Part shown: piece after piece, positions 1 through 36,761 of the stretch
Layout of the letters: each line of letters begins with the position of its first letter
Numbering within the stretch: position 1 is the stretch's first letter
Assembly (NCBI GenBank): GCA_016200845.1
Contig: JACQDW010000087.1
Location: 1 to 36,761 of the forward strand
From: Burkholderiales bacterium
Lineage (GTDB): Bacteria > Pseudomonadota > Gammaproteobacteria > Burkholderiales > Burkholderiaceae_D
Reading direction: 5' to 3'
Length of the DNA stretch: 36,761 bases
Made by a program: the position numbers and the translations under genes
Notes under the pieces: model-generated
The model's input: only the letters and a program-made list of their open reading frames with translations
The model's database searches: none
What the model was told of the DNA's origin: nothing

Positions 1-108
1 ATTGAAATTTTTTACAACCGGCAAAGAAGGCATTCACGTTTGGGAGATGTCGCTCCTGCAGCCTTTGCTCGGCAATATTGGGAACATGCGCGAGAAGTAT
101 TTTTATGA
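1..108 (+). CDS. IS3-family transposase (OrfB), C-terminal end only
   Basis: Reading from base 1, an open frame of 35 codons ends in TGA at 106-108. It contains FYNRQRRHSRLGDVAPAAF, the typical end of the DDE integrase-type transposase (OrfB) of IS3-family elements, where a Tyr/Arg/His-rich segment precedes LG..SP..F. The rest of the gene lies outside the window to the left. Whether the complete transposase is intact cannot be judged here. Confidence 0.85.
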   Translation: MEIFYNRQRRHSRLGDVAPAAFARQYWEHAREVFL

Positions 109-140
109 ATCAGTGGTGTCCATTATTGACGCACACTTCA
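1..140 (+). mobile_element. Right end of an IS3-family insertion sequence
   Basis: The transposase stop at 108 is followed by a candidate right terminal repeat at 116-140. Read inward on the minus strand it begins TGAAGTGTGCG and ends AATGGACAC, which follows the IS3-type terminal layout (TGA at the tip, GGACAC on the inner side). The element therefore probably ends at base 140 and host DNA starts at 141. The left end and the target duplication are outside the window, so this boundary is inferred from one end only. Confidence 0.65.
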
Positions 141-599
141 ATCCCACCTGCTATATGGCTTAATAACTCACTATCAATAACACGCAACGTTCGGCGTTCT
201 TCATTCTTTTTTTTGAAGAATTGAGGAACGCACATAATTCTGAATATTTCATTTTTTTCCTTTAAATTAAATTTAAATACAATATTGCCACTATGGCAAG
301 TACAACGGTGAAATACTATTTTCCAGCAGTAAGATTTAGGTTTTCATATGCAGATCCTCTCTCTGATAATGAATTTTGTGAACTATTTTAATAGCATATT
401 TTAAACTGATGTGATAGTTTCTAAAAAACTTTCTAATGCTACCAATATCGATTTTATGCCCCATTTCCAAATAGCTAGTGAACAGCTTGAAGCGTGTCAA
501 TACTGGATTGCGGATCAAGTCAGTAGTGAGGGCAATGAGGTTTTGCTTTGAGGTCTCAATGTTTCAAAAATCATGCTGTCAACACAACCGTCAATTTGG
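141..599. other. AT-rich gap between the IS end and the hlyD-like gene
   Basis: No well-supported gene is seen. Bases 240-470 are clearly more AT-rich than the rest of the window. On the minus strand a frame is open from about 563 to a stop at 336, giving roughly 60-75 residues (for example RNPVLTRFKLFTSYLEMG), but it has no convincing ribosome binding site and no family I recognise. It could be a remnant of a gene that once followed the hlyD-like gene, or chance. Confidence 0.4.
336..518 (-). CDS. Doubtful small hypothetical ORF downstream of the hlyD-like gene
   Basis: This is a 60-residue frame starting from TTG; the same frame is open to about 563. The product would be basic and rich in Lys, Ile and Tyr, without a signal peptide or membrane segment. 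It lies 80 bases after the stop of the hlyD-like gene on the same strand. There is no Shine-Dalgarno sequence at the TTG and no recognised family. I keep it only because it is the sole open frame in an AT-rich island next to an insertion sequence. Confidence 0.15.
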   Translation of the reverse strand: MIRNPVLTRFKLFTSYLEMGHKIDIGSIRKFFRNYHISLKYAIKIVHKIHYQREDLHMKT

Positions 600-1931
600 T
601 CATCGATACGCAACGGCTAGGACTGGCTCCAATATCCACTCCCAAATCTTGCGTCGATCTTGCACAACATCCGCTTCTAAGGTCATGCCCGATTTCAGAT
701 GTTGTGCTGTGCCATAGGCCAGAATGCTTTGTTGGTCTAATTTGACTTTGATGCGGTACAGGGCTTCGTTGCTGTTGAAACCTTGTATGTTTTGTTGTGC
801 GTTGCTGAGGATGGTGGTGGCCAAGTTAGGTGGCAATTCGTTCGGTGCAAATGGGGTGCTGCTGACGTCGATCACTGTGCCTTGTTGTAGCCCGAATTTT
901 TGATAGGGGAAGGCTGCATAGCGGATCAACACCTTTTGGCCTTTGGCGACAAAGCCTGTGGTGCGGCTGGGTGCGTAGAGATGGGCTTCGAGTTGGCTCA
1001 GTTGCTCACCTTCGTTTTTATTCGCATCACTGGGAATGAGAGTAGCTAAGACTTGCCCGCCATTGATGATTTGCCCTACCTGCGCACTCATTGCCGTGAT
1101 GGTGCCTGTCTGGTTGGCGGTGATCAAACTCATTTTGCGATTGCGATTTTCGGCCATTTCTTGCTGCAGGCTGGCGAGGGCGCGCTCTAGTTGTACTTGG
1201 TCGGTGGCGAGGTTGTTGGCGACTTGTTGTAGCTCGGCTGCGATGGCGAGTTTGTTGGCTTGTTGCTGCAGGCTTGCTCGCTTTAAGGTGCTTAAGCGCG
1301 TGGCGATGTCGATCAGGTCTTCTTGTTTTTGTTGGGTTTGTGCAGCGGAGACGTAGCCATTGGTTTGCAGGGTTTGGTATTTAGTGACGCTTTCTTGGGC
1401 GAGTGTGTGGCGGCGTTGGAGTAGGGTTATTTCTTGCTCTAGCTGCGCGGCTTCGTTGGTAAGGTTATTAAGCCTTAAGTTGAGCGCTTGCTGTTTGTCT
1501 TGGGCTTGGACATGACGCAGGCGCTGCTCAGACTCCAGGCTTTGCTGACGTGTTGCGAGTTGTTGGGCAACTAAGGCGGTGATTTCACCTTTTTCTCCCT
1601 GACGCTCATTGGAGAGTTCAAACAGGACTTGTCCCGCATGGACGACATCGCCTTCTTTGACATGGCTATGCATCAAAAGGCCAGAGCTCGGTGCTGCAAT
1701 ACTAATCGAACCTGTGATGGGGATGGTAATACCAGTGACGCGGGCTTTTTTGGTCATTGCGCCTAGGCTGACGAAACTAACAAGGGCTATCGCGACCAAA
1801 GCAGCAACCCCGGCGATCAACCAGCCAGAGATAGGCTGTGCCAGACGAATCGCGCCCATCCATTGCTGGCTTAATGCGGCTGTGACTTCGGGGCGGAATA
1901 AGGGGCTGTTATCGTCTGTGTTGTGCTGCAT
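600..1931 (-). CDS. HlyD/CvaA-type membrane fusion (periplasmic adaptor) protein
   Basis: The 443-residue protein has the layout of HlyD-family adaptors of type I secretion and bacteriocin export. It has a cytoplasmic N-terminus (1-34), one membrane segment at about 35-57, a lipoyl-like half (SGLLMHSHVKEGDVVHAGQ), a long Gln/Leu-rich coiled coil at about 105-260, the second lipoyl half (GTITAMSAQVGQIINGGQ), and a C-terminal beta domain. Such proteins link an inner-membrane ABC exporter, often one with a C39 peptidase domain, to an outer-membrane channel. No ABC partner or TolC-like gene is visible: downstream is an AT-rich gap and an IS end, upstream the unrelated halogenase. The substrate is unknown. 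Confidence 0.85.
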   Translation of the reverse strand: MQHNTDDNSPLFRPEVTAALSQQWMGAIRLAQPISGWLIAGVAALVAIALVSFVSLGAMTKKARVTGITIPITGSISIAAPSSGLLMHSHVKEGDVVHAGQVLFELSNERQGEKGEITALVAQQLATRQQSLESEQRLRHVQAQDKQQALNLRLNNLTNEAAQLEQEITLLQRRHTLAQESVTKYQTLQTNGYVSAAQTQQKQEDLIDIATRLSTLKRASLQQQANKLAIAAELQQVANNLATDQVQLERALASLQQEMAENRNRKMSLITANQTGTITAMSAQVGQIINGGQVLATLIPSDANKNEGEQLSQLEAHLYAPSRTTGFVAKGQKVLIRYAAFPYQKFGLQQGTVIDVSSTPFAPNELPPNLATTILSNAQQNIQGFNSNEALYRIKVKLDQQSILAYGTAQHLKSGMTLEADVVQDRRKIWEWILEPVLAVAYR

Positions 1932-1976
1932 TATTGCGATCCATGATGTCGAGAAGTATGTGCATTTCGATAAAAG

Positions 1977-1993
1977 ATGGTTTATTAGACCAT
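1977..1993. promoter_or_regulatory. Inverted repeat upstream of the hlyD-like gene
   Basis: ATGGT (1977-1981) and ACCAT (1989-1993) form an inverted repeat with a 7-base AT-rich centre, 45 bases upstream of the hlyD-like start codon. Spacing and symmetry fit a dimeric repressor site. It differs from the direct-repeat element in front of the halogenase, so it need not bind the same regulator. It could be chance in AT-rich DNA. Confidence 0.25.
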
Positions 1994-2078
1994 ACTTTTA
2001 TAAATTTTTGTGGATTTTTCAATTTTATTTTTTCAATTCTTCACAACAACATACTTATAACTCAAAATCACCAGACTC

Positions 2079-2126
2079 AATACCACTTTAATACCGATTG
2101 ACTTTGCATTTTGATCTCCGTAAAGT
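2079..2126 (+). promoter_or_regulatory. Promoter of the halogenase operon with 24-bp operator overlapping -35
   Basis: The element AATACCAC-N4-ATACCGATTGAC spans 2079-2102. Its two ATACC half-sites are 11 bases apart (one helical turn). Its 3' end is part of the -35 hexamer TTGACT (2098-2103), which lies exactly 17 bases from the -10 TAAAGT (2121-2126). The same arrangement precedes the TonB-dependent receptor (21 of 24 bases identical) and gntR (19 of 24). Overlap with -35 suggests repression, most simply by the GntR protein encoded at 7817-8551; that assignment is inference. Confidence 0.7.
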
Positions 2127-2157
2127 GCCACAAACAAGTCTTTGTGGAGGCACTGGC

Positions 2158-3696
2158 GTGAGCGATATGCGAGTAAAAACGATAGCGATTATTGGTGGTG
2201 GTACGGCGGGGTGGTTGGCTGCGAATCATTTGGCAGTGGAGTTGCGCTCTGAGCCGGATATTTCTATTACTGTGATCGAATCGCCGGAGATCGGCATCAT
2301 AGGCGTCGGTGAAGGGACGGTGCCGCATATCAAGCAGTCTTTGATGAAGTTTGGTATTGCTGAGGCCGATTTGCTGGCTTCGTGTGATGCGACTTTTAAG
2401 ATGGGAATTAAGTTTCAAGATTGGATGCAGACTTCGCATCCAGCTTCTGATAATTTCTATTACCACCCCTTCGCTTCGCCTTATCCCGGCGGGCTCGACG
2501 TGAATAGCCTGTATTTGCAGCGCGCTGATTCCATGCGCTTTTCTGAGGTATGTGAGACGCCATTTTTAGCTGAGGCGATGAAGTCGCCCAAGCATGCTGC
2601 CTCGCAAGAATACCAAGGTGCGGTGAACTATGCTTACCATTTTAATGCCGTCAAATTTGGACAATTGCTGGCAAAAAATGCGCGTGAACGCTTTGGTGTG
2701 CAGCATGTGAAGACGACCTTGCGCGCTGCGGTGTTGGGGAACGACGGCGCAGTCTCGCACCTAATCGCGGAAGATGGTCAAACTTTGCAGTTTGATTTTT
2801 ATGTCGATTGCACGGGCTTTCATTCTCTGATCTTTGGCAAGACTTTGAACGTGCCCTTTATCGACAAGTCTAAGCAAATTTTATCGGACTCTGCGCTTGC
2901 GGTGCAGATTCCCTATGAGACATCACAGGAGAAGCTCGCGCCCTACACCTTGGCCAAGGCGCATAGCGCGGGTTGGTTGTGGGATATTCCCTTAACTCAG
3001 CGGCGCGGGGTCGGCTTTGTGTATTCCAGTGCGCACATGAATGAGACCCAAGCACTGGATGGTTTGTCTTCTTATTTGAAAGTCGATGCCTCGCGCTATG
3101 CGCCGCGCAAGATTCCTATGCGCATCGGTTATCGCGAACAGTTTTGGGTAAAGAATGCGGTGTCACTGGGCTTGGCGCAAGGCTTTGTCGAGCCACTGGA
3201 AGCAACCTCGATTTTTGTCACCGATTTTGCCGCTGAATTATTTGCGCGCAATTTTTCTGTGCACAAAGACGGCATGGCGGTTGCTGCCGGATATTGCAAC
3301 AAAGTGCTGGCCTATACATGGGAAAGAGTGATGGATTTTGTGCAGCTGCATTATTGCATCTCAGATCGACGTGATACGGCGTTCTGGCGCGACAATACCG
3401 AGGGAGCGACACTGTCTGATGTACTGTCCGAACGACTCGCAATCTGGCGTCATCATGCGCCAAAAAAATCGGATTTTTTCAGCCGCTTTGATTTGTTCGA
3501 CGTCGATAATTTTCTGTTCGTCCTGTACGGCATGAATTATCCAACCATGAAGAAAAACATCAGCGACTATGAACGCCGCTGTTTTGAAAACGAAATCGCC
3601 GCCATCGATCAACGCAAACACGCTTTGTCCACGCAATTATTAGATCACCGCGATTGGCTGCATCAGTTTAATTTGGCTTATCAAGGAAAAATGTGA
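2158..3696 (+). CDS. Flavin-dependent tryptophan halogenase family protein
   Basis: The 512-residue protein belongs to the FAD-dependent halogenase family (PrnA/RebH type), which uses reduced FAD, O2 and halide to make a hypohalous species. Visible hallmarks are the FAD-binding GGGTAGW (residues 13-19), the family signature WLWDIP (273-278, WxWxIP), Lys81 in ATFKMGIKF, at the position of the catalytic lysine of PrnA/RebH, and the conserved FVEPLE (343-348). I chose GTG at 2158 because GGAGG (2146-2150) lies 7 bases before it and the protein then begins just ahead of the FAD motif; a TTG at 2098 would fall inside the -35 box. It overlaps the next gene by 4 bases. Members beside TonB receptors are usually uncharacterised, so halogenation of free tryptophan should not be assumed. 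Confidence 0.88.
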   Translation: MSDMRVKTIAIIGGGTAGWLAANHLAVELRSEPDISITVIESPEIGIIGVGEGTVPHIKQSLMKFGIAEADLLASCDATFKMGIKFQDWMQTSHPASDNFYYHPFASPYPGGLDVNSLYLQRADSMRFSEVCETPFLAEAMKSPKHAASQEYQGAVNYAYHFNAVKFGQLLAKNARERFGVQHVKTTLRAAVLGNDGAVSHLIAEDGQTLQFDFYVDCTGFHSLIFGKTLNVPFIDKSKQILSDSALAVQIPYETSQEKLAPYTLAKAHSAGWLWDIPLTQRRGVGFVYSSAHMNETQALDGLSSYLKVDASRYAPRKIPMRIGYREQFWVKNAVSLGLAQGFVEPLEATSIFVTDFAAELFARNFSVHKDGMAVAAGYCNKVLAYTWERVMDFVQLHYCISDRRDTAFWRDNTEGATLSDVLSERLAIWRHHAPKKSDFFSRFDLFDVDNFLFVLYGMNYPTMKKNISDYERRCFENEIAAIDQRKHALSTQLLDHRDWLHQFNLAYQGKM

Positions 3697-4409
3697 GCGC
3701 ACCTTTTGCTATCCGCATGCCACCCGATATTCAGGCGTTAACCATAGGCGAACATCAAGCCTTGATCATCGATGATTTTTTGCATGATCCCGAAACGCTC
3801 AAAGCCATCGCTATCGCAAGCCAGTTCAGTGAGTATCCTAACTTTCACAACAAGAAAGGCTATCCCGGCATACGCGCCGATGCGCCCGCTGATTATTCCA
3901 GCACCATCACGGCGTTATTGGAGCCTGTGATTAAAGCAAATTTTGATGTTTCAGAAGAGCTGCCGCTGCGCAAAAGCGTCTGTGCATTTTCGCTGACGAC
4001 GATTCCAGCCTCCGAGCTGAGCGCGCTACAAAGAACACCGCATTTCGATGCCAGCACGCCGCATCATTTTGCAGTCTTACTATATCTCTGCGATGAACGT
4101 CACGGTGGCACAGGATTCTATCGCCATCGTGCTACCGGGTTACAACAAATCACGGCAAACAACCGTGAGCACTATCTTGATACTTATTACGAGGAAGTGA
4201 ATAGAATCAGCCCGGCACAACGCTATTTTGATGCGTCCAACGAGCAGTTTGAGTTTTTGGGGATGATACCCGCAAAATTCAATCGTCTAGTGATCTATCG
4301 CGGCAGCCTTTTGCATACGGCGTGCATACATCCGCAAAGGAGTATTAGCGCTGATCCGCGCTCGGGGAGATTGACGGTGAATACATTCTACGACTTTGGT
4401 GAAGCTTAA
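3693..4409 (+). CDS. 2OG-Fe(II) oxygenase-like protein (resembles DUF6445)
   Basis: The 238-residue protein starts at a GTG that overlaps the halogenase stop codon (GTGA), so the two are translationally coupled. It has the elements of a double-stranded beta-helix dioxygenase: HFD at 117-119 (HxD), His208 in RGSLLHTA, and Arg226 in GRLTVNTF, spaced as expected for Fe(II) and 2-oxoglutarate ligands. It resembles the uncharacterised DUF6445 group often found beside tryptophan-halogenase-like genes and TonB-dependent receptors. No signal peptide is seen, so it is probably cytoplasmic. The substrate is unknown; acting with the halogenase on a common, perhaps imported, compound is inference from the operon. 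Confidence 0.7.
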   Translation: MSAPFAIRMPPDIQALTIGEHQALIIDDFLHDPETLKAIAIASQFSEYPNFHNKKGYPGIRADAPADYSSTITALLEPVIKANFDVSEELPLRKSVCAFSLTTIPASELSALQRTPHFDASTPHHFAVLLYLCDERHGGTGFYRHRATGLQQITANNREHYLDTYYEEVNRISPAQRYFDASNEQFEFLGMIPAKFNRLVIYRGSLLHTACIHPQRSISADPRSGRLTVNTFYDFGEA

Positions 4410-4436
4410 TCCCGATTCATCCGTGGAGTAAAGATG

Positions 4437-4464
4437 AAAAAACCCGGATCGCTCCGGGTTTTTT
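4437..4464. terminator. Bidirectional rho-independent terminator
   Basis: A perfect 12-bp stem (4437-4448 with 4453-4464) has a TCGC loop. Its GC core (CCCGGA/TCCGGG) is flanked by six A on one side and six T on the other, so it works in both directions. It lies between the converging oxygenase-like gene (stop 4409) and TonB-dependent receptor gene (stop 4481) and can end both transcripts. Confidence 0.92.
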
Positions 4465-4480
4465 ATTCGCTACACGCGTC

Positions 4481-7138
4481 TTAGAACTTCGCGTTCAAAC
4501 TCAGACGATAACTACGCTCACCCAAGAAAGACCAAGCTGGGTAGCCCGCTTTCAAAGGATCTTTGACTGTCGAGTTGACACCGGCAGCGCCGTATTGCAC
4601 ATCATCTTGCTTGAGCAAATTGGTCGCTTCGAATTGCAGGCGGAACTGGCTATTGATGTTCCAACCTACGCTCGCATCCAAAGTGCCGTAGGCATCGTGC
4701 ATGCGATTGCCGTACCAGCCAGTCTCACGCACCATGTACTTAGAACGCCAGTTGTAAGCCAGACGTGCGTTGTACGATGCATTTTCCCAGTAACCAACTA
4801 CGTTCACATTATGCTTAGAAGACAGTGTGAACACATTGAGCTCGTCTTGGTAGCTGGCGGCTGGTGCTGTTGCGTTAGACAAGGTGTAGTTGGCAGCCAG
4901 ACCAAAGCCTTGATCAAAGCTGTGATTAATTTGCGCTTCGATACCTGTGATTTTTCCACCACCAGCATTCACGAACTGATTGACCGTCCAGCTATCCTTC
5001 TTGCTGTCTGGGCTGACAACACCGATTTTTTGATCAATCTTGGTATTGGTCGTGATGAAGTTGTTGATACTCTTGTGGAAAGCCATCAAGGAAATCAAAT
5101 CACCTTTGCCATAGTAATACTCAACACCAAAATCAATCTGGCTCGACTTCATCGGCTTTAAGCCAGCGCTACCATAAGTCACGCTCTCATTGCCAGCCAC
5201 CGTGTCCTGGAAGCCGTTCTGAGTCGCGATGAACATATTGTCGTAGTTAGGACGAGTAATTGTCTGTGCAGCCGTGAAACGTACGATGGTATTTTTGTCT
5301 GTGTCGTAGGACAAATTCAGGCTAGGCAAGACATCGTGATAGCTGGCCTTTTCTTGAATTTTGCCTTTTCCCCAGCCAGCATTCTGATCGATGTCGCCAG
5401 CAGCCACTGGTGTGCCATCGATCTTATAACCTTCGGACGTGACTTTAGTGCCGATGTAACGCAAGCCAAAATTACCGTGCAATTTATCTTGCTCGAAGTT
5501 GAACATGCCGTACAGTGCTGTATTGTCTTCTTTCAAGACACCATAACCACCGCGCTGCTCTACCCAACCTGTGATGTTGGCGTCTGTGTTGGCCATCATC
5601 GCATCGATATTTGGACGTGGTGAAGCCCAGCCCAACGTACCCATCGCGATGCTGCCGTTGTACAAACCTGCCGTTGCTGTTTCTTTGGCGGTTGCTGCGA
5701 ACACGGCTCTGTCAGTCCCTTTGGTGAAAGTGTGTTGAGACGTGCGGAAACCTGTTTTGAAGGAAGAAATTGCACCCCAATCCACGTTCAAGCTTAAATC
5801 AGCTTGTGCATAGTCTTCTTTGTCGCTATTCGGACCACGTGACGTTGCCCATGAACCAGCCGGACCAATCATCTTCGGTAAGTTCGCCAAAGTCACATCC
5901 TGACTCGACGCAGGGTTGATCACAATTTGCTTACCTGTCGCATCGATACTGCCTGTCCACTTCGGCAAAGTTGCGCCCGTTGTCCACCAGCCATATGAAT
6001 AGTTGGTGGTCTTAGAAGTGCCGCCGTCCGCCTTCGTGCTACCAGCCACAGCATCAAATTTAATGCCGTCACCCTTATAACTACCATTGAGCGTGAAGCT
6101 ATCTGACGTCATCTTGCCAGTACGCGCCCAAGTCTGAATGAAGGAGTCCGATGCTTTCGCAGCAGGCGTCGTGCTGGCGACGCAAACACCATTTGGATTA
6201 AACGCAGATTTAACGCTGGTATTGCGTGAAGTACAGTTTGGATCTGGAAAAATATAATGGCTGGTGTTGGAGTTATTCGCATCCAGTTCCAGTTTCATAT
6301 AGTTCAAACCAAGATCAACACCCTTGGCAGGACGTGCTTGCAAATTGATGTTCAGCGCTTCGCGTTTGCGCTCTTGTACGAACGTAGTTGGCGCAACGTC
6401 TGCCGACCAACGCGCATCGGATTCAACGCCGCGACGGATGTAGTCGCCTTTTTCAGTAGCACCAGCAATCAAAATACCAAAAGTATTTGCATCGTTTTTC
6501 CAGCTCACTAAGCCAGACAGATCTTTCGTCATTTTGTCACTGACACTGCCCTTGCCCAATTTCACGCCAACAAACGCAGTCCCTGATTTCAAATCCAAAG
6601 GCTTACGTGTTTTCACGATCACCGTGCCGCCAATACCGCCTTCTGTCAGATCAGCTTGTGCAGACTTATACACATCCATGCCGCCGATTAATTCAGATGG
6701 CAACAAGGAATAATTAAACGAACGATCGATTGCCTGCTGGTCATACCAACCAGTCGATGCAACTGTTTGCCCGTTTAATGTGGTGTAGGTCATTTGCGGA
6801 TCAGAGCCGCGCACAGATACTGATGCACCCTGACCAAAGGCACGACCAACTGTCACACCAGGAATACGGCCCAGGGATTCACCGACGTCGGTGTCTGGCA
6901 ATTTACCAATATCTTCTGCAGACACCGCATCGACCACTGCATTCGCATTGCGCTTGATATTCACCGCTGATTGCAAAGCCATGCGAATACCGGTCACGGT
7001 CACTTGTTGCGCCTCTTCTTTCACTTCGGCTTTTTTGCCCGCGTCTTGTGCTTGCGCGTGCATGGAAACGCCCATCACCAGCACTGCCACAGCAGCGGCG
7101 ATTGGCGTCAAGCCTAATTTCGAACTACTTCTCTTCAT
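4481..7138 (-). CDS. TonB-dependent outer-membrane receptor (TonB-Xanth-Caul type)
   Basis: The 885-residue protein has a signal peptide (about 1-31, ending HAQAQ), a TonB-box-like QQVTVTG (44-50), a plug domain (about 55-175, with GKLPDTDVGESLGRIPGV and VSVRGSDPQMTYTTLNGQ) and a long beta-barrel ending in Phe, the usual outer-membrane end signal. The plug signature is that of receptors common in Xanthomonas and Caulobacter, several of which import oligosaccharides or amino sugars. ATG 7138 is preferred over TTG 7150 because a run of G at 7143-7147 gives a ribosome binding site and the signal peptide starts there. Its promoter shares its operator with the halogenase operon, linking transport to the two oxidative enzymes. 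The ligand is unknown; a carbohydrate is plausible from the family and the GntR/UTRA regulator. Confidence 0.92.
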   Translation of the reverse strand: MKRSSSKLGLTPIAAAVAVLVMGVSMHAQAQDAGKKAEVKEEAQQVTVTGIRMALQSAVNIKRNANAVVDAVSAEDIGKLPDTDVGESLGRIPGVTVGRAFGQGASVSVRGSDPQMTYTTLNGQTVASTGWYDQQAIDRSFNYSLLPSELIGGMDVYKSAQADLTEGGIGGTVIVKTRKPLDLKSGTAFVGVKLGKGSVSDKMTKDLSGLVSWKNDANTFGILIAGATEKGDYIRRGVESDARWSADVAPTTFVQERKREALNINLQARPAKGVDLGLNYMKLELDANNSNTSHYIFPDPNCTSRNTSVKSAFNPNGVCVASTTPAAKASDSFIQTWARTGKMTSDSFTLNGSYKGDGIKFDAVAGSTKADGGTSKTTNYSYGWWTTGATLPKWTGSIDATGKQIVINPASSQDVTLANLPKMIGPAGSWATSRGPNSDKEDYAQADLSLNVDWGAISSFKTGFRTSQHTFTKGTDRAVFAATAKETATAGLYNGSIAMGTLGWASPRPNIDAMMANTDANITGWVEQRGGYGVLKEDNTALYGMFNFEQDKLHGNFGLRYIGTKVTSEGYKIDGTPVAAGDIDQNAGWGKGKIQEKASYHDVLPSLNLSYDTDKNTIVRFTAAQTITRPNYDNMFIATQNGFQDTVAGNESVTYGSAGLKPMKSSQIDFGVEYYYGKGDLISLMAFHKSINNFITTNTKIDQKIGVVSPDSKKDSWTVNQFVNAGGGKITGIEAQINHSFDQGFGLAANYTLSNATAPAASYQDELNVFTLSSKHNVNVVGYWENASYNARLAYNWRSKYMVRETGWYGNRMHDAYGTLDASVGWNINSQFRLQFEATNLLKQDDVQYGAAGVNSTVKDPLKAGYPAWSFLGERSYRLSLNAKF

Positions 7139-7318
7139 GTGATCCCCCAAAACGTCCAGATAACAAACAATGCAGGCAATGCAAACTTGGTTCGCCTCGC
7201 GCTGCTCGATTTAAAACTTAACTTCAATAGCAACTTCGGAAATCCCCCCACGGCTAACTGCTTCAAATCATGCATTCAACAAAATGCAAGCAAAGCAACT
7301 AAATTCTCGAAGAGCTTC

Positions 7319-7366
7319 ACTGTAATTTCACGCTATGTGCTTGTCAATCGGTATCTATGTGGTATT
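7319..7366 (-). promoter_or_regulatory. Promoter of the TonB-dependent receptor with shared operator
   Basis: Read on the minus strand, AATACCAC-N4-ATACCGATTGAC occupies 7366-7343 and matches the halogenase element in 21 of 24 bases, with the same 11-base half-site spacing. It runs into -35 TTGACA (7347-7342), followed after 17 bases by -10 TACAGT (7324-7319). The transcript would have a leader of about 170 bases before the ATG at 7138. Confidence 0.72.
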
Positions 7367-7380
7367 AAATAATTTTGATT

Positions 7381-7409
7381 GGTATTAAATTGAACTTTTT
7401 ACTGGTATC
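7381..7409. promoter_or_regulatory. Two further GGTAT half-sites upstream of the receptor promoter
   Basis: GGTAT occurs at 7381-7385 and 7404-7408, in the same orientation as the operator half-sites at 7350-7354 and 7361-7365, giving steps of 11, 20 and 23 bases. The first extra copy repeats TGGTATTAAAT of the operator edge exactly. They may be auxiliary sites that extend regulator binding. The surrounding DNA is AT-rich, so part of the resemblance may be chance. Confidence 0.45.
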
Positions 7410-7552
7410 AAAATTTCCGTGCAGACAGAATCATTAAATCCTTGATTTTTGGTCGTTTTTTTCGCAAAAACTTGTCTTATTTATTAATGGTATGGAGATT
7501 TTCAGCAAATCAGCTTGTGCTAAAAAACATCAATCCGGCAAGAGGACTGCAT

Positions 7553-7627
7553 AGAGTTTTCCCACAAAAAATAGTGGGGAAGCGAAGGAGGAAAGCGATG
7601 AAACAAGTAATGAACGTGACGGTCTGA
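7553..7627 (+). other. Hairpin followed by a very short ORF with a strong ribosome binding site
   Basis: In the gap between the receptor promoter and gntR, a hairpin (TTTCCCAC at 7557-7564 with GTGGGGAA) is followed by GGAGG and an ATG at 7598 that opens only nine codons (MKQVMNVTV, stop 7625-7627). The binding site is better than that of many real genes here. It could be a leader peptide, a decayed gene start, or chance. Apart from this and the promoters, nothing else was recognised between 7410 and 7715. Confidence 0.25.
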
Positions 7628-7715
7628 AATGAATTCAGGCAGCGCAGCGACTTTACAACAGACCTGTTGCCATAAAGCATGCCTACGTCACGCATGGGTG
7701 AATGATAGAAGCTGA

Positions 7716-7763
7716 CATACCAGTTAAATGCCTATTGACATCCACTTTTCAAGTACCTAGTCT
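7716..7763 (+). promoter_or_regulatory. gntR promoter with a third copy of the shared operator
   Basis: Bases 7716-7739 (CATACCAG-N4-ATGCCTATTGAC) match the halogenase operator in 19 of 24 positions and run into a consensus -35 TTGACA (7735-7740). After 17 bases comes TAGTCT (7758-7763), a weak -10. The first half-site is kept and the second is degenerate (ATGCC), which would suit weaker autoregulation. The consistent placement against -35 is the main support. Confidence 0.6.
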
Positions 7764-7816
7764 AGATTTACAAATTTGAAATTGAGAAGTCTAACGCACC
7801 CGCAGGAGGGGAAAGC

Positions 7817-8551
7817 ATGCAAGCAAGTCTGCCCGATCTCAAGCCAGATGGCGACAATTCCACGCCCCTCTATCTACAACTGGCGAACAAGCTAGCCACG
7901 CACATTCGCAGCGGCTACTGGCAGCCTGATCAAACTCTGCCTTCAGAACGCTTGCTGGCGCAAAATCTGCAATTGTCGCGCGTGACCGCACGCAAAGCTC
8001 TGCTCAGTCTGTGTGAAATCGGACTACTCACTCGCAAACATGGTTCTGGCACTTACATCACGCCGAAGCTGGAACAGGCACTCTCGCGTCTGACCAACTT
8101 CAGCGAAGAGTTACGGCAACGCGGCTTCACTCCGGGATCGCAATGGCTGTCGCGCGACACCGGTGTTGCCTCGACCGAAGAAATTTTATCGCTGGGCTTG
8201 TCGCCTTATTCCATGGTCACTCGCCTCAAACGTCTGCGCACTGCCGACAGCGTTGTGATGGCGATAGAAAGTACCACCATCCCCAGTGTTTATTTTCCCG
8301 ATCCGCAAGTCGAGATCGACGGGCTCTACGACTATCTCGATCTCAATCAACTCGCCCCCAGTCGCGCCCTGCAACGCATACGCGCCGTCAACGCCAGTGC
8401 CGAACAAGCGCGCATCACCGGACTCAAAACCGATGCGCCCATGCTTCTCATCACACGCATCGCCTACCTTCCCAGCGGTGCCGCAGTCGAGCTCACACAT
8501 TCTTATTGCCGCAGTGATTATTATGATTTTGTGGTGGAGCTAAAGCGTTAG
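7817..8551 (+). CDS. GntR-family transcriptional regulator (HutC/NagR subfamily, UTRA domain)
   Basis: The 244-residue protein has an N-terminal winged helix (about 17-83), with PLYLQLANKLATHIRSG, LPSERLLAQ, the recognition helix SRVTARKAL and the wing KHGSGTYI. It is followed by a UTRA ligand-binding domain (about 95-240, ending ELTHSYCRSDYYDFVVEL). This subfamily senses small metabolites such as sugar phosphates or histidine-pathway compounds and usually represses neighbouring uptake and catabolic genes. AGGAGG (7804-7809) precedes the ATG by 7 bases. It is divergent from the TonB receptor. The shared operator in three local promoters makes it the likely local repressor. The inducer is unknown. 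Confidence 0.9.
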   Translation: MQASLPDLKPDGDNSTPLYLQLANKLATHIRSGYWQPDQTLPSERLLAQNLQLSRVTARKALLSLCEIGLLTRKHGSGTYITPKLEQALSRLTNFSEELRQRGFTPGSQWLSRDTGVASTEEILSLGLSPYSMVTRLKRLRTADSVVMAIESTTIPSVYFPDPQVEIDGLYDYLDLNQLAPSRALQRIRAVNASAEQARITGLKTDAPMLLITRIAYLPSGAAVELTHSYCRSDYYDFVVELKR

Positions 8552-8711
8552 CGTTTATTGACTTTGATTTGTGGAGAAATGATGGAGAAATGTAGAGCTC
8601 TCTGCAATTGAAGGAAAAGTGCAACAAGCACCCAAAACACGCTTTCATTCCGCTTGTCATCAGCAAGCTGATACGACTACACTCAAACTCTTTAGCCCCA
8701 CGTGTATCGTC

Positions 8712-10298
8712 ATGAAATTCTCTATCGGAGTCCGCTTGTTTTTTGCGGTACTGTTTTCTATGATCACAGTCAGCGTCCTGATACTGCTGCTCATGCGCGA
8801 GAAAATTGGTGATAGCTTTGCCGAGTATACGCAAAGGATAGAACTGGATCGCCTGCAAGAGCTCAGTGATGCGCTCGAATCACAATATGCACGGCATGGC
8901 GATTGGCGATTTTTGCCGCAAATGCCAGAGAAGAAATCAGACTGGATCAAAGAGGAGTTGCTGAGACTGTATTCATTGCGTTTGCATGACAAATCAATCG
9001 AACTAGAGCGCGAGCTCAGTGCCAAGCCAATACTCAATAACGCCCCGGTAGAACCAGAAATCGAAGAACCAAAAATCACCCGGCTCTCCGCACCATCCAT
9101 TCCACCAATACCGCCGCTCCCACCTCTGCCACCGCCGCCACCATCGCCGCCGGATCAACTCGCATTGAGCAATGCGGTGGAACTGCCTGATTTCTTTAGC
9201 CGCATCAGTTTGTTCGACATGGACGAGCACTATCTGGCAGGGCAAAAGCTGTCGCAATTGCCCGACAAGCTCAGACCCTTGTTCTATGAAGGCGCTGTCA
9301 TTGCTTACCTCGGCATACAAAAATCGAAGCTGCCGAGCGATGTCATGTCCAAAGATTTTCTGACGGCGCAAGCCGAGACCATCATGCTCAGCATCATCGC
9401 CAGTATTATCTTCAGCGCCCTTGTGGCGACGCTACTCGCTTATCATTTTCGCCGCCCCATTCTTCGCTTAGCCAACGGCGCTAAACAACTCGCAGACGGG
9501 CAATTCGAGACACGCCTGCCCGAGCAGCGTAGTGATGAGCTGGGAGAACTGGCGCGCAGCTTTAATCAACTCGCCGCCAAGTTGGAGCAAGCAGAGCAAA
9601 GCAGACGGCAATGGGTGGCGGATACTTCGCACGAATTACGCACACCGATTTCGGTATTGCGGGCGCAACTGGAAGCGATACAAGACGGCATACGCAGCGC
9701 CAATCCCGAGAATATCGCTTTAATGCTCAAGCAAATTTTGTCGCTCAATAAACTCATCGATGAGCTCTACTTATTGGCGCGCTCCGATCTGGGAGAATTG
9801 AGCTACCATTTTCAACAGGTAGACTTGCGCACCTTGGTGCAAGAAGAATGCGCCAATTTTTCTGAGAAGTTCAAGAAGGCGCAACTCAGCTTGGAATTAC
9901 AGCTTGGCGAAGATGGAATCTGGTTGCAAGCTGATGCAGACCGGCTGCGCCAAGTGCTGATCAATTTATTGGAAAACAGCGTGCGCTACACGCAGGCAGG
10001 CGGCCTTGTCCGCCTCACCATAGAGACAGGAGATGGATATCAGGCAGATGAAAAAACCCACAAACAAAACCTGCACTTGCGCATTGAAGACAGCGCCCCC
10101 GGACTCTCTCAATCTGAACTGGCGCGTTTGGGCGAGCGCTTTTATCGCGCGGAAACATCGCGCAATCGGGAACAAGGTGGTGCTGGATTGGGTTTAGCCA
10201 TGTGCAAAAAAATCATACAAGCGCATCAGGGGCGATTAAGCTTTGCATGCAGTGATTTAGGTGGACTCGCCATCGAAATACAACTCCCTCTAAAATAA
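8712..10298 (+). CDS. BaeS-like sensor histidine kinase with a proline-rich periplasmic insert
   Basis: The 528-residue protein has a first membrane segment at 8-28, a periplasmic sensor region (29-221), a second membrane segment at about 222-244, HAMP (245-297), a HisKA domain with phospho-accepting His307 in DTSHELRTPISVL, and an ATPase domain with N box (LINLLENSVRYT, 416-427) and G2 box (GGAGLGLAMCKKI). The sensor region holds a nearly pure proline run at 128-147. The G1 box is DSAPG (460-464) rather than the usual DxGxG. Overall it follows BaeS, an envelope-stress kinase. ATG 8712 is chosen because the membrane helix starts there; upstream in-frame codons are not protein-like. The regulator gene follows after 3 bases. 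Confidence 0.88.
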   Translation: MKFSIGVRLFFAVLFSMITVSVLILLLMREKIGDSFAEYTQRIELDRLQELSDALESQYARHGDWRFLPQMPEKKSDWIKEELLRLYSLRLHDKSIELERELSAKPILNNAPVEPEIEEPKITRLSAPSIPPIPPLPPLPPPPPSPPDQLALSNAVELPDFFSRISLFDMDEHYLAGQKLSQLPDKLRPLFYEGAVIAYLGIQKSKLPSDVMSKDFLTAQAETIMLSIIASIIFSALVATLLAYHFRRPILRLANGAKQLADGQFETRLPEQRSDELGELARSFNQLAAKLEQAEQSRRQWVADTSHELRTPISVLRAQLEAIQDGIRSANPENIALMLKQILSLNKLIDELYLLARSDLGELSYHFQQVDLRTLVQEECANFSEKFKKAQLSLELQLGEDGIWLQADADRLRQVLINLLENSVRYTQAGGLVRLTIETGDGYQADEKTHKQNLHLRIEDSAPGLSQSELARLGERFYRAETSRNREQGGAGLGLAMCKKIIQAHQGRLSFACSDLGGLAIEIQLPLK

Positions 10299-10301
10299 AA
10301 A

Positions 10302-11006
10302 ATGGCACTCAAGAAAATTCTCATCGTCGAGGACGAAGCCGATCTGGCAGCATTGATCTGTGACTACGCCACCGCACATGGCTTTGCAGCGCAAGTCATC
10401 CACAATGGCGCTGCTGCGCTCGATCATCTCAAAACACAGCCTGTCGATTTTTTGATTTTGGACCTTATGCTGCCCGATTTAGATGGCCTTAGCCTGTGCC
10501 GCGAATTGCGCACATTTTCGTCGATACCTGTCATCATGGTCACCGCCAAAGTGGAAGAAATTGATCGCATTTTAGGATTAGAAATAGGCGCCGATGACTA
10601 TCTCTGCAAACCCTTTAGTCCACGCGAATTGATGGCGCGGGTCAAGACCATTTTAAAACGTACAGAGCCATCAAATTCAGTGTCAGGATCAGTATCACAA
10701 GCGTCGCCAACAAAGACCCCAATTCTAGAAATCGACCAGCAGGCGCGTCGCATCACGCTGCAGTCTCAAGCCTTAGAGCTCACTCGCAGCGAATATTTAA
10801 TTCTGGTGCATTTTGCTTCACATGTAGGGCAAGTGTTTTCGCGCGCACAGCTACTCGATATCGCTAATCAAGATAGTCTGGACTCCACTGACCGCGCCAT
10901 CGATAGCCACATCAAAAATCTGCGAAAAAAGTTGAACCAAATTGTGCCTGACACTACGCCAATCCACTCTATCTACGGTCTGGGATATCGTTTCGACGCT
11001 TGGTAG
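10302..11006 (+). CDS. OmpR/PhoB-family response regulator (BaeR-like)
   Basis: The 234-residue protein has a receiver domain (about 5-118) with the acidic pair Glu10/Asp11, phospho-accepting Asp54 in LILDLMLPDLDG, Thr81 and Lys103 (KPF). A winged-helix DNA-binding domain (about 138-234) ends in KLNQ...IHSIYGLGYRF, as in BaeR. It begins 3 bases after the kinase stop, so the two form one operon and are almost certainly partners. Likely targets include the downstream secreted proteins, but no binding site was identified. Confidence 0.9.
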   Translation: MALKKILIVEDEADLAALICDYATAHGFAAQVIHNGAAALDHLKTQPVDFLILDLMLPDLDGLSLCRELRTFSSIPVIMVTAKVEEIDRILGLEIGADDYLCKPFSPRELMARVKTILKRTEPSNSVSGSVSQASPTKTPILEIDQQARRITLQSQALELTRSEYLILVHFASHVGQVFSRAQLLDIANQDSLDSTDRAIDSHIKNLRKKLNQIVPDTTPIHSIYGLGYRFDAW

Positions 11007-11064
11007 CAAAGCAAAAAAATTCGCGACTATTCAGCCGCCATGATGACGAGAACAAATACCCTCG

Positions 11065-11153
11065 TTACCGTCATACCGGACTTGATCCGGTATCCAGAAT
11101 TCACCTTTAGGAGTCTCAAACTGGATGCCGGATCAAGTCCGGCATGACGGTTA
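11065..11153. repeat. Palindromic intergenic repeat, two 33-base arms
   Basis: Arms 11065-11097 and 11121-11153 are inverted copies, pairing in 30 of 33 positions around a 23-base centre. Each arm also has an inner palindrome (CCGGACTTGATCCGG). The form (GTCAT-CCGG...CCGG-ATCCAG) is that of a widespread proteobacterial intergenic repeat. It lies 58 bases after the response regulator stop and may also act as a transcription end. The repeat at 36671 belongs to the same broad type. Confidence 0.8.
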
Positions 11154-11270
11154 AGAAATATTTTTGCACTCAAAGAATGCTCGTTTCATTGAGGCTGAAC
11201 AGTTACAAAAATTCAAGCACACTATTCCCCCACAATCTCTCCACAATGCATTTGCATGATGTAGCCCTGT

Positions 11271-11451
11271 AGGACTTACGCAAAATTGCGCTGGGTAGGG
11301 TGAAGCGAGGAATTCAGACAACATGTTGCCTGCTCGCGTAACAACATAGTCTTGCCAGACTATGTGCGCCCTGCAAGGGCGGAGCCGAAGACAGTGCGAT
11401 TGCACGGCGAGGCGAACGCAACAACGCCAGCGTCTGTTTTGCGTAAGTCCT
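11271..11451. repeat. MITE-like palindromic element, copy 1 (181 bp)
   Basis: The ends are inverted repeats: AGGACTTACGCAAAA at the left and its complement, TTTTGCGTAAGTCCT, at the right. The inner parts (GCGCTGG / CCAGCG) are also complementary. A second, shorter copy lies at 29062-29164, with the same ends and the same internal block (GAGCCGAAGACAGT ... GGCGAGGCGAAC). Copy 1 carries about 80 extra bases with a perfect 9-bp hairpin (11344-11352 with 11357-11365) and a short one after it. There is no coding capacity, so it is a non-autonomous element. A TA on each side could be a target duplication or part of the repeat. Confidence 0.8.
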
Positions 11452-11503
11452 ATCTTGGTCACTGCGGACCAAGGACTTCATCTCATTGCATACAGGAGAA
11501 TTT

Positions 11504-11971
11504 ATGAAACCCCTCTTACTTGTTTTACTCTTCGCTGGATTCGGTGCGACCGGTTTAAGCCTAGCGCAAAATCACATCGACATTTCAAACACAAATGGTC
11601 ACACTAGCATCACCATACGTTGCGATCAAGAAGCTGTGCTCTGCGACCAGATTCTCAAGAGAACAAAGCGCCCACCAGCGCCTCCAGCACCACCCACACC
11701 ACCTTCACCTCCCGGATTGAGTGAGCTACCCGATGTGCCGGAGTATCCAGAAATACCAGAGCCACCGGAACCGCCTCCACCACCCAAAGTCGTCATTCCA
11801 AAACAAGTCCATCGCGCGTGCGAAGGAAAAAAAGATGGGCAAGAGGCGCAATGGCGCGTGGGAAAACAATCTTATTACGCGGGCATCTGTCGCCAACAAC
11901 AAGGCGCTATGCAGCTTGATGTACATCGCATTGAATTGAACCAAAACGACTTTCCAAAAACACGCCCTTAA
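11504..11971 (+). CDS. Hypothetical secreted proline-rich protein
   Basis: The 155-residue protein begins with a signal peptide (MKPLLLVLLFAGFGATG, cut near SLAQ, about residue 22). The middle (about 55-95) is dominated by proline with repeated PPxPP and PExPE units. The C-terminal 60 residues contain two Cys and no known motif. AGGAG stands 7 bases before ATG 11504. It lies between a BaeSR-like system whose kinase also has a periplasmic proline run and an S41 peptidase that starts 24 bases later, so export and a role in the envelope are likely. I do not recognise the family. Confidence 0.65.
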   Translation: MKPLLLVLLFAGFGATGLSLAQNHIDISNTNGHTSITIRCDQEAVLCDQILKRTKRPPAPPAPPTPPSPPGLSELPDVPEYPEIPEPPEPPPPPKVVIPKQVHRACEGKKDGQEAQWRVGKQSYYAGICRQQQGAMQLDVHRIELNQNDFPKTRP

Positions 11972-11995
11972 ACTCTACATTTGAAAGAAGAACAA

Positions 11996-13114
11996 ATGAA
12001 CACACAATCCAATTTCTCTACCACGCCGATCAGCAAGCTCGTCGCTTTTGCATGCCTGAGCATGGCGTCCGCATTGAGCTTCGCACAGCAAACGCCGAGC
12101 AAAATTAGTCCTATAACAGAAACGGAAAAATCCGAAGTCATCCACGCCTTGATGAAAAATATGACGGATAAATACGTTTTTCCGGAAGTCGCGAAAAAGG
12201 TCAACCACATGCTCGCCGACAAGCTAAAGAAATCGGCTTACGCGAAAGTGAATGACGCAAATTCCTTCGCCAAGCAACTCACGCAAGAATTACAAGCAGA
12301 AACGCATGACAAGCATCTCAACATCGAATTCGAGGAAGAAGAGATCCCTGTGCGTGATGACGCAGGCGAACCAAGCGCAGAAGAAAAAGCTAAGGAAGTG
12401 CAAGAAGAAATCACTTTTATGAAAGCGATGAACTTCGGGATCGAGCGCGTGGAACGCTTGCCGGGCAATATCGCCTATATTGATTATCGGGGCTTTGGTA
12501 ATGCCGAAATTGTAGGTCCCGCACTCAGTGCAGCGATGCAATTAGTCCACGCAAGCGATGCCTTGATTATCGATCTCAGAAAAAATCACGGCGGTTCGCC
12601 CGCCACGGTTGCCATGTTGGCGAGTTATTTTTTACCAGCCGAAACGCATCTCAATGATATTTACAATCGCGAAAAAAACACCACAACACAAATGTGGACC
12701 TCAGCTTACACCGCCAGCCCTCGTTATGACGCCGCAAAAAAAGTCTATGTATTGACCAGTAAAGAAACCTTCTCCGCAGCCGAAGATTTAGCCTATACCC
12801 TGCAAAGTCAAAAACGTTCGATCACGGTCGGTGAAGTCACTGGCGGCGGCGCTCATCCGGTGACGGCAGCTCGATTGAATGCACATGTCATGGGCATCAT
12901 TCCGGTCGCGCGCTCCATCAGCCCGGTTACTCATAGCAATTGGGAAGGCGTAGGCGTCGTTCCGGAAATGAAAACAGATGCCAATGAAGCGCTCAAACTA
13001 GCACAACGTGATGCGATCACCCACCTACTCAAGACCGAAACACATCCGGGTAAAAAGGGAAGCTTAGAGCGGGCGCTAGCTAAACTTTCTGGAGCGGAAA
13101 CGCCAGTAAAATAG
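11996..13114 (+). CDS. S41-family serine peptidase (C-terminal processing/tricorn type), secreted
   Basis: The 372-residue protein has a signal peptide (to about residue 31, ALSFAQ), an N-terminal helical domain (about 40-140) with a charged Glu/Lys stretch, and the S41 core (150-345). The core contains IIDLRKNHGGSPATVAML and the nucleophile Ser260 in SKETFSAAEDLAYTLQ. No PDZ domain is visible, so it is closer to the retinoid-binding-protein-like/tricorn-core members than to CtpA/Prc. It probably acts in the periplasm. ATG 11996 is preferred to TTG 11981 because the signal peptide begins there. It follows the proline-rich protein closely and may share its transcript. Confidence 0.82.
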   Translation: MNTQSNFSTTPISKLVAFACLSMASALSFAQQTPSKISPITETEKSEVIHALMKNMTDKYVFPEVAKKVNHMLADKLKKSAYAKVNDANSFAKQLTQELQAETHDKHLNIEFEEEEIPVRDDAGEPSAEEKAKEVQEEITFMKAMNFGIERVERLPGNIAYIDYRGFGNAEIVGPALSAAMQLVHASDALIIDLRKNHGGSPATVAMLASYFLPAETHLNDIYNREKNTTTQMWTSAYTASPRYDAAKKVYVLTSKETFSAAEDLAYTLQSQKRSITVGEVTGGGAHPVTAARLNAHVMGIIPVARSISPVTHSNWEGVGVVPEMKTDANEALKLAQRDAITHLLKTETHPGKKGSLERALAKLSGAETPVK

Positions 13115-13123
13115 GCAAGCAAT

Positions 13124-13159
13124 GCCTCGCGTCTATACCTTGTAGTATCCACGCGAGGC
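13124..13159 (+). terminator. Terminator hairpin after the S41 peptidase gene
   Basis: A perfect 9-bp GC-rich stem, GCCTCGCGT (13124-13132) with ACGCGAGGC (13151-13159), starts 10 bases after the S41 stop codon. The 18-base loop can extend pairing (ATAC/GTAT). Only a short T run (GTTT) follows, so it is a weak intrinsic terminator or an RNA 3'-end stabiliser. Confidence 0.6.
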
Positions 13160-13236
13160 GTTTCCCCTCACCAAACCCGCCGATATCGGCAGATTTCAAT
13201 CGCCTTCGCGTCAAGCATCCATCGCCATTCATCATC

Positions 13237-13242
13237 TATAAT
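13237..13242 (+). promoter_or_regulatory. Candidate -10 element of the DAHP synthase promoter
   Basis: A perfect TATAAT lies 31 bases before the aroG start codon. No good -35 hexamer stands 16-18 bases upstream, so the start may need an activator or be weak. No TyrR- or TrpR-like operator was recognised nearby. Confidence 0.4.
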
Positions 13243-13272
13243 ACTTCCACCTTCAATTAAGCTGAGATCAAG

Positions 13273-14334
13273 ATGAATAGCCAGGATTTAGAGAATATTA
13301 ACGTCAGTTCTTTCGCCGCCATGCCGACGCCGGAAGAGTTGCACAAGGACTTACCGATTTCAGAAACTGCCGCAGAAGTCGTCGATGCTGGGCGTGAAGC
13401 GCTCAAGAAAATTTTGGATCGCAAAGATGAACGACTGATCGTGGTAGTCGGTCCCTGCTCTATTCATGACCCCATCGCCGGACTCGACTATGCGCATCGT
13501 CTTAAAGCTTTGCAGGAAGAAGTCAAAGACGAATTGCTGTTAGTGATGCGCGTCTATTTTGAGAAGCCTCGTACCACAACAGGCTGGAAGGGCTTCATCA
13601 ATGACCCTGCGATGAACGATTCATTTCAAGTCGATGTGGGCATGCGCAAAGCAAGACAGTTTTTGCTCGATGTGTGCGAACTGGGCTTACCAACCGCGAC
13701 CGAAGCGCTAGACCCAATCTCGCCGCAATACTTAGGTGACTTAATTGCGTGGACTGCCATCGGAGCGCGCACCACAGAATCGCAAACGCACAGAGAAATG
13801 TCCTCGGGATTATCGACACCTGTGGGCTTTAAGAACGGCACGGACGGTGACATCAGTATCGCCATCAACGCGATTCTTTCCGCTTCACATCCGCATGCCT
13901 TCCTCGGTCTGAACGGTCAAGGCCGCGTGTCTATCGTACGCACGCGTGGCAATCAATATGGGCATGTGGTGTTGCGTGGTGGTGATGGTCGTCCCAATTA
14001 CGATACCGTCTCGGTCAACATCGCCGAGCAAGCCCTCAAAAAAGCCGGTCTGCCCGCCAATATCATTGTCGATTGTTCGCACGCCAATAGTTATAAAAAA
14101 CCAGAGCTGCAACCCTTAGTGATGGCGGACGTGATCAATCAAGTTCTCAATGGCAATCACGCTTTATTAGGTGTCATGATCGAATCGAATATCGTCGCGG
14201 GTAATCAAAAAATCCCTGAGGATTTATCGCAACTCAAATACGGCTGCTCGGTCACCGACGCCTGCATCGACTGGGACAGCACAGCGACCATGTTACGCGA
14301 GGCGGCAGGCCGCTTGCGTCGGCGTCATCAGTAA
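13273..14334 (+). CDS. aroG: 3-deoxy-7-phosphoheptulonate (DAHP) synthase, class I
   Basis: The 353-residue protein catalyses condensation of phosphoenolpyruvate and erythrose 4-phosphate, the first step of the shikimate pathway. Length and motifs match the AroF/G/H type: VVVGPCSIHDP, the PEP-binding MRVYFEKPRTTTGWKG, LPTATEALDP, GARTTESQTHREMSSGL, VGFKNGTDG and the metal-site region IVDCSHANSYKK. Type I enzymes are normally feedback-inhibited by one aromatic amino acid; which one cannot be read with confidence here. It stands alone between two hairpins. Downstream in the window are genes that degrade phenylalanine and tyrosine, but they are 12 kb away. Confidence 0.95.
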   Translation: MNSQDLENINVSSFAAMPTPEELHKDLPISETAAEVVDAGREALKKILDRKDERLIVVVGPCSIHDPIAGLDYAHRLKALQEEVKDELLLVMRVYFEKPRTTTGWKGFINDPAMNDSFQVDVGMRKARQFLLDVCELGLPTATEALDPISPQYLGDLIAWTAIGARTTESQTHREMSSGLSTPVGFKNGTDGDISIAINAILSASHPHAFLGLNGQGRVSIVRTRGNQYGHVVLRGGDGRPNYDTVSVNIAEQALKKAGLPANIIVDCSHANSYKKPELQPLVMADVINQVLNGNHALLGVMIESNIVAGNQKIPEDLSQLKYGCSVTDACIDWDSTATMLREAAGRLRRRHQ

Positions 14335-14352
14335 AGGCAAACAGAGTCAACC

Positions 14353-14384
14353 GGGCTTTGCCGCATAACGTTAGCCCAAAGCCC
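14353..14384 (+). terminator. Possible terminator hairpin after aroG
   Basis: GGGCTTT (14353-14359) pairs with AAAGCCC (14378-14384) across an 18-base loop, starting 18 bases after the aroG stop. It has no proper T run (GTCGTTTT follows), so termination is only moderately likely. Confidence 0.35.
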
Positions 14385-14409
14385 ATGTCGTTTTCCTCTT
14401 ATTTGAAAG

Positions 14410-14994
14410 ATGCCTATGCAAAAGCGCCTTATTCTGTTCGGCTTAGCGCTATGCTCTTGCCTGTCCCTCTCAGCCTGCCACACGGCAAAAAAAGCGCCTC
14501 TGCACAAAGACGATTTCGGCAATGCTGATATGTTCACTTACAGCGTTCCCGGCAGTGGCAAGAACGCTTGCGAGGCCGCCAGGCGGGCGATTTTAAGTCA
14601 GGGATACATCATCGCTGAAGCCAACGAGAGTAATCTAAAAGCGCGCCGCAAATTTCAATCTGACGAAGAAACGCATGTAGAAATCGAATTTAATGTCGTC
14701 TGCGCTTCCAACTCGCGTGGCAGCAATAGCGCCACCATCTTCGCCAACGCTGTCAAAGATCGTTACTCATTGAAGAAGAGCAGTTCCAGTGCCAGCTTAG
14801 GCGTCGGCGGATTGGGCTCGATCTCGCTGCCTTATGGCGAATCAAATGAATCGTTGGTCAAAGTCGCCAGCGAAACAATGTCAGACCCCAAGCTCTACGC
14901 ACGCTATTTTGAATTGGTCGAGCGTTATCTTGATGATGTGAACGAAGAGCCAGAAACGACAATGCCTAACGCGGCGGCGGAAAAGAAACCCTAA
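14410..14994 (+). CDS. DUF2242-like lipoprotein
   Basis: The 194-residue protein has a lipoprotein signal: a hydrophobic stretch followed by the lipobox LSAC with Cys23, so it is probably anchored in the envelope. The mature part contains ACEAARRAILSQGYI (about 53-68) and ARRKFQSDEETHVEIEFNVVC, typical of the uncharacterised DUF2242 family of betaproteobacteria. A low-complexity Ser-rich stretch (KKSSSSASLGVGGLG) follows. Either ATG 14410 or ATG 14416 could be used; neither has a strong binding site. It is followed by a clear terminator. Function is unknown. Confidence 0.75.
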   Translation: MPMQKRLILFGLALCSCLSLSACHTAKKAPLHKDDFGNADMFTYSVPGSGKNACEAARRAILSQGYIIAEANESNLKARRKFQSDEETHVEIEFNVVCASNSRGSNSATIFANAVKDRYSLKKSSSSASLGVGGLGSISLPYGESNESLVKVASETMSDPKLYARYFELVERYLDDVNEEPETTMPNAAAEKKP

Positions 14995-15086
14995 GTCATT
15001 AATTTGTCACGAGGACGTCATCAATGAGTCACATGAGTCTCATAAGATGAAGGCTCATCTGACTACTCCTCCAAGGGTGTGGATTT

Positions 15087-15120
15087 GGCCCGCAATGCAT
15101 GCAATCGCGGGCCTTTTTTT
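15087..15120 (+). terminator. Rho-independent terminator
   Basis: GGCCCGC (15087-15093) pairs with GCGGGCC (15107-15113) around a 13-base loop and is followed directly by seven T. It ends the plus-strand transcript of the lipoprotein gene, 92 bases after its stop. The T run reaches the stop codon of the converging mrcA gene. On the minus strand there is no U run, so it would not act as a terminator for mrcA. Confidence 0.88.
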
Positions 15121-17359
15121 ATTGATGTTCAATCACGGCAGTTGGCTCTTTTTCTTCCAGATCCAGCGTCTTCACGCCAGCGCCATTTTCGTATTCGGCA
15201 TACATCCAGCGTCCATCGACGTTAACGACATATTCAGGGACAGCAAAACTGGCATCAGGCTTACCCGCCAACGCATGGCGCATGGCATCCATCCAAATTG
15301 GTAATGCCACCGTCGCGCCAAACTCGCGCCCGCCCAGTGATTTTGGTTCGTCATAGCCCATCCACGATACTGCTACGATATGCCCGGCGTAGCCAGCAAA
15401 CCAGCCATCGACCGCATCACTGGTGGTTCCCGTCTTCCCTGCCAGATCAGGACGCCCCAAACGTGAGGCTGCGGCACCGGTTCCGGAGCGCACCACCTCG
15501 CGCAACATACTATCCATCACAAAGGCATTGCGGCGATCAAGCACACGCGATTCTTCTGGCGGCACAGCAGGCACATTCGCTTGAAACAGCACTTTGCCCT
15601 TGCCATCGACGACTTTTTGAATCAACCACGGTTTTACCTGATAACCGCCATTGGCAAACACGGCATAGGCACCAGCCATTTGCAAAGGTGTGACTGAACC
15701 CGTGCCCAATGCCAAGGTCAAATTGACTGGGTGCTTGGCGATATCTAATCCAAAACGCTGCAAATAATCACGTCCATAAGTCGCACCTATCGCCCTCAGC
15801 ACGCGTACCGCAACCACATTCTTAGATTGTGCCAACGCTCTTTGCAATTCCACAGGCCCGTCATATCGTCCATCATCATTGCGCGGGTCCCACTGCAAAG
15901 CCTCTTCTGTGGTTTGCGAAAGCTGTACATCGTTGACCAAGGTGCTTGGTGAAAATCCTTTTTCCAATGCGGCCGAATAAATCAATGGTTTGATCGAAGA
16001 GCCGGGCTGACGCCATCCGCTCGTGACATGATTAAATTTTTTCCGGTTAAAATCAAAGCCACCAACCAGCGCGCGATACGCGCCATCATTGGCGTTTAAA
16101 GAGACATAAGCAGCATCCACTTCCGGTGATTGCGTGACCGACCAACGTCCTTTTGCGTCTTGCATCACACGTATCAAGGCACCTTCACGTATTTTGATCT
16201 CGCGTTTGGCTTTCGGCAGCAATGCCGCACTCACCAGACGCAAACCATCACCACTGATTTCCACCGATTCGCCAGTCGCCAAATCTGCTTTGATTAATTT
16301 GGGAGACACCGCCGTCACCACCGCCGCAGTCAAACCCTCGCTAGAAGGGAATTTTTGTAGAAATTCATCGACCGCATCTTCGCGCAGGTCTTCACGTGTT
16401 GGTATATCTAAAAATGCCTCAGGGCCGCGATAGCCATGCCGCTGATCATAGGCCAACACATTGCGACGCAAGGACTCATAGGCAGCCTCTTGTTCATCCC
16501 TATCGATAGTCGTAATCACTTTCATGCCCGAGGTATAAATCTCGTCTTTAAATTGCGCATACATTTGCTGGCGCACCATCTCCGCCACAAACGCTGCATG
16601 CGATTCAAATTGCGGTGCCTTTGTCACATGCAGACGCTCTTTTTTTGCTTGCTCATATTGATCTTGACTGATATCGCCATGCTTGAACATGCTATGCAAT
16701 ACCACTAGCTGTCGCTGCTTAGCACGTTCAAAGTTCACCGCTGGATTGTGCCGCGCAGGATTCTTAGGAATGCCCGCTAACATCGCGGTCTCTGCAATCG
16801 ACAGCTCCTTCAGTGATTTATTGAAATAAGTGCGCGCTGCACTGGAGAAACCGTGGGTGCGTTGTCCCAAATAGATTTGATTCATATACAGCTCAAGAAT
16901 CTGGTCTTTACTCAAAGCGTCTTCAATCCGCCGTGCCAATAAAATCTCGCGCAGTTTGCGGGAAATTGTTTTCTCTCTGGTCAAATAGAAATTGCGCGCT
17001 ACCTGCATGGTAATGGTGCCACCACCTTGCGTCTCTCCCGTTGCAGTCGAAACGATCGCACGCATCATGCCGATATAATCCACACCATGATGCTCATAAA
17101 AGCGCGCATCTTCGATCGCCAACACCGCTTTTTTAATCGCGTCTGGCATCTCTTTAATCGGCACAAAATCCCTGTGTTCTTCGCCAAATTCACCGATCAA
17201 GGTATTGTCGGCGGTATACACACGCAAAGGAATCTTAGGCTGATAGTCACGCACCGCGCTTAAATCCGGCAAATCGGGTATGAGTACCAGAAAAACCCAA
17301 GCCAAAACACCCAAGACAAACACTATCGTTGCAGCAAGAGCAGCGAGCAAAAATTTCAT
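15119..17359 (-). CDS. mrcA: Penicillin-binding protein 1A (bifunctional transglycosylase/transpeptidase)
   Basis: The 746-residue protein polymerises and cross-links peptidoglycan. It has a short cytoplasmic tail, one membrane segment (about 5-27), a glycosyltransferase-51 domain (about 50-225) with catalytic Glu83 in AIEDARFYEH and GGGTITMQVARN, a linker/OB-like part, and a transpeptidase domain (about 410-700) with SxxK (Ser454-Lys457 in GSSIKP), SKN in AQSKNVV, and KTGT. I start at ATG 17359, where the typical MKFLL membrane anchor begins; in-frame extension to 17473 adds residues unlike the family, although ATG 17413 is possible. In many beta- and gammaproteobacteria this gene is divergent from pilMNOPQ; here the divergent neighbour is an unrelated small membrane protein. 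Confidence 0.95.
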   Translation of the reverse strand: MKFLLAALAATIVFVLGVLAWVFLVLIPDLPDLSAVRDYQPKIPLRVYTADNTLIGEFGEEHRDFVPIKEMPDAIKKAVLAIEDARFYEHHGVDYIGMMRAIVSTATGETQGGGTITMQVARNFYLTREKTISRKLREILLARRIEDALSKDQILELYMNQIYLGQRTHGFSSAARTYFNKSLKELSIAETAMLAGIPKNPARHNPAVNFERAKQRQLVVLHSMFKHGDISQDQYEQAKKERLHVTKAPQFESHAAFVAEMVRQQMYAQFKDEIYTSGMKVITTIDRDEQEAAYESLRRNVLAYDQRHGYRGPEAFLDIPTREDLREDAVDEFLQKFPSSEGLTAAVVTAVSPKLIKADLATGESVEISGDGLRLVSAALLPKAKREIKIREGALIRVMQDAKGRWSVTQSPEVDAAYVSLNANDGAYRALVGGFDFNRKKFNHVTSGWRQPGSSIKPLIYSAALEKGFSPSTLVNDVQLSQTTEEALQWDPRNDDGRYDGPVELQRALAQSKNVVAVRVLRAIGATYGRDYLQRFGLDIAKHPVNLTLALGTGSVTPLQMAGAYAVFANGGYQVKPWLIQKVVDGKGKVLFQANVPAVPPEESRVLDRRNAFVMDSMLREVVRSGTGAAASRLGRPDLAGKTGTTSDAVDGWFAGYAGHIVAVSWMGYDEPKSLGGREFGATVALPIWMDAMRHALAGKPDASFAVPEYVVNVDGRWMYAEYENGAGVKTLDLEEKEPTAVIEHQ

Positions 17360-17554
17360 GAGGGACCACCGACGAGTCAAAAAAAGTAAATGTGAGAGTG
17401 TAAACCGATTCATTCCAGCGACATGACTTTTCTTTTTGCAGTATCGCGATTCAATACCAATTGGCGCAGCCAAATATCGAAAAAAAGAGAGTCAACTTGT
17501 CCAAATTTCATTCATCTACAATAGAAAATTTACTGGCAAGACAGAGGCGAAAAA

Positions 17555-18190
17555 TTGTCCACTATGCTTAGTTTCTCACTCGTACATCGCATTTCCCTCT
17601 GCGCTCTTATTTTTGCCCTGCATATTCTAATTTTATTCGCGCTACTCAAAACCATACAGTCCCGCCCACATTCAAACGTTCATGCTAGTCGTTCCACCCA
17701 GCTAGTATTTCTATTCCCGCCATTGATCAAAGCCAGGCAAATCAATCGTCTTCCACACCAAGCACGGCAACAAAATATCAAACCACGGATAGTTCACATT
17801 CAAGAAGCCTATACGCCCATCGTCCTAGAGGCGCAATCTCCTCTCGCGCCAGAAGAAAAACCCATCATCAAACGAGACATTGCCTCTATCAGCGCAGCAT
17901 TGGCACGAGAATCAAAATTTGAACAAGACAAAATACAAGCGGCCAAACCTTCCAATCAATTAGTACGTGAATATTGGGAGGCACAAAATCACCCCTACAA
18001 AGACAAATGGGATGAGCTGGCACACAAAATAGAAAAAGCTGGGGTCGCGAGAGGCGTACAAATGGAAACCTATACAGCGAGTGATGGGACTCAAATTACA
18101 AAACTTAATGGCGTTTGCTACAAAGCCCCTGACCCTGGCCGAACCTATTTACATCAAGCTGAAGCCCGGCCTGTCATCTGCCCTCGTTGA
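17555..18190 (+). CDS. Hypothetical single-pass membrane protein
   Basis: The protein has 211 residues if TTG 17555 is used, which has GAGG (17543-17546) at good distance; ATG 17564 is the alternative and lacks such spacing. An N-terminal membrane helix (about 10-32) is followed by a basic, extended region (35-110) and a C-terminal region (130-211) with two Cys (VCYKAPDPG and PVICPR). The layout (short inside, one helix, long periplasmic part) resembles TonB-like or envelope-anchored proteins, but there is no TonB C-terminal domain and no family I recognise. It converges on mdlB with a 5-base gap. Confidence 0.6.
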   Translation: MSTMLSFSLVHRISLCALIFALHILILFALLKTIQSRPHSNVHASRSTQLVFLFPPLIKARQINRLPHQARQQNIKPRIVHIQEAYTPIVLEAQSPLAPEEKPIIKRDIASISAALARESKFEQDKIQAAKPSNQLVREYWEAQNHPYKDKWDELAHKIEKAGVARGVQMETYTASDGTQITKLNGVCYKAPDPGRTYLHQAEARPVICPR

Positions 18191-18195
18191 TGCAA

Positions 18196-19980
18196 CTACT
18201 CCTCCAAAGTCTGCAACAAATACAATTTCTGATACAAACCATTCTCAATATTCATCAACTGAGTATGCGCACCTTGTTCAACTAGGTGCCCGTGATTGAG
18301 CACGATGATTTGATCGGCTTCGCGTATGGTGGATAAGCGATGCGCGATTGCCACAATCGTGACCTGACCACGCAAGTCGTTCAAAGCGAGTTGTACCAAT
18401 TGCTCAGTCTCACTATCAATGTGCGAGGTTGCCTCGTCTAAGAACAACACCTTAGGCTTGCCCGCCAAGGCACGTGCGATGGCGATTAATTGTTTTTGTC
18501 CGGTTGACAGTTTCGCGCCACCCTCGCCCAAATTGGTCAGGTAGCCGTGTTCCAATTGCAAAATGAAGTCGTGTGCGCGAGCGGCTTTGGCGGCTGCCAC
18601 GATCTCGTCGTCGCTGATGTCGCGCCCCATCGCAATGTTCTCACGGGCGTTCGCTGCCAATAAAAATGGTTCTTGCGGAACCAGTCCCACACTGGCACGA
18701 AAATGCGCATCGCTGATCATCTGCAAGTCGCCACCGTCAATCCGGATACAACCTTGTTGTGCCGTATAAAAACGCAGCAATAAACTGAGCAGCGTCGATT
18801 TTCCGCTGCCTGTGTGTCCCACAATGCCATAAAAAGCGCCAGCGGGAACATGCAGATCGATGTGGTGTAATACCCGATGCACGCCATCGTAAGCAAAACT
18901 CAGGTTCTCCAAACTCAGCTCACCACGGCCAATTTGCAGCTCACTCTCTCGCTCTGGTGTGCTTGCTTCCTGCAATAAAGTATTCACACGCGCCGCCGAC
19001 ACCACGGCCTGCTGTATCTGCCCAAACTGCATCGTGATCTGAATCAAAGGATCAACCACGCGGGCGATGTAACTGACAAAGGCATAGAGCACGCCGATTT
19101 CAACACCAGAATATGGACGCTGACCAAACACAAAAATGACGACAACCAATAACAAAGAATTGAGTAAATCCAAAGCCGGGCGCAACAGAAATGCATTGGC
19201 ACGCAACTCATTCAAGCGCGCCCCATAATGCGCTTGATTGGTTGTCTCAAAGCGCTGTCCAAAACCGCGCGCGGCATTACAGGCCTGCAAAGCGCTCATG
19301 CCATTAATGCTCTCTGCCATTTGCGCGTTGATCTCGCTGCGCATCTGACGCGCTCTTGCCACTGCAGGCGCGCTCCAGCGCTGATAAAACCAGACGATTA
19401 CAAACACCGCAGGCACCAACACCAACACGATCAACATCAAGCGCCAATCCAACACCGCCATCGCCAGCAATGCGCCCAGCACCACGATTGAAGAATCTAG
19501 CATCACAAACAAAACTTGTACATACAAATTCTTGACGGCCTCGGTGTCATTCGTCACGCGGCTGACCAATTGCCCAGTGATCGCTTTATCAAAAAAAGCC
19601 ATGGGCAAACGCAGCACATGGGCATACACTTGTTCGCGCAAACGTCGCACTGAGCGCATCGCCACACCTGCCAGCCGCATCAACTGCAAATAGCGCAACC
19701 AGGTCGCCAACCAGCCCGTCACGACAAAACCAAACAATAAGGCACCCATCATCCACATCTCATTGTGACGGGGCAGCAAATAATGATCGATAAATGCCTT
19801 GCCCAAAAACGGACCAACCGCTTCCAGCACCGATGCCAGCAAAAGAATCACAATACCCAATAAGACGTGACGGCGCTCAGGTTGCGCCGCCTGCACCAAC
19901 AATTGCATCGCCAGTTTTTTCTCGGCATTTTTGTCGGCGCTTTTCACTTCTTCTGTTTTCATAGCGGGCTTATTCATCAT
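18196..19980 (-). CDS. mdlB: Heterodimeric ABC exporter subunit, MdlB-like
   Basis: The 594-residue half-transporter has six membrane helices (about 35-315) and a nucleotide-binding domain (about 355-590). The domain has Walker A GHTGSGKST, Q loop VPQEPF, Walker B VLFLDEATS with catalytic Glu, and H loop AHRLS. Its signature motif is LSTGQ instead of LSGGQ, the degenerate form also found in E. coli MdlB. It overlaps the mdlA stop by 11 bases, so the subunits are co-translated. Substrates of this multidrug/lipid-like exporter group are not settled. No obvious ribosome binding site is seen, consistent with coupling. Confidence 0.88.
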   Translation of the reverse strand: MMNKPAMKTEEVKSADKNAEKKLAMQLLVQAAQPERRHVLLGIVILLLASVLEAVGPFLGKAFIDHYLLPRHNEMWMMGALLFGFVVTGWLATWLRYLQLMRLAGVAMRSVRRLREQVYAHVLRLPMAFFDKAITGQLVSRVTNDTEAVKNLYVQVLFVMLDSSIVVLGALLAMAVLDWRLMLIVLVLVPAVFVIVWFYQRWSAPAVARARQMRSEINAQMAESINGMSALQACNAARGFGQRFETTNQAHYGARLNELRANAFLLRPALDLLNSLLLVVVIFVFGQRPYSGVEIGVLYAFVSYIARVVDPLIQITMQFGQIQQAVVSAARVNTLLQEASTPERESELQIGRGELSLENLSFAYDGVHRVLHHIDLHVPAGAFYGIVGHTGSGKSTLLSLLLRFYTAQQGCIRIDGGDLQMISDAHFRASVGLVPQEPFLLAANARENIAMGRDISDDEIVAAAKAARAHDFILQLEHGYLTNLGEGGAKLSTGQKQLIAIARALAGKPKVLFLDEATSHIDSETEQLVQLALNDLRGQVTIVAIAHRLSTIREADQIIVLNHGHLVEQGAHTQLMNIENGLYQKLYLLQTLEE

Positions 19981-21748
19981 GAGGAGTCGCCGCTTCCAAG
20001 GCCGCTTCTAACTGTTGATATTTCCATTGGCTCGCATACCAGCCATCTTGCTGCAACAAGCTCTCGTGATTGCCGCGCTCGATCACTCTACCCTCGCGTA
20101 GCACCAAAATATGATCTGCCTCCACCACCGCACTCAAGCGATGGCTGACGATGATGGCGCTGCGCTCAGGCTGTGCCTCGCGCAAATCAGCCAGATGACG
20201 CAAAATACGACTTTCGGTATCGGTATCGACCGCCGAGAGTGCATCGTCCAACAGCAACAGCGAGCTATCGGTGAGAAGCGCACGAGCGATTGCCACCCTT
20301 TGCTTTTGCCCACCCGACAAAGTCACGCCACGTTCGCCAACGGGTGTATCGTAGCCTTGCGGAAAACGGAGTATGTCATCATGGATCGCGGCCAATTGCG
20401 CCGCGTGCATAATCGCCGCACGACTCGCCTGTGGCTGCGCCAACGCAATGTTGTCTGCAATCGATGCGGAAAACAAAAAGGGCTCTTGCGCCACCCAATT
20501 AAATGAGTGTCGCAAACGCTGCAAGGGATAAGCTGAAAGAGCATGATCACCCCAAGTGATGCCGCCATGTTGATTCGCTAGTGCGATTTCATACTGACGC
20601 AAAATTAGGCGCAACACGGTTGATTTGCCCGCCCCTGTCGCGCCGACCAAGCCCAAGGTCTGCCCCGGCGTCAGATCAAAACTCACTTGATCCAGAGCCA
20701 ATGCCGCTTGCCCGGGATAAGAAAAACTGACGCGATCAAAGCGCAACAAGCCTTGCGGATCTTGCTGCAAATGCCCCGAATCGTGGATTGTCAACTCGGC
20801 TTCCAATACGGGCTGCAAACGCGCCCATGCCGCCTTGCCGCGCTCTAGCAAAGACAACACCCATCCGGCCGCAAACATAGGCCAGATCAACTGCCCCAGA
20901 TACATACTAAATGCGGTCAGATTACCAATGCTGAGTTCCCCTTGCCACACCAAATATGCACCCACTCCCAAGGTCAAGGCACCCGCCGCCGTCAACGCGA
21001 TCCCCACCGCAGGCTCATATGCTGCTTCCCAGTTTTGTGAACGCAAACTTGCATCCGCCGCCTGCTCAGCCAATTGGGCAAACTGCTCCGCGCTGCGCTG
21101 CTCCAAGCCCAACACCCTTAGCGTGCGCACCCCAGACAAAGTCTCTTGCACATGGTCGTTCAGACGACTAAAACTATCTAAGGATTCTCTCGATGCTTCA
21201 TGCACTTGATGCGTAATCCGCTTGAATGCCCACGCCATCAATGGAAACGGTAACAGGGTTGCACAGGCCAAACGCCAATCGATGCCCAAACTCATCATCG
21301 CCAACACCAGCACCGCCGTCATCATCCCGTCAAATCCCGCTAAGGCCGCCTCGCCCGCTGCCAACTCAATCGCATCAGCGTCATTGGTTCCCAGCGCCAT
21401 CAAATCGCCAGTGCGTTGCTGCTGAAAAAATCCCGGACTTTGCACACTCAAACGCTGATACAAACGCAAACGCAATTGCGCCCCCAGACGATACGAGGCC
21501 GCAAACAATTGCAAACGCCAACCCACACGCAAGAAATAAATTGCCACGCCCATCGCGACCACCAAGCCCAATTCGACAAGCAAATCTGAACCTGACAAAC
21601 GCTGTGCCACCATGCCATCGATGATCGCGGCAATGCGACGTGGAATCAACACTGTGAACAAGGCCACCAGAAATAGCATCACAGCGGCGGCGACGTAATG
21701 GCGCTTATGCTGGCGAATAAATTGCGCTAACAGACGATACAAACTCAT
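19970..21748 (-). CDS. mdlA: Heterodimeric ABC exporter subunit, MdlA-like
   Basis: The 592-residue half-transporter has a membrane domain (about 15-300) and a nucleotide-binding domain (about 335-575). Motifs are Walker A GATGAGKST, Q loop VAQEPFLFS, a canonical signature LSGGQKQR, Walker B LLLLDDALS and H loop VSHRLS. In Walker B the usual catalytic Glu is Asp, as in E. coli MdlA, and the C-terminal KYQQLEAALE is also MdlA-like. Combined with MdlB this gives one canonical and one degenerate ATP site. It is the first gene of the pair. Confidence 0.9.
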   Translation of the reverse strand: MSLYRLLAQFIRQHKRHYVAAAVMLFLVALFTVLIPRRIAAIIDGMVAQRLSGSDLLVELGLVVAMGVAIYFLRVGWRLQLFAASYRLGAQLRLRLYQRLSVQSPGFFQQQRTGDLMALGTNDADAIELAAGEAALAGFDGMMTAVLVLAMMSLGIDWRLACATLLPFPLMAWAFKRITHQVHEASRESLDSFSRLNDHVQETLSGVRTLRVLGLEQRSAEQFAQLAEQAADASLRSQNWEAAYEPAVGIALTAAGALTLGVGAYLVWQGELSIGNLTAFSMYLGQLIWPMFAAGWVLSLLERGKAAWARLQPVLEAELTIHDSGHLQQDPQGLLRFDRVSFSYPGQAALALDQVSFDLTPGQTLGLVGATGAGKSTVLRLILRQYEIALANQHGGITWGDHALSAYPLQRLRHSFNWVAQEPFLFSASIADNIALAQPQASRAAIMHAAQLAAIHDDILRFPQGYDTPVGERGVTLSGGQKQRVAIARALLTDSSLLLLDDALSAVDTDTESRILRHLADLREAQPERSAIIVSHRLSAVVEADHILVLREGRVIERGNHESLLQQDGWYASQWKYQQLEAALEAATPHDE

Positions 21749-21847
21749 GCTGATTGGGGAGAAAGGAAAATAGGTGCAAAGGTATCATACTCTGCGAAGA
21801 TGAGCTGACAGCGAGTAGGGAAAGAAGAAAGTGGAAAACTAGCTTGT

Positions 21848-22696
21848 CTATTTCTTTTGCGCAGAAATCGTAGAGATATTGCGTCGTATCCACAACTGCA
21901 TGTCCTGCCAAATGCGAAGCACTTCGTTATCCGCAGGCATCTTGACCGCATGCGGTAGCTCGATCGTCAGCACGGGAATGGCTTTATGCATCCCGCTATA
22001 ATTGCCCAGAGAACCGGGGGGAACACCAACGCGATTATAGAGCAAGCGACCAAAGCGACGCGGCGGCTTGGCTGGGCCATCTAAGTCCAACACACCGAAT
22101 GGCGCATGCACAGAGATAATCACATCGGGCTTAAAATTTTGTATGGTGTCGAACACCCAGCGACTCTCCGGCTCAGACAAAGGCGCGGTTCCGGGAAAGC
22201 GGCGCGGATCACTCTTGGTTTTCACCTTCCAATATTGATTCGCTTCTTTTTCCCAATTCGGAGTTGGAAAATTACGGTTCAAATCCACGCCATGCCCATT
22301 CACACGCACCGGCTTTTTAGCAAGCAATCCATCTGGATTAAGGAGCGGCGCAACACGCCAATGAAACTCTTGCGATTTATTTTTCTCAAGATACGACATC
22401 CACTTAAACACCGCTGCGGCAGCCGTTTGTTCATCACCGTGAATGCCACCGACTAGCAGAACACGTGTCACTTGCTTACGCCGATTCGTATTGACCGTAT
22501 GCGGAGGAAAATCGCGCATCATCAAATCAAATCCGTTTACAGAACGCACACCACTGGCGCTCAGGCTCACAGTGCGACACGCTTGATCAGAAATATTGGG
22601 AAGGCGAGGCGTCACTTGCAGACACCACTCTGCAGCGGACATGGCTTGCGCACTTAAAGTTGGAACGCACAATAAAAAAAGCGATACCAGGAGCAT
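21848..22696 (-). CDS. M14-family zinc carboxypeptidase (murein-peptide-amidase-like), exported
   Basis: The 282-residue protein has a signal peptide (MLLVSLFLLCVPTLSAQA). The zinc ligands are His86 and Glu89 in GGIHGDEQT and His197 in SVHAPFG; catalytic Glu246 lies in TIELP; NPDG and DLNRNFP are typical of M14 enzymes such as MpaA. It probably trims peptidoglycan peptides or other peptides in the periplasm. The frame is open for 72 more codons upstream, running into the end of metK, but those codons do not look like protein and the signal peptide fixes the start at 22696. This ATG lies within the loop-and-stem of the terminator that follows metK, and no ribosome binding site is obvious. Confidence 0.82.
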   Translation of the reverse strand: MLLVSLFLLCVPTLSAQAMSAAEWCLQVTPRLPNISDQACRTVSLSASGVRSVNGFDLMMRDFPPHTVNTNRRKQVTRVLLVGGIHGDEQTAAAAVFKWMSYLEKNKSQEFHWRVAPLLNPDGLLAKKPVRVNGHGVDLNRNFPTPNWEKEANQYWKVKTKSDPRRFPGTAPLSEPESRWVFDTIQNFKPDVIISVHAPFGVLDLDGPAKPPRRFGRLLYNRVGVPPGSLGNYSGMHKAIPVLTIELPHAVKMPADNEVLRIWQDMQLWIRRNISTISAQKK

Positions 22697-22707
22697 CGCT
22701 TTTTTTT
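22674..22707. terminator. metK terminator overlapping the M14 peptidase start codon
   Basis: AAAAAAAGCGAT (22674-22685) and ATCGCTTTTTTT (22695-22706) form a perfect 12-bp stem with a 9-base loop. It has A and T runs on the outer sides, so it is symmetric and can act both ways. On the minus strand it lies 49 bases after the metK stop and ends metK transcription. The start codon of the downstream M14 peptidase (22696-22694) sits in the stem/loop, so the hairpin would also mask translation start. Confidence 0.85.
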
Positions 22708-22754
22708 GTAGTCTCGCGAAAAAATGAACGATCACGCCGAGAACCAAAAACAAA

Positions 22755-23933
22755 TCACAAACCAGCCGCAGCGCGCAAGATCTGCGCTTTATCGGTGCGC
22801 TCCCACGTGAACTCAGGCTCTTCGCGACCAAAGTGACCGTAGGCCGCTGTCTTGGTATAAATCGGACGCAGAAGATCAAGCATTTGAATAATGCCGCGTG
22901 GACGCAAATCAAAATACTCGTTCACTAAAGCGGCGATTTGATCATCAGGAATGACGCCTGTGCCTTCGGTATAGACCGTCACGTTCATAGGGCGCGCCAC
23001 GCCAATCGCGTAGGCCACCTGAATCTGACATTGCTTTGCCAAACCAGCCGCCACAATATTTTTGGCGACATAACGCGCCGCATACGCAGCAGAGCGATCG
23101 ACCTTGGTTGGATCTTTACCCGAGAAAGCACCGCCGCCATGTGGACAAGCACCACCATAGGTATCGACAATAATTTTACGTCCCGTCAAACCACAATCGC
23201 CTTGCGGGCCACCAATCACAAAGCGCCCCGTTGGATTGATGAGGAACTTGGTATCTTTCAGCCACTCTGCGGGCAAAACTGGGCGTATGATTTCTTCCAC
23301 CACAGCTTCCACAAACGAGGCTTTCATCTTACTTCCATCACTTTGGTCAGGACTGTGTTGGGTTGAAAGCACCACGGTATCGATACTATGCGGCTTACCA
23401 TCGACATAACGCATGGTGACCTGACCTTTGGCGTCGGGACGCAAGAAAGGCAAGCGACCATCTTTGCGTAATTGCGCCTGACGCTCGACTAGACGATGTG
23501 CATAGTAAATCGGTGCAGGCATCAATTCTGGCGTCTCATCACAGGCATAGCCAAACATCAAACCCTGATCGCCAGCACCGGTATTTAAATGGTCATCTGA
23601 AGCATGATCAACGCCCTGAGCGATATCATTCGATTGCTTATCGTAAGCCACCAACACGGCGCAGCCCTTGTAATCGATACCAAATTCCGTATTGTCGTAA
23701 CCAATACGCTTAATCGTATCGCGGGCGACTTGAATATAATCGACGTGGGCATTGGTGGTGATTTCACCGGCCAATACGACAAGGCCAGTATTGACCAAAG
23801 TTTCAGCAGCAACGCGGGAGCGTGGATCTTGTTCAAAGATGGCATCTAAGATGGCATCAGAGATTTGATCTGCTACTTTATCGGGGTGACCTTCAGAGAC
23901 AGATTCTGAAGTAAAGAGGAAGTCATTTGCCAT
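22755..23933 (-). CDS. metK: S-adenosylmethionine synthetase (methionine adenosyltransferase)
   Basis: The 392-residue protein makes S-adenosylmethionine from methionine and ATP in the cytoplasm. All family hallmarks are present: [18 protein letters not shown] near the N-terminus, [16 protein letters not shown], and the glycine-rich [19 protein letters not shown] loop. Length is normal for the bacterial enzyme. AGGAG stands 6 bases before the ATG, inside a structured leader that carries a SAM-II-type riboswitch, so the gene is likely shut off by its own product. Lipid A-type acyltransferase genes lie divergently upstream. Confidence 0.97.
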
Positions 23934-23996
23934 CGCAGGCTCCTATTGATCGTGACGTTAATTAAACAATAGCCGCAGTAAAAAATAGGTCCTGCG
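23934..23996 (-). promoter_or_regulatory. metK: Expression platform of the metK leader: ribosome-binding-site sequestering helix
   Basis: On the minus-strand RNA, CGCAGG-A-CCUAUU (23996-23984) can pair with AAUAGG-AG-CCUGCG (23947-23934), a 12-bp helix with a small internal bulge. It covers the metK Shine-Dalgarno sequence and ends at the AUG. An alternative exists: CUGCGG (23978-23973) is fully complementary to CCGCAG (24050-24045) in the 5' arm of riboswitch helix P1. That pairing crosses the sequestering helix, so the two exclude each other. Inferred logic: SAM holds P1, frees the sequestering helix and turns metK off. Confidence 0.6.
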
Positions 23997-23999
23997 ACG

Positions 24000-24055
24000 C
24001 TTTAGCGACATTTATTACCCGCTTCGCAAGTTGTCTATTTAACTCTGCGGGGGCG
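24000..24055 (-). promoter_or_regulatory. SAM-II riboswitch aptamer upstream of metK
   Basis: The minus-strand RNA has the SAM-II order of elements. P1 is CCCGC (24051-24047) with GCGGG (24022-24018). The loop contains a UUAAAU stretch and ACUUGCG, and the 3' segment is UAAUAAAUGUCGCUAAAG. The conserved UAAAUGU-GCUAAA block matches the known SAM-II aptamer closely. A pseudoknot is possible between GACA in the P1 loop (24035-24032) and UGUC (24010-24007) downstream, the H-type fold of this class. The position before metK fits the ligand. SAM-II is known mainly from Alphaproteobacteria, so its presence here is notable. Confidence 0.82.
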
Positions 24056-24179
24056 GCGCGATTTGTTTTGCGCTGCCAATATGTGCTATTTTACGCCTCT
24101 TATCGCTTTCATGTCGAATCGCCTTAGATTTTTACGAACTAAGGATATGATTTCGCGCAAGAATTTCACTCGAACACCC

Positions 24180-25043
24180 ATGCTGATTCACATCTTCCGT
24201 TTTTTATCTTTCTTTCCTCTGCCACTCTTACACGGCTTGGGCATAGTCCTTGGCTACCTGGTGTATGCATTGTCGCCAACCTATCGCAAGCGTATGCGTG
24301 CCAATATGCGTTTGGCAGGGTGTGAAGCGCACTTAGCTACCGCCATACGCGAAGCAGGAAAAAATATTTTGGAACTGCCACTCATCTGGCTAGGTTCGCG
24401 CGAGCGCTTGGAAAAGAAACTGCATCTGGATAACTGGGAACTGGCACAGGCGGCAATTGATGCAAAAAAAGGCGTCATTTTTCTCACCCCACACCTGGGT
24501 TGCTTTGAGCTTTCAGGAAAATCAATCGCGCTGCGCACTCAAATGACAGTGTTATATCGCCCGCCGCGCAAGGCCATATTAAAACCATTGTTAGAAGACG
24601 CACGCGCTTCCAGCGGCATGCAACTTGCACCAGCCAATCTGTCTGGCGTACGCACTCTTGCAAAAGCCTTGAAGCGCGGCGAAGCCATCGGTTTACTACC
24701 AGATCAGGTGCCACAAGAAGGCGAAGGTGTCTGGGCCGATTTCTTTGGCAAACCGGCTTACACCATGACTTTATCTGCCAAATTACATGCCATGACAGGC
24801 GCACCAATTATTTTGACTTTTGCAGAACGCAAACCATTTGGGCAAGGATACATTCAGCGATTTTTCCCCTTTGAAGAAAGCCTGGATGGCGACGCTATAC
24901 AACAAGCCTCCGCCATCAATCGCGCCATGGAAAAAATCATAGACAAAGCTCCGTCGCAGTATTTTTGGAGCTACCACCGCTACAAACAACCGCAAGGCGT
25001 GAGCGCACCGCTAGTCGACTCTGACACCAAGGAGTCAACATGA
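24180..25043 (+). CDS. Lysophospholipid/lauroyl (LpxL/HtrB-type) acyltransferase
   Basis: The 287-residue inner-membrane acyltransferase belongs to the family that adds secondary acyl chains to lipid A. A hydrophobic N-terminal helix (about 5-32) is followed by the HX4E catalytic motif (His105...Glu110 in TPHLGCFE), then GLLPDQVPQEGEG, typical of the second conserved block. I start at ATG 24180, where the family-like MLIHIFRFLSFFPLPLLHGLG begins. ATG 24147 is the alternative, and codons further upstream run into the metK leader. The stop overlaps the next gene by 4 bases. A related ornithine-lipid or glycerolipid acyltransferase role cannot be excluded. Confidence 0.85.
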   Translation: MLIHIFRFLSFFPLPLLHGLGIVLGYLVYALSPTYRKRMRANMRLAGCEAHLATAIREAGKNILELPLIWLGSRERLEKKLHLDNWELAQAAIDAKKGVIFLTPHLGCFELSGKSIALRTQMTVLYRPPRKAILKPLLEDARASSGMQLAPANLSGVRTLAKALKRGEAIGLLPDQVPQEGEGVWADFFGKPAYTMTLSAKLHAMTGAPIILTFAERKPFGQGYIQRFFPFEESLDGDAIQQASAINRAMEKIIDKAPSQYFWSYHRYKQPQGVSAPLVDSDTKEST

Positions 25044-25939
25044 GATTCGCTTTATTGATTATGTGGCTTTTGCATTGGCTGCCACTGCCTGTCGTTGCCC
25101 GTATCGGTGAAGGTCTGGGCAGTCTGTTTTATCTGGTGCTGCGCCGTCGTCGCCATATTTGCCTCACCAATCTGCGTTTATGTTTCCCCGATATGCCAGA
25201 GACCGAGCGCAAAAAAATCGCCCGCCGTCACTTTCAAGTATATGTGCGCAGCGTATTAGAACGTGGCATTTTATGGTGGGCATCTGAGCAGCGTTTGCGT
25301 CGCTTAATTCATGTTGAATACGCGATGCCCATGGAAGAAATCGTCACCAGCCCAACGGTCTTTATGTGCCCGCACTTTGTCAGCCTCGACGTCGCCGGAG
25401 TTGCCGTCATGCTGGAATCGTCACTCTGTTCCATCTACACACGACAAAGAAATAAAGTGTTTGATCAGGCTTTGCGCAAAGGCCGTTCACGCTTTCGTCC
25501 GGTCAAATTATTTTCACGCGCAGAAGGCGTCAAACCGATTATCCGCGCCATGAAAGAAAACCTGCCATTCTTCATGTTACCGGACATGGATTTTGGATTT
25601 AAAGATGCCGAGTTCGTCCCCTTCTTTGGCGTCTCCGCTGCGACACTCACAGCACTACCGCGCATCGCCGCCGCAACGGGTGCCAAAGTCATCCCCGTCA
25701 TCGCCAGCATACGCCCGGGCTACACCGGATGGAACGTCAAGTTCGACCAAGCATGGCAAAACTATCCCGACGCCAGCCTCACTGATGCCACACGCCAGAT
25801 GAACGCGTACATAGAAAACGAAATCCTCGCGATGCCAGCAGAATATTTCTGGACCCACCGCCGCTTCAAAACCCGCCCCAACAACGAAGCCAGCCTCTAC
25901 CAAGAAAGCCGACCGCAGTTTTACGATACGCAGCCTTGA
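25040..25939 (+). CDS. Second LpxL/LpxM-type lipid A acyltransferase paralogue
   Basis: The 299-residue protein belongs to the same family as the preceding gene. It has an N-terminal membrane helix (about 5-32), HX4D motif (His112...Asp117 in CPHFVSLD), and LPDMDFGFKDAEFVPFFG as the second block. It starts in the ATGA overlap with the upstream gene and has AAGGAGT before the ATG, so the pair is one operon. Two adjacent, divergent paralogues suggest two acylation steps or two acyl donors in lipid A assembly. Which is lauroyl- and which myristoyl-specific cannot be told from sequence. Confidence 0.87.
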   Translation: MRFALLIMWLLHWLPLPVVARIGEGLGSLFYLVLRRRRHICLTNLRLCFPDMPETERKKIARRHFQVYVRSVLERGILWWASEQRLRRLIHVEYAMPMEEIVTSPTVFMCPHFVSLDVAGVAVMLESSLCSIYTRQRNKVFDQALRKGRSRFRPVKLFSRAEGVKPIIRAMKENLPFFMLPDMDFGFKDAEFVPFFGVSAATLTALPRIAAATGAKVIPVIASIRPGYTGWNVKFDQAWQNYPDASLTDATRQMNAYIENEILAMPAEYFWTHRRFKTRPNNEASLYQESRPQFYDTQP

Positions 25940-25949
25940 ACGTCGCGAC

Positions 25950-26750
25950 TTAATCCAGTTTCATCGCCTGATACAAGCCCGTCACAATATCCATCTGCGC
26001 CAAGATGCGTTCGCTAGTGGTTGCCACTGTGGTCGCATATTGCTGGCGCATGCGGGGATCGGGGGCTTGACGTATCGCGTGATCAAAATATGTCCATTGC
26101 TGCTTCGCCAAACCAAGTTCTGTCTGTATCTGTCTGGTATTTAACAGATTTTCTTCCAGCAGAGTCAGGTTCGCATTGAACTCTTTGCGCGCCGCTTCTA
26201 GCAGCGCATTTGCATCACTTGGTGCCACGCCCCACTGTATCGCCTGATACAGCTTCGCCATCCGCTGCGAGAGCATACGCTGCCGACCAGAAATATTGAC
26301 TAACTTTCCGGCGCGATTATTCGCCTGCTTTTCCAGCAACTGCGTTACCTTATCCGCGATTTCCAACAGGCTTTCACTCGCTTGCAACACTTTCTTTGCA
26401 TCAGCGGTAGTCGGTGCCCGGCCTAATAAAATATCCTTGTAGCTTAACCAGATTTTTTCTGCGCTGAGTAAATTGAGCTTAATTTCTGCGGTCGGCGCAT
26501 AGTTTTTTAACTCCACCAACTGACGGTCAAACAGCGATAACGATGCATCGAGTATGCGATTCGATTGCTCCAGATCGACCCCCAAACCTATTTGCAAATA
26601 GGCCTTCGCAATCCGCTGCGACAACATACGCTGCCGCCCGGCTTTGTTGATCGCATCACTGCTGTTTATGACCTGCGCCTGCGCCGGGAAATGGAATCCG
26701 CACGCCAGTGCCATCACGGCACCACTGCTCAAAAAATGTCTGCGTTTCAT
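25950..26750 (-). CDS. Exported protein with two PilJ-type (type IV pili MCP N-terminal) sensor domains
   Basis: The 266-residue protein begins KRRHFLSSGAVMALACG, which looks like a twin-arginine (Tat) signal, and is cleaved near FPAQAQ. Two copies of the PilJ/NarX-like sensor motif follow: INKAGRQRMLSQRIAKAY (about 33-50) and VNISGRQRMLSQRMAKLY (about 150-167), each heading a four-helix-bundle-like segment. In PilJ and NarX such domains sense signals in the periplasm and pass them to cytoplasmic domains; here there is no C-terminal membrane helix or signalling domain, so it may be a soluble periplasmic binding or adaptor protein. GAGGG precedes ATG 26750. It follows no obvious operon partner and converges on the acyltransferase gene. 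Confidence 0.78.
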   Translation of the reverse strand: MKRRHFLSSGAVMALACGFHFPAQAQVINSSDAINKAGRQRMLSQRIAKAYLQIGLGVDLEQSNRILDASLSLFDRQLVELKNYAPTAEIKLNLLSAEKIWLSYKDILLGRAPTTADAKKVLQASESLLEIADKVTQLLEKQANNRAGKLVNISGRQRMLSQRMAKLYQAIQWGVAPSDANALLEAARKEFNANLTLLEENLLNTRQIQTELGLAKQQWTYFDHAIRQAPDPRMRQQYATTVATTSERILAQMDIVTGLYQAMKLD

Positions 26751-26851
26751 ACTGCCCTCAGAAAGAATAATTTGAAGGTATAGTAAGTCGCAAGAAGAAC
26801 CCACGCCATTCGCCAGTCGAACTAGCAAGGCTATGTGTTAGGAGTAGAAAA

Positions 26852-26882
26852 AAGCCCCTCGCGCCGAAACGCTGAGGGGCTT
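26852..26882 (-). terminator. Rho-independent terminator of phhA
   Basis: AAGCCCCTC (26852-26860) and GAGGGGCTT (26874-26882) form a perfect 9-bp stem with a 13-base loop. On the minus strand it is followed by a run of U (26853-26848). It starts 31 bases after the phhA stop codon. Confidence 0.88.
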
Positions 26883-26913
26883 ACCACTTTCATACACAAG
26901 CTTCCGTGTTTTG

Positions 26914-27795
26914 CTACGCTGGCAGCAACTCAACTTCACTGTCTAGCAAGGTATTGGCACTCAACACGTCCATGGTTTTCAGCTTCTCGTAGATAGGCGT
27001 GAAATCAGGTGCGGTACCGTCGAATAATTGTTGGAAACTATCAATCACAAAATAGGTTTCTTGATACGAATCAATCTTATACAAAGTACGCAAGCAGCGT
27101 TCGATATCGAGACGGATATGACGTGATTTCGTGCCGGGCGTTAAGCAATACTCGACTTCACCACCAGAAGACAAAATACCCGCGCCATAAATACGCAGGC
27201 CTTCTGGCGTATTGATCAAACCAAATTCTACGGTGTACCAATACAGGCGCGCCAATTCATCGAGCCCCCCCAGACGCATCGCCTTCAAGCCACCTTGACC
27301 ATAACGCTGAATGTAATCGGCAAAAACAGGATTGAACAACAAGGGCACATGACCGAAGAAATCATGGAAGACATCTGGCTCAACGATGTAGTTAAATTCT
27401 TCCGGCGTGCGCAACCATACCGTCACAGGGAAACGACGATTCGCCAGATGATCAAAGAAAGTCAGTTCAGGGATCAAACCCGGCACAGCGACGATCGTCC
27501 ATCCGGTTGCTGCAAATAATTCTTGCGAGGTCTTTTCAAAAACAGGAATACCATCTGCCGCATCCATCTTGGCCAAGGCTTCTATAAATTCATTGCAGGC
27601 GCGTCCCGGTAACAAGGCGAGTTGACGCTGATACAGTTGACGCCACAGTGCATGCTCTTCTTCGGTATATGCGTCCCAATTTTGCTGCACGACGTAGTGC
27701 GCATCCATGTTCTCGTAATCACCACGCAAAGCCGCACCATTCGATTTTTCAGCAACGGTCGCCAAAAAATCTTCATTTGAAACTGAAGTATCCAT
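26914..27795 (-). CDS. phhA: Phenylalanine 4-monooxygenase (phenylalanine hydroxylase)
   Basis: The 293-residue, single-domain bacterial enzyme hydroxylates phenylalanine to tyrosine with tetrahydropterin and O2. The iron ligands are visible: His144 and His149 in PDVFHDFFGHVP, and Glu190 in YWYTVEFGL. Length matches the monomeric bacterial type without the regulatory ACT domain of animals. GGGAG precedes the ATG, but a terminator-like hairpin stands directly before that site. With hpd just upstream on the same strand it forms the start of phenylalanine/tyrosine breakdown to homogentisate; the aminotransferase and homogentisate dioxygenase genes are not in the window. A pterin recycling enzyme is also not seen here. 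Confidence 0.95.
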   Translation of the reverse strand: MDTSVSNEDFLATVAEKSNGAALRGDYENMDAHYVVQQNWDAYTEEEHALWRQLYQRQLALLPGRACNEFIEALAKMDAADGIPVFEKTSQELFAATGWTIVAVPGLIPELTFFDHLANRRFPVTVWLRTPEEFNYIVEPDVFHDFFGHVPLLFNPVFADYIQRYGQGGLKAMRLGGLDELARLYWYTVEFGLINTPEGLRIYGAGILSSGGEVEYCLTPGTKSRHIRLDIERCLRTLYKIDSYQETYFVIDSFQQLFDGTAPDFTPIYEKLKTMDVLSANTLLDSEVELLPA

Positions 27796-27807
27796 TTTTA
27801 TCTCCCA

Positions 27808-27841
27808 AAAAAAGCCGACTATCCTTCCTGTCAGCTTTTTT
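27808..27841. terminator. Terminator/attenuator-like hairpin between hpd and phhA
   Basis: AAAAAAGCCGAC (27808-27819) pairs with GTCAGCTTTTTT (27830-27841), 11 of 12 positions, with a 10-base loop. On the minus strand it ends in seven U, immediately before GGGAGAUAAAAAUG of phhA. It can terminate hpd transcripts, but there is no room for a promoter between it and phhA, so phhA transcripts must read through it. Confidence 0.78.
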
Positions 27842-27909
27842 CATTCTTCTTAGTTTAAGAATCCCTCTGGATGATAGTCTCTTCCTTGTAAGAAGAGACG
27901 CTCACTCAA
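27842..27909 (-). other. Structured hpd-phhA spacer with two further hairpins
   Basis: Going from hpd to phhA on the minus strand, the first hairpin is an 8-bp perfect stem (GTCTCTTC, 27877-27884 with 27892-27899). The second is a 6-bp stem (ATTCTT 27843-27848 with AAGAAT 27857-27862). The terminator-like hairpin follows. A short open frame of 23 codons (ATG at 27844, stop at 27773, beginning MKKADRKDSR) runs through the terminator and overlaps the phhA start in another frame. It may be a leader peptide or chance. Confidence 0.4.
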
Positions 27910-29028
27910 TCAGGCAGTCGTTTTGGTATCGTCTTTCAACACACCACGACGGATTTGATCTAACTCTATCGATTCAAACAAAGCACGGAAGTTGCCTTCA
28001 CCAAAACCCTGATCACCCTTACGTTGAATAATCTCAAAGAAGATAGGACCGATCACCGTCGTTGTGAAAATCTGCAATAACAATTCACGGCTAGTCTCAG
28101 TGCTCTTACCGTCCATCAGAATACGCAATTTGCGCAACTCATCGACGTTTTCACCATGACCTGGCAGGCGGCGATCGATCAAATCATAGTAAGTATCTAT
28201 CGTGTCCTGGAAAGTCACACCCGAAGTTTTCATGTCAGTGACAGTTTTATAGACATCATCCGTGCCCATCGCGATGTGCTGAACACCTTCGCCATGATAC
28301 AGATCAAGATATTCTGAGATTTGAGATTTATCATCAGATGACTCATTAATTGGAATACGAATCTTGCCGCAAGGAGAAGTCATCGCTTTGGACTTCAAGC
28401 CAGTCAATTTACCAGCGATGTCAAAGTAACGGATTTCGCGGAAGTTAAATAAAGTCTCGTAGAAATCGGCCCACTCCGCCATACGACCACGATGCACATT
28501 GTGAGTTAAATGATCGATATAAGTCAGCCCATTGCCTTTGTGATGCGGATCAGCACCGGGGATCGCCACAAAATCAGCGTCATAAATACTGATGTTACCA
28601 ATCGCGCCTTTTTCGGCACCATCTTTACCCTGCCAACGATCAACGAAATAAATCAAAGAATCGCCTATGCCCTTAATCGCAGGGATGTTCAGTTCCATAG
28701 GGCCCGTCTGATTATCAAAGCCCCAAGCGCCTAATTCCAGCGCACGTTTATACGCAAAATTAGCGTCTTTCACGCGAATCGCAAATGCGCACACGGAAGG
28801 GCCGTGTTTACGTGCAAAACGCTGAGCGAAAGAATTCGGCTCAGCGTTAATAATGAAGTTCACATCGCCCTGACGATACAAAGTGACATTCTTGGTACGG
28901 TGTTTTGCAATCGCTGCAAAACCCATTTCAATAAATAATTTTTCAAGTTCTTTTGGTTCTGGCGCAGCGTATTCGATAAATTCGAAACCGTCTGTCCCCA
29001 TAGGGTTTTCCCAAGTTTGCAATGTCAT
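27910..29028 (-). CDS. hpd: 4-hydroxyphenylpyruvate dioxygenase
   Basis: The 372-residue, two-domain vicinal-oxygen-chelate enzyme turns 4-hydroxyphenylpyruvate into homogentisate. The Fe(II) ligands are His173 (YIDHLTHNV), His251 (GVQHIAMGTDD) and Glu332 (PIFFEIIQRKGDQGFGEGNF). ATG 29028 is chosen because the GTG at 29040 is part of the ribosome binding site (GUGGAG). It shares the GGAGATAAAAATG-type leader with phhA. An Lrp-family regulator is divergent upstream, and a MITE sits between them. Confidence 0.96.
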   Translation of the reverse strand: MTLQTWENPMGTDGFEFIEYAAPEPKELEKLFIEMGFAAIAKHRTKNVTLYRQGDVNFIINAEPNSFAQRFARKHGPSVCAFAIRVKDANFAYKRALELGAWGFDNQTGPMELNIPAIKGIGDSLIYFVDRWQGKDGAEKGAIGNISIYDADFVAIPGADPHHKGNGLTYIDHLTHNVHRGRMAEWADFYETLFNFREIRYFDIAGKLTGLKSKAMTSPCGKIRIPINESSDDKSQISEYLDLYHGEGVQHIAMGTDDVYKTVTDMKTSGVTFQDTIDTYYDLIDRRLPGHGENVDELRKLRILMDGKSTETSRELLLQIFTTTVIGPIFFEIIQRKGDQGFGEGNFRALFESIELDQIRRGVLKDDTKTTA

Positions 29029-29044
29029 TTTTATCTCCACTTAA

Positions 29045-29074
29045 AATTAACAATAGGTTGAAGGACTTACGCAA
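29045..29074 (-). promoter_or_regulatory. Candidate hpd promoter using the MITE end as -35
   Basis: On the minus strand TTGCGT (29074-29069), part of the MITE terminal repeat, stands 17 bases from GTTAAT (29051-29046, four of six matches to the -10 consensus). That puts the start about 15 bases before the hpd start codon. It is a modest promoter by sequence; the native promoter could instead lie beyond the MITE. Confidence 0.3.
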
Positions 29075-29164
29075 AATTGCGCTGGCTAGGCGAGGAGCCG
29101 AAGACAGTACACTTGTACGGCGAGGCGAACACAACAACGCCAGCGTCTGTTTTGCGTCAGTCCT
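29062..29164. repeat. MITE-like palindromic element, copy 2 (103 bp)
   Basis: It has the same terminal inverted repeats as copy 1 (AGGACTTACGCAAAA at the left; TTTTGCGTCAGTCCT at the right, one base changed) and the same inner block. The internal hairpin reads GTAC-ACTT-GTAC here against GTGC-GATT-GCAC in copy 1. One base pair is thus changed on both sides, which indicates that pairing is maintained. The element fills most of the spacer between hpd and the divergent Lrp gene. Confidence 0.82.
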
Positions 29165-29285
29165 TCTTGAGCTAAATCAATCGGCAAGTATATAGGCTAG
29201 AATACGCCATAAAATTCCAAAATACTGCACACAATCGACTATTTGAGCAATAATATTGCGCACATAACCAAGTTGAGAGCAGAAA

Positions 29286-29786
29286 ATGACATCCGTCGAA
29301 TTAGATAAGATAGACCGCAAAATTTTGGCGATTTTGCAGGTCGATGGCAGACTCACCAATCAGGAAGTCGCCGAACGCGTGAATCTCTCACCCTCACCTT
29401 GCCTACGTCGTATTAAAAGACTAGAAGACGCAGGCGTGATACGCAAGTATGTGGCGCTCATAGAAGCAGAAAAAATCGGGCTCGGTTTGCTTGCGTATAT
29501 CAATGTGCGCCTGGAAAAACACACCGACACGCCAAGCAAAGGCAATAAGCGTTCACCGCGCATCGACTTTGCCGCTTCTGTGGAGCAATGGCCAGAAGTG
29601 GTCGCCTGTTATGCGATGACGGGGGAAATGGATTATTTACTACGGGTGCGCGTCGAAGACATGAATCACTTCTCGCGCTTTATGATGGAAACCCTACTCA
29701 AACACCCCGCCGTCCTTGACGTCAAATCCAGCTTTGCTTTACAGGAAATCAAGGATACAACCGCCTTGCCGGTGGGGGGTGCTTAA
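29286..29786 (+). CDS. Lrp/AsnC-family transcriptional regulator
   Basis: The 166-residue protein has an N-terminal helix-turn-helix (about 5-60, LDKIDRKILAILQVDGRLTN and LSPSPCLRRIKRLEDAGVI) and a C-terminal RAM/ligand-binding domain (about 66-155, with VVACYAMTGEMDYLLRV). A basic insert, KHTDTPSKGNKRSPRI (about 79-94), is longer than in the usual Lrp. Lrp-type proteins sense amino acids. Its divergent position to hpd makes it the likely regulator of hpd-phhA, responding to an aromatic amino acid; this is inference. It converges on the PstS-like gene with a 9-base gap. Confidence 0.9.
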   Translation: MTSVELDKIDRKILAILQVDGRLTNQEVAERVNLSPSPCLRRIKRLEDAGVIRKYVALIEAEKIGLGLLAYINVRLEKHTDTPSKGNKRSPRIDFAASVEQWPEVVACYAMTGEMDYLLRVRVEDMNHFSRFMMETLLKHPAVLDVKSSFALQEIKDTTALPVGGA

Positions 29787-29795
29787 GGTCTCACT

Positions 29796-30812
29796 TTATT
29801 GTTTAGGCTCGCGCTTCAACAACTCCTCTATTGTCACACCAACCTCAGCCTCACCACCAAAGGCAGTGCCTAGTTTTTTGTTTTGAAAATTGATGATGGT
29901 GTGTTGGTAATCCTTCTTGTTGAGCGGAATATACTTCACTTGCTTAGTGAGCTGCTCTGCCTGATTTAGATAAAAGCTGACAAAGGACTGCACTTCCGGG
30001 CGCTCCAATGCTTTTGCATTCACATAAATAAACAAGGGGCGCGCCAAAGGCTGATAGCTTGCATCGGACACGGATTGTGGTGATGGCATCACCGCGACGT
30101 TTGCACCATTGGCGAGAACAGGGATCGCCTTTAATTTTTTACGGTTTTCCAGATAATAAGCAAAACCCACATAGGCCAGGGCATTCACATCACGCGACAC
30201 CGCTTGCACGATGACATTATCATCTTCAGAGCTGGTGTAGTCAGTGCGACTTTGTTTGGCTTTGCCATTGATCGCTTCTGTAAAATAATCAAATGTGCCT
30301 GAATCAGCGCCCGGACCGACCAACTTAATCGGCTGCTTAGGCCAGCCAGGGTTGACCTGATTCCAGCTCATTACTTTCGCTTGTGCCGCTGGTTCCCACA
30401 AAGTCTTGAGTTCTTCAACGCTGATTTTCTTCAGAAAAGAATTGCGTGGATTGACCACGACCGTCAAAGCATCGAATGCGACAGGCAGCTCAACATACTT
30501 CACTCCATTTTTAGCGCACTCGACCATTTCTTTCTTTAAAATTGGGCGGGATGCATCAGAAATATCAGTCTCACCCTGACAGAATTTTTTAAAGCCACCG
30601 CCAGTGCCTGCGATACCGATGGTGAATTTCACGCTTGCGTTCTTTTCACGAAACGCTTCTGCCACCGCCTCACTAATTGGAAACACCGTGCTAGAGCCGT
30701 CAATCTTGACTAGCGTTTGCGCTTGTGATGGCGTAGATAGAAGAAAGAAACCGGTTGCAGCCACCAACAAGCTCAGCGACAACAATAACTTTTCTTGACG
30801 ATTTGTTTTCAT
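29796..30812 (-). CDS. PstS-family phosphate-binding periplasmic protein
   Basis: The 338-residue protein has a signal peptide (to about residue 32, STPSQAQ). Phosphate-site motifs are present: DGSSTVFPI (about 38-46), AGTGGGFKKFCQGETDIS and GPGADSGTFDYF. It follows the PilJ-like gene by 31 bases on the same strand. No pstC, pstA or pstB is adjacent, so it either feeds a Pst transporter encoded elsewhere or serves as a phosphate sensor. The Pho-box-type promoter ahead of the operon supports a role in phosphate starvation. Confidence 0.88.
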   Translation of the reverse strand: MKTNRQEKLLLSLSLLVAATGFFLLSTPSQAQTLVKIDGSSTVFPISEAVAEAFREKNASVKFTIGIAGTGGGFKKFCQGETDISDASRPILKKEMVECAKNGVKYVELPVAFDALTVVVNPRNSFLKKISVEELKTLWEPAAQAKVMSWNQVNPGWPKQPIKLVGPGADSGTFDYFTEAINGKAKQSRTDYTSSEDDNVIVQAVSRDVNALAYVGFAYYLENRKKLKAIPVLANGANVAVMPSPQSVSDASYQPLARPLFIYVNAKALERPEVQSFVSFYLNQAEQLTKQVKYIPLNKKDYQHTIINFQNKKLGTAFGGEAEVGVTIEELLKREPKQ

Positions 30813-30843
30813 ACAGTTTTCCTATCAAAAAAACTTAAGGGGG

Positions 30844-31659
30844 TTAGCGTTCTGCGATAATGCTTGGATCTGGTGGCAAGCCATATCCTAGCCGAACAAT
30901 TTCCACCATCATTTGCGCGATCCGATCACTGGTGGAAGAAATATTGCGCAAGTCTTCGGGTTTAAATCCATTTGAGCTCAAGGCTTTATCGTAAAAACTC
31001 CATTGCTGTAAGGCGAGATCTAAGCGCTGTTTCAATGCTTTATCATCCTGCGCTTGCTCTGCCAACAAACTCATACCATTGATAAATTCTATGCGCGACT
31101 GCGCCAAATCGACTTGCAAGCCTTGACGCGCATACATACTTTTATCCATGGAGCGCAGCAACACAATCTTCGCCATCCTTTGCGCCAGCGAAGCCTGACG
31201 CAAAGCCAAACCAGTCACCCGCGCTGCGTTGTCATTACTCTCGGACTCCAAGGCAAACGACAAAAAATTCATCTTAATCAAAATGTCTTCGTTCACGTCA
31301 TACAAAGCTGCGGCTGTTTTTGCGCTAAGGGTAGGTAGCGATTCCACCTGATCATTTAAGGCGCGGTCAGCACGATTAAATGCCTTATTCACTTTGTCGC
31401 TACGCGCCTGCCGCGCCAGCTCTTTACGAAAACGTGCCAAATTTTCTAAGGAGCGACTACGCTCAACCGCGGTGTGTCCATTGAGAATGCCAAGTGACAT
31501 CTGCAAGCTCAATTTATAGCTACGTTCTGACTCTAATCGAAACATCCCCGCCGTCAGCAAGGGGGGGCTCACACTTTGAAAATCAGCTCGCGCACTCGCG
31601 GTACACGAGAACGCAGAAATCACACTGACTAAGACTAACAAACTCGGTATTTTCTTCAT
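30844..31659 (-). CDS. Exported PilJ-like protein, first gene of an operon with the PstS-like gene
   Basis: The 271-residue protein has a signal peptide (MKKIPSLLVLVSVISAFSC, cut near ASARA). Two diverged PilJ-type motif copies follow: TAGMFRLESERSYKLSLQM (about 37-55) and LALRQASLAQRMAKIVLL (about 150-167). The second keeps the SxAQRMAK core seen in the gene at 25950. No membrane helix or cytoplasmic signalling domain follows. ATG 31659 is chosen because the signal peptide starts there; in-frame ATG 31668 is an alternative. Co-transcription with the PstS-like protein suggests a joint periplasmic role, perhaps in phosphate sensing; this is inference. Confidence 0.72.
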   Translation of the reverse strand: MKKIPSLLVLVSVISAFSCTASARADFQSVSPPLLTAGMFRLESERSYKLSLQMSLGILNGHTAVERSRSLENLARFRKELARQARSDKVNKAFNRADRALNDQVESLPTLSAKTAAALYDVNEDILIKMNFLSFALESESNDNAARVTGLALRQASLAQRMAKIVLLRSMDKSMYARQGLQVDLAQSRIEFINGMSLLAEQAQDDKALKQRLDLALQQWSFYDKALSSNGFKPEDLRNISSTSDRIAQMMVEIVRLGYGLPPDPSIIAER

Positions 31660-31812
31660 CTCTATCATCCAAAATTCAACATCAGCCAACCACGAAACTT
31701 TCGCGAATTCGCCACCGAAACTCGCGTTCCGGTCATCCAAGGAAATGTTGGGTGTATCCCAATCGATTTTTATGCGCTCGCAGAGTCACACTGCAGTGAG
31801 CACATACAGACG

Positions 31813-31846
31813 ATTGTAGAGAAAAGATATGACAGCTTAGTTACAA
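31813..31846 (-). promoter_or_regulatory. Pho-box promoter of the PilJ-PstS operon
   Basis: On the minus strand TTGTAAC-TAAG-CTGTCAT (31846-31829) fits the PhoB site: two 7-base direct repeats with a 4-base spacer, the second being a perfect CTGTCAT. Ten bases further lies the -10 TACAAT (31818-31813), the distance usual in PhoB-activated promoters where the Pho box replaces -35. The transcript would carry a leader of about 145 bases. The first repeat matches the consensus in only 4 of 7 positions. Confidence 0.7.
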
Positions 31847-31866
31847 GCCTACAGAAATGAGGGAAA

Positions 31867-33099
31867 TCAGCCAGGCAGCAAAGCGCGAATTGCATCGATA
31901 CGCGCAACACGAATGGCTTCGGGAATGTGATGCGGTTGCGCTGCATGTGCGCGTGCGATGTCGCCCGCATTCACGCTGGCTGCTGCGTGCAACACTGATC
32001 TCAAAAAAGCGACCTGAGGAAATTCTATATGGGGCAAATTGGCACGGCCAAAGCAATCGCATTGCGCGGCGCTGAGCATATCCAAAAACCGTTGTGGCTT
32101 GCGAAAGGCATCATTGCGCTCCAATAAGTTTTGCAAAGTCGCGGCACGCATTTCGCGACTACGACCTACATTGCCGTGATCTCGTGCCGTCATGATCGCC
32201 AGATCACGGCAATCGGATGGCACCCTGAGCCGTGTACATAAATTCTGCACTAACTCAACGCCCCGCTCTTCATGCCCATGATGTCGCGGCCATAGCTCGG
32301 GCGCTGTCGTGCCCTTGCCCAAATCATGCATGAGCGCAGCGAAGCGAATAGGCAGAGAAAAATGTTGCGCAGCTGCATAATCGATCACCATCATGCAATG
32401 CACGCCGGTATCAATTTCAGGATGATGCTGTGGTGGTTGCGGCACACCCCACAGTGCATTTAATTCCGGCATCAAGCGAGCCAGAGCACCGCATTCACGC
32501 AACACCTCAAACATGCGCGATGGCATTTGCTCCATCAAACCACGGGCGATTTCTTGCCAGACGCGTTCAGCCACCAAAGCATCGACTTCGCCCGCAGCGA
32601 CCATCGCTTTCATCAAGTTCATAGTTTCAGGAGCGACGGTGAATGCATGCGGAGCGACAGAAAAACGCGCAGCAAAACGCGCCAGACGCAAGATGCGCAC
32701 AGGGTCTTCTGCAAAGGCATCAGAGACATGACGAAACACGCCCTTGTGTAAATCGTCGACACCGTGATAAGGGTCAAACAACTGTCCCTCTTCATCGCGC
32801 GCAATCGCGTTGATAGTCAGATCGCGCCGGATTAAATCTTGCTCCAGCGTGACATCGGGATCAGTATGAAACACAAAACCCTTATAGCCCGCCGCAGTTT
32901 TACGCTCGGTACGCGCTAACGCGTATTCGTCGTGTGTGGTGGGATGCAAAAATACCGGAAAGTCTTTGCCCACAGGCTTAAATCCCAGGGCCAGCATGTA
33001 CTCTGGCGTGGCGCCCGTCACCACATAGTCGCGGTCTTGCACAGGCAAGCCCAGCAAGGAATCACGCACCGCTCCACCAACGACATAGGTTTTCATCAT
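31867..33099 (-). CDS. cca: Multifunctional CCA-adding tRNA nucleotidyltransferase
   Basis: The 410-residue protein builds or repairs the CCA end of tRNA. The N-terminal nucleotidyltransferase has VVGGAVRDSLLG, the acidic pair in QDRDYVV, and RRDLTINAIA. It is followed by the RNA-binding domain and a C-terminal HD phosphohydrolase domain (FAALMHDLGKG, HHGHEERGVE), as in the E. coli enzyme with added phosphatase activity. Either of two adjacent ATG codons (33099, 33096) can start it. It begins 3 bases after the gst stop and is the last gene of the slt-gst-cca operon. Confidence 0.95.
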   Translation of the reverse strand: MMKTYVVGGAVRDSLLGLPVQDRDYVVTGATPEYMLALGFKPVGKDFPVFLHPTTHDEYALARTERKTAAGYKGFVFHTDPDVTLEQDLIRRDLTINAIARDEEGQLFDPYHGVDDLHKGVFRHVSDAFAEDPVRILRLARFAARFSVAPHAFTVAPETMNLMKAMVAAGEVDALVAERVWQEIARGLMEQMPSRMFEVLRECGALARLMPELNALWGVPQPPQHHPEIDTGVHCMMVIDYAAAQHFSLPIRFAALMHDLGKGTTAPELWPRHHGHEERGVELVQNLCTRLRVPSDCRDLAIMTARDHGNVGRSREMRAATLQNLLERNDAFRKPQRFLDMLSAAQCDCFGRANLPHIEFPQVAFLRSVLHAAASVNAGDIARAHAAQPHHIPEAIRVARIDAIRALLPG

Positions 33100-33102
33100 G
33101 TT

Positions 33103-33810
33103 CTACATTGCATCAAACTTAGAAATGCGATCTGGTTCTTCATGCGCCAGTCGCACCCATTCCTGCACTGCCGGAAAAGATTCAACGCGCTCGCAATAAG
33201 CTTGCAAGGCAGGCGCTAAAGAAACGCCGTAGGTTTTAAAACGCATCACGACCGGTGCGAAATAAGCATCAGCGATTGAAAAATCACCAAACAAAAACCG
33301 GTGCGCGCCGTAAGTCGAAAGGCAATCTTCCCATATCTCGCTGACCCGGCCTATGTCCGCCTGCGAGCCCGCTGTTCTGCCTTTACCCGGAAAAAAAGCA
33401 CGGATATTCATAGGCATGGCTTCACGCAATTGATTCAATCCTGAATGCATTTCTGCACAAATACTGCGCGCCGTGGCACGCGCTGCTTCTGCTTCCGGCC
33501 ACAGATTTTGCAGAGGAAAACGCTCAGCAAGATACTCACAAATCGCCAGAGAATCCCACACCACTAATTCCTCTGCCAGCAACACAGGAACGCGACCAGA
33601 GACAGAATATTCAGAAATTTTTTGCGTAGAATTACTCTGATACAAAGGCACATAAATTTCTTCAAACGGAATACCAAACGCCTTCATCACCAACCACGGG
33701 CGCATCGACCATGAAGAGTAATTTTTATTCCCGATCACCAGGCGAAAATTACTCTTTTTATTCATCGCATGGATTGGTGCTAAGCTGGTTTCTAAATCTG
33801 TTTTTTGCAT
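33103..33810 (-). CDS. Glutathione S-transferase family protein
   Basis: The 235-residue protein has a thioredoxin-like N-terminal domain with NYSSWSMRPWLVMKAFGIPF, the cis-Pro region SGRVPVL, and WDSLAICEYLAERFP, which provides the Ser/Asp that bind the glutathione glutamyl group. The C-terminal helical domain contains FSIADAYFAPVVMRF. Substrate is unknown. ATG 33810 has GGAGA in front; ATG 33762 (MNKKSNFRLVIG) would give the more usual family length. It lies 12 bases after slt and 3 before cca, so it is co-transcribed with both. Confidence 0.9.
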   Translation of the reverse strand: MQKTDLETSLAPIHAMNKKSNFRLVIGNKNYSSWSMRPWLVMKAFGIPFEEIYVPLYQSNSTQKISEYSVSGRVPVLLAEELVVWDSLAICEYLAERFPLQNLWPEAEAARATARSICAEMHSGLNQLREAMPMNIRAFFPGKGRTAGSQADIGRVSEIWEDCLSTYGAHRFLFGDFSIADAYFAPVVMRFKTYGVSLAPALQAYCERVESFPAVQEWVRLAHEEPDRISKFDAM

Positions 33811-33822
33811 CACATTCTCCGG

Positions 33823-35850
33823 TTATTCTGGATACTGCACATCGTCGGCACTCATACCTTTTGGGATAACCATGCCAAGACGTGCCTTCAATGATTGCGG
33901 TTTTTTTTCAAATATCGCTGCATAATAAGTCGCGTTTGATAAAACATTTTTGACGTAATCACGCGTTTCAGTAAAAGGAATCGTCTCTGCAAAAATCGCG
34001 CCTTCGACCGGACGACTCAAGCTGGCACGCCAGGCTCGCGGACGCCCGGGACCGGCGTTGTACGCCGCCGATGCCAAAGCTTGCGAGCCGCCTAAATCGG
34101 TTAACACCATATTTAGATAATTGGTACCCAGTGCGATATTCGTTTCCACTTCATTGACCTGATGCGGCACGTAATTCGACAAGCCAATTTTCTTCGCCAC
34201 CCATTTCGCAGTTTTTGGCATCACTTGCATCAAACCTGATGCACCCACATGTGATTTTGCCACTGTCGCAAAGCGTGATTCTTGACGGATTAAGCCATAG
34301 ACCCACGCCATATCGACACCAATCGCCTGCGTCGCTTTGTACATGCTGTCGTTATAGGGCGTCGGAAAGCGCTGGTTCACGTCGACATCCGATTTGGTTT
34401 TGTCCGAGGTGTTGACCATGCGATCTAATAGTTCATTTTGCCGCGCCAACTCGGCCGCTGCCAACAGCTCGCGCTCGCTCATAGAACGCAAGGCCCAGTT
34501 CCATTCACGTGTCCCTTCAAAGCGCAAATTCATGGCATAAAATTTTAAAGCGCGCTGCAAATTGGGATTGCGGCTTGCGGTCGCCACTTCTTCATTTGTC
34601 ACAGCACGCACCAAGGCTGGTACGCCTATCTTTTGCCCACGCTCTTCTAAGGCTAATTGCCCATAAAAATGCATTTGATCTGAGATGCTGGTAAACAGCA
34701 CCTGCGCGTCTTCTTTCTTCCCTTCCTGCTGCAAAACTCTGCCCTGCCAATACACCCATGCTGCCTGATTCTTTAGTTGAATCGGCATCGCCGCGATGGC
34801 GCTCTTTAGATACTTCCAATCCCCTTCGCGCAAGGCCATGCGTGCCCGCCATTGATAGCCATCCAACGACAAACTTGCGCCATCAGCGCGCTTCCAATAG
34901 TCGAGCGCGACTGCTTGCAATTTTTGCGAGGCTGGCAGCGCTATGTTCGCCCAGGCTTGGGCTTTTTCTGTCGCGCTCAAGGCACGTTCATGACGATGGA
35001 AGGCTTCCACCGCTAACTCGGGATCGACCTTAGACAACCGTCCCAGGCTTAAAAGAAACAGCTCTTTGCTGACGCGATCATTAGCTGGCGCTTTCTTCAC
35101 AACCAATTTAGGTTTGTCCATCATTTCGATGAGGCGTTTTTCATTCACGTGCAGCATTTTTGCTAAACGCTTCGCCAAAGGCAGCGCCGAAGTCTCCGCT
35201 GCAATACGCATTTGCGCCCAGATATCAGCATCAGTAAACTGCCCGACTTCATATAGATAATCGATCAAGCGATAGCAACCATCACCATATTGCTTGGGTG
35301 AAGTGATCAGAACCCGCGCTTCGGGTGACACGCGCTGCTGTTTGACCGCCTTGGACAACAAGGCATAGCATTTAACCTGACTATCATCGTTCAACACGAA
35401 GGCGGGCAAAGTCTGATCAAAACTCTCCCATTCGCCTCGAAATCCGGTCACCAATAGCCAATCATTGCGCAAACGATCAGCGATGGCACTGCCTTCATAT
35501 TTTTTTAAAAATTGCTGTACTTCGGAGGCAGATGCCGCGCGTATACGTGACCGCAGCAGGTAATAATCAACATAGGAAGGGACAGCGTAATTGCCCAGCA
35601 AAGCCGCATGCATTTGCACGGCGCGGGCATCTTCATGCAAAGCGGCGTCGCGCAATGCCATAAAACGATCATCGTCATTCACTAATCCGGGCTCAGGTGC
35701 AGTGGCCAGCGCAGACATTTCGCCCGCCGCCGAGATCGCTTTCGCAGCATGCGCAGGCAAAACTGCTACCATTACGCCAGTCAGCACGTAGAGCCCTGCA
35801 AGGTATTGCCAGCCGCGCAAACGGGTCAAACTCAATTTAAATGCCATCAT
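33823..35850 (-). CDS. slt: Soluble lytic murein transglycosylase (Slt70-like)
   Basis: The 675-residue periplasmic enzyme cleaves peptidoglycan glycan strands with formation of 1,6-anhydro ends. It has a signal sequence (about 15-36, ending AHAAKA), a long helical superhelix domain (about 60-480), and a C-terminal lysozyme-like domain. Catalytic Glu524 is in GLIRQESRF, followed by SHVGASGLMQVMPKTA and NIALGTNYLNMVL. First gene of the slt-gst-cca operon; its start is only 32 bases from the divergent cyclo-ligase start, so its promoter must overlap that gene's 5' end. Confidence 0.93.
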   Translation of the reverse strand: MMAFKLSLTRLRGWQYLAGLYVLTGVMVAVLPAHAAKAISAAGEMSALATAPEPGLVNDDDRFMALRDAALHEDARAVQMHAALLGNYAVPSYVDYYLLRSRIRAASASEVQQFLKKYEGSAIADRLRNDWLLVTGFRGEWESFDQTLPAFVLNDDSQVKCYALLSKAVKQQRVSPEARVLITSPKQYGDGCYRLIDYLYEVGQFTDADIWAQMRIAAETSALPLAKRLAKMLHVNEKRLIEMMDKPKLVVKKAPANDRVSKELFLLSLGRLSKVDPELAVEAFHRHERALSATEKAQAWANIALPASQKLQAVALDYWKRADGASLSLDGYQWRARMALREGDWKYLKSAIAAMPIQLKNQAAWVYWQGRVLQQEGKKEDAQVLFTSISDQMHFYGQLALEERGQKIGVPALVRAVTNEEVATASRNPNLQRALKFYAMNLRFEGTREWNWALRSMSERELLAAAELARQNELLDRMVNTSDKTKSDVDVNQRFPTPYNDSMYKATQAIGVDMAWVYGLIRQESRFATVAKSHVGASGLMQVMPKTAKWVAKKIGLSNYVPHQVNEVETNIALGTNYLNMVLTDLGGSQALASAAYNAGPGRPRAWRASLSRPVEGAIFAETIPFTETRDYVKNVLSNATYYAAIFEKKPQSLKARLGMVIPKGMSADDVQYPE

Positions 35851-35882
35851 TTTTATTACATCTTTTTAATCCGGTTTACAGT

Positions 35883-36476
35883 ATGACACAGCCATCCACC
35901 AGCGGAAAAGAACAAATGCAAACCACTAAGCCTAGCGAGCGCCCCCAACTCAGGCGTCAACTTCTGCAACTGCGCCAGACCACACCCTTAGCGACCAGAC
36001 AAGCATGGGATCGGCGCATTGCCGAGCAAGTCTATGCGCAGGTGCTAGCCATGCATAGTCAGCGCCTGGCGATTTTTTGGCCAATTAAAGGAGAGCCCGA
36101 CTTGCAGACCTGCTATCAAGCGCTGCACGATTACGGTGTGCAATTGGCTTTGCCATTGGTCGTTGGCAAGGGGTTACCCTTGCGCTTTGTTCCCTGGACA
36201 CCGGGCGACGCTATGGAGCCAGATGACTGGGGCATTCCCATTCCCTTGCGACGCGATCAGGAACTTGCAGTCGATACCCTGATCATTCCCTGCGTCGGCT
36301 TTAATGCCGAGCGCTACCGACTCGGCTATGGCGGCGGCTATTACGATCGCAGTCTGGCACAGATGCCACAAGTGAACACCATAGGGGTCGCCTACCAACA
36401 AGCACAGGTCAGCTTCTCGCATGAAAACTATGACATCGCGATGCACAGTATCGTCACCGAACAGGGAATCATTTAA
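35883..36476 (+). CDS. ygfA: 5-formyltetrahydrofolate cyclo-ligase
   Basis: The enzyme converts 5-formyl-THF to 5,10-methenyl-THF with ATP, recycling a side product of one-carbon metabolism. Evidence is the family-typical RLAIFWPIKGEPDL, the acidic PDDWGIPIP segment, LIIPCVGFNAERYRLGYGGGYYDR and the C-terminal HSIVTEQG. Two starts are possible. ATG 35883 gives 197 residues. ATG 35916 (MQTTKPSERPQLRRQ) gives 186, closer to the usual N-terminus, and would leave room for the divergent slt promoter. Confidence 0.93.
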   Translation: MTQPSTSGKEQMQTTKPSERPQLRRQLLQLRQTTPLATRQAWDRRIAEQVYAQVLAMHSQRLAIFWPIKGEPDLQTCYQALHDYGVQLALPLVVGKGLPLRFVPWTPGDAMEPDDWGIPIPLRRDQELAVDTLIIPCVGFNAERYRLGYGGGYYDRSLAQMPQVNTIGVAYQQAQVSFSHENYDIAMHSIVTEQGII

Positions 36477-36670
36477 GGCGTTCATCAATCGATGAAATGC
36501 TGACACCACAGAAACCATCTAAGCTTGTTACAATAGCTCCCATGCTCACCACAGCCGTTGTCACGTAATACCAGCAAACATTTATCCAATGTGCTTGTTT
36601 ACTTCAATCACTCATTGTTTAAGACCATGCACGGACGTAATGCCGCTCAGCCAAGCTCGAAACATCGAGG
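36477..36670. other. Intergenic region after the cyclo-ligase gene
   Basis: No gene longer than a few codons and no clear terminator is seen. A nine-codon frame at 36542-36568 has no ribosome binding site. The region may be the upstream part of a gene beyond the window. Confidence 0.4.
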
Positions 36671-36746
36671 CGTCATCCCTGCGCAGGCAGGGATCCAGTG
36701 TCTTTCCACTCTACGCCACTGGATTTTCCCCTTCGCGGGAATGACG
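36671..36746. repeat. Palindromic intergenic repeat (GTCATCCC...GGGATCCAGTG type)
   Basis: Imperfect inverted arms at 36671-36700 (CGTCATCCCTGCGCAGGCAG, then GGATCCAGTG) and 36717-36746 (CACTGGAT ... GGGAATGACG) surround a 16-base centre. It belongs to the widespread class of short intergenic palindromes that begin GTCAT and contain ATCCAG, and shares these outer and inner blocks with the repeat at 11065-11153 while the GC core differs. Confidence 0.8.
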
Positions 36747-36761
36747 AGGATTGAGATTTGG

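Follow-up and report, generated by a model that had tools for sequence, protein, structure and literature searches.

Three 24-bp elements in a 36,761-nucleotide stretch of DNA from a Burkholderiales bacterium (hereafter the window, at its full length) are very probably real operators of the NagQ type, placed in a strikingly fixed register with their predicted promoters. As a whole, the evidence is best explained by NagQ-type operators bound by a HutC-subfamily GntR repressor and relieved by amino sugars, a reading to which we give a probability of about 0.82. The sites, their geometry and conservation, the gene neighbourhood and the contact residues kept by the regulator are given by the sequence alone; from these we infer binding, repression, effector, induction, operon structure and transcription starts.

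Three elements and their predicted promoters

The elements lie in a locus of halogenase, receptor and regulator genes, with the following features:

2079-2102, plus strand: operator A, AATACCACTTTAATACCGATTGAC; heptamers AATACCA (2079-2085) and AATACCG (2090-2096), 3' bases overlapping the -35
2098-2126, plus strand: predicted promoter of the halogenase operon; -35 TTGACT (2098-2103), 17 bp, -10 TAAAGT (2121-2126)
2158-3696, plus strand: flavin-dependent halogenase (Trp_halogenase, PF04820); start assumed at GTG 2158 (TTG 2098 in the ORF tool)
3693-4409, plus strand: DUF6445 protein, the 'oxygenase' of the earlier note, of putative activity
4481-7138, minus strand: TonB-dependent receptor (TIGR01782, TonB-Xanth-Caul, above cut-off); start assumed at ATG 7138 (ORF 4481-7150)
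7319-7347, minus strand: predicted receptor promoter; -35 TTGACA (7347-7342), 17 bp, -10 TACAGT (7324-7319)
7343-7366, minus strand: operator B, AATACCACATAGATACCGATTGAC, read from 7366 to 7343; heptamers AATACCA (7366-7360) and GATACCG (7355-7349), 3' bases overlapping the -35
7380-7386, minus strand: third heptamer, AATACCA, 20 bases upstream of box B
7403-7409, minus strand: fourth heptamer, GATACCA, 43 bases upstream of box B
7716-7739, plus strand: operator C, CATACCAGTTAAATGCCTATTGAC; CATACCA (7716-7722) and degenerate AATGCCT (7727-7733), most like the nagK promoter class
7735-7763, plus strand: predicted gntR promoter; -35 TTGACA (7735-7740), 17 bp, poor -10 TAGTCT (7758-7763)
7817-8551, plus strand: GntR/HutC-subfamily regulator with GntR and UTRA domains, a NagQ-like paralogue

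What the earlier note had described of this repeat was reproduced throughout: its position, the common orientation, the identities of 21/24 between A and B and 19/24 between A and C (18/24 between B and C), the TTGAC at one common place in all three elements, the -10 exactly 17 bases past each -35 and the spacing of 11 bases between the ATACC cores. The third and fourth heptamers are absent from that description. When the site A pattern was searched with a tolerance of three mismatches, it matched A and B alone in the window and nothing in 100 shuffles, operator C lying beyond this limit with its four mismatches. The generic promoter scan of positions 1900-8700 recovered the A and B promoters and did not recover that of operator C, the -10 of which agrees at 3/6 positions; promoter-like sites in this interval were no commoner than in shuffles (7 versus a mean of 7.9). 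The solved structures nearest to the halogenase include the tryptophan halogenases 9lu2 and 2pyx. To our knowledge, no clear function has been assigned to receptor-linked flavin halogenases or DUF6445 proteins.

A proposed nag-type regulon and its paired candidate regulators

A pattern built from sites A-C was then matched against the whole genome (3.43 Mb, 70.6% complete), giving four exact matches, namely A, B and C themselves (by construction) and C16, together with C33 at one mismatch and two more at two mismatches; three matches were obtained with the reversed pattern as a control. The C16 element lies upstream of nagK and the C33 element upstream of a second TonB receptor, with TAAAGT 17 bp past both (spacing by eye). 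The C16 run comprises nagK, a GntR gene, nagA and genes for a NagB-II-like SIS protein and a GH3 hexosaminidase, with nagA and the hexosaminidase scoring above cut-off; by position only, nagA- and nagB-type genes would thus be under the control of the element in the same genome. The small regulon previously proposed (receptor, halogenase plus oxygenase, and the regulator itself) is supported as regards control of the receptor, but it is too narrow, because the element also precedes the nagK-gntR-nagA-nagB-hexosaminidase run and the second receptor. Two other candidates were set aside: the pair at C155:8372, in an acetate-CoA ligase/fumarase interval, has no TTGAC and was not counted (among 43 genus genomes one other had a match, bearing a mismatch), and C111:7906 was taken as a chance match, the reversed control of that own-genome scan giving two matches.

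NagQ is a HutC-type GntR regulator of N-acetylglucosamine use that recognizes direct repeats of TGGTATT (PMC4494728), a motif elsewhere termed tandem (PMC5343134). The direct repeats, which the earlier note had considered unusual for GntR proteins, are therefore an arrangement already described in PMC4494728. Our locus has the same repeats, TGGTATT/AATACCA, although the second half-sites (AATACCG, GATACCG and AATGCCT) match imperfectly, and it shares with the NagQ regulon the heptamer, the direct-repeat layout and a HutC-type regulator beside nagK/nagA/nagB-like genes. As far as those two descriptions go, it differs in the welding of the promoter-proximal half-site to the -35 as a single fixed unit, in the presence of a regulator paralogue, and in the placing of the box on a receptor and on a halogenase-DUF6445 pair. 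Among solved structures, NagR/YvoA of Bacillus subtilis is the best relative of the window GntR, and DasR of Streptomyces is among the next best. Unlike the half-sites found here, which are direct repeats, the dre-sites of these two proteins are described as palindrome-like (PMC4333415). NanR (TGGTATAW) and FarR (TGTATTAWTT) are also GntR-family proteins on direct repeats according to PMC4494728, where NanR is placed under the FadR subfamily, but their repeat units differ from AATACCA. None of the NCBIfam equivalogs listed for the window GntR carries the name NagQ.

The window GntR is identical at 187 of 244 positions (76%) to the GntR encoded between nagK and nagA on C16, and the branch lengths (0.38 for the window copy, 0.008 for the other) mark it, on sequence grounds, as a fast-evolving paralogue of the latter; a dN of 0.17 with saturated dS is compatible with purifying selection on the pair. 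Using the NagR contact residues reported in PMC4333415, we found the three base-contact residues examined to be kept in both copies, which also share an identical SRVTARKA helix. Identical residues at the contacts with glucosamine-6-phosphate (GlcN-6-P) and N-acetylglucosamine-6-phosphate (GlcNAc-6-P) number 9/15 in the window copy and 10/15 in the paralogue; departures from NagR include Y228, which is C in both copies, and the phosphate-contact residue S165, which has become G in the window copy alone. A GntR protein thus remains the likely reader of the operator, as the earlier note had it, but that of the window is not the sole candidate, given a 76% paralogue with the same three contacts.

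The proposed control would operate as follows. A HutC-subfamily GntR repressor (the window GntR, its paralogue or both) would bind the AATACCA direct repeats, the cores of which are about one helical turn apart, an arrangement that would put the two half-sites on one face of the DNA. Since ATACC-N2-TTGAC joins the promoter-proximal half-site to the -35, a bound repressor would exclude RNA polymerase. Upon entry of amino sugars, GlcN-6-P or GlcNAc-6-P may bind the UTRA domain and the promoters would open. This simple effector-release step may be wrong, since the affinity of NagR for these ligands is reported to be only millimolar, with no detachment from DNA (PMC4333415). The core of the regulon would comprise the nagK-nagQ-nagA-nagB-hexosaminidase run and TonB-dependent receptors, some with up to four heptamers, joined in this strain by the halogenase and DUF6445 genes and by the second copy of the regulator; the weak site of operator C would give mild autorepression.

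It could be argued instead that the window GntR has a private regulon and another effector, the nagK-side paralogue being inactive on the window promoters. The long branch of the window copy, its missing phosphate-contact serine and the finding of the 76% pair in this genome only among the 43 of the genus (several of which are incomplete; the second copy in G064 is another one, with 59% identity to the query) are consistent with this. We consider it unlikely nevertheless, because both copies have the three DNA-contact residues and the SRVTARKA helix in common and three genomes with a single GntR match each (G019, G034 and G061) bear the same kind of receptor box.

Receptor box and halogenase site in relatives

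The earlier note expected the element upstream of orthologous genes and took its absence as a refutation. The expectation holds for the receptor, with a box in 7/7 assessable orthologues (loci L010-L055 and genus loci), and further copies of ATACCA stand 20 or 21 and 43 or 44 bases before the receptor boxes of relatives. It fails for the halogenase, none of its seven orthologues having a same-direction pair of half-sites before it (L185 over 344 bp); in L071 a single TTGAC lies no more than 500 bp from the halogenase and is not accompanied by such a pair. The absence consequently refutes the halogenase as a conserved member of the regulon, but not as a putative member in this strain. In 21/80 loci, a gene of the window type (receptor, DUF6445 or halogenase, identity at least 60%) is found no further than 10 kb from the GntR gene, only 47 of the 80 spanning 20 kb or more. 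The histidine kinase that flanks the window locus has best identities of 46-60% in six relatives.

The results with the orthologues would also suit a halogenase site that is recent or a chance match, with control limited to the receptor and gntR promoters. This appears quite improbable in view of the score of site A by the relatives' matrix (39.1, against 39.2 for site B) and its -10 at 17 bp. Moreover, the 12 bases with which site A opens (AATACCACTTTA) are present in L186 some 420 bp upstream of the halogenase, followed by a degenerate remainder, perhaps as a remnant, and in L040 and L187 the halogenase may share control with a divergent gene, since the box of the latter lies about 400-450 bp upstream. 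NagQ-type control would tie the outer-membrane receptor to the N-acetylglucosamine genes of the cell, and in the present strain the halogenase as well; as the receptor operator is nag-type, amino sugars become a testable inducer and context for the receptor, DUF6445 and halogenase genes.

Operator and promoter register across relatives

The search of relatives that the earlier note had suggested, for the element at a fixed distance from TTGAC, was carried out on 80 loci chosen by their GntR protein, of which L010-L055 (46 loci, mostly Oxalobacteraceae) form one group and L056-L089 (mainly Sphaerotilaceae) another. Strict boxes numbered 69, namely 61 in the first group, where 8/46 loci are without one, and 8 in the second. 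TTGAC stands at the fixed offset in 61/61 boxes of the first group, as had been anticipated, and a TA...T hexamer follows 17 or 18 bp on in 60/61 (a loose criterion, 16-19 being allowed); 37 boxes lie before nagK, 22 before a receptor and two before neither. The backward pattern had no match in the same 751,301 bases. Such a fixed unit is well suited to the question of why strict register is maintained between a repressor site and one promoter element.

That the block is mainly a promoter module of upstream contacts and -35, its likeness to NagQ sites being incidental, is very improbable: although TTGAC and the TA...T hexamer are themselves part of what is conserved, and G005 (97% complete) keeps the box before nagK with no GntR relative at E 1e-60 and none (E 1e-15) in the surrounding 14 kb, the heptamer is the NagQ unit published in PMC4494728, the ATACCA copies upstream of receptor boxes are distant from the -35, and 59/61 boxes of the first group precede nagK or a receptor (nag genes near boxes being expected anyway, because the loci were chosen around gntR).

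Wider scans were less specific. AATACCA-N4-AATACCA matched 27/369 genomes across the class, apparently by chance, and TTGAC at the offset was found in none of the matches L202, L219 and L226; a one-mismatch scan of relatives matched at least 48/60 genomes, as did the reversed control in many, and was left out of the counts.

The second group departs from this register, with fusion to the -35 in 0/8 strict boxes and opposite-orientation heptamer pairs over the -10; its two Massilia loci (also Oxalobacteraceae) gave neither a nagK match nor a strict box. A joint reading, which we put forward tentatively and as rather unlikely in its entirety, is that half-site and -35 co-evolved into one composite, ATACC-N2-TTGAC, persisting in degrees across much of Burkholderiales although the full heptamer pair, which lies upstream of the -35 in L010-L055, has shifted in Sphaerotilaceae to cover the -10. 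In the present lineage nagQ would have been duplicated, keeping its DNA contacts while the rest changed fast, and the receptor-halogenase locus taken over under a new or tuned signal, with two repressors of one operator code reading two signals. When the best-scoring TTGAC within 350 bp of nagK was taken, on a looser scale of 10, all 44 cases in the first group scored 8-10 and 18/28 in the second scored at least 7, against backgrounds for all TTGAC scoring at least 7 of 78/1,786 and 18/951, respectively.

The three elements and the NagQ motif

The positions, identities, orientation and TTGAC overlap that the earlier note gave for three elements proved accurate when all three were re-read in the sequence:

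2079-2102, plus strand: site A, before the halogenase operon
7366-7343, minus strand: site B, before the TonB receptor gene
7716-7739, plus strand: site C, before gntR
7817-8551: gntR, encoding a protein with GntR and UTRA domains

Site C has a weaker second half-site (ATGCC) and a weaker -10 (TAGTCT); it differs from the site A pattern at four positions, and a window scan allowing up to three mismatches returned sites A and B only. A chance origin of the elements is not reasonable, because 100 shuffles scanned with up to three mismatches for the site A pattern gave no match and the two closest additional matches in the 3.43 Mb genome, one exact and one with a single mismatch, each precede fitting genes. 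Two further matches, with two mismatches, are no more than the reversed control gives (3). In the long receptor-gntR gap, purine-rich sequence leads into a reading frame of nine codons (7598-7627), possibly what is left of a gene.

The best solved relative of the GntR protein is NagR/YvoA of Bacillus subtilis (E 4.7e-43), followed by others including DasR of Streptomyces; none of the NCBIfam models among the matches listed for it is named NagQ. The direct half-sites, previously taken as a departure from the habit of GntR regulators, are instead the published signature of one such regulator, since their heptamer AATACCA is the other strand of TGGTATT, direct repeats of which are bound by NagQ, a HutC-subfamily exception to the palindrome rule (PMC4494728). 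The motif is called tandem in PMC5343134.

Elsewhere in the genome, the element occurs in two more places: on contig C16, before the run nagK-gntR-nagA-nagB-hexosaminidase, and on contig C33, before a TonB receptor gene truncated by the contig end. The latter was identified by eye from the N-terminus of a short fragment, and the window receptor had no match on that contig at E 1e-15. Both promoters read TTGACA, 17 bases and TAAAGT (spacing counted by eye). Within the C16 run, nagA and the GH3 protein each exceed a curated cut-off, in the latter case that of the beta-N-acetylhexosaminidase model, while the NagK and NagB-II models are best matches yet below their own cut-offs. The predicted regulon is thus wider than the small one proposed earlier (receptor, halogenase pair and regulator), and further members may be missing because the genome is 70.6% complete. 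Because NagA releases acetate, a real site is conceivable at an ATACC-N6-ATACC that is not fused to TTGAC and lies between the genes for acetate-CoA ligase and fumarase (G000:C155:8372-8387; loci L202 and L230), but its exact 18-mer occurs in no other of the 43 genus genomes.

Promoter register across relatives

We located ATACC-N6-ATACC, hereafter the box, in the best 80 of 208 relatives, picked by GntR protein and not by motif, and found 69 boxes spread over 46 loci. The loci L010-L055 (46, mostly Oxalobacteraceae) hold 61 boxes in 38 loci, which are not independent since the loci are related and present only 16 distinct 24-mers; the backward pattern has no match in the same 751,301 bases. 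The fixed distance to TTGAC expected from the earlier note is found in all 61 of these boxes, but in none of the eight strict boxes of L056-L089 (34 loci, mainly Sphaerotilaceae), which lie in opposite orientation over the -10. Past the fused TTGAC, a TA...T hexamer follows at 17 bp in 46 cases and at 18 bp in 14, with one box having none, and the gene behind is nagK (37), a receptor (22) or neither (2). Strict boxes are absent from eight loci of L010-L055, namely L030, L043 and six of Collimonas; in the Collimonas loci, TTGACA follows an AATACCA or GATACCA and a second half-site that is degenerate. In L043, the sequence upstream of nagK at 9075 has a box with an extra 11-base repeat, forming three near-heptamers in tandem that the strict pattern missed.

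The best TTGAC before nagK in L056-L089 often has a half-site at the same distance as in fused boxes, scoring at least 7 of 10 in 18 of 28 loci and lower in 8, with no TTGAC within reach of nagK in 2. Just 18 of all 951 TTGAC in L056-L089 reach 7, a number equal to that of the nagK-side sites; among the 1,786 of L010-L055, 78 do so, 44 of them before nagK. Upstream of nagK in many of L056-L089, the opposite-orientation heptamer pair straddles the -10 and a single ATACC-like half-site is still joined to TTGAC.

Two regulators and a possible mechanism

The GntR of contig C16 is identical to the window GntR at 187 of 244 positions, and a search of 43 genus genomes, with a limit of E 1e-60, found this pair only in the window genome; it also found a different second copy in G064 (59% identical to the query) and no GntR relative in two genomes, G005 and G025. 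Phylogenetically, the window GntR belongs to a 10-row clade (96/98) that includes its paralogue and GntR proteins from, among others, U. fentianense and U. flavidum. Its branch measures 0.38 versus 0.008 for the paralogue, and the program warns that the placement of long rows is unsure. Against the paralogue, window gntR has a dN of 0.17 and a saturated dS, which is not the picture of a gene in decay. Among residues named in PMC4333415, the NagR base contacts Arg38, Arg48 and Gly69 are kept in both copies, and the sugar-phosphate contacts are identical at 9 of 15 positions in the window GntR and 10 of 15 in the paralogue; the one that sets them apart is S165, which is G in the window copy. Site C resembles nagK promoters more than receptor promoters (on average 28.8 versus 24.0 identical positions of 36), so the promoter of window gntR is probably a nag promoter copied without nagK.

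The best reading, joining the observed anatomy and conservation to what is known of NagR, DasR and NagQ, is that the repressor would cover the -35 and GlcN-6-P or GlcNAc-6-P would relieve repression; where a receptor promoter has a four-heptamer array, the repressor might bind more strongly or cooperatively. Relief may mean looser binding and not release, because NagR in vitro is reported to have only millimolar effector affinity and not to detach from DNA (PMC4333415). Counted against this repression scheme is a box with fused -35 before nagK, itself followed by nagA, in G005 (L192, G005:C1:279000-293000, box at 8045 minus), where no gntR lies in the surrounding 14 kb; gntR may have been lost recently, a different protein may bind the box, or the promoter itself may be under constraint. 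A literature search covering few subscription journals retrieved, among the matches listed, no link of NagQ with halogenase and TonB receptor, and no paper combining tryptophan halogenase, TonB-dependent and N-acetylglucosamine.

Receptor and halogenase promoters

The element was also expected upstream of orthologous genes, which is the case for the receptor and not for the halogenase. Considering receptor orthologues of at least 60% identity with 500 bp of upstream sequence (nine others with at most 14 bp were left out), a perfect fused box precedes 7 of 7 in L010-L055 and the genus loci (L017, L023, L037, L040, L185, L186, L187) and 0 of 1 outside them (L079). An additional ATACCA lies 20 or 21 bases upstream of the box in 15 of 22 receptor promoters and 43 or 44 bases upstream in 10, both units being present at site B, versus 0 of 37 nagK promoters at either distance. 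No same-direction heptamer pair precedes any of seven halogenase orthologues (66-71% identity; L184, L185, L186, L187, L040, L066, L071), and the best same-strand matrix score before the four scanned is 5.6 versus 39.1 for site A, which points to a local gain of the halogenase operator, or its loss elsewhere. Two observations speak against a flat absence: L186 has the initial 12 bases of site A again about 420 bp before the halogenase, and in L040 and L187 the divergent gene has a box at a distance of about 400-450 bp upstream of the halogenase.

In 21 of the 80 loci, a gene for receptor, DUF6445 or halogenase (14, 17 and 4, respectively) is found no more than 10 kb from that for GntR. The halogenase directly adjoins nagK in Sapientia (L040), and one other receptor gene separates them in L186, taken as U. 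fentianense. Halogenases may have been drawn into this regulon more than once: in L189 (5164-6678 and 6840-9596) and L190, a box precedes another receptor, after which comes a tryptophan halogenase distinct from that of the window (33-34% identity).
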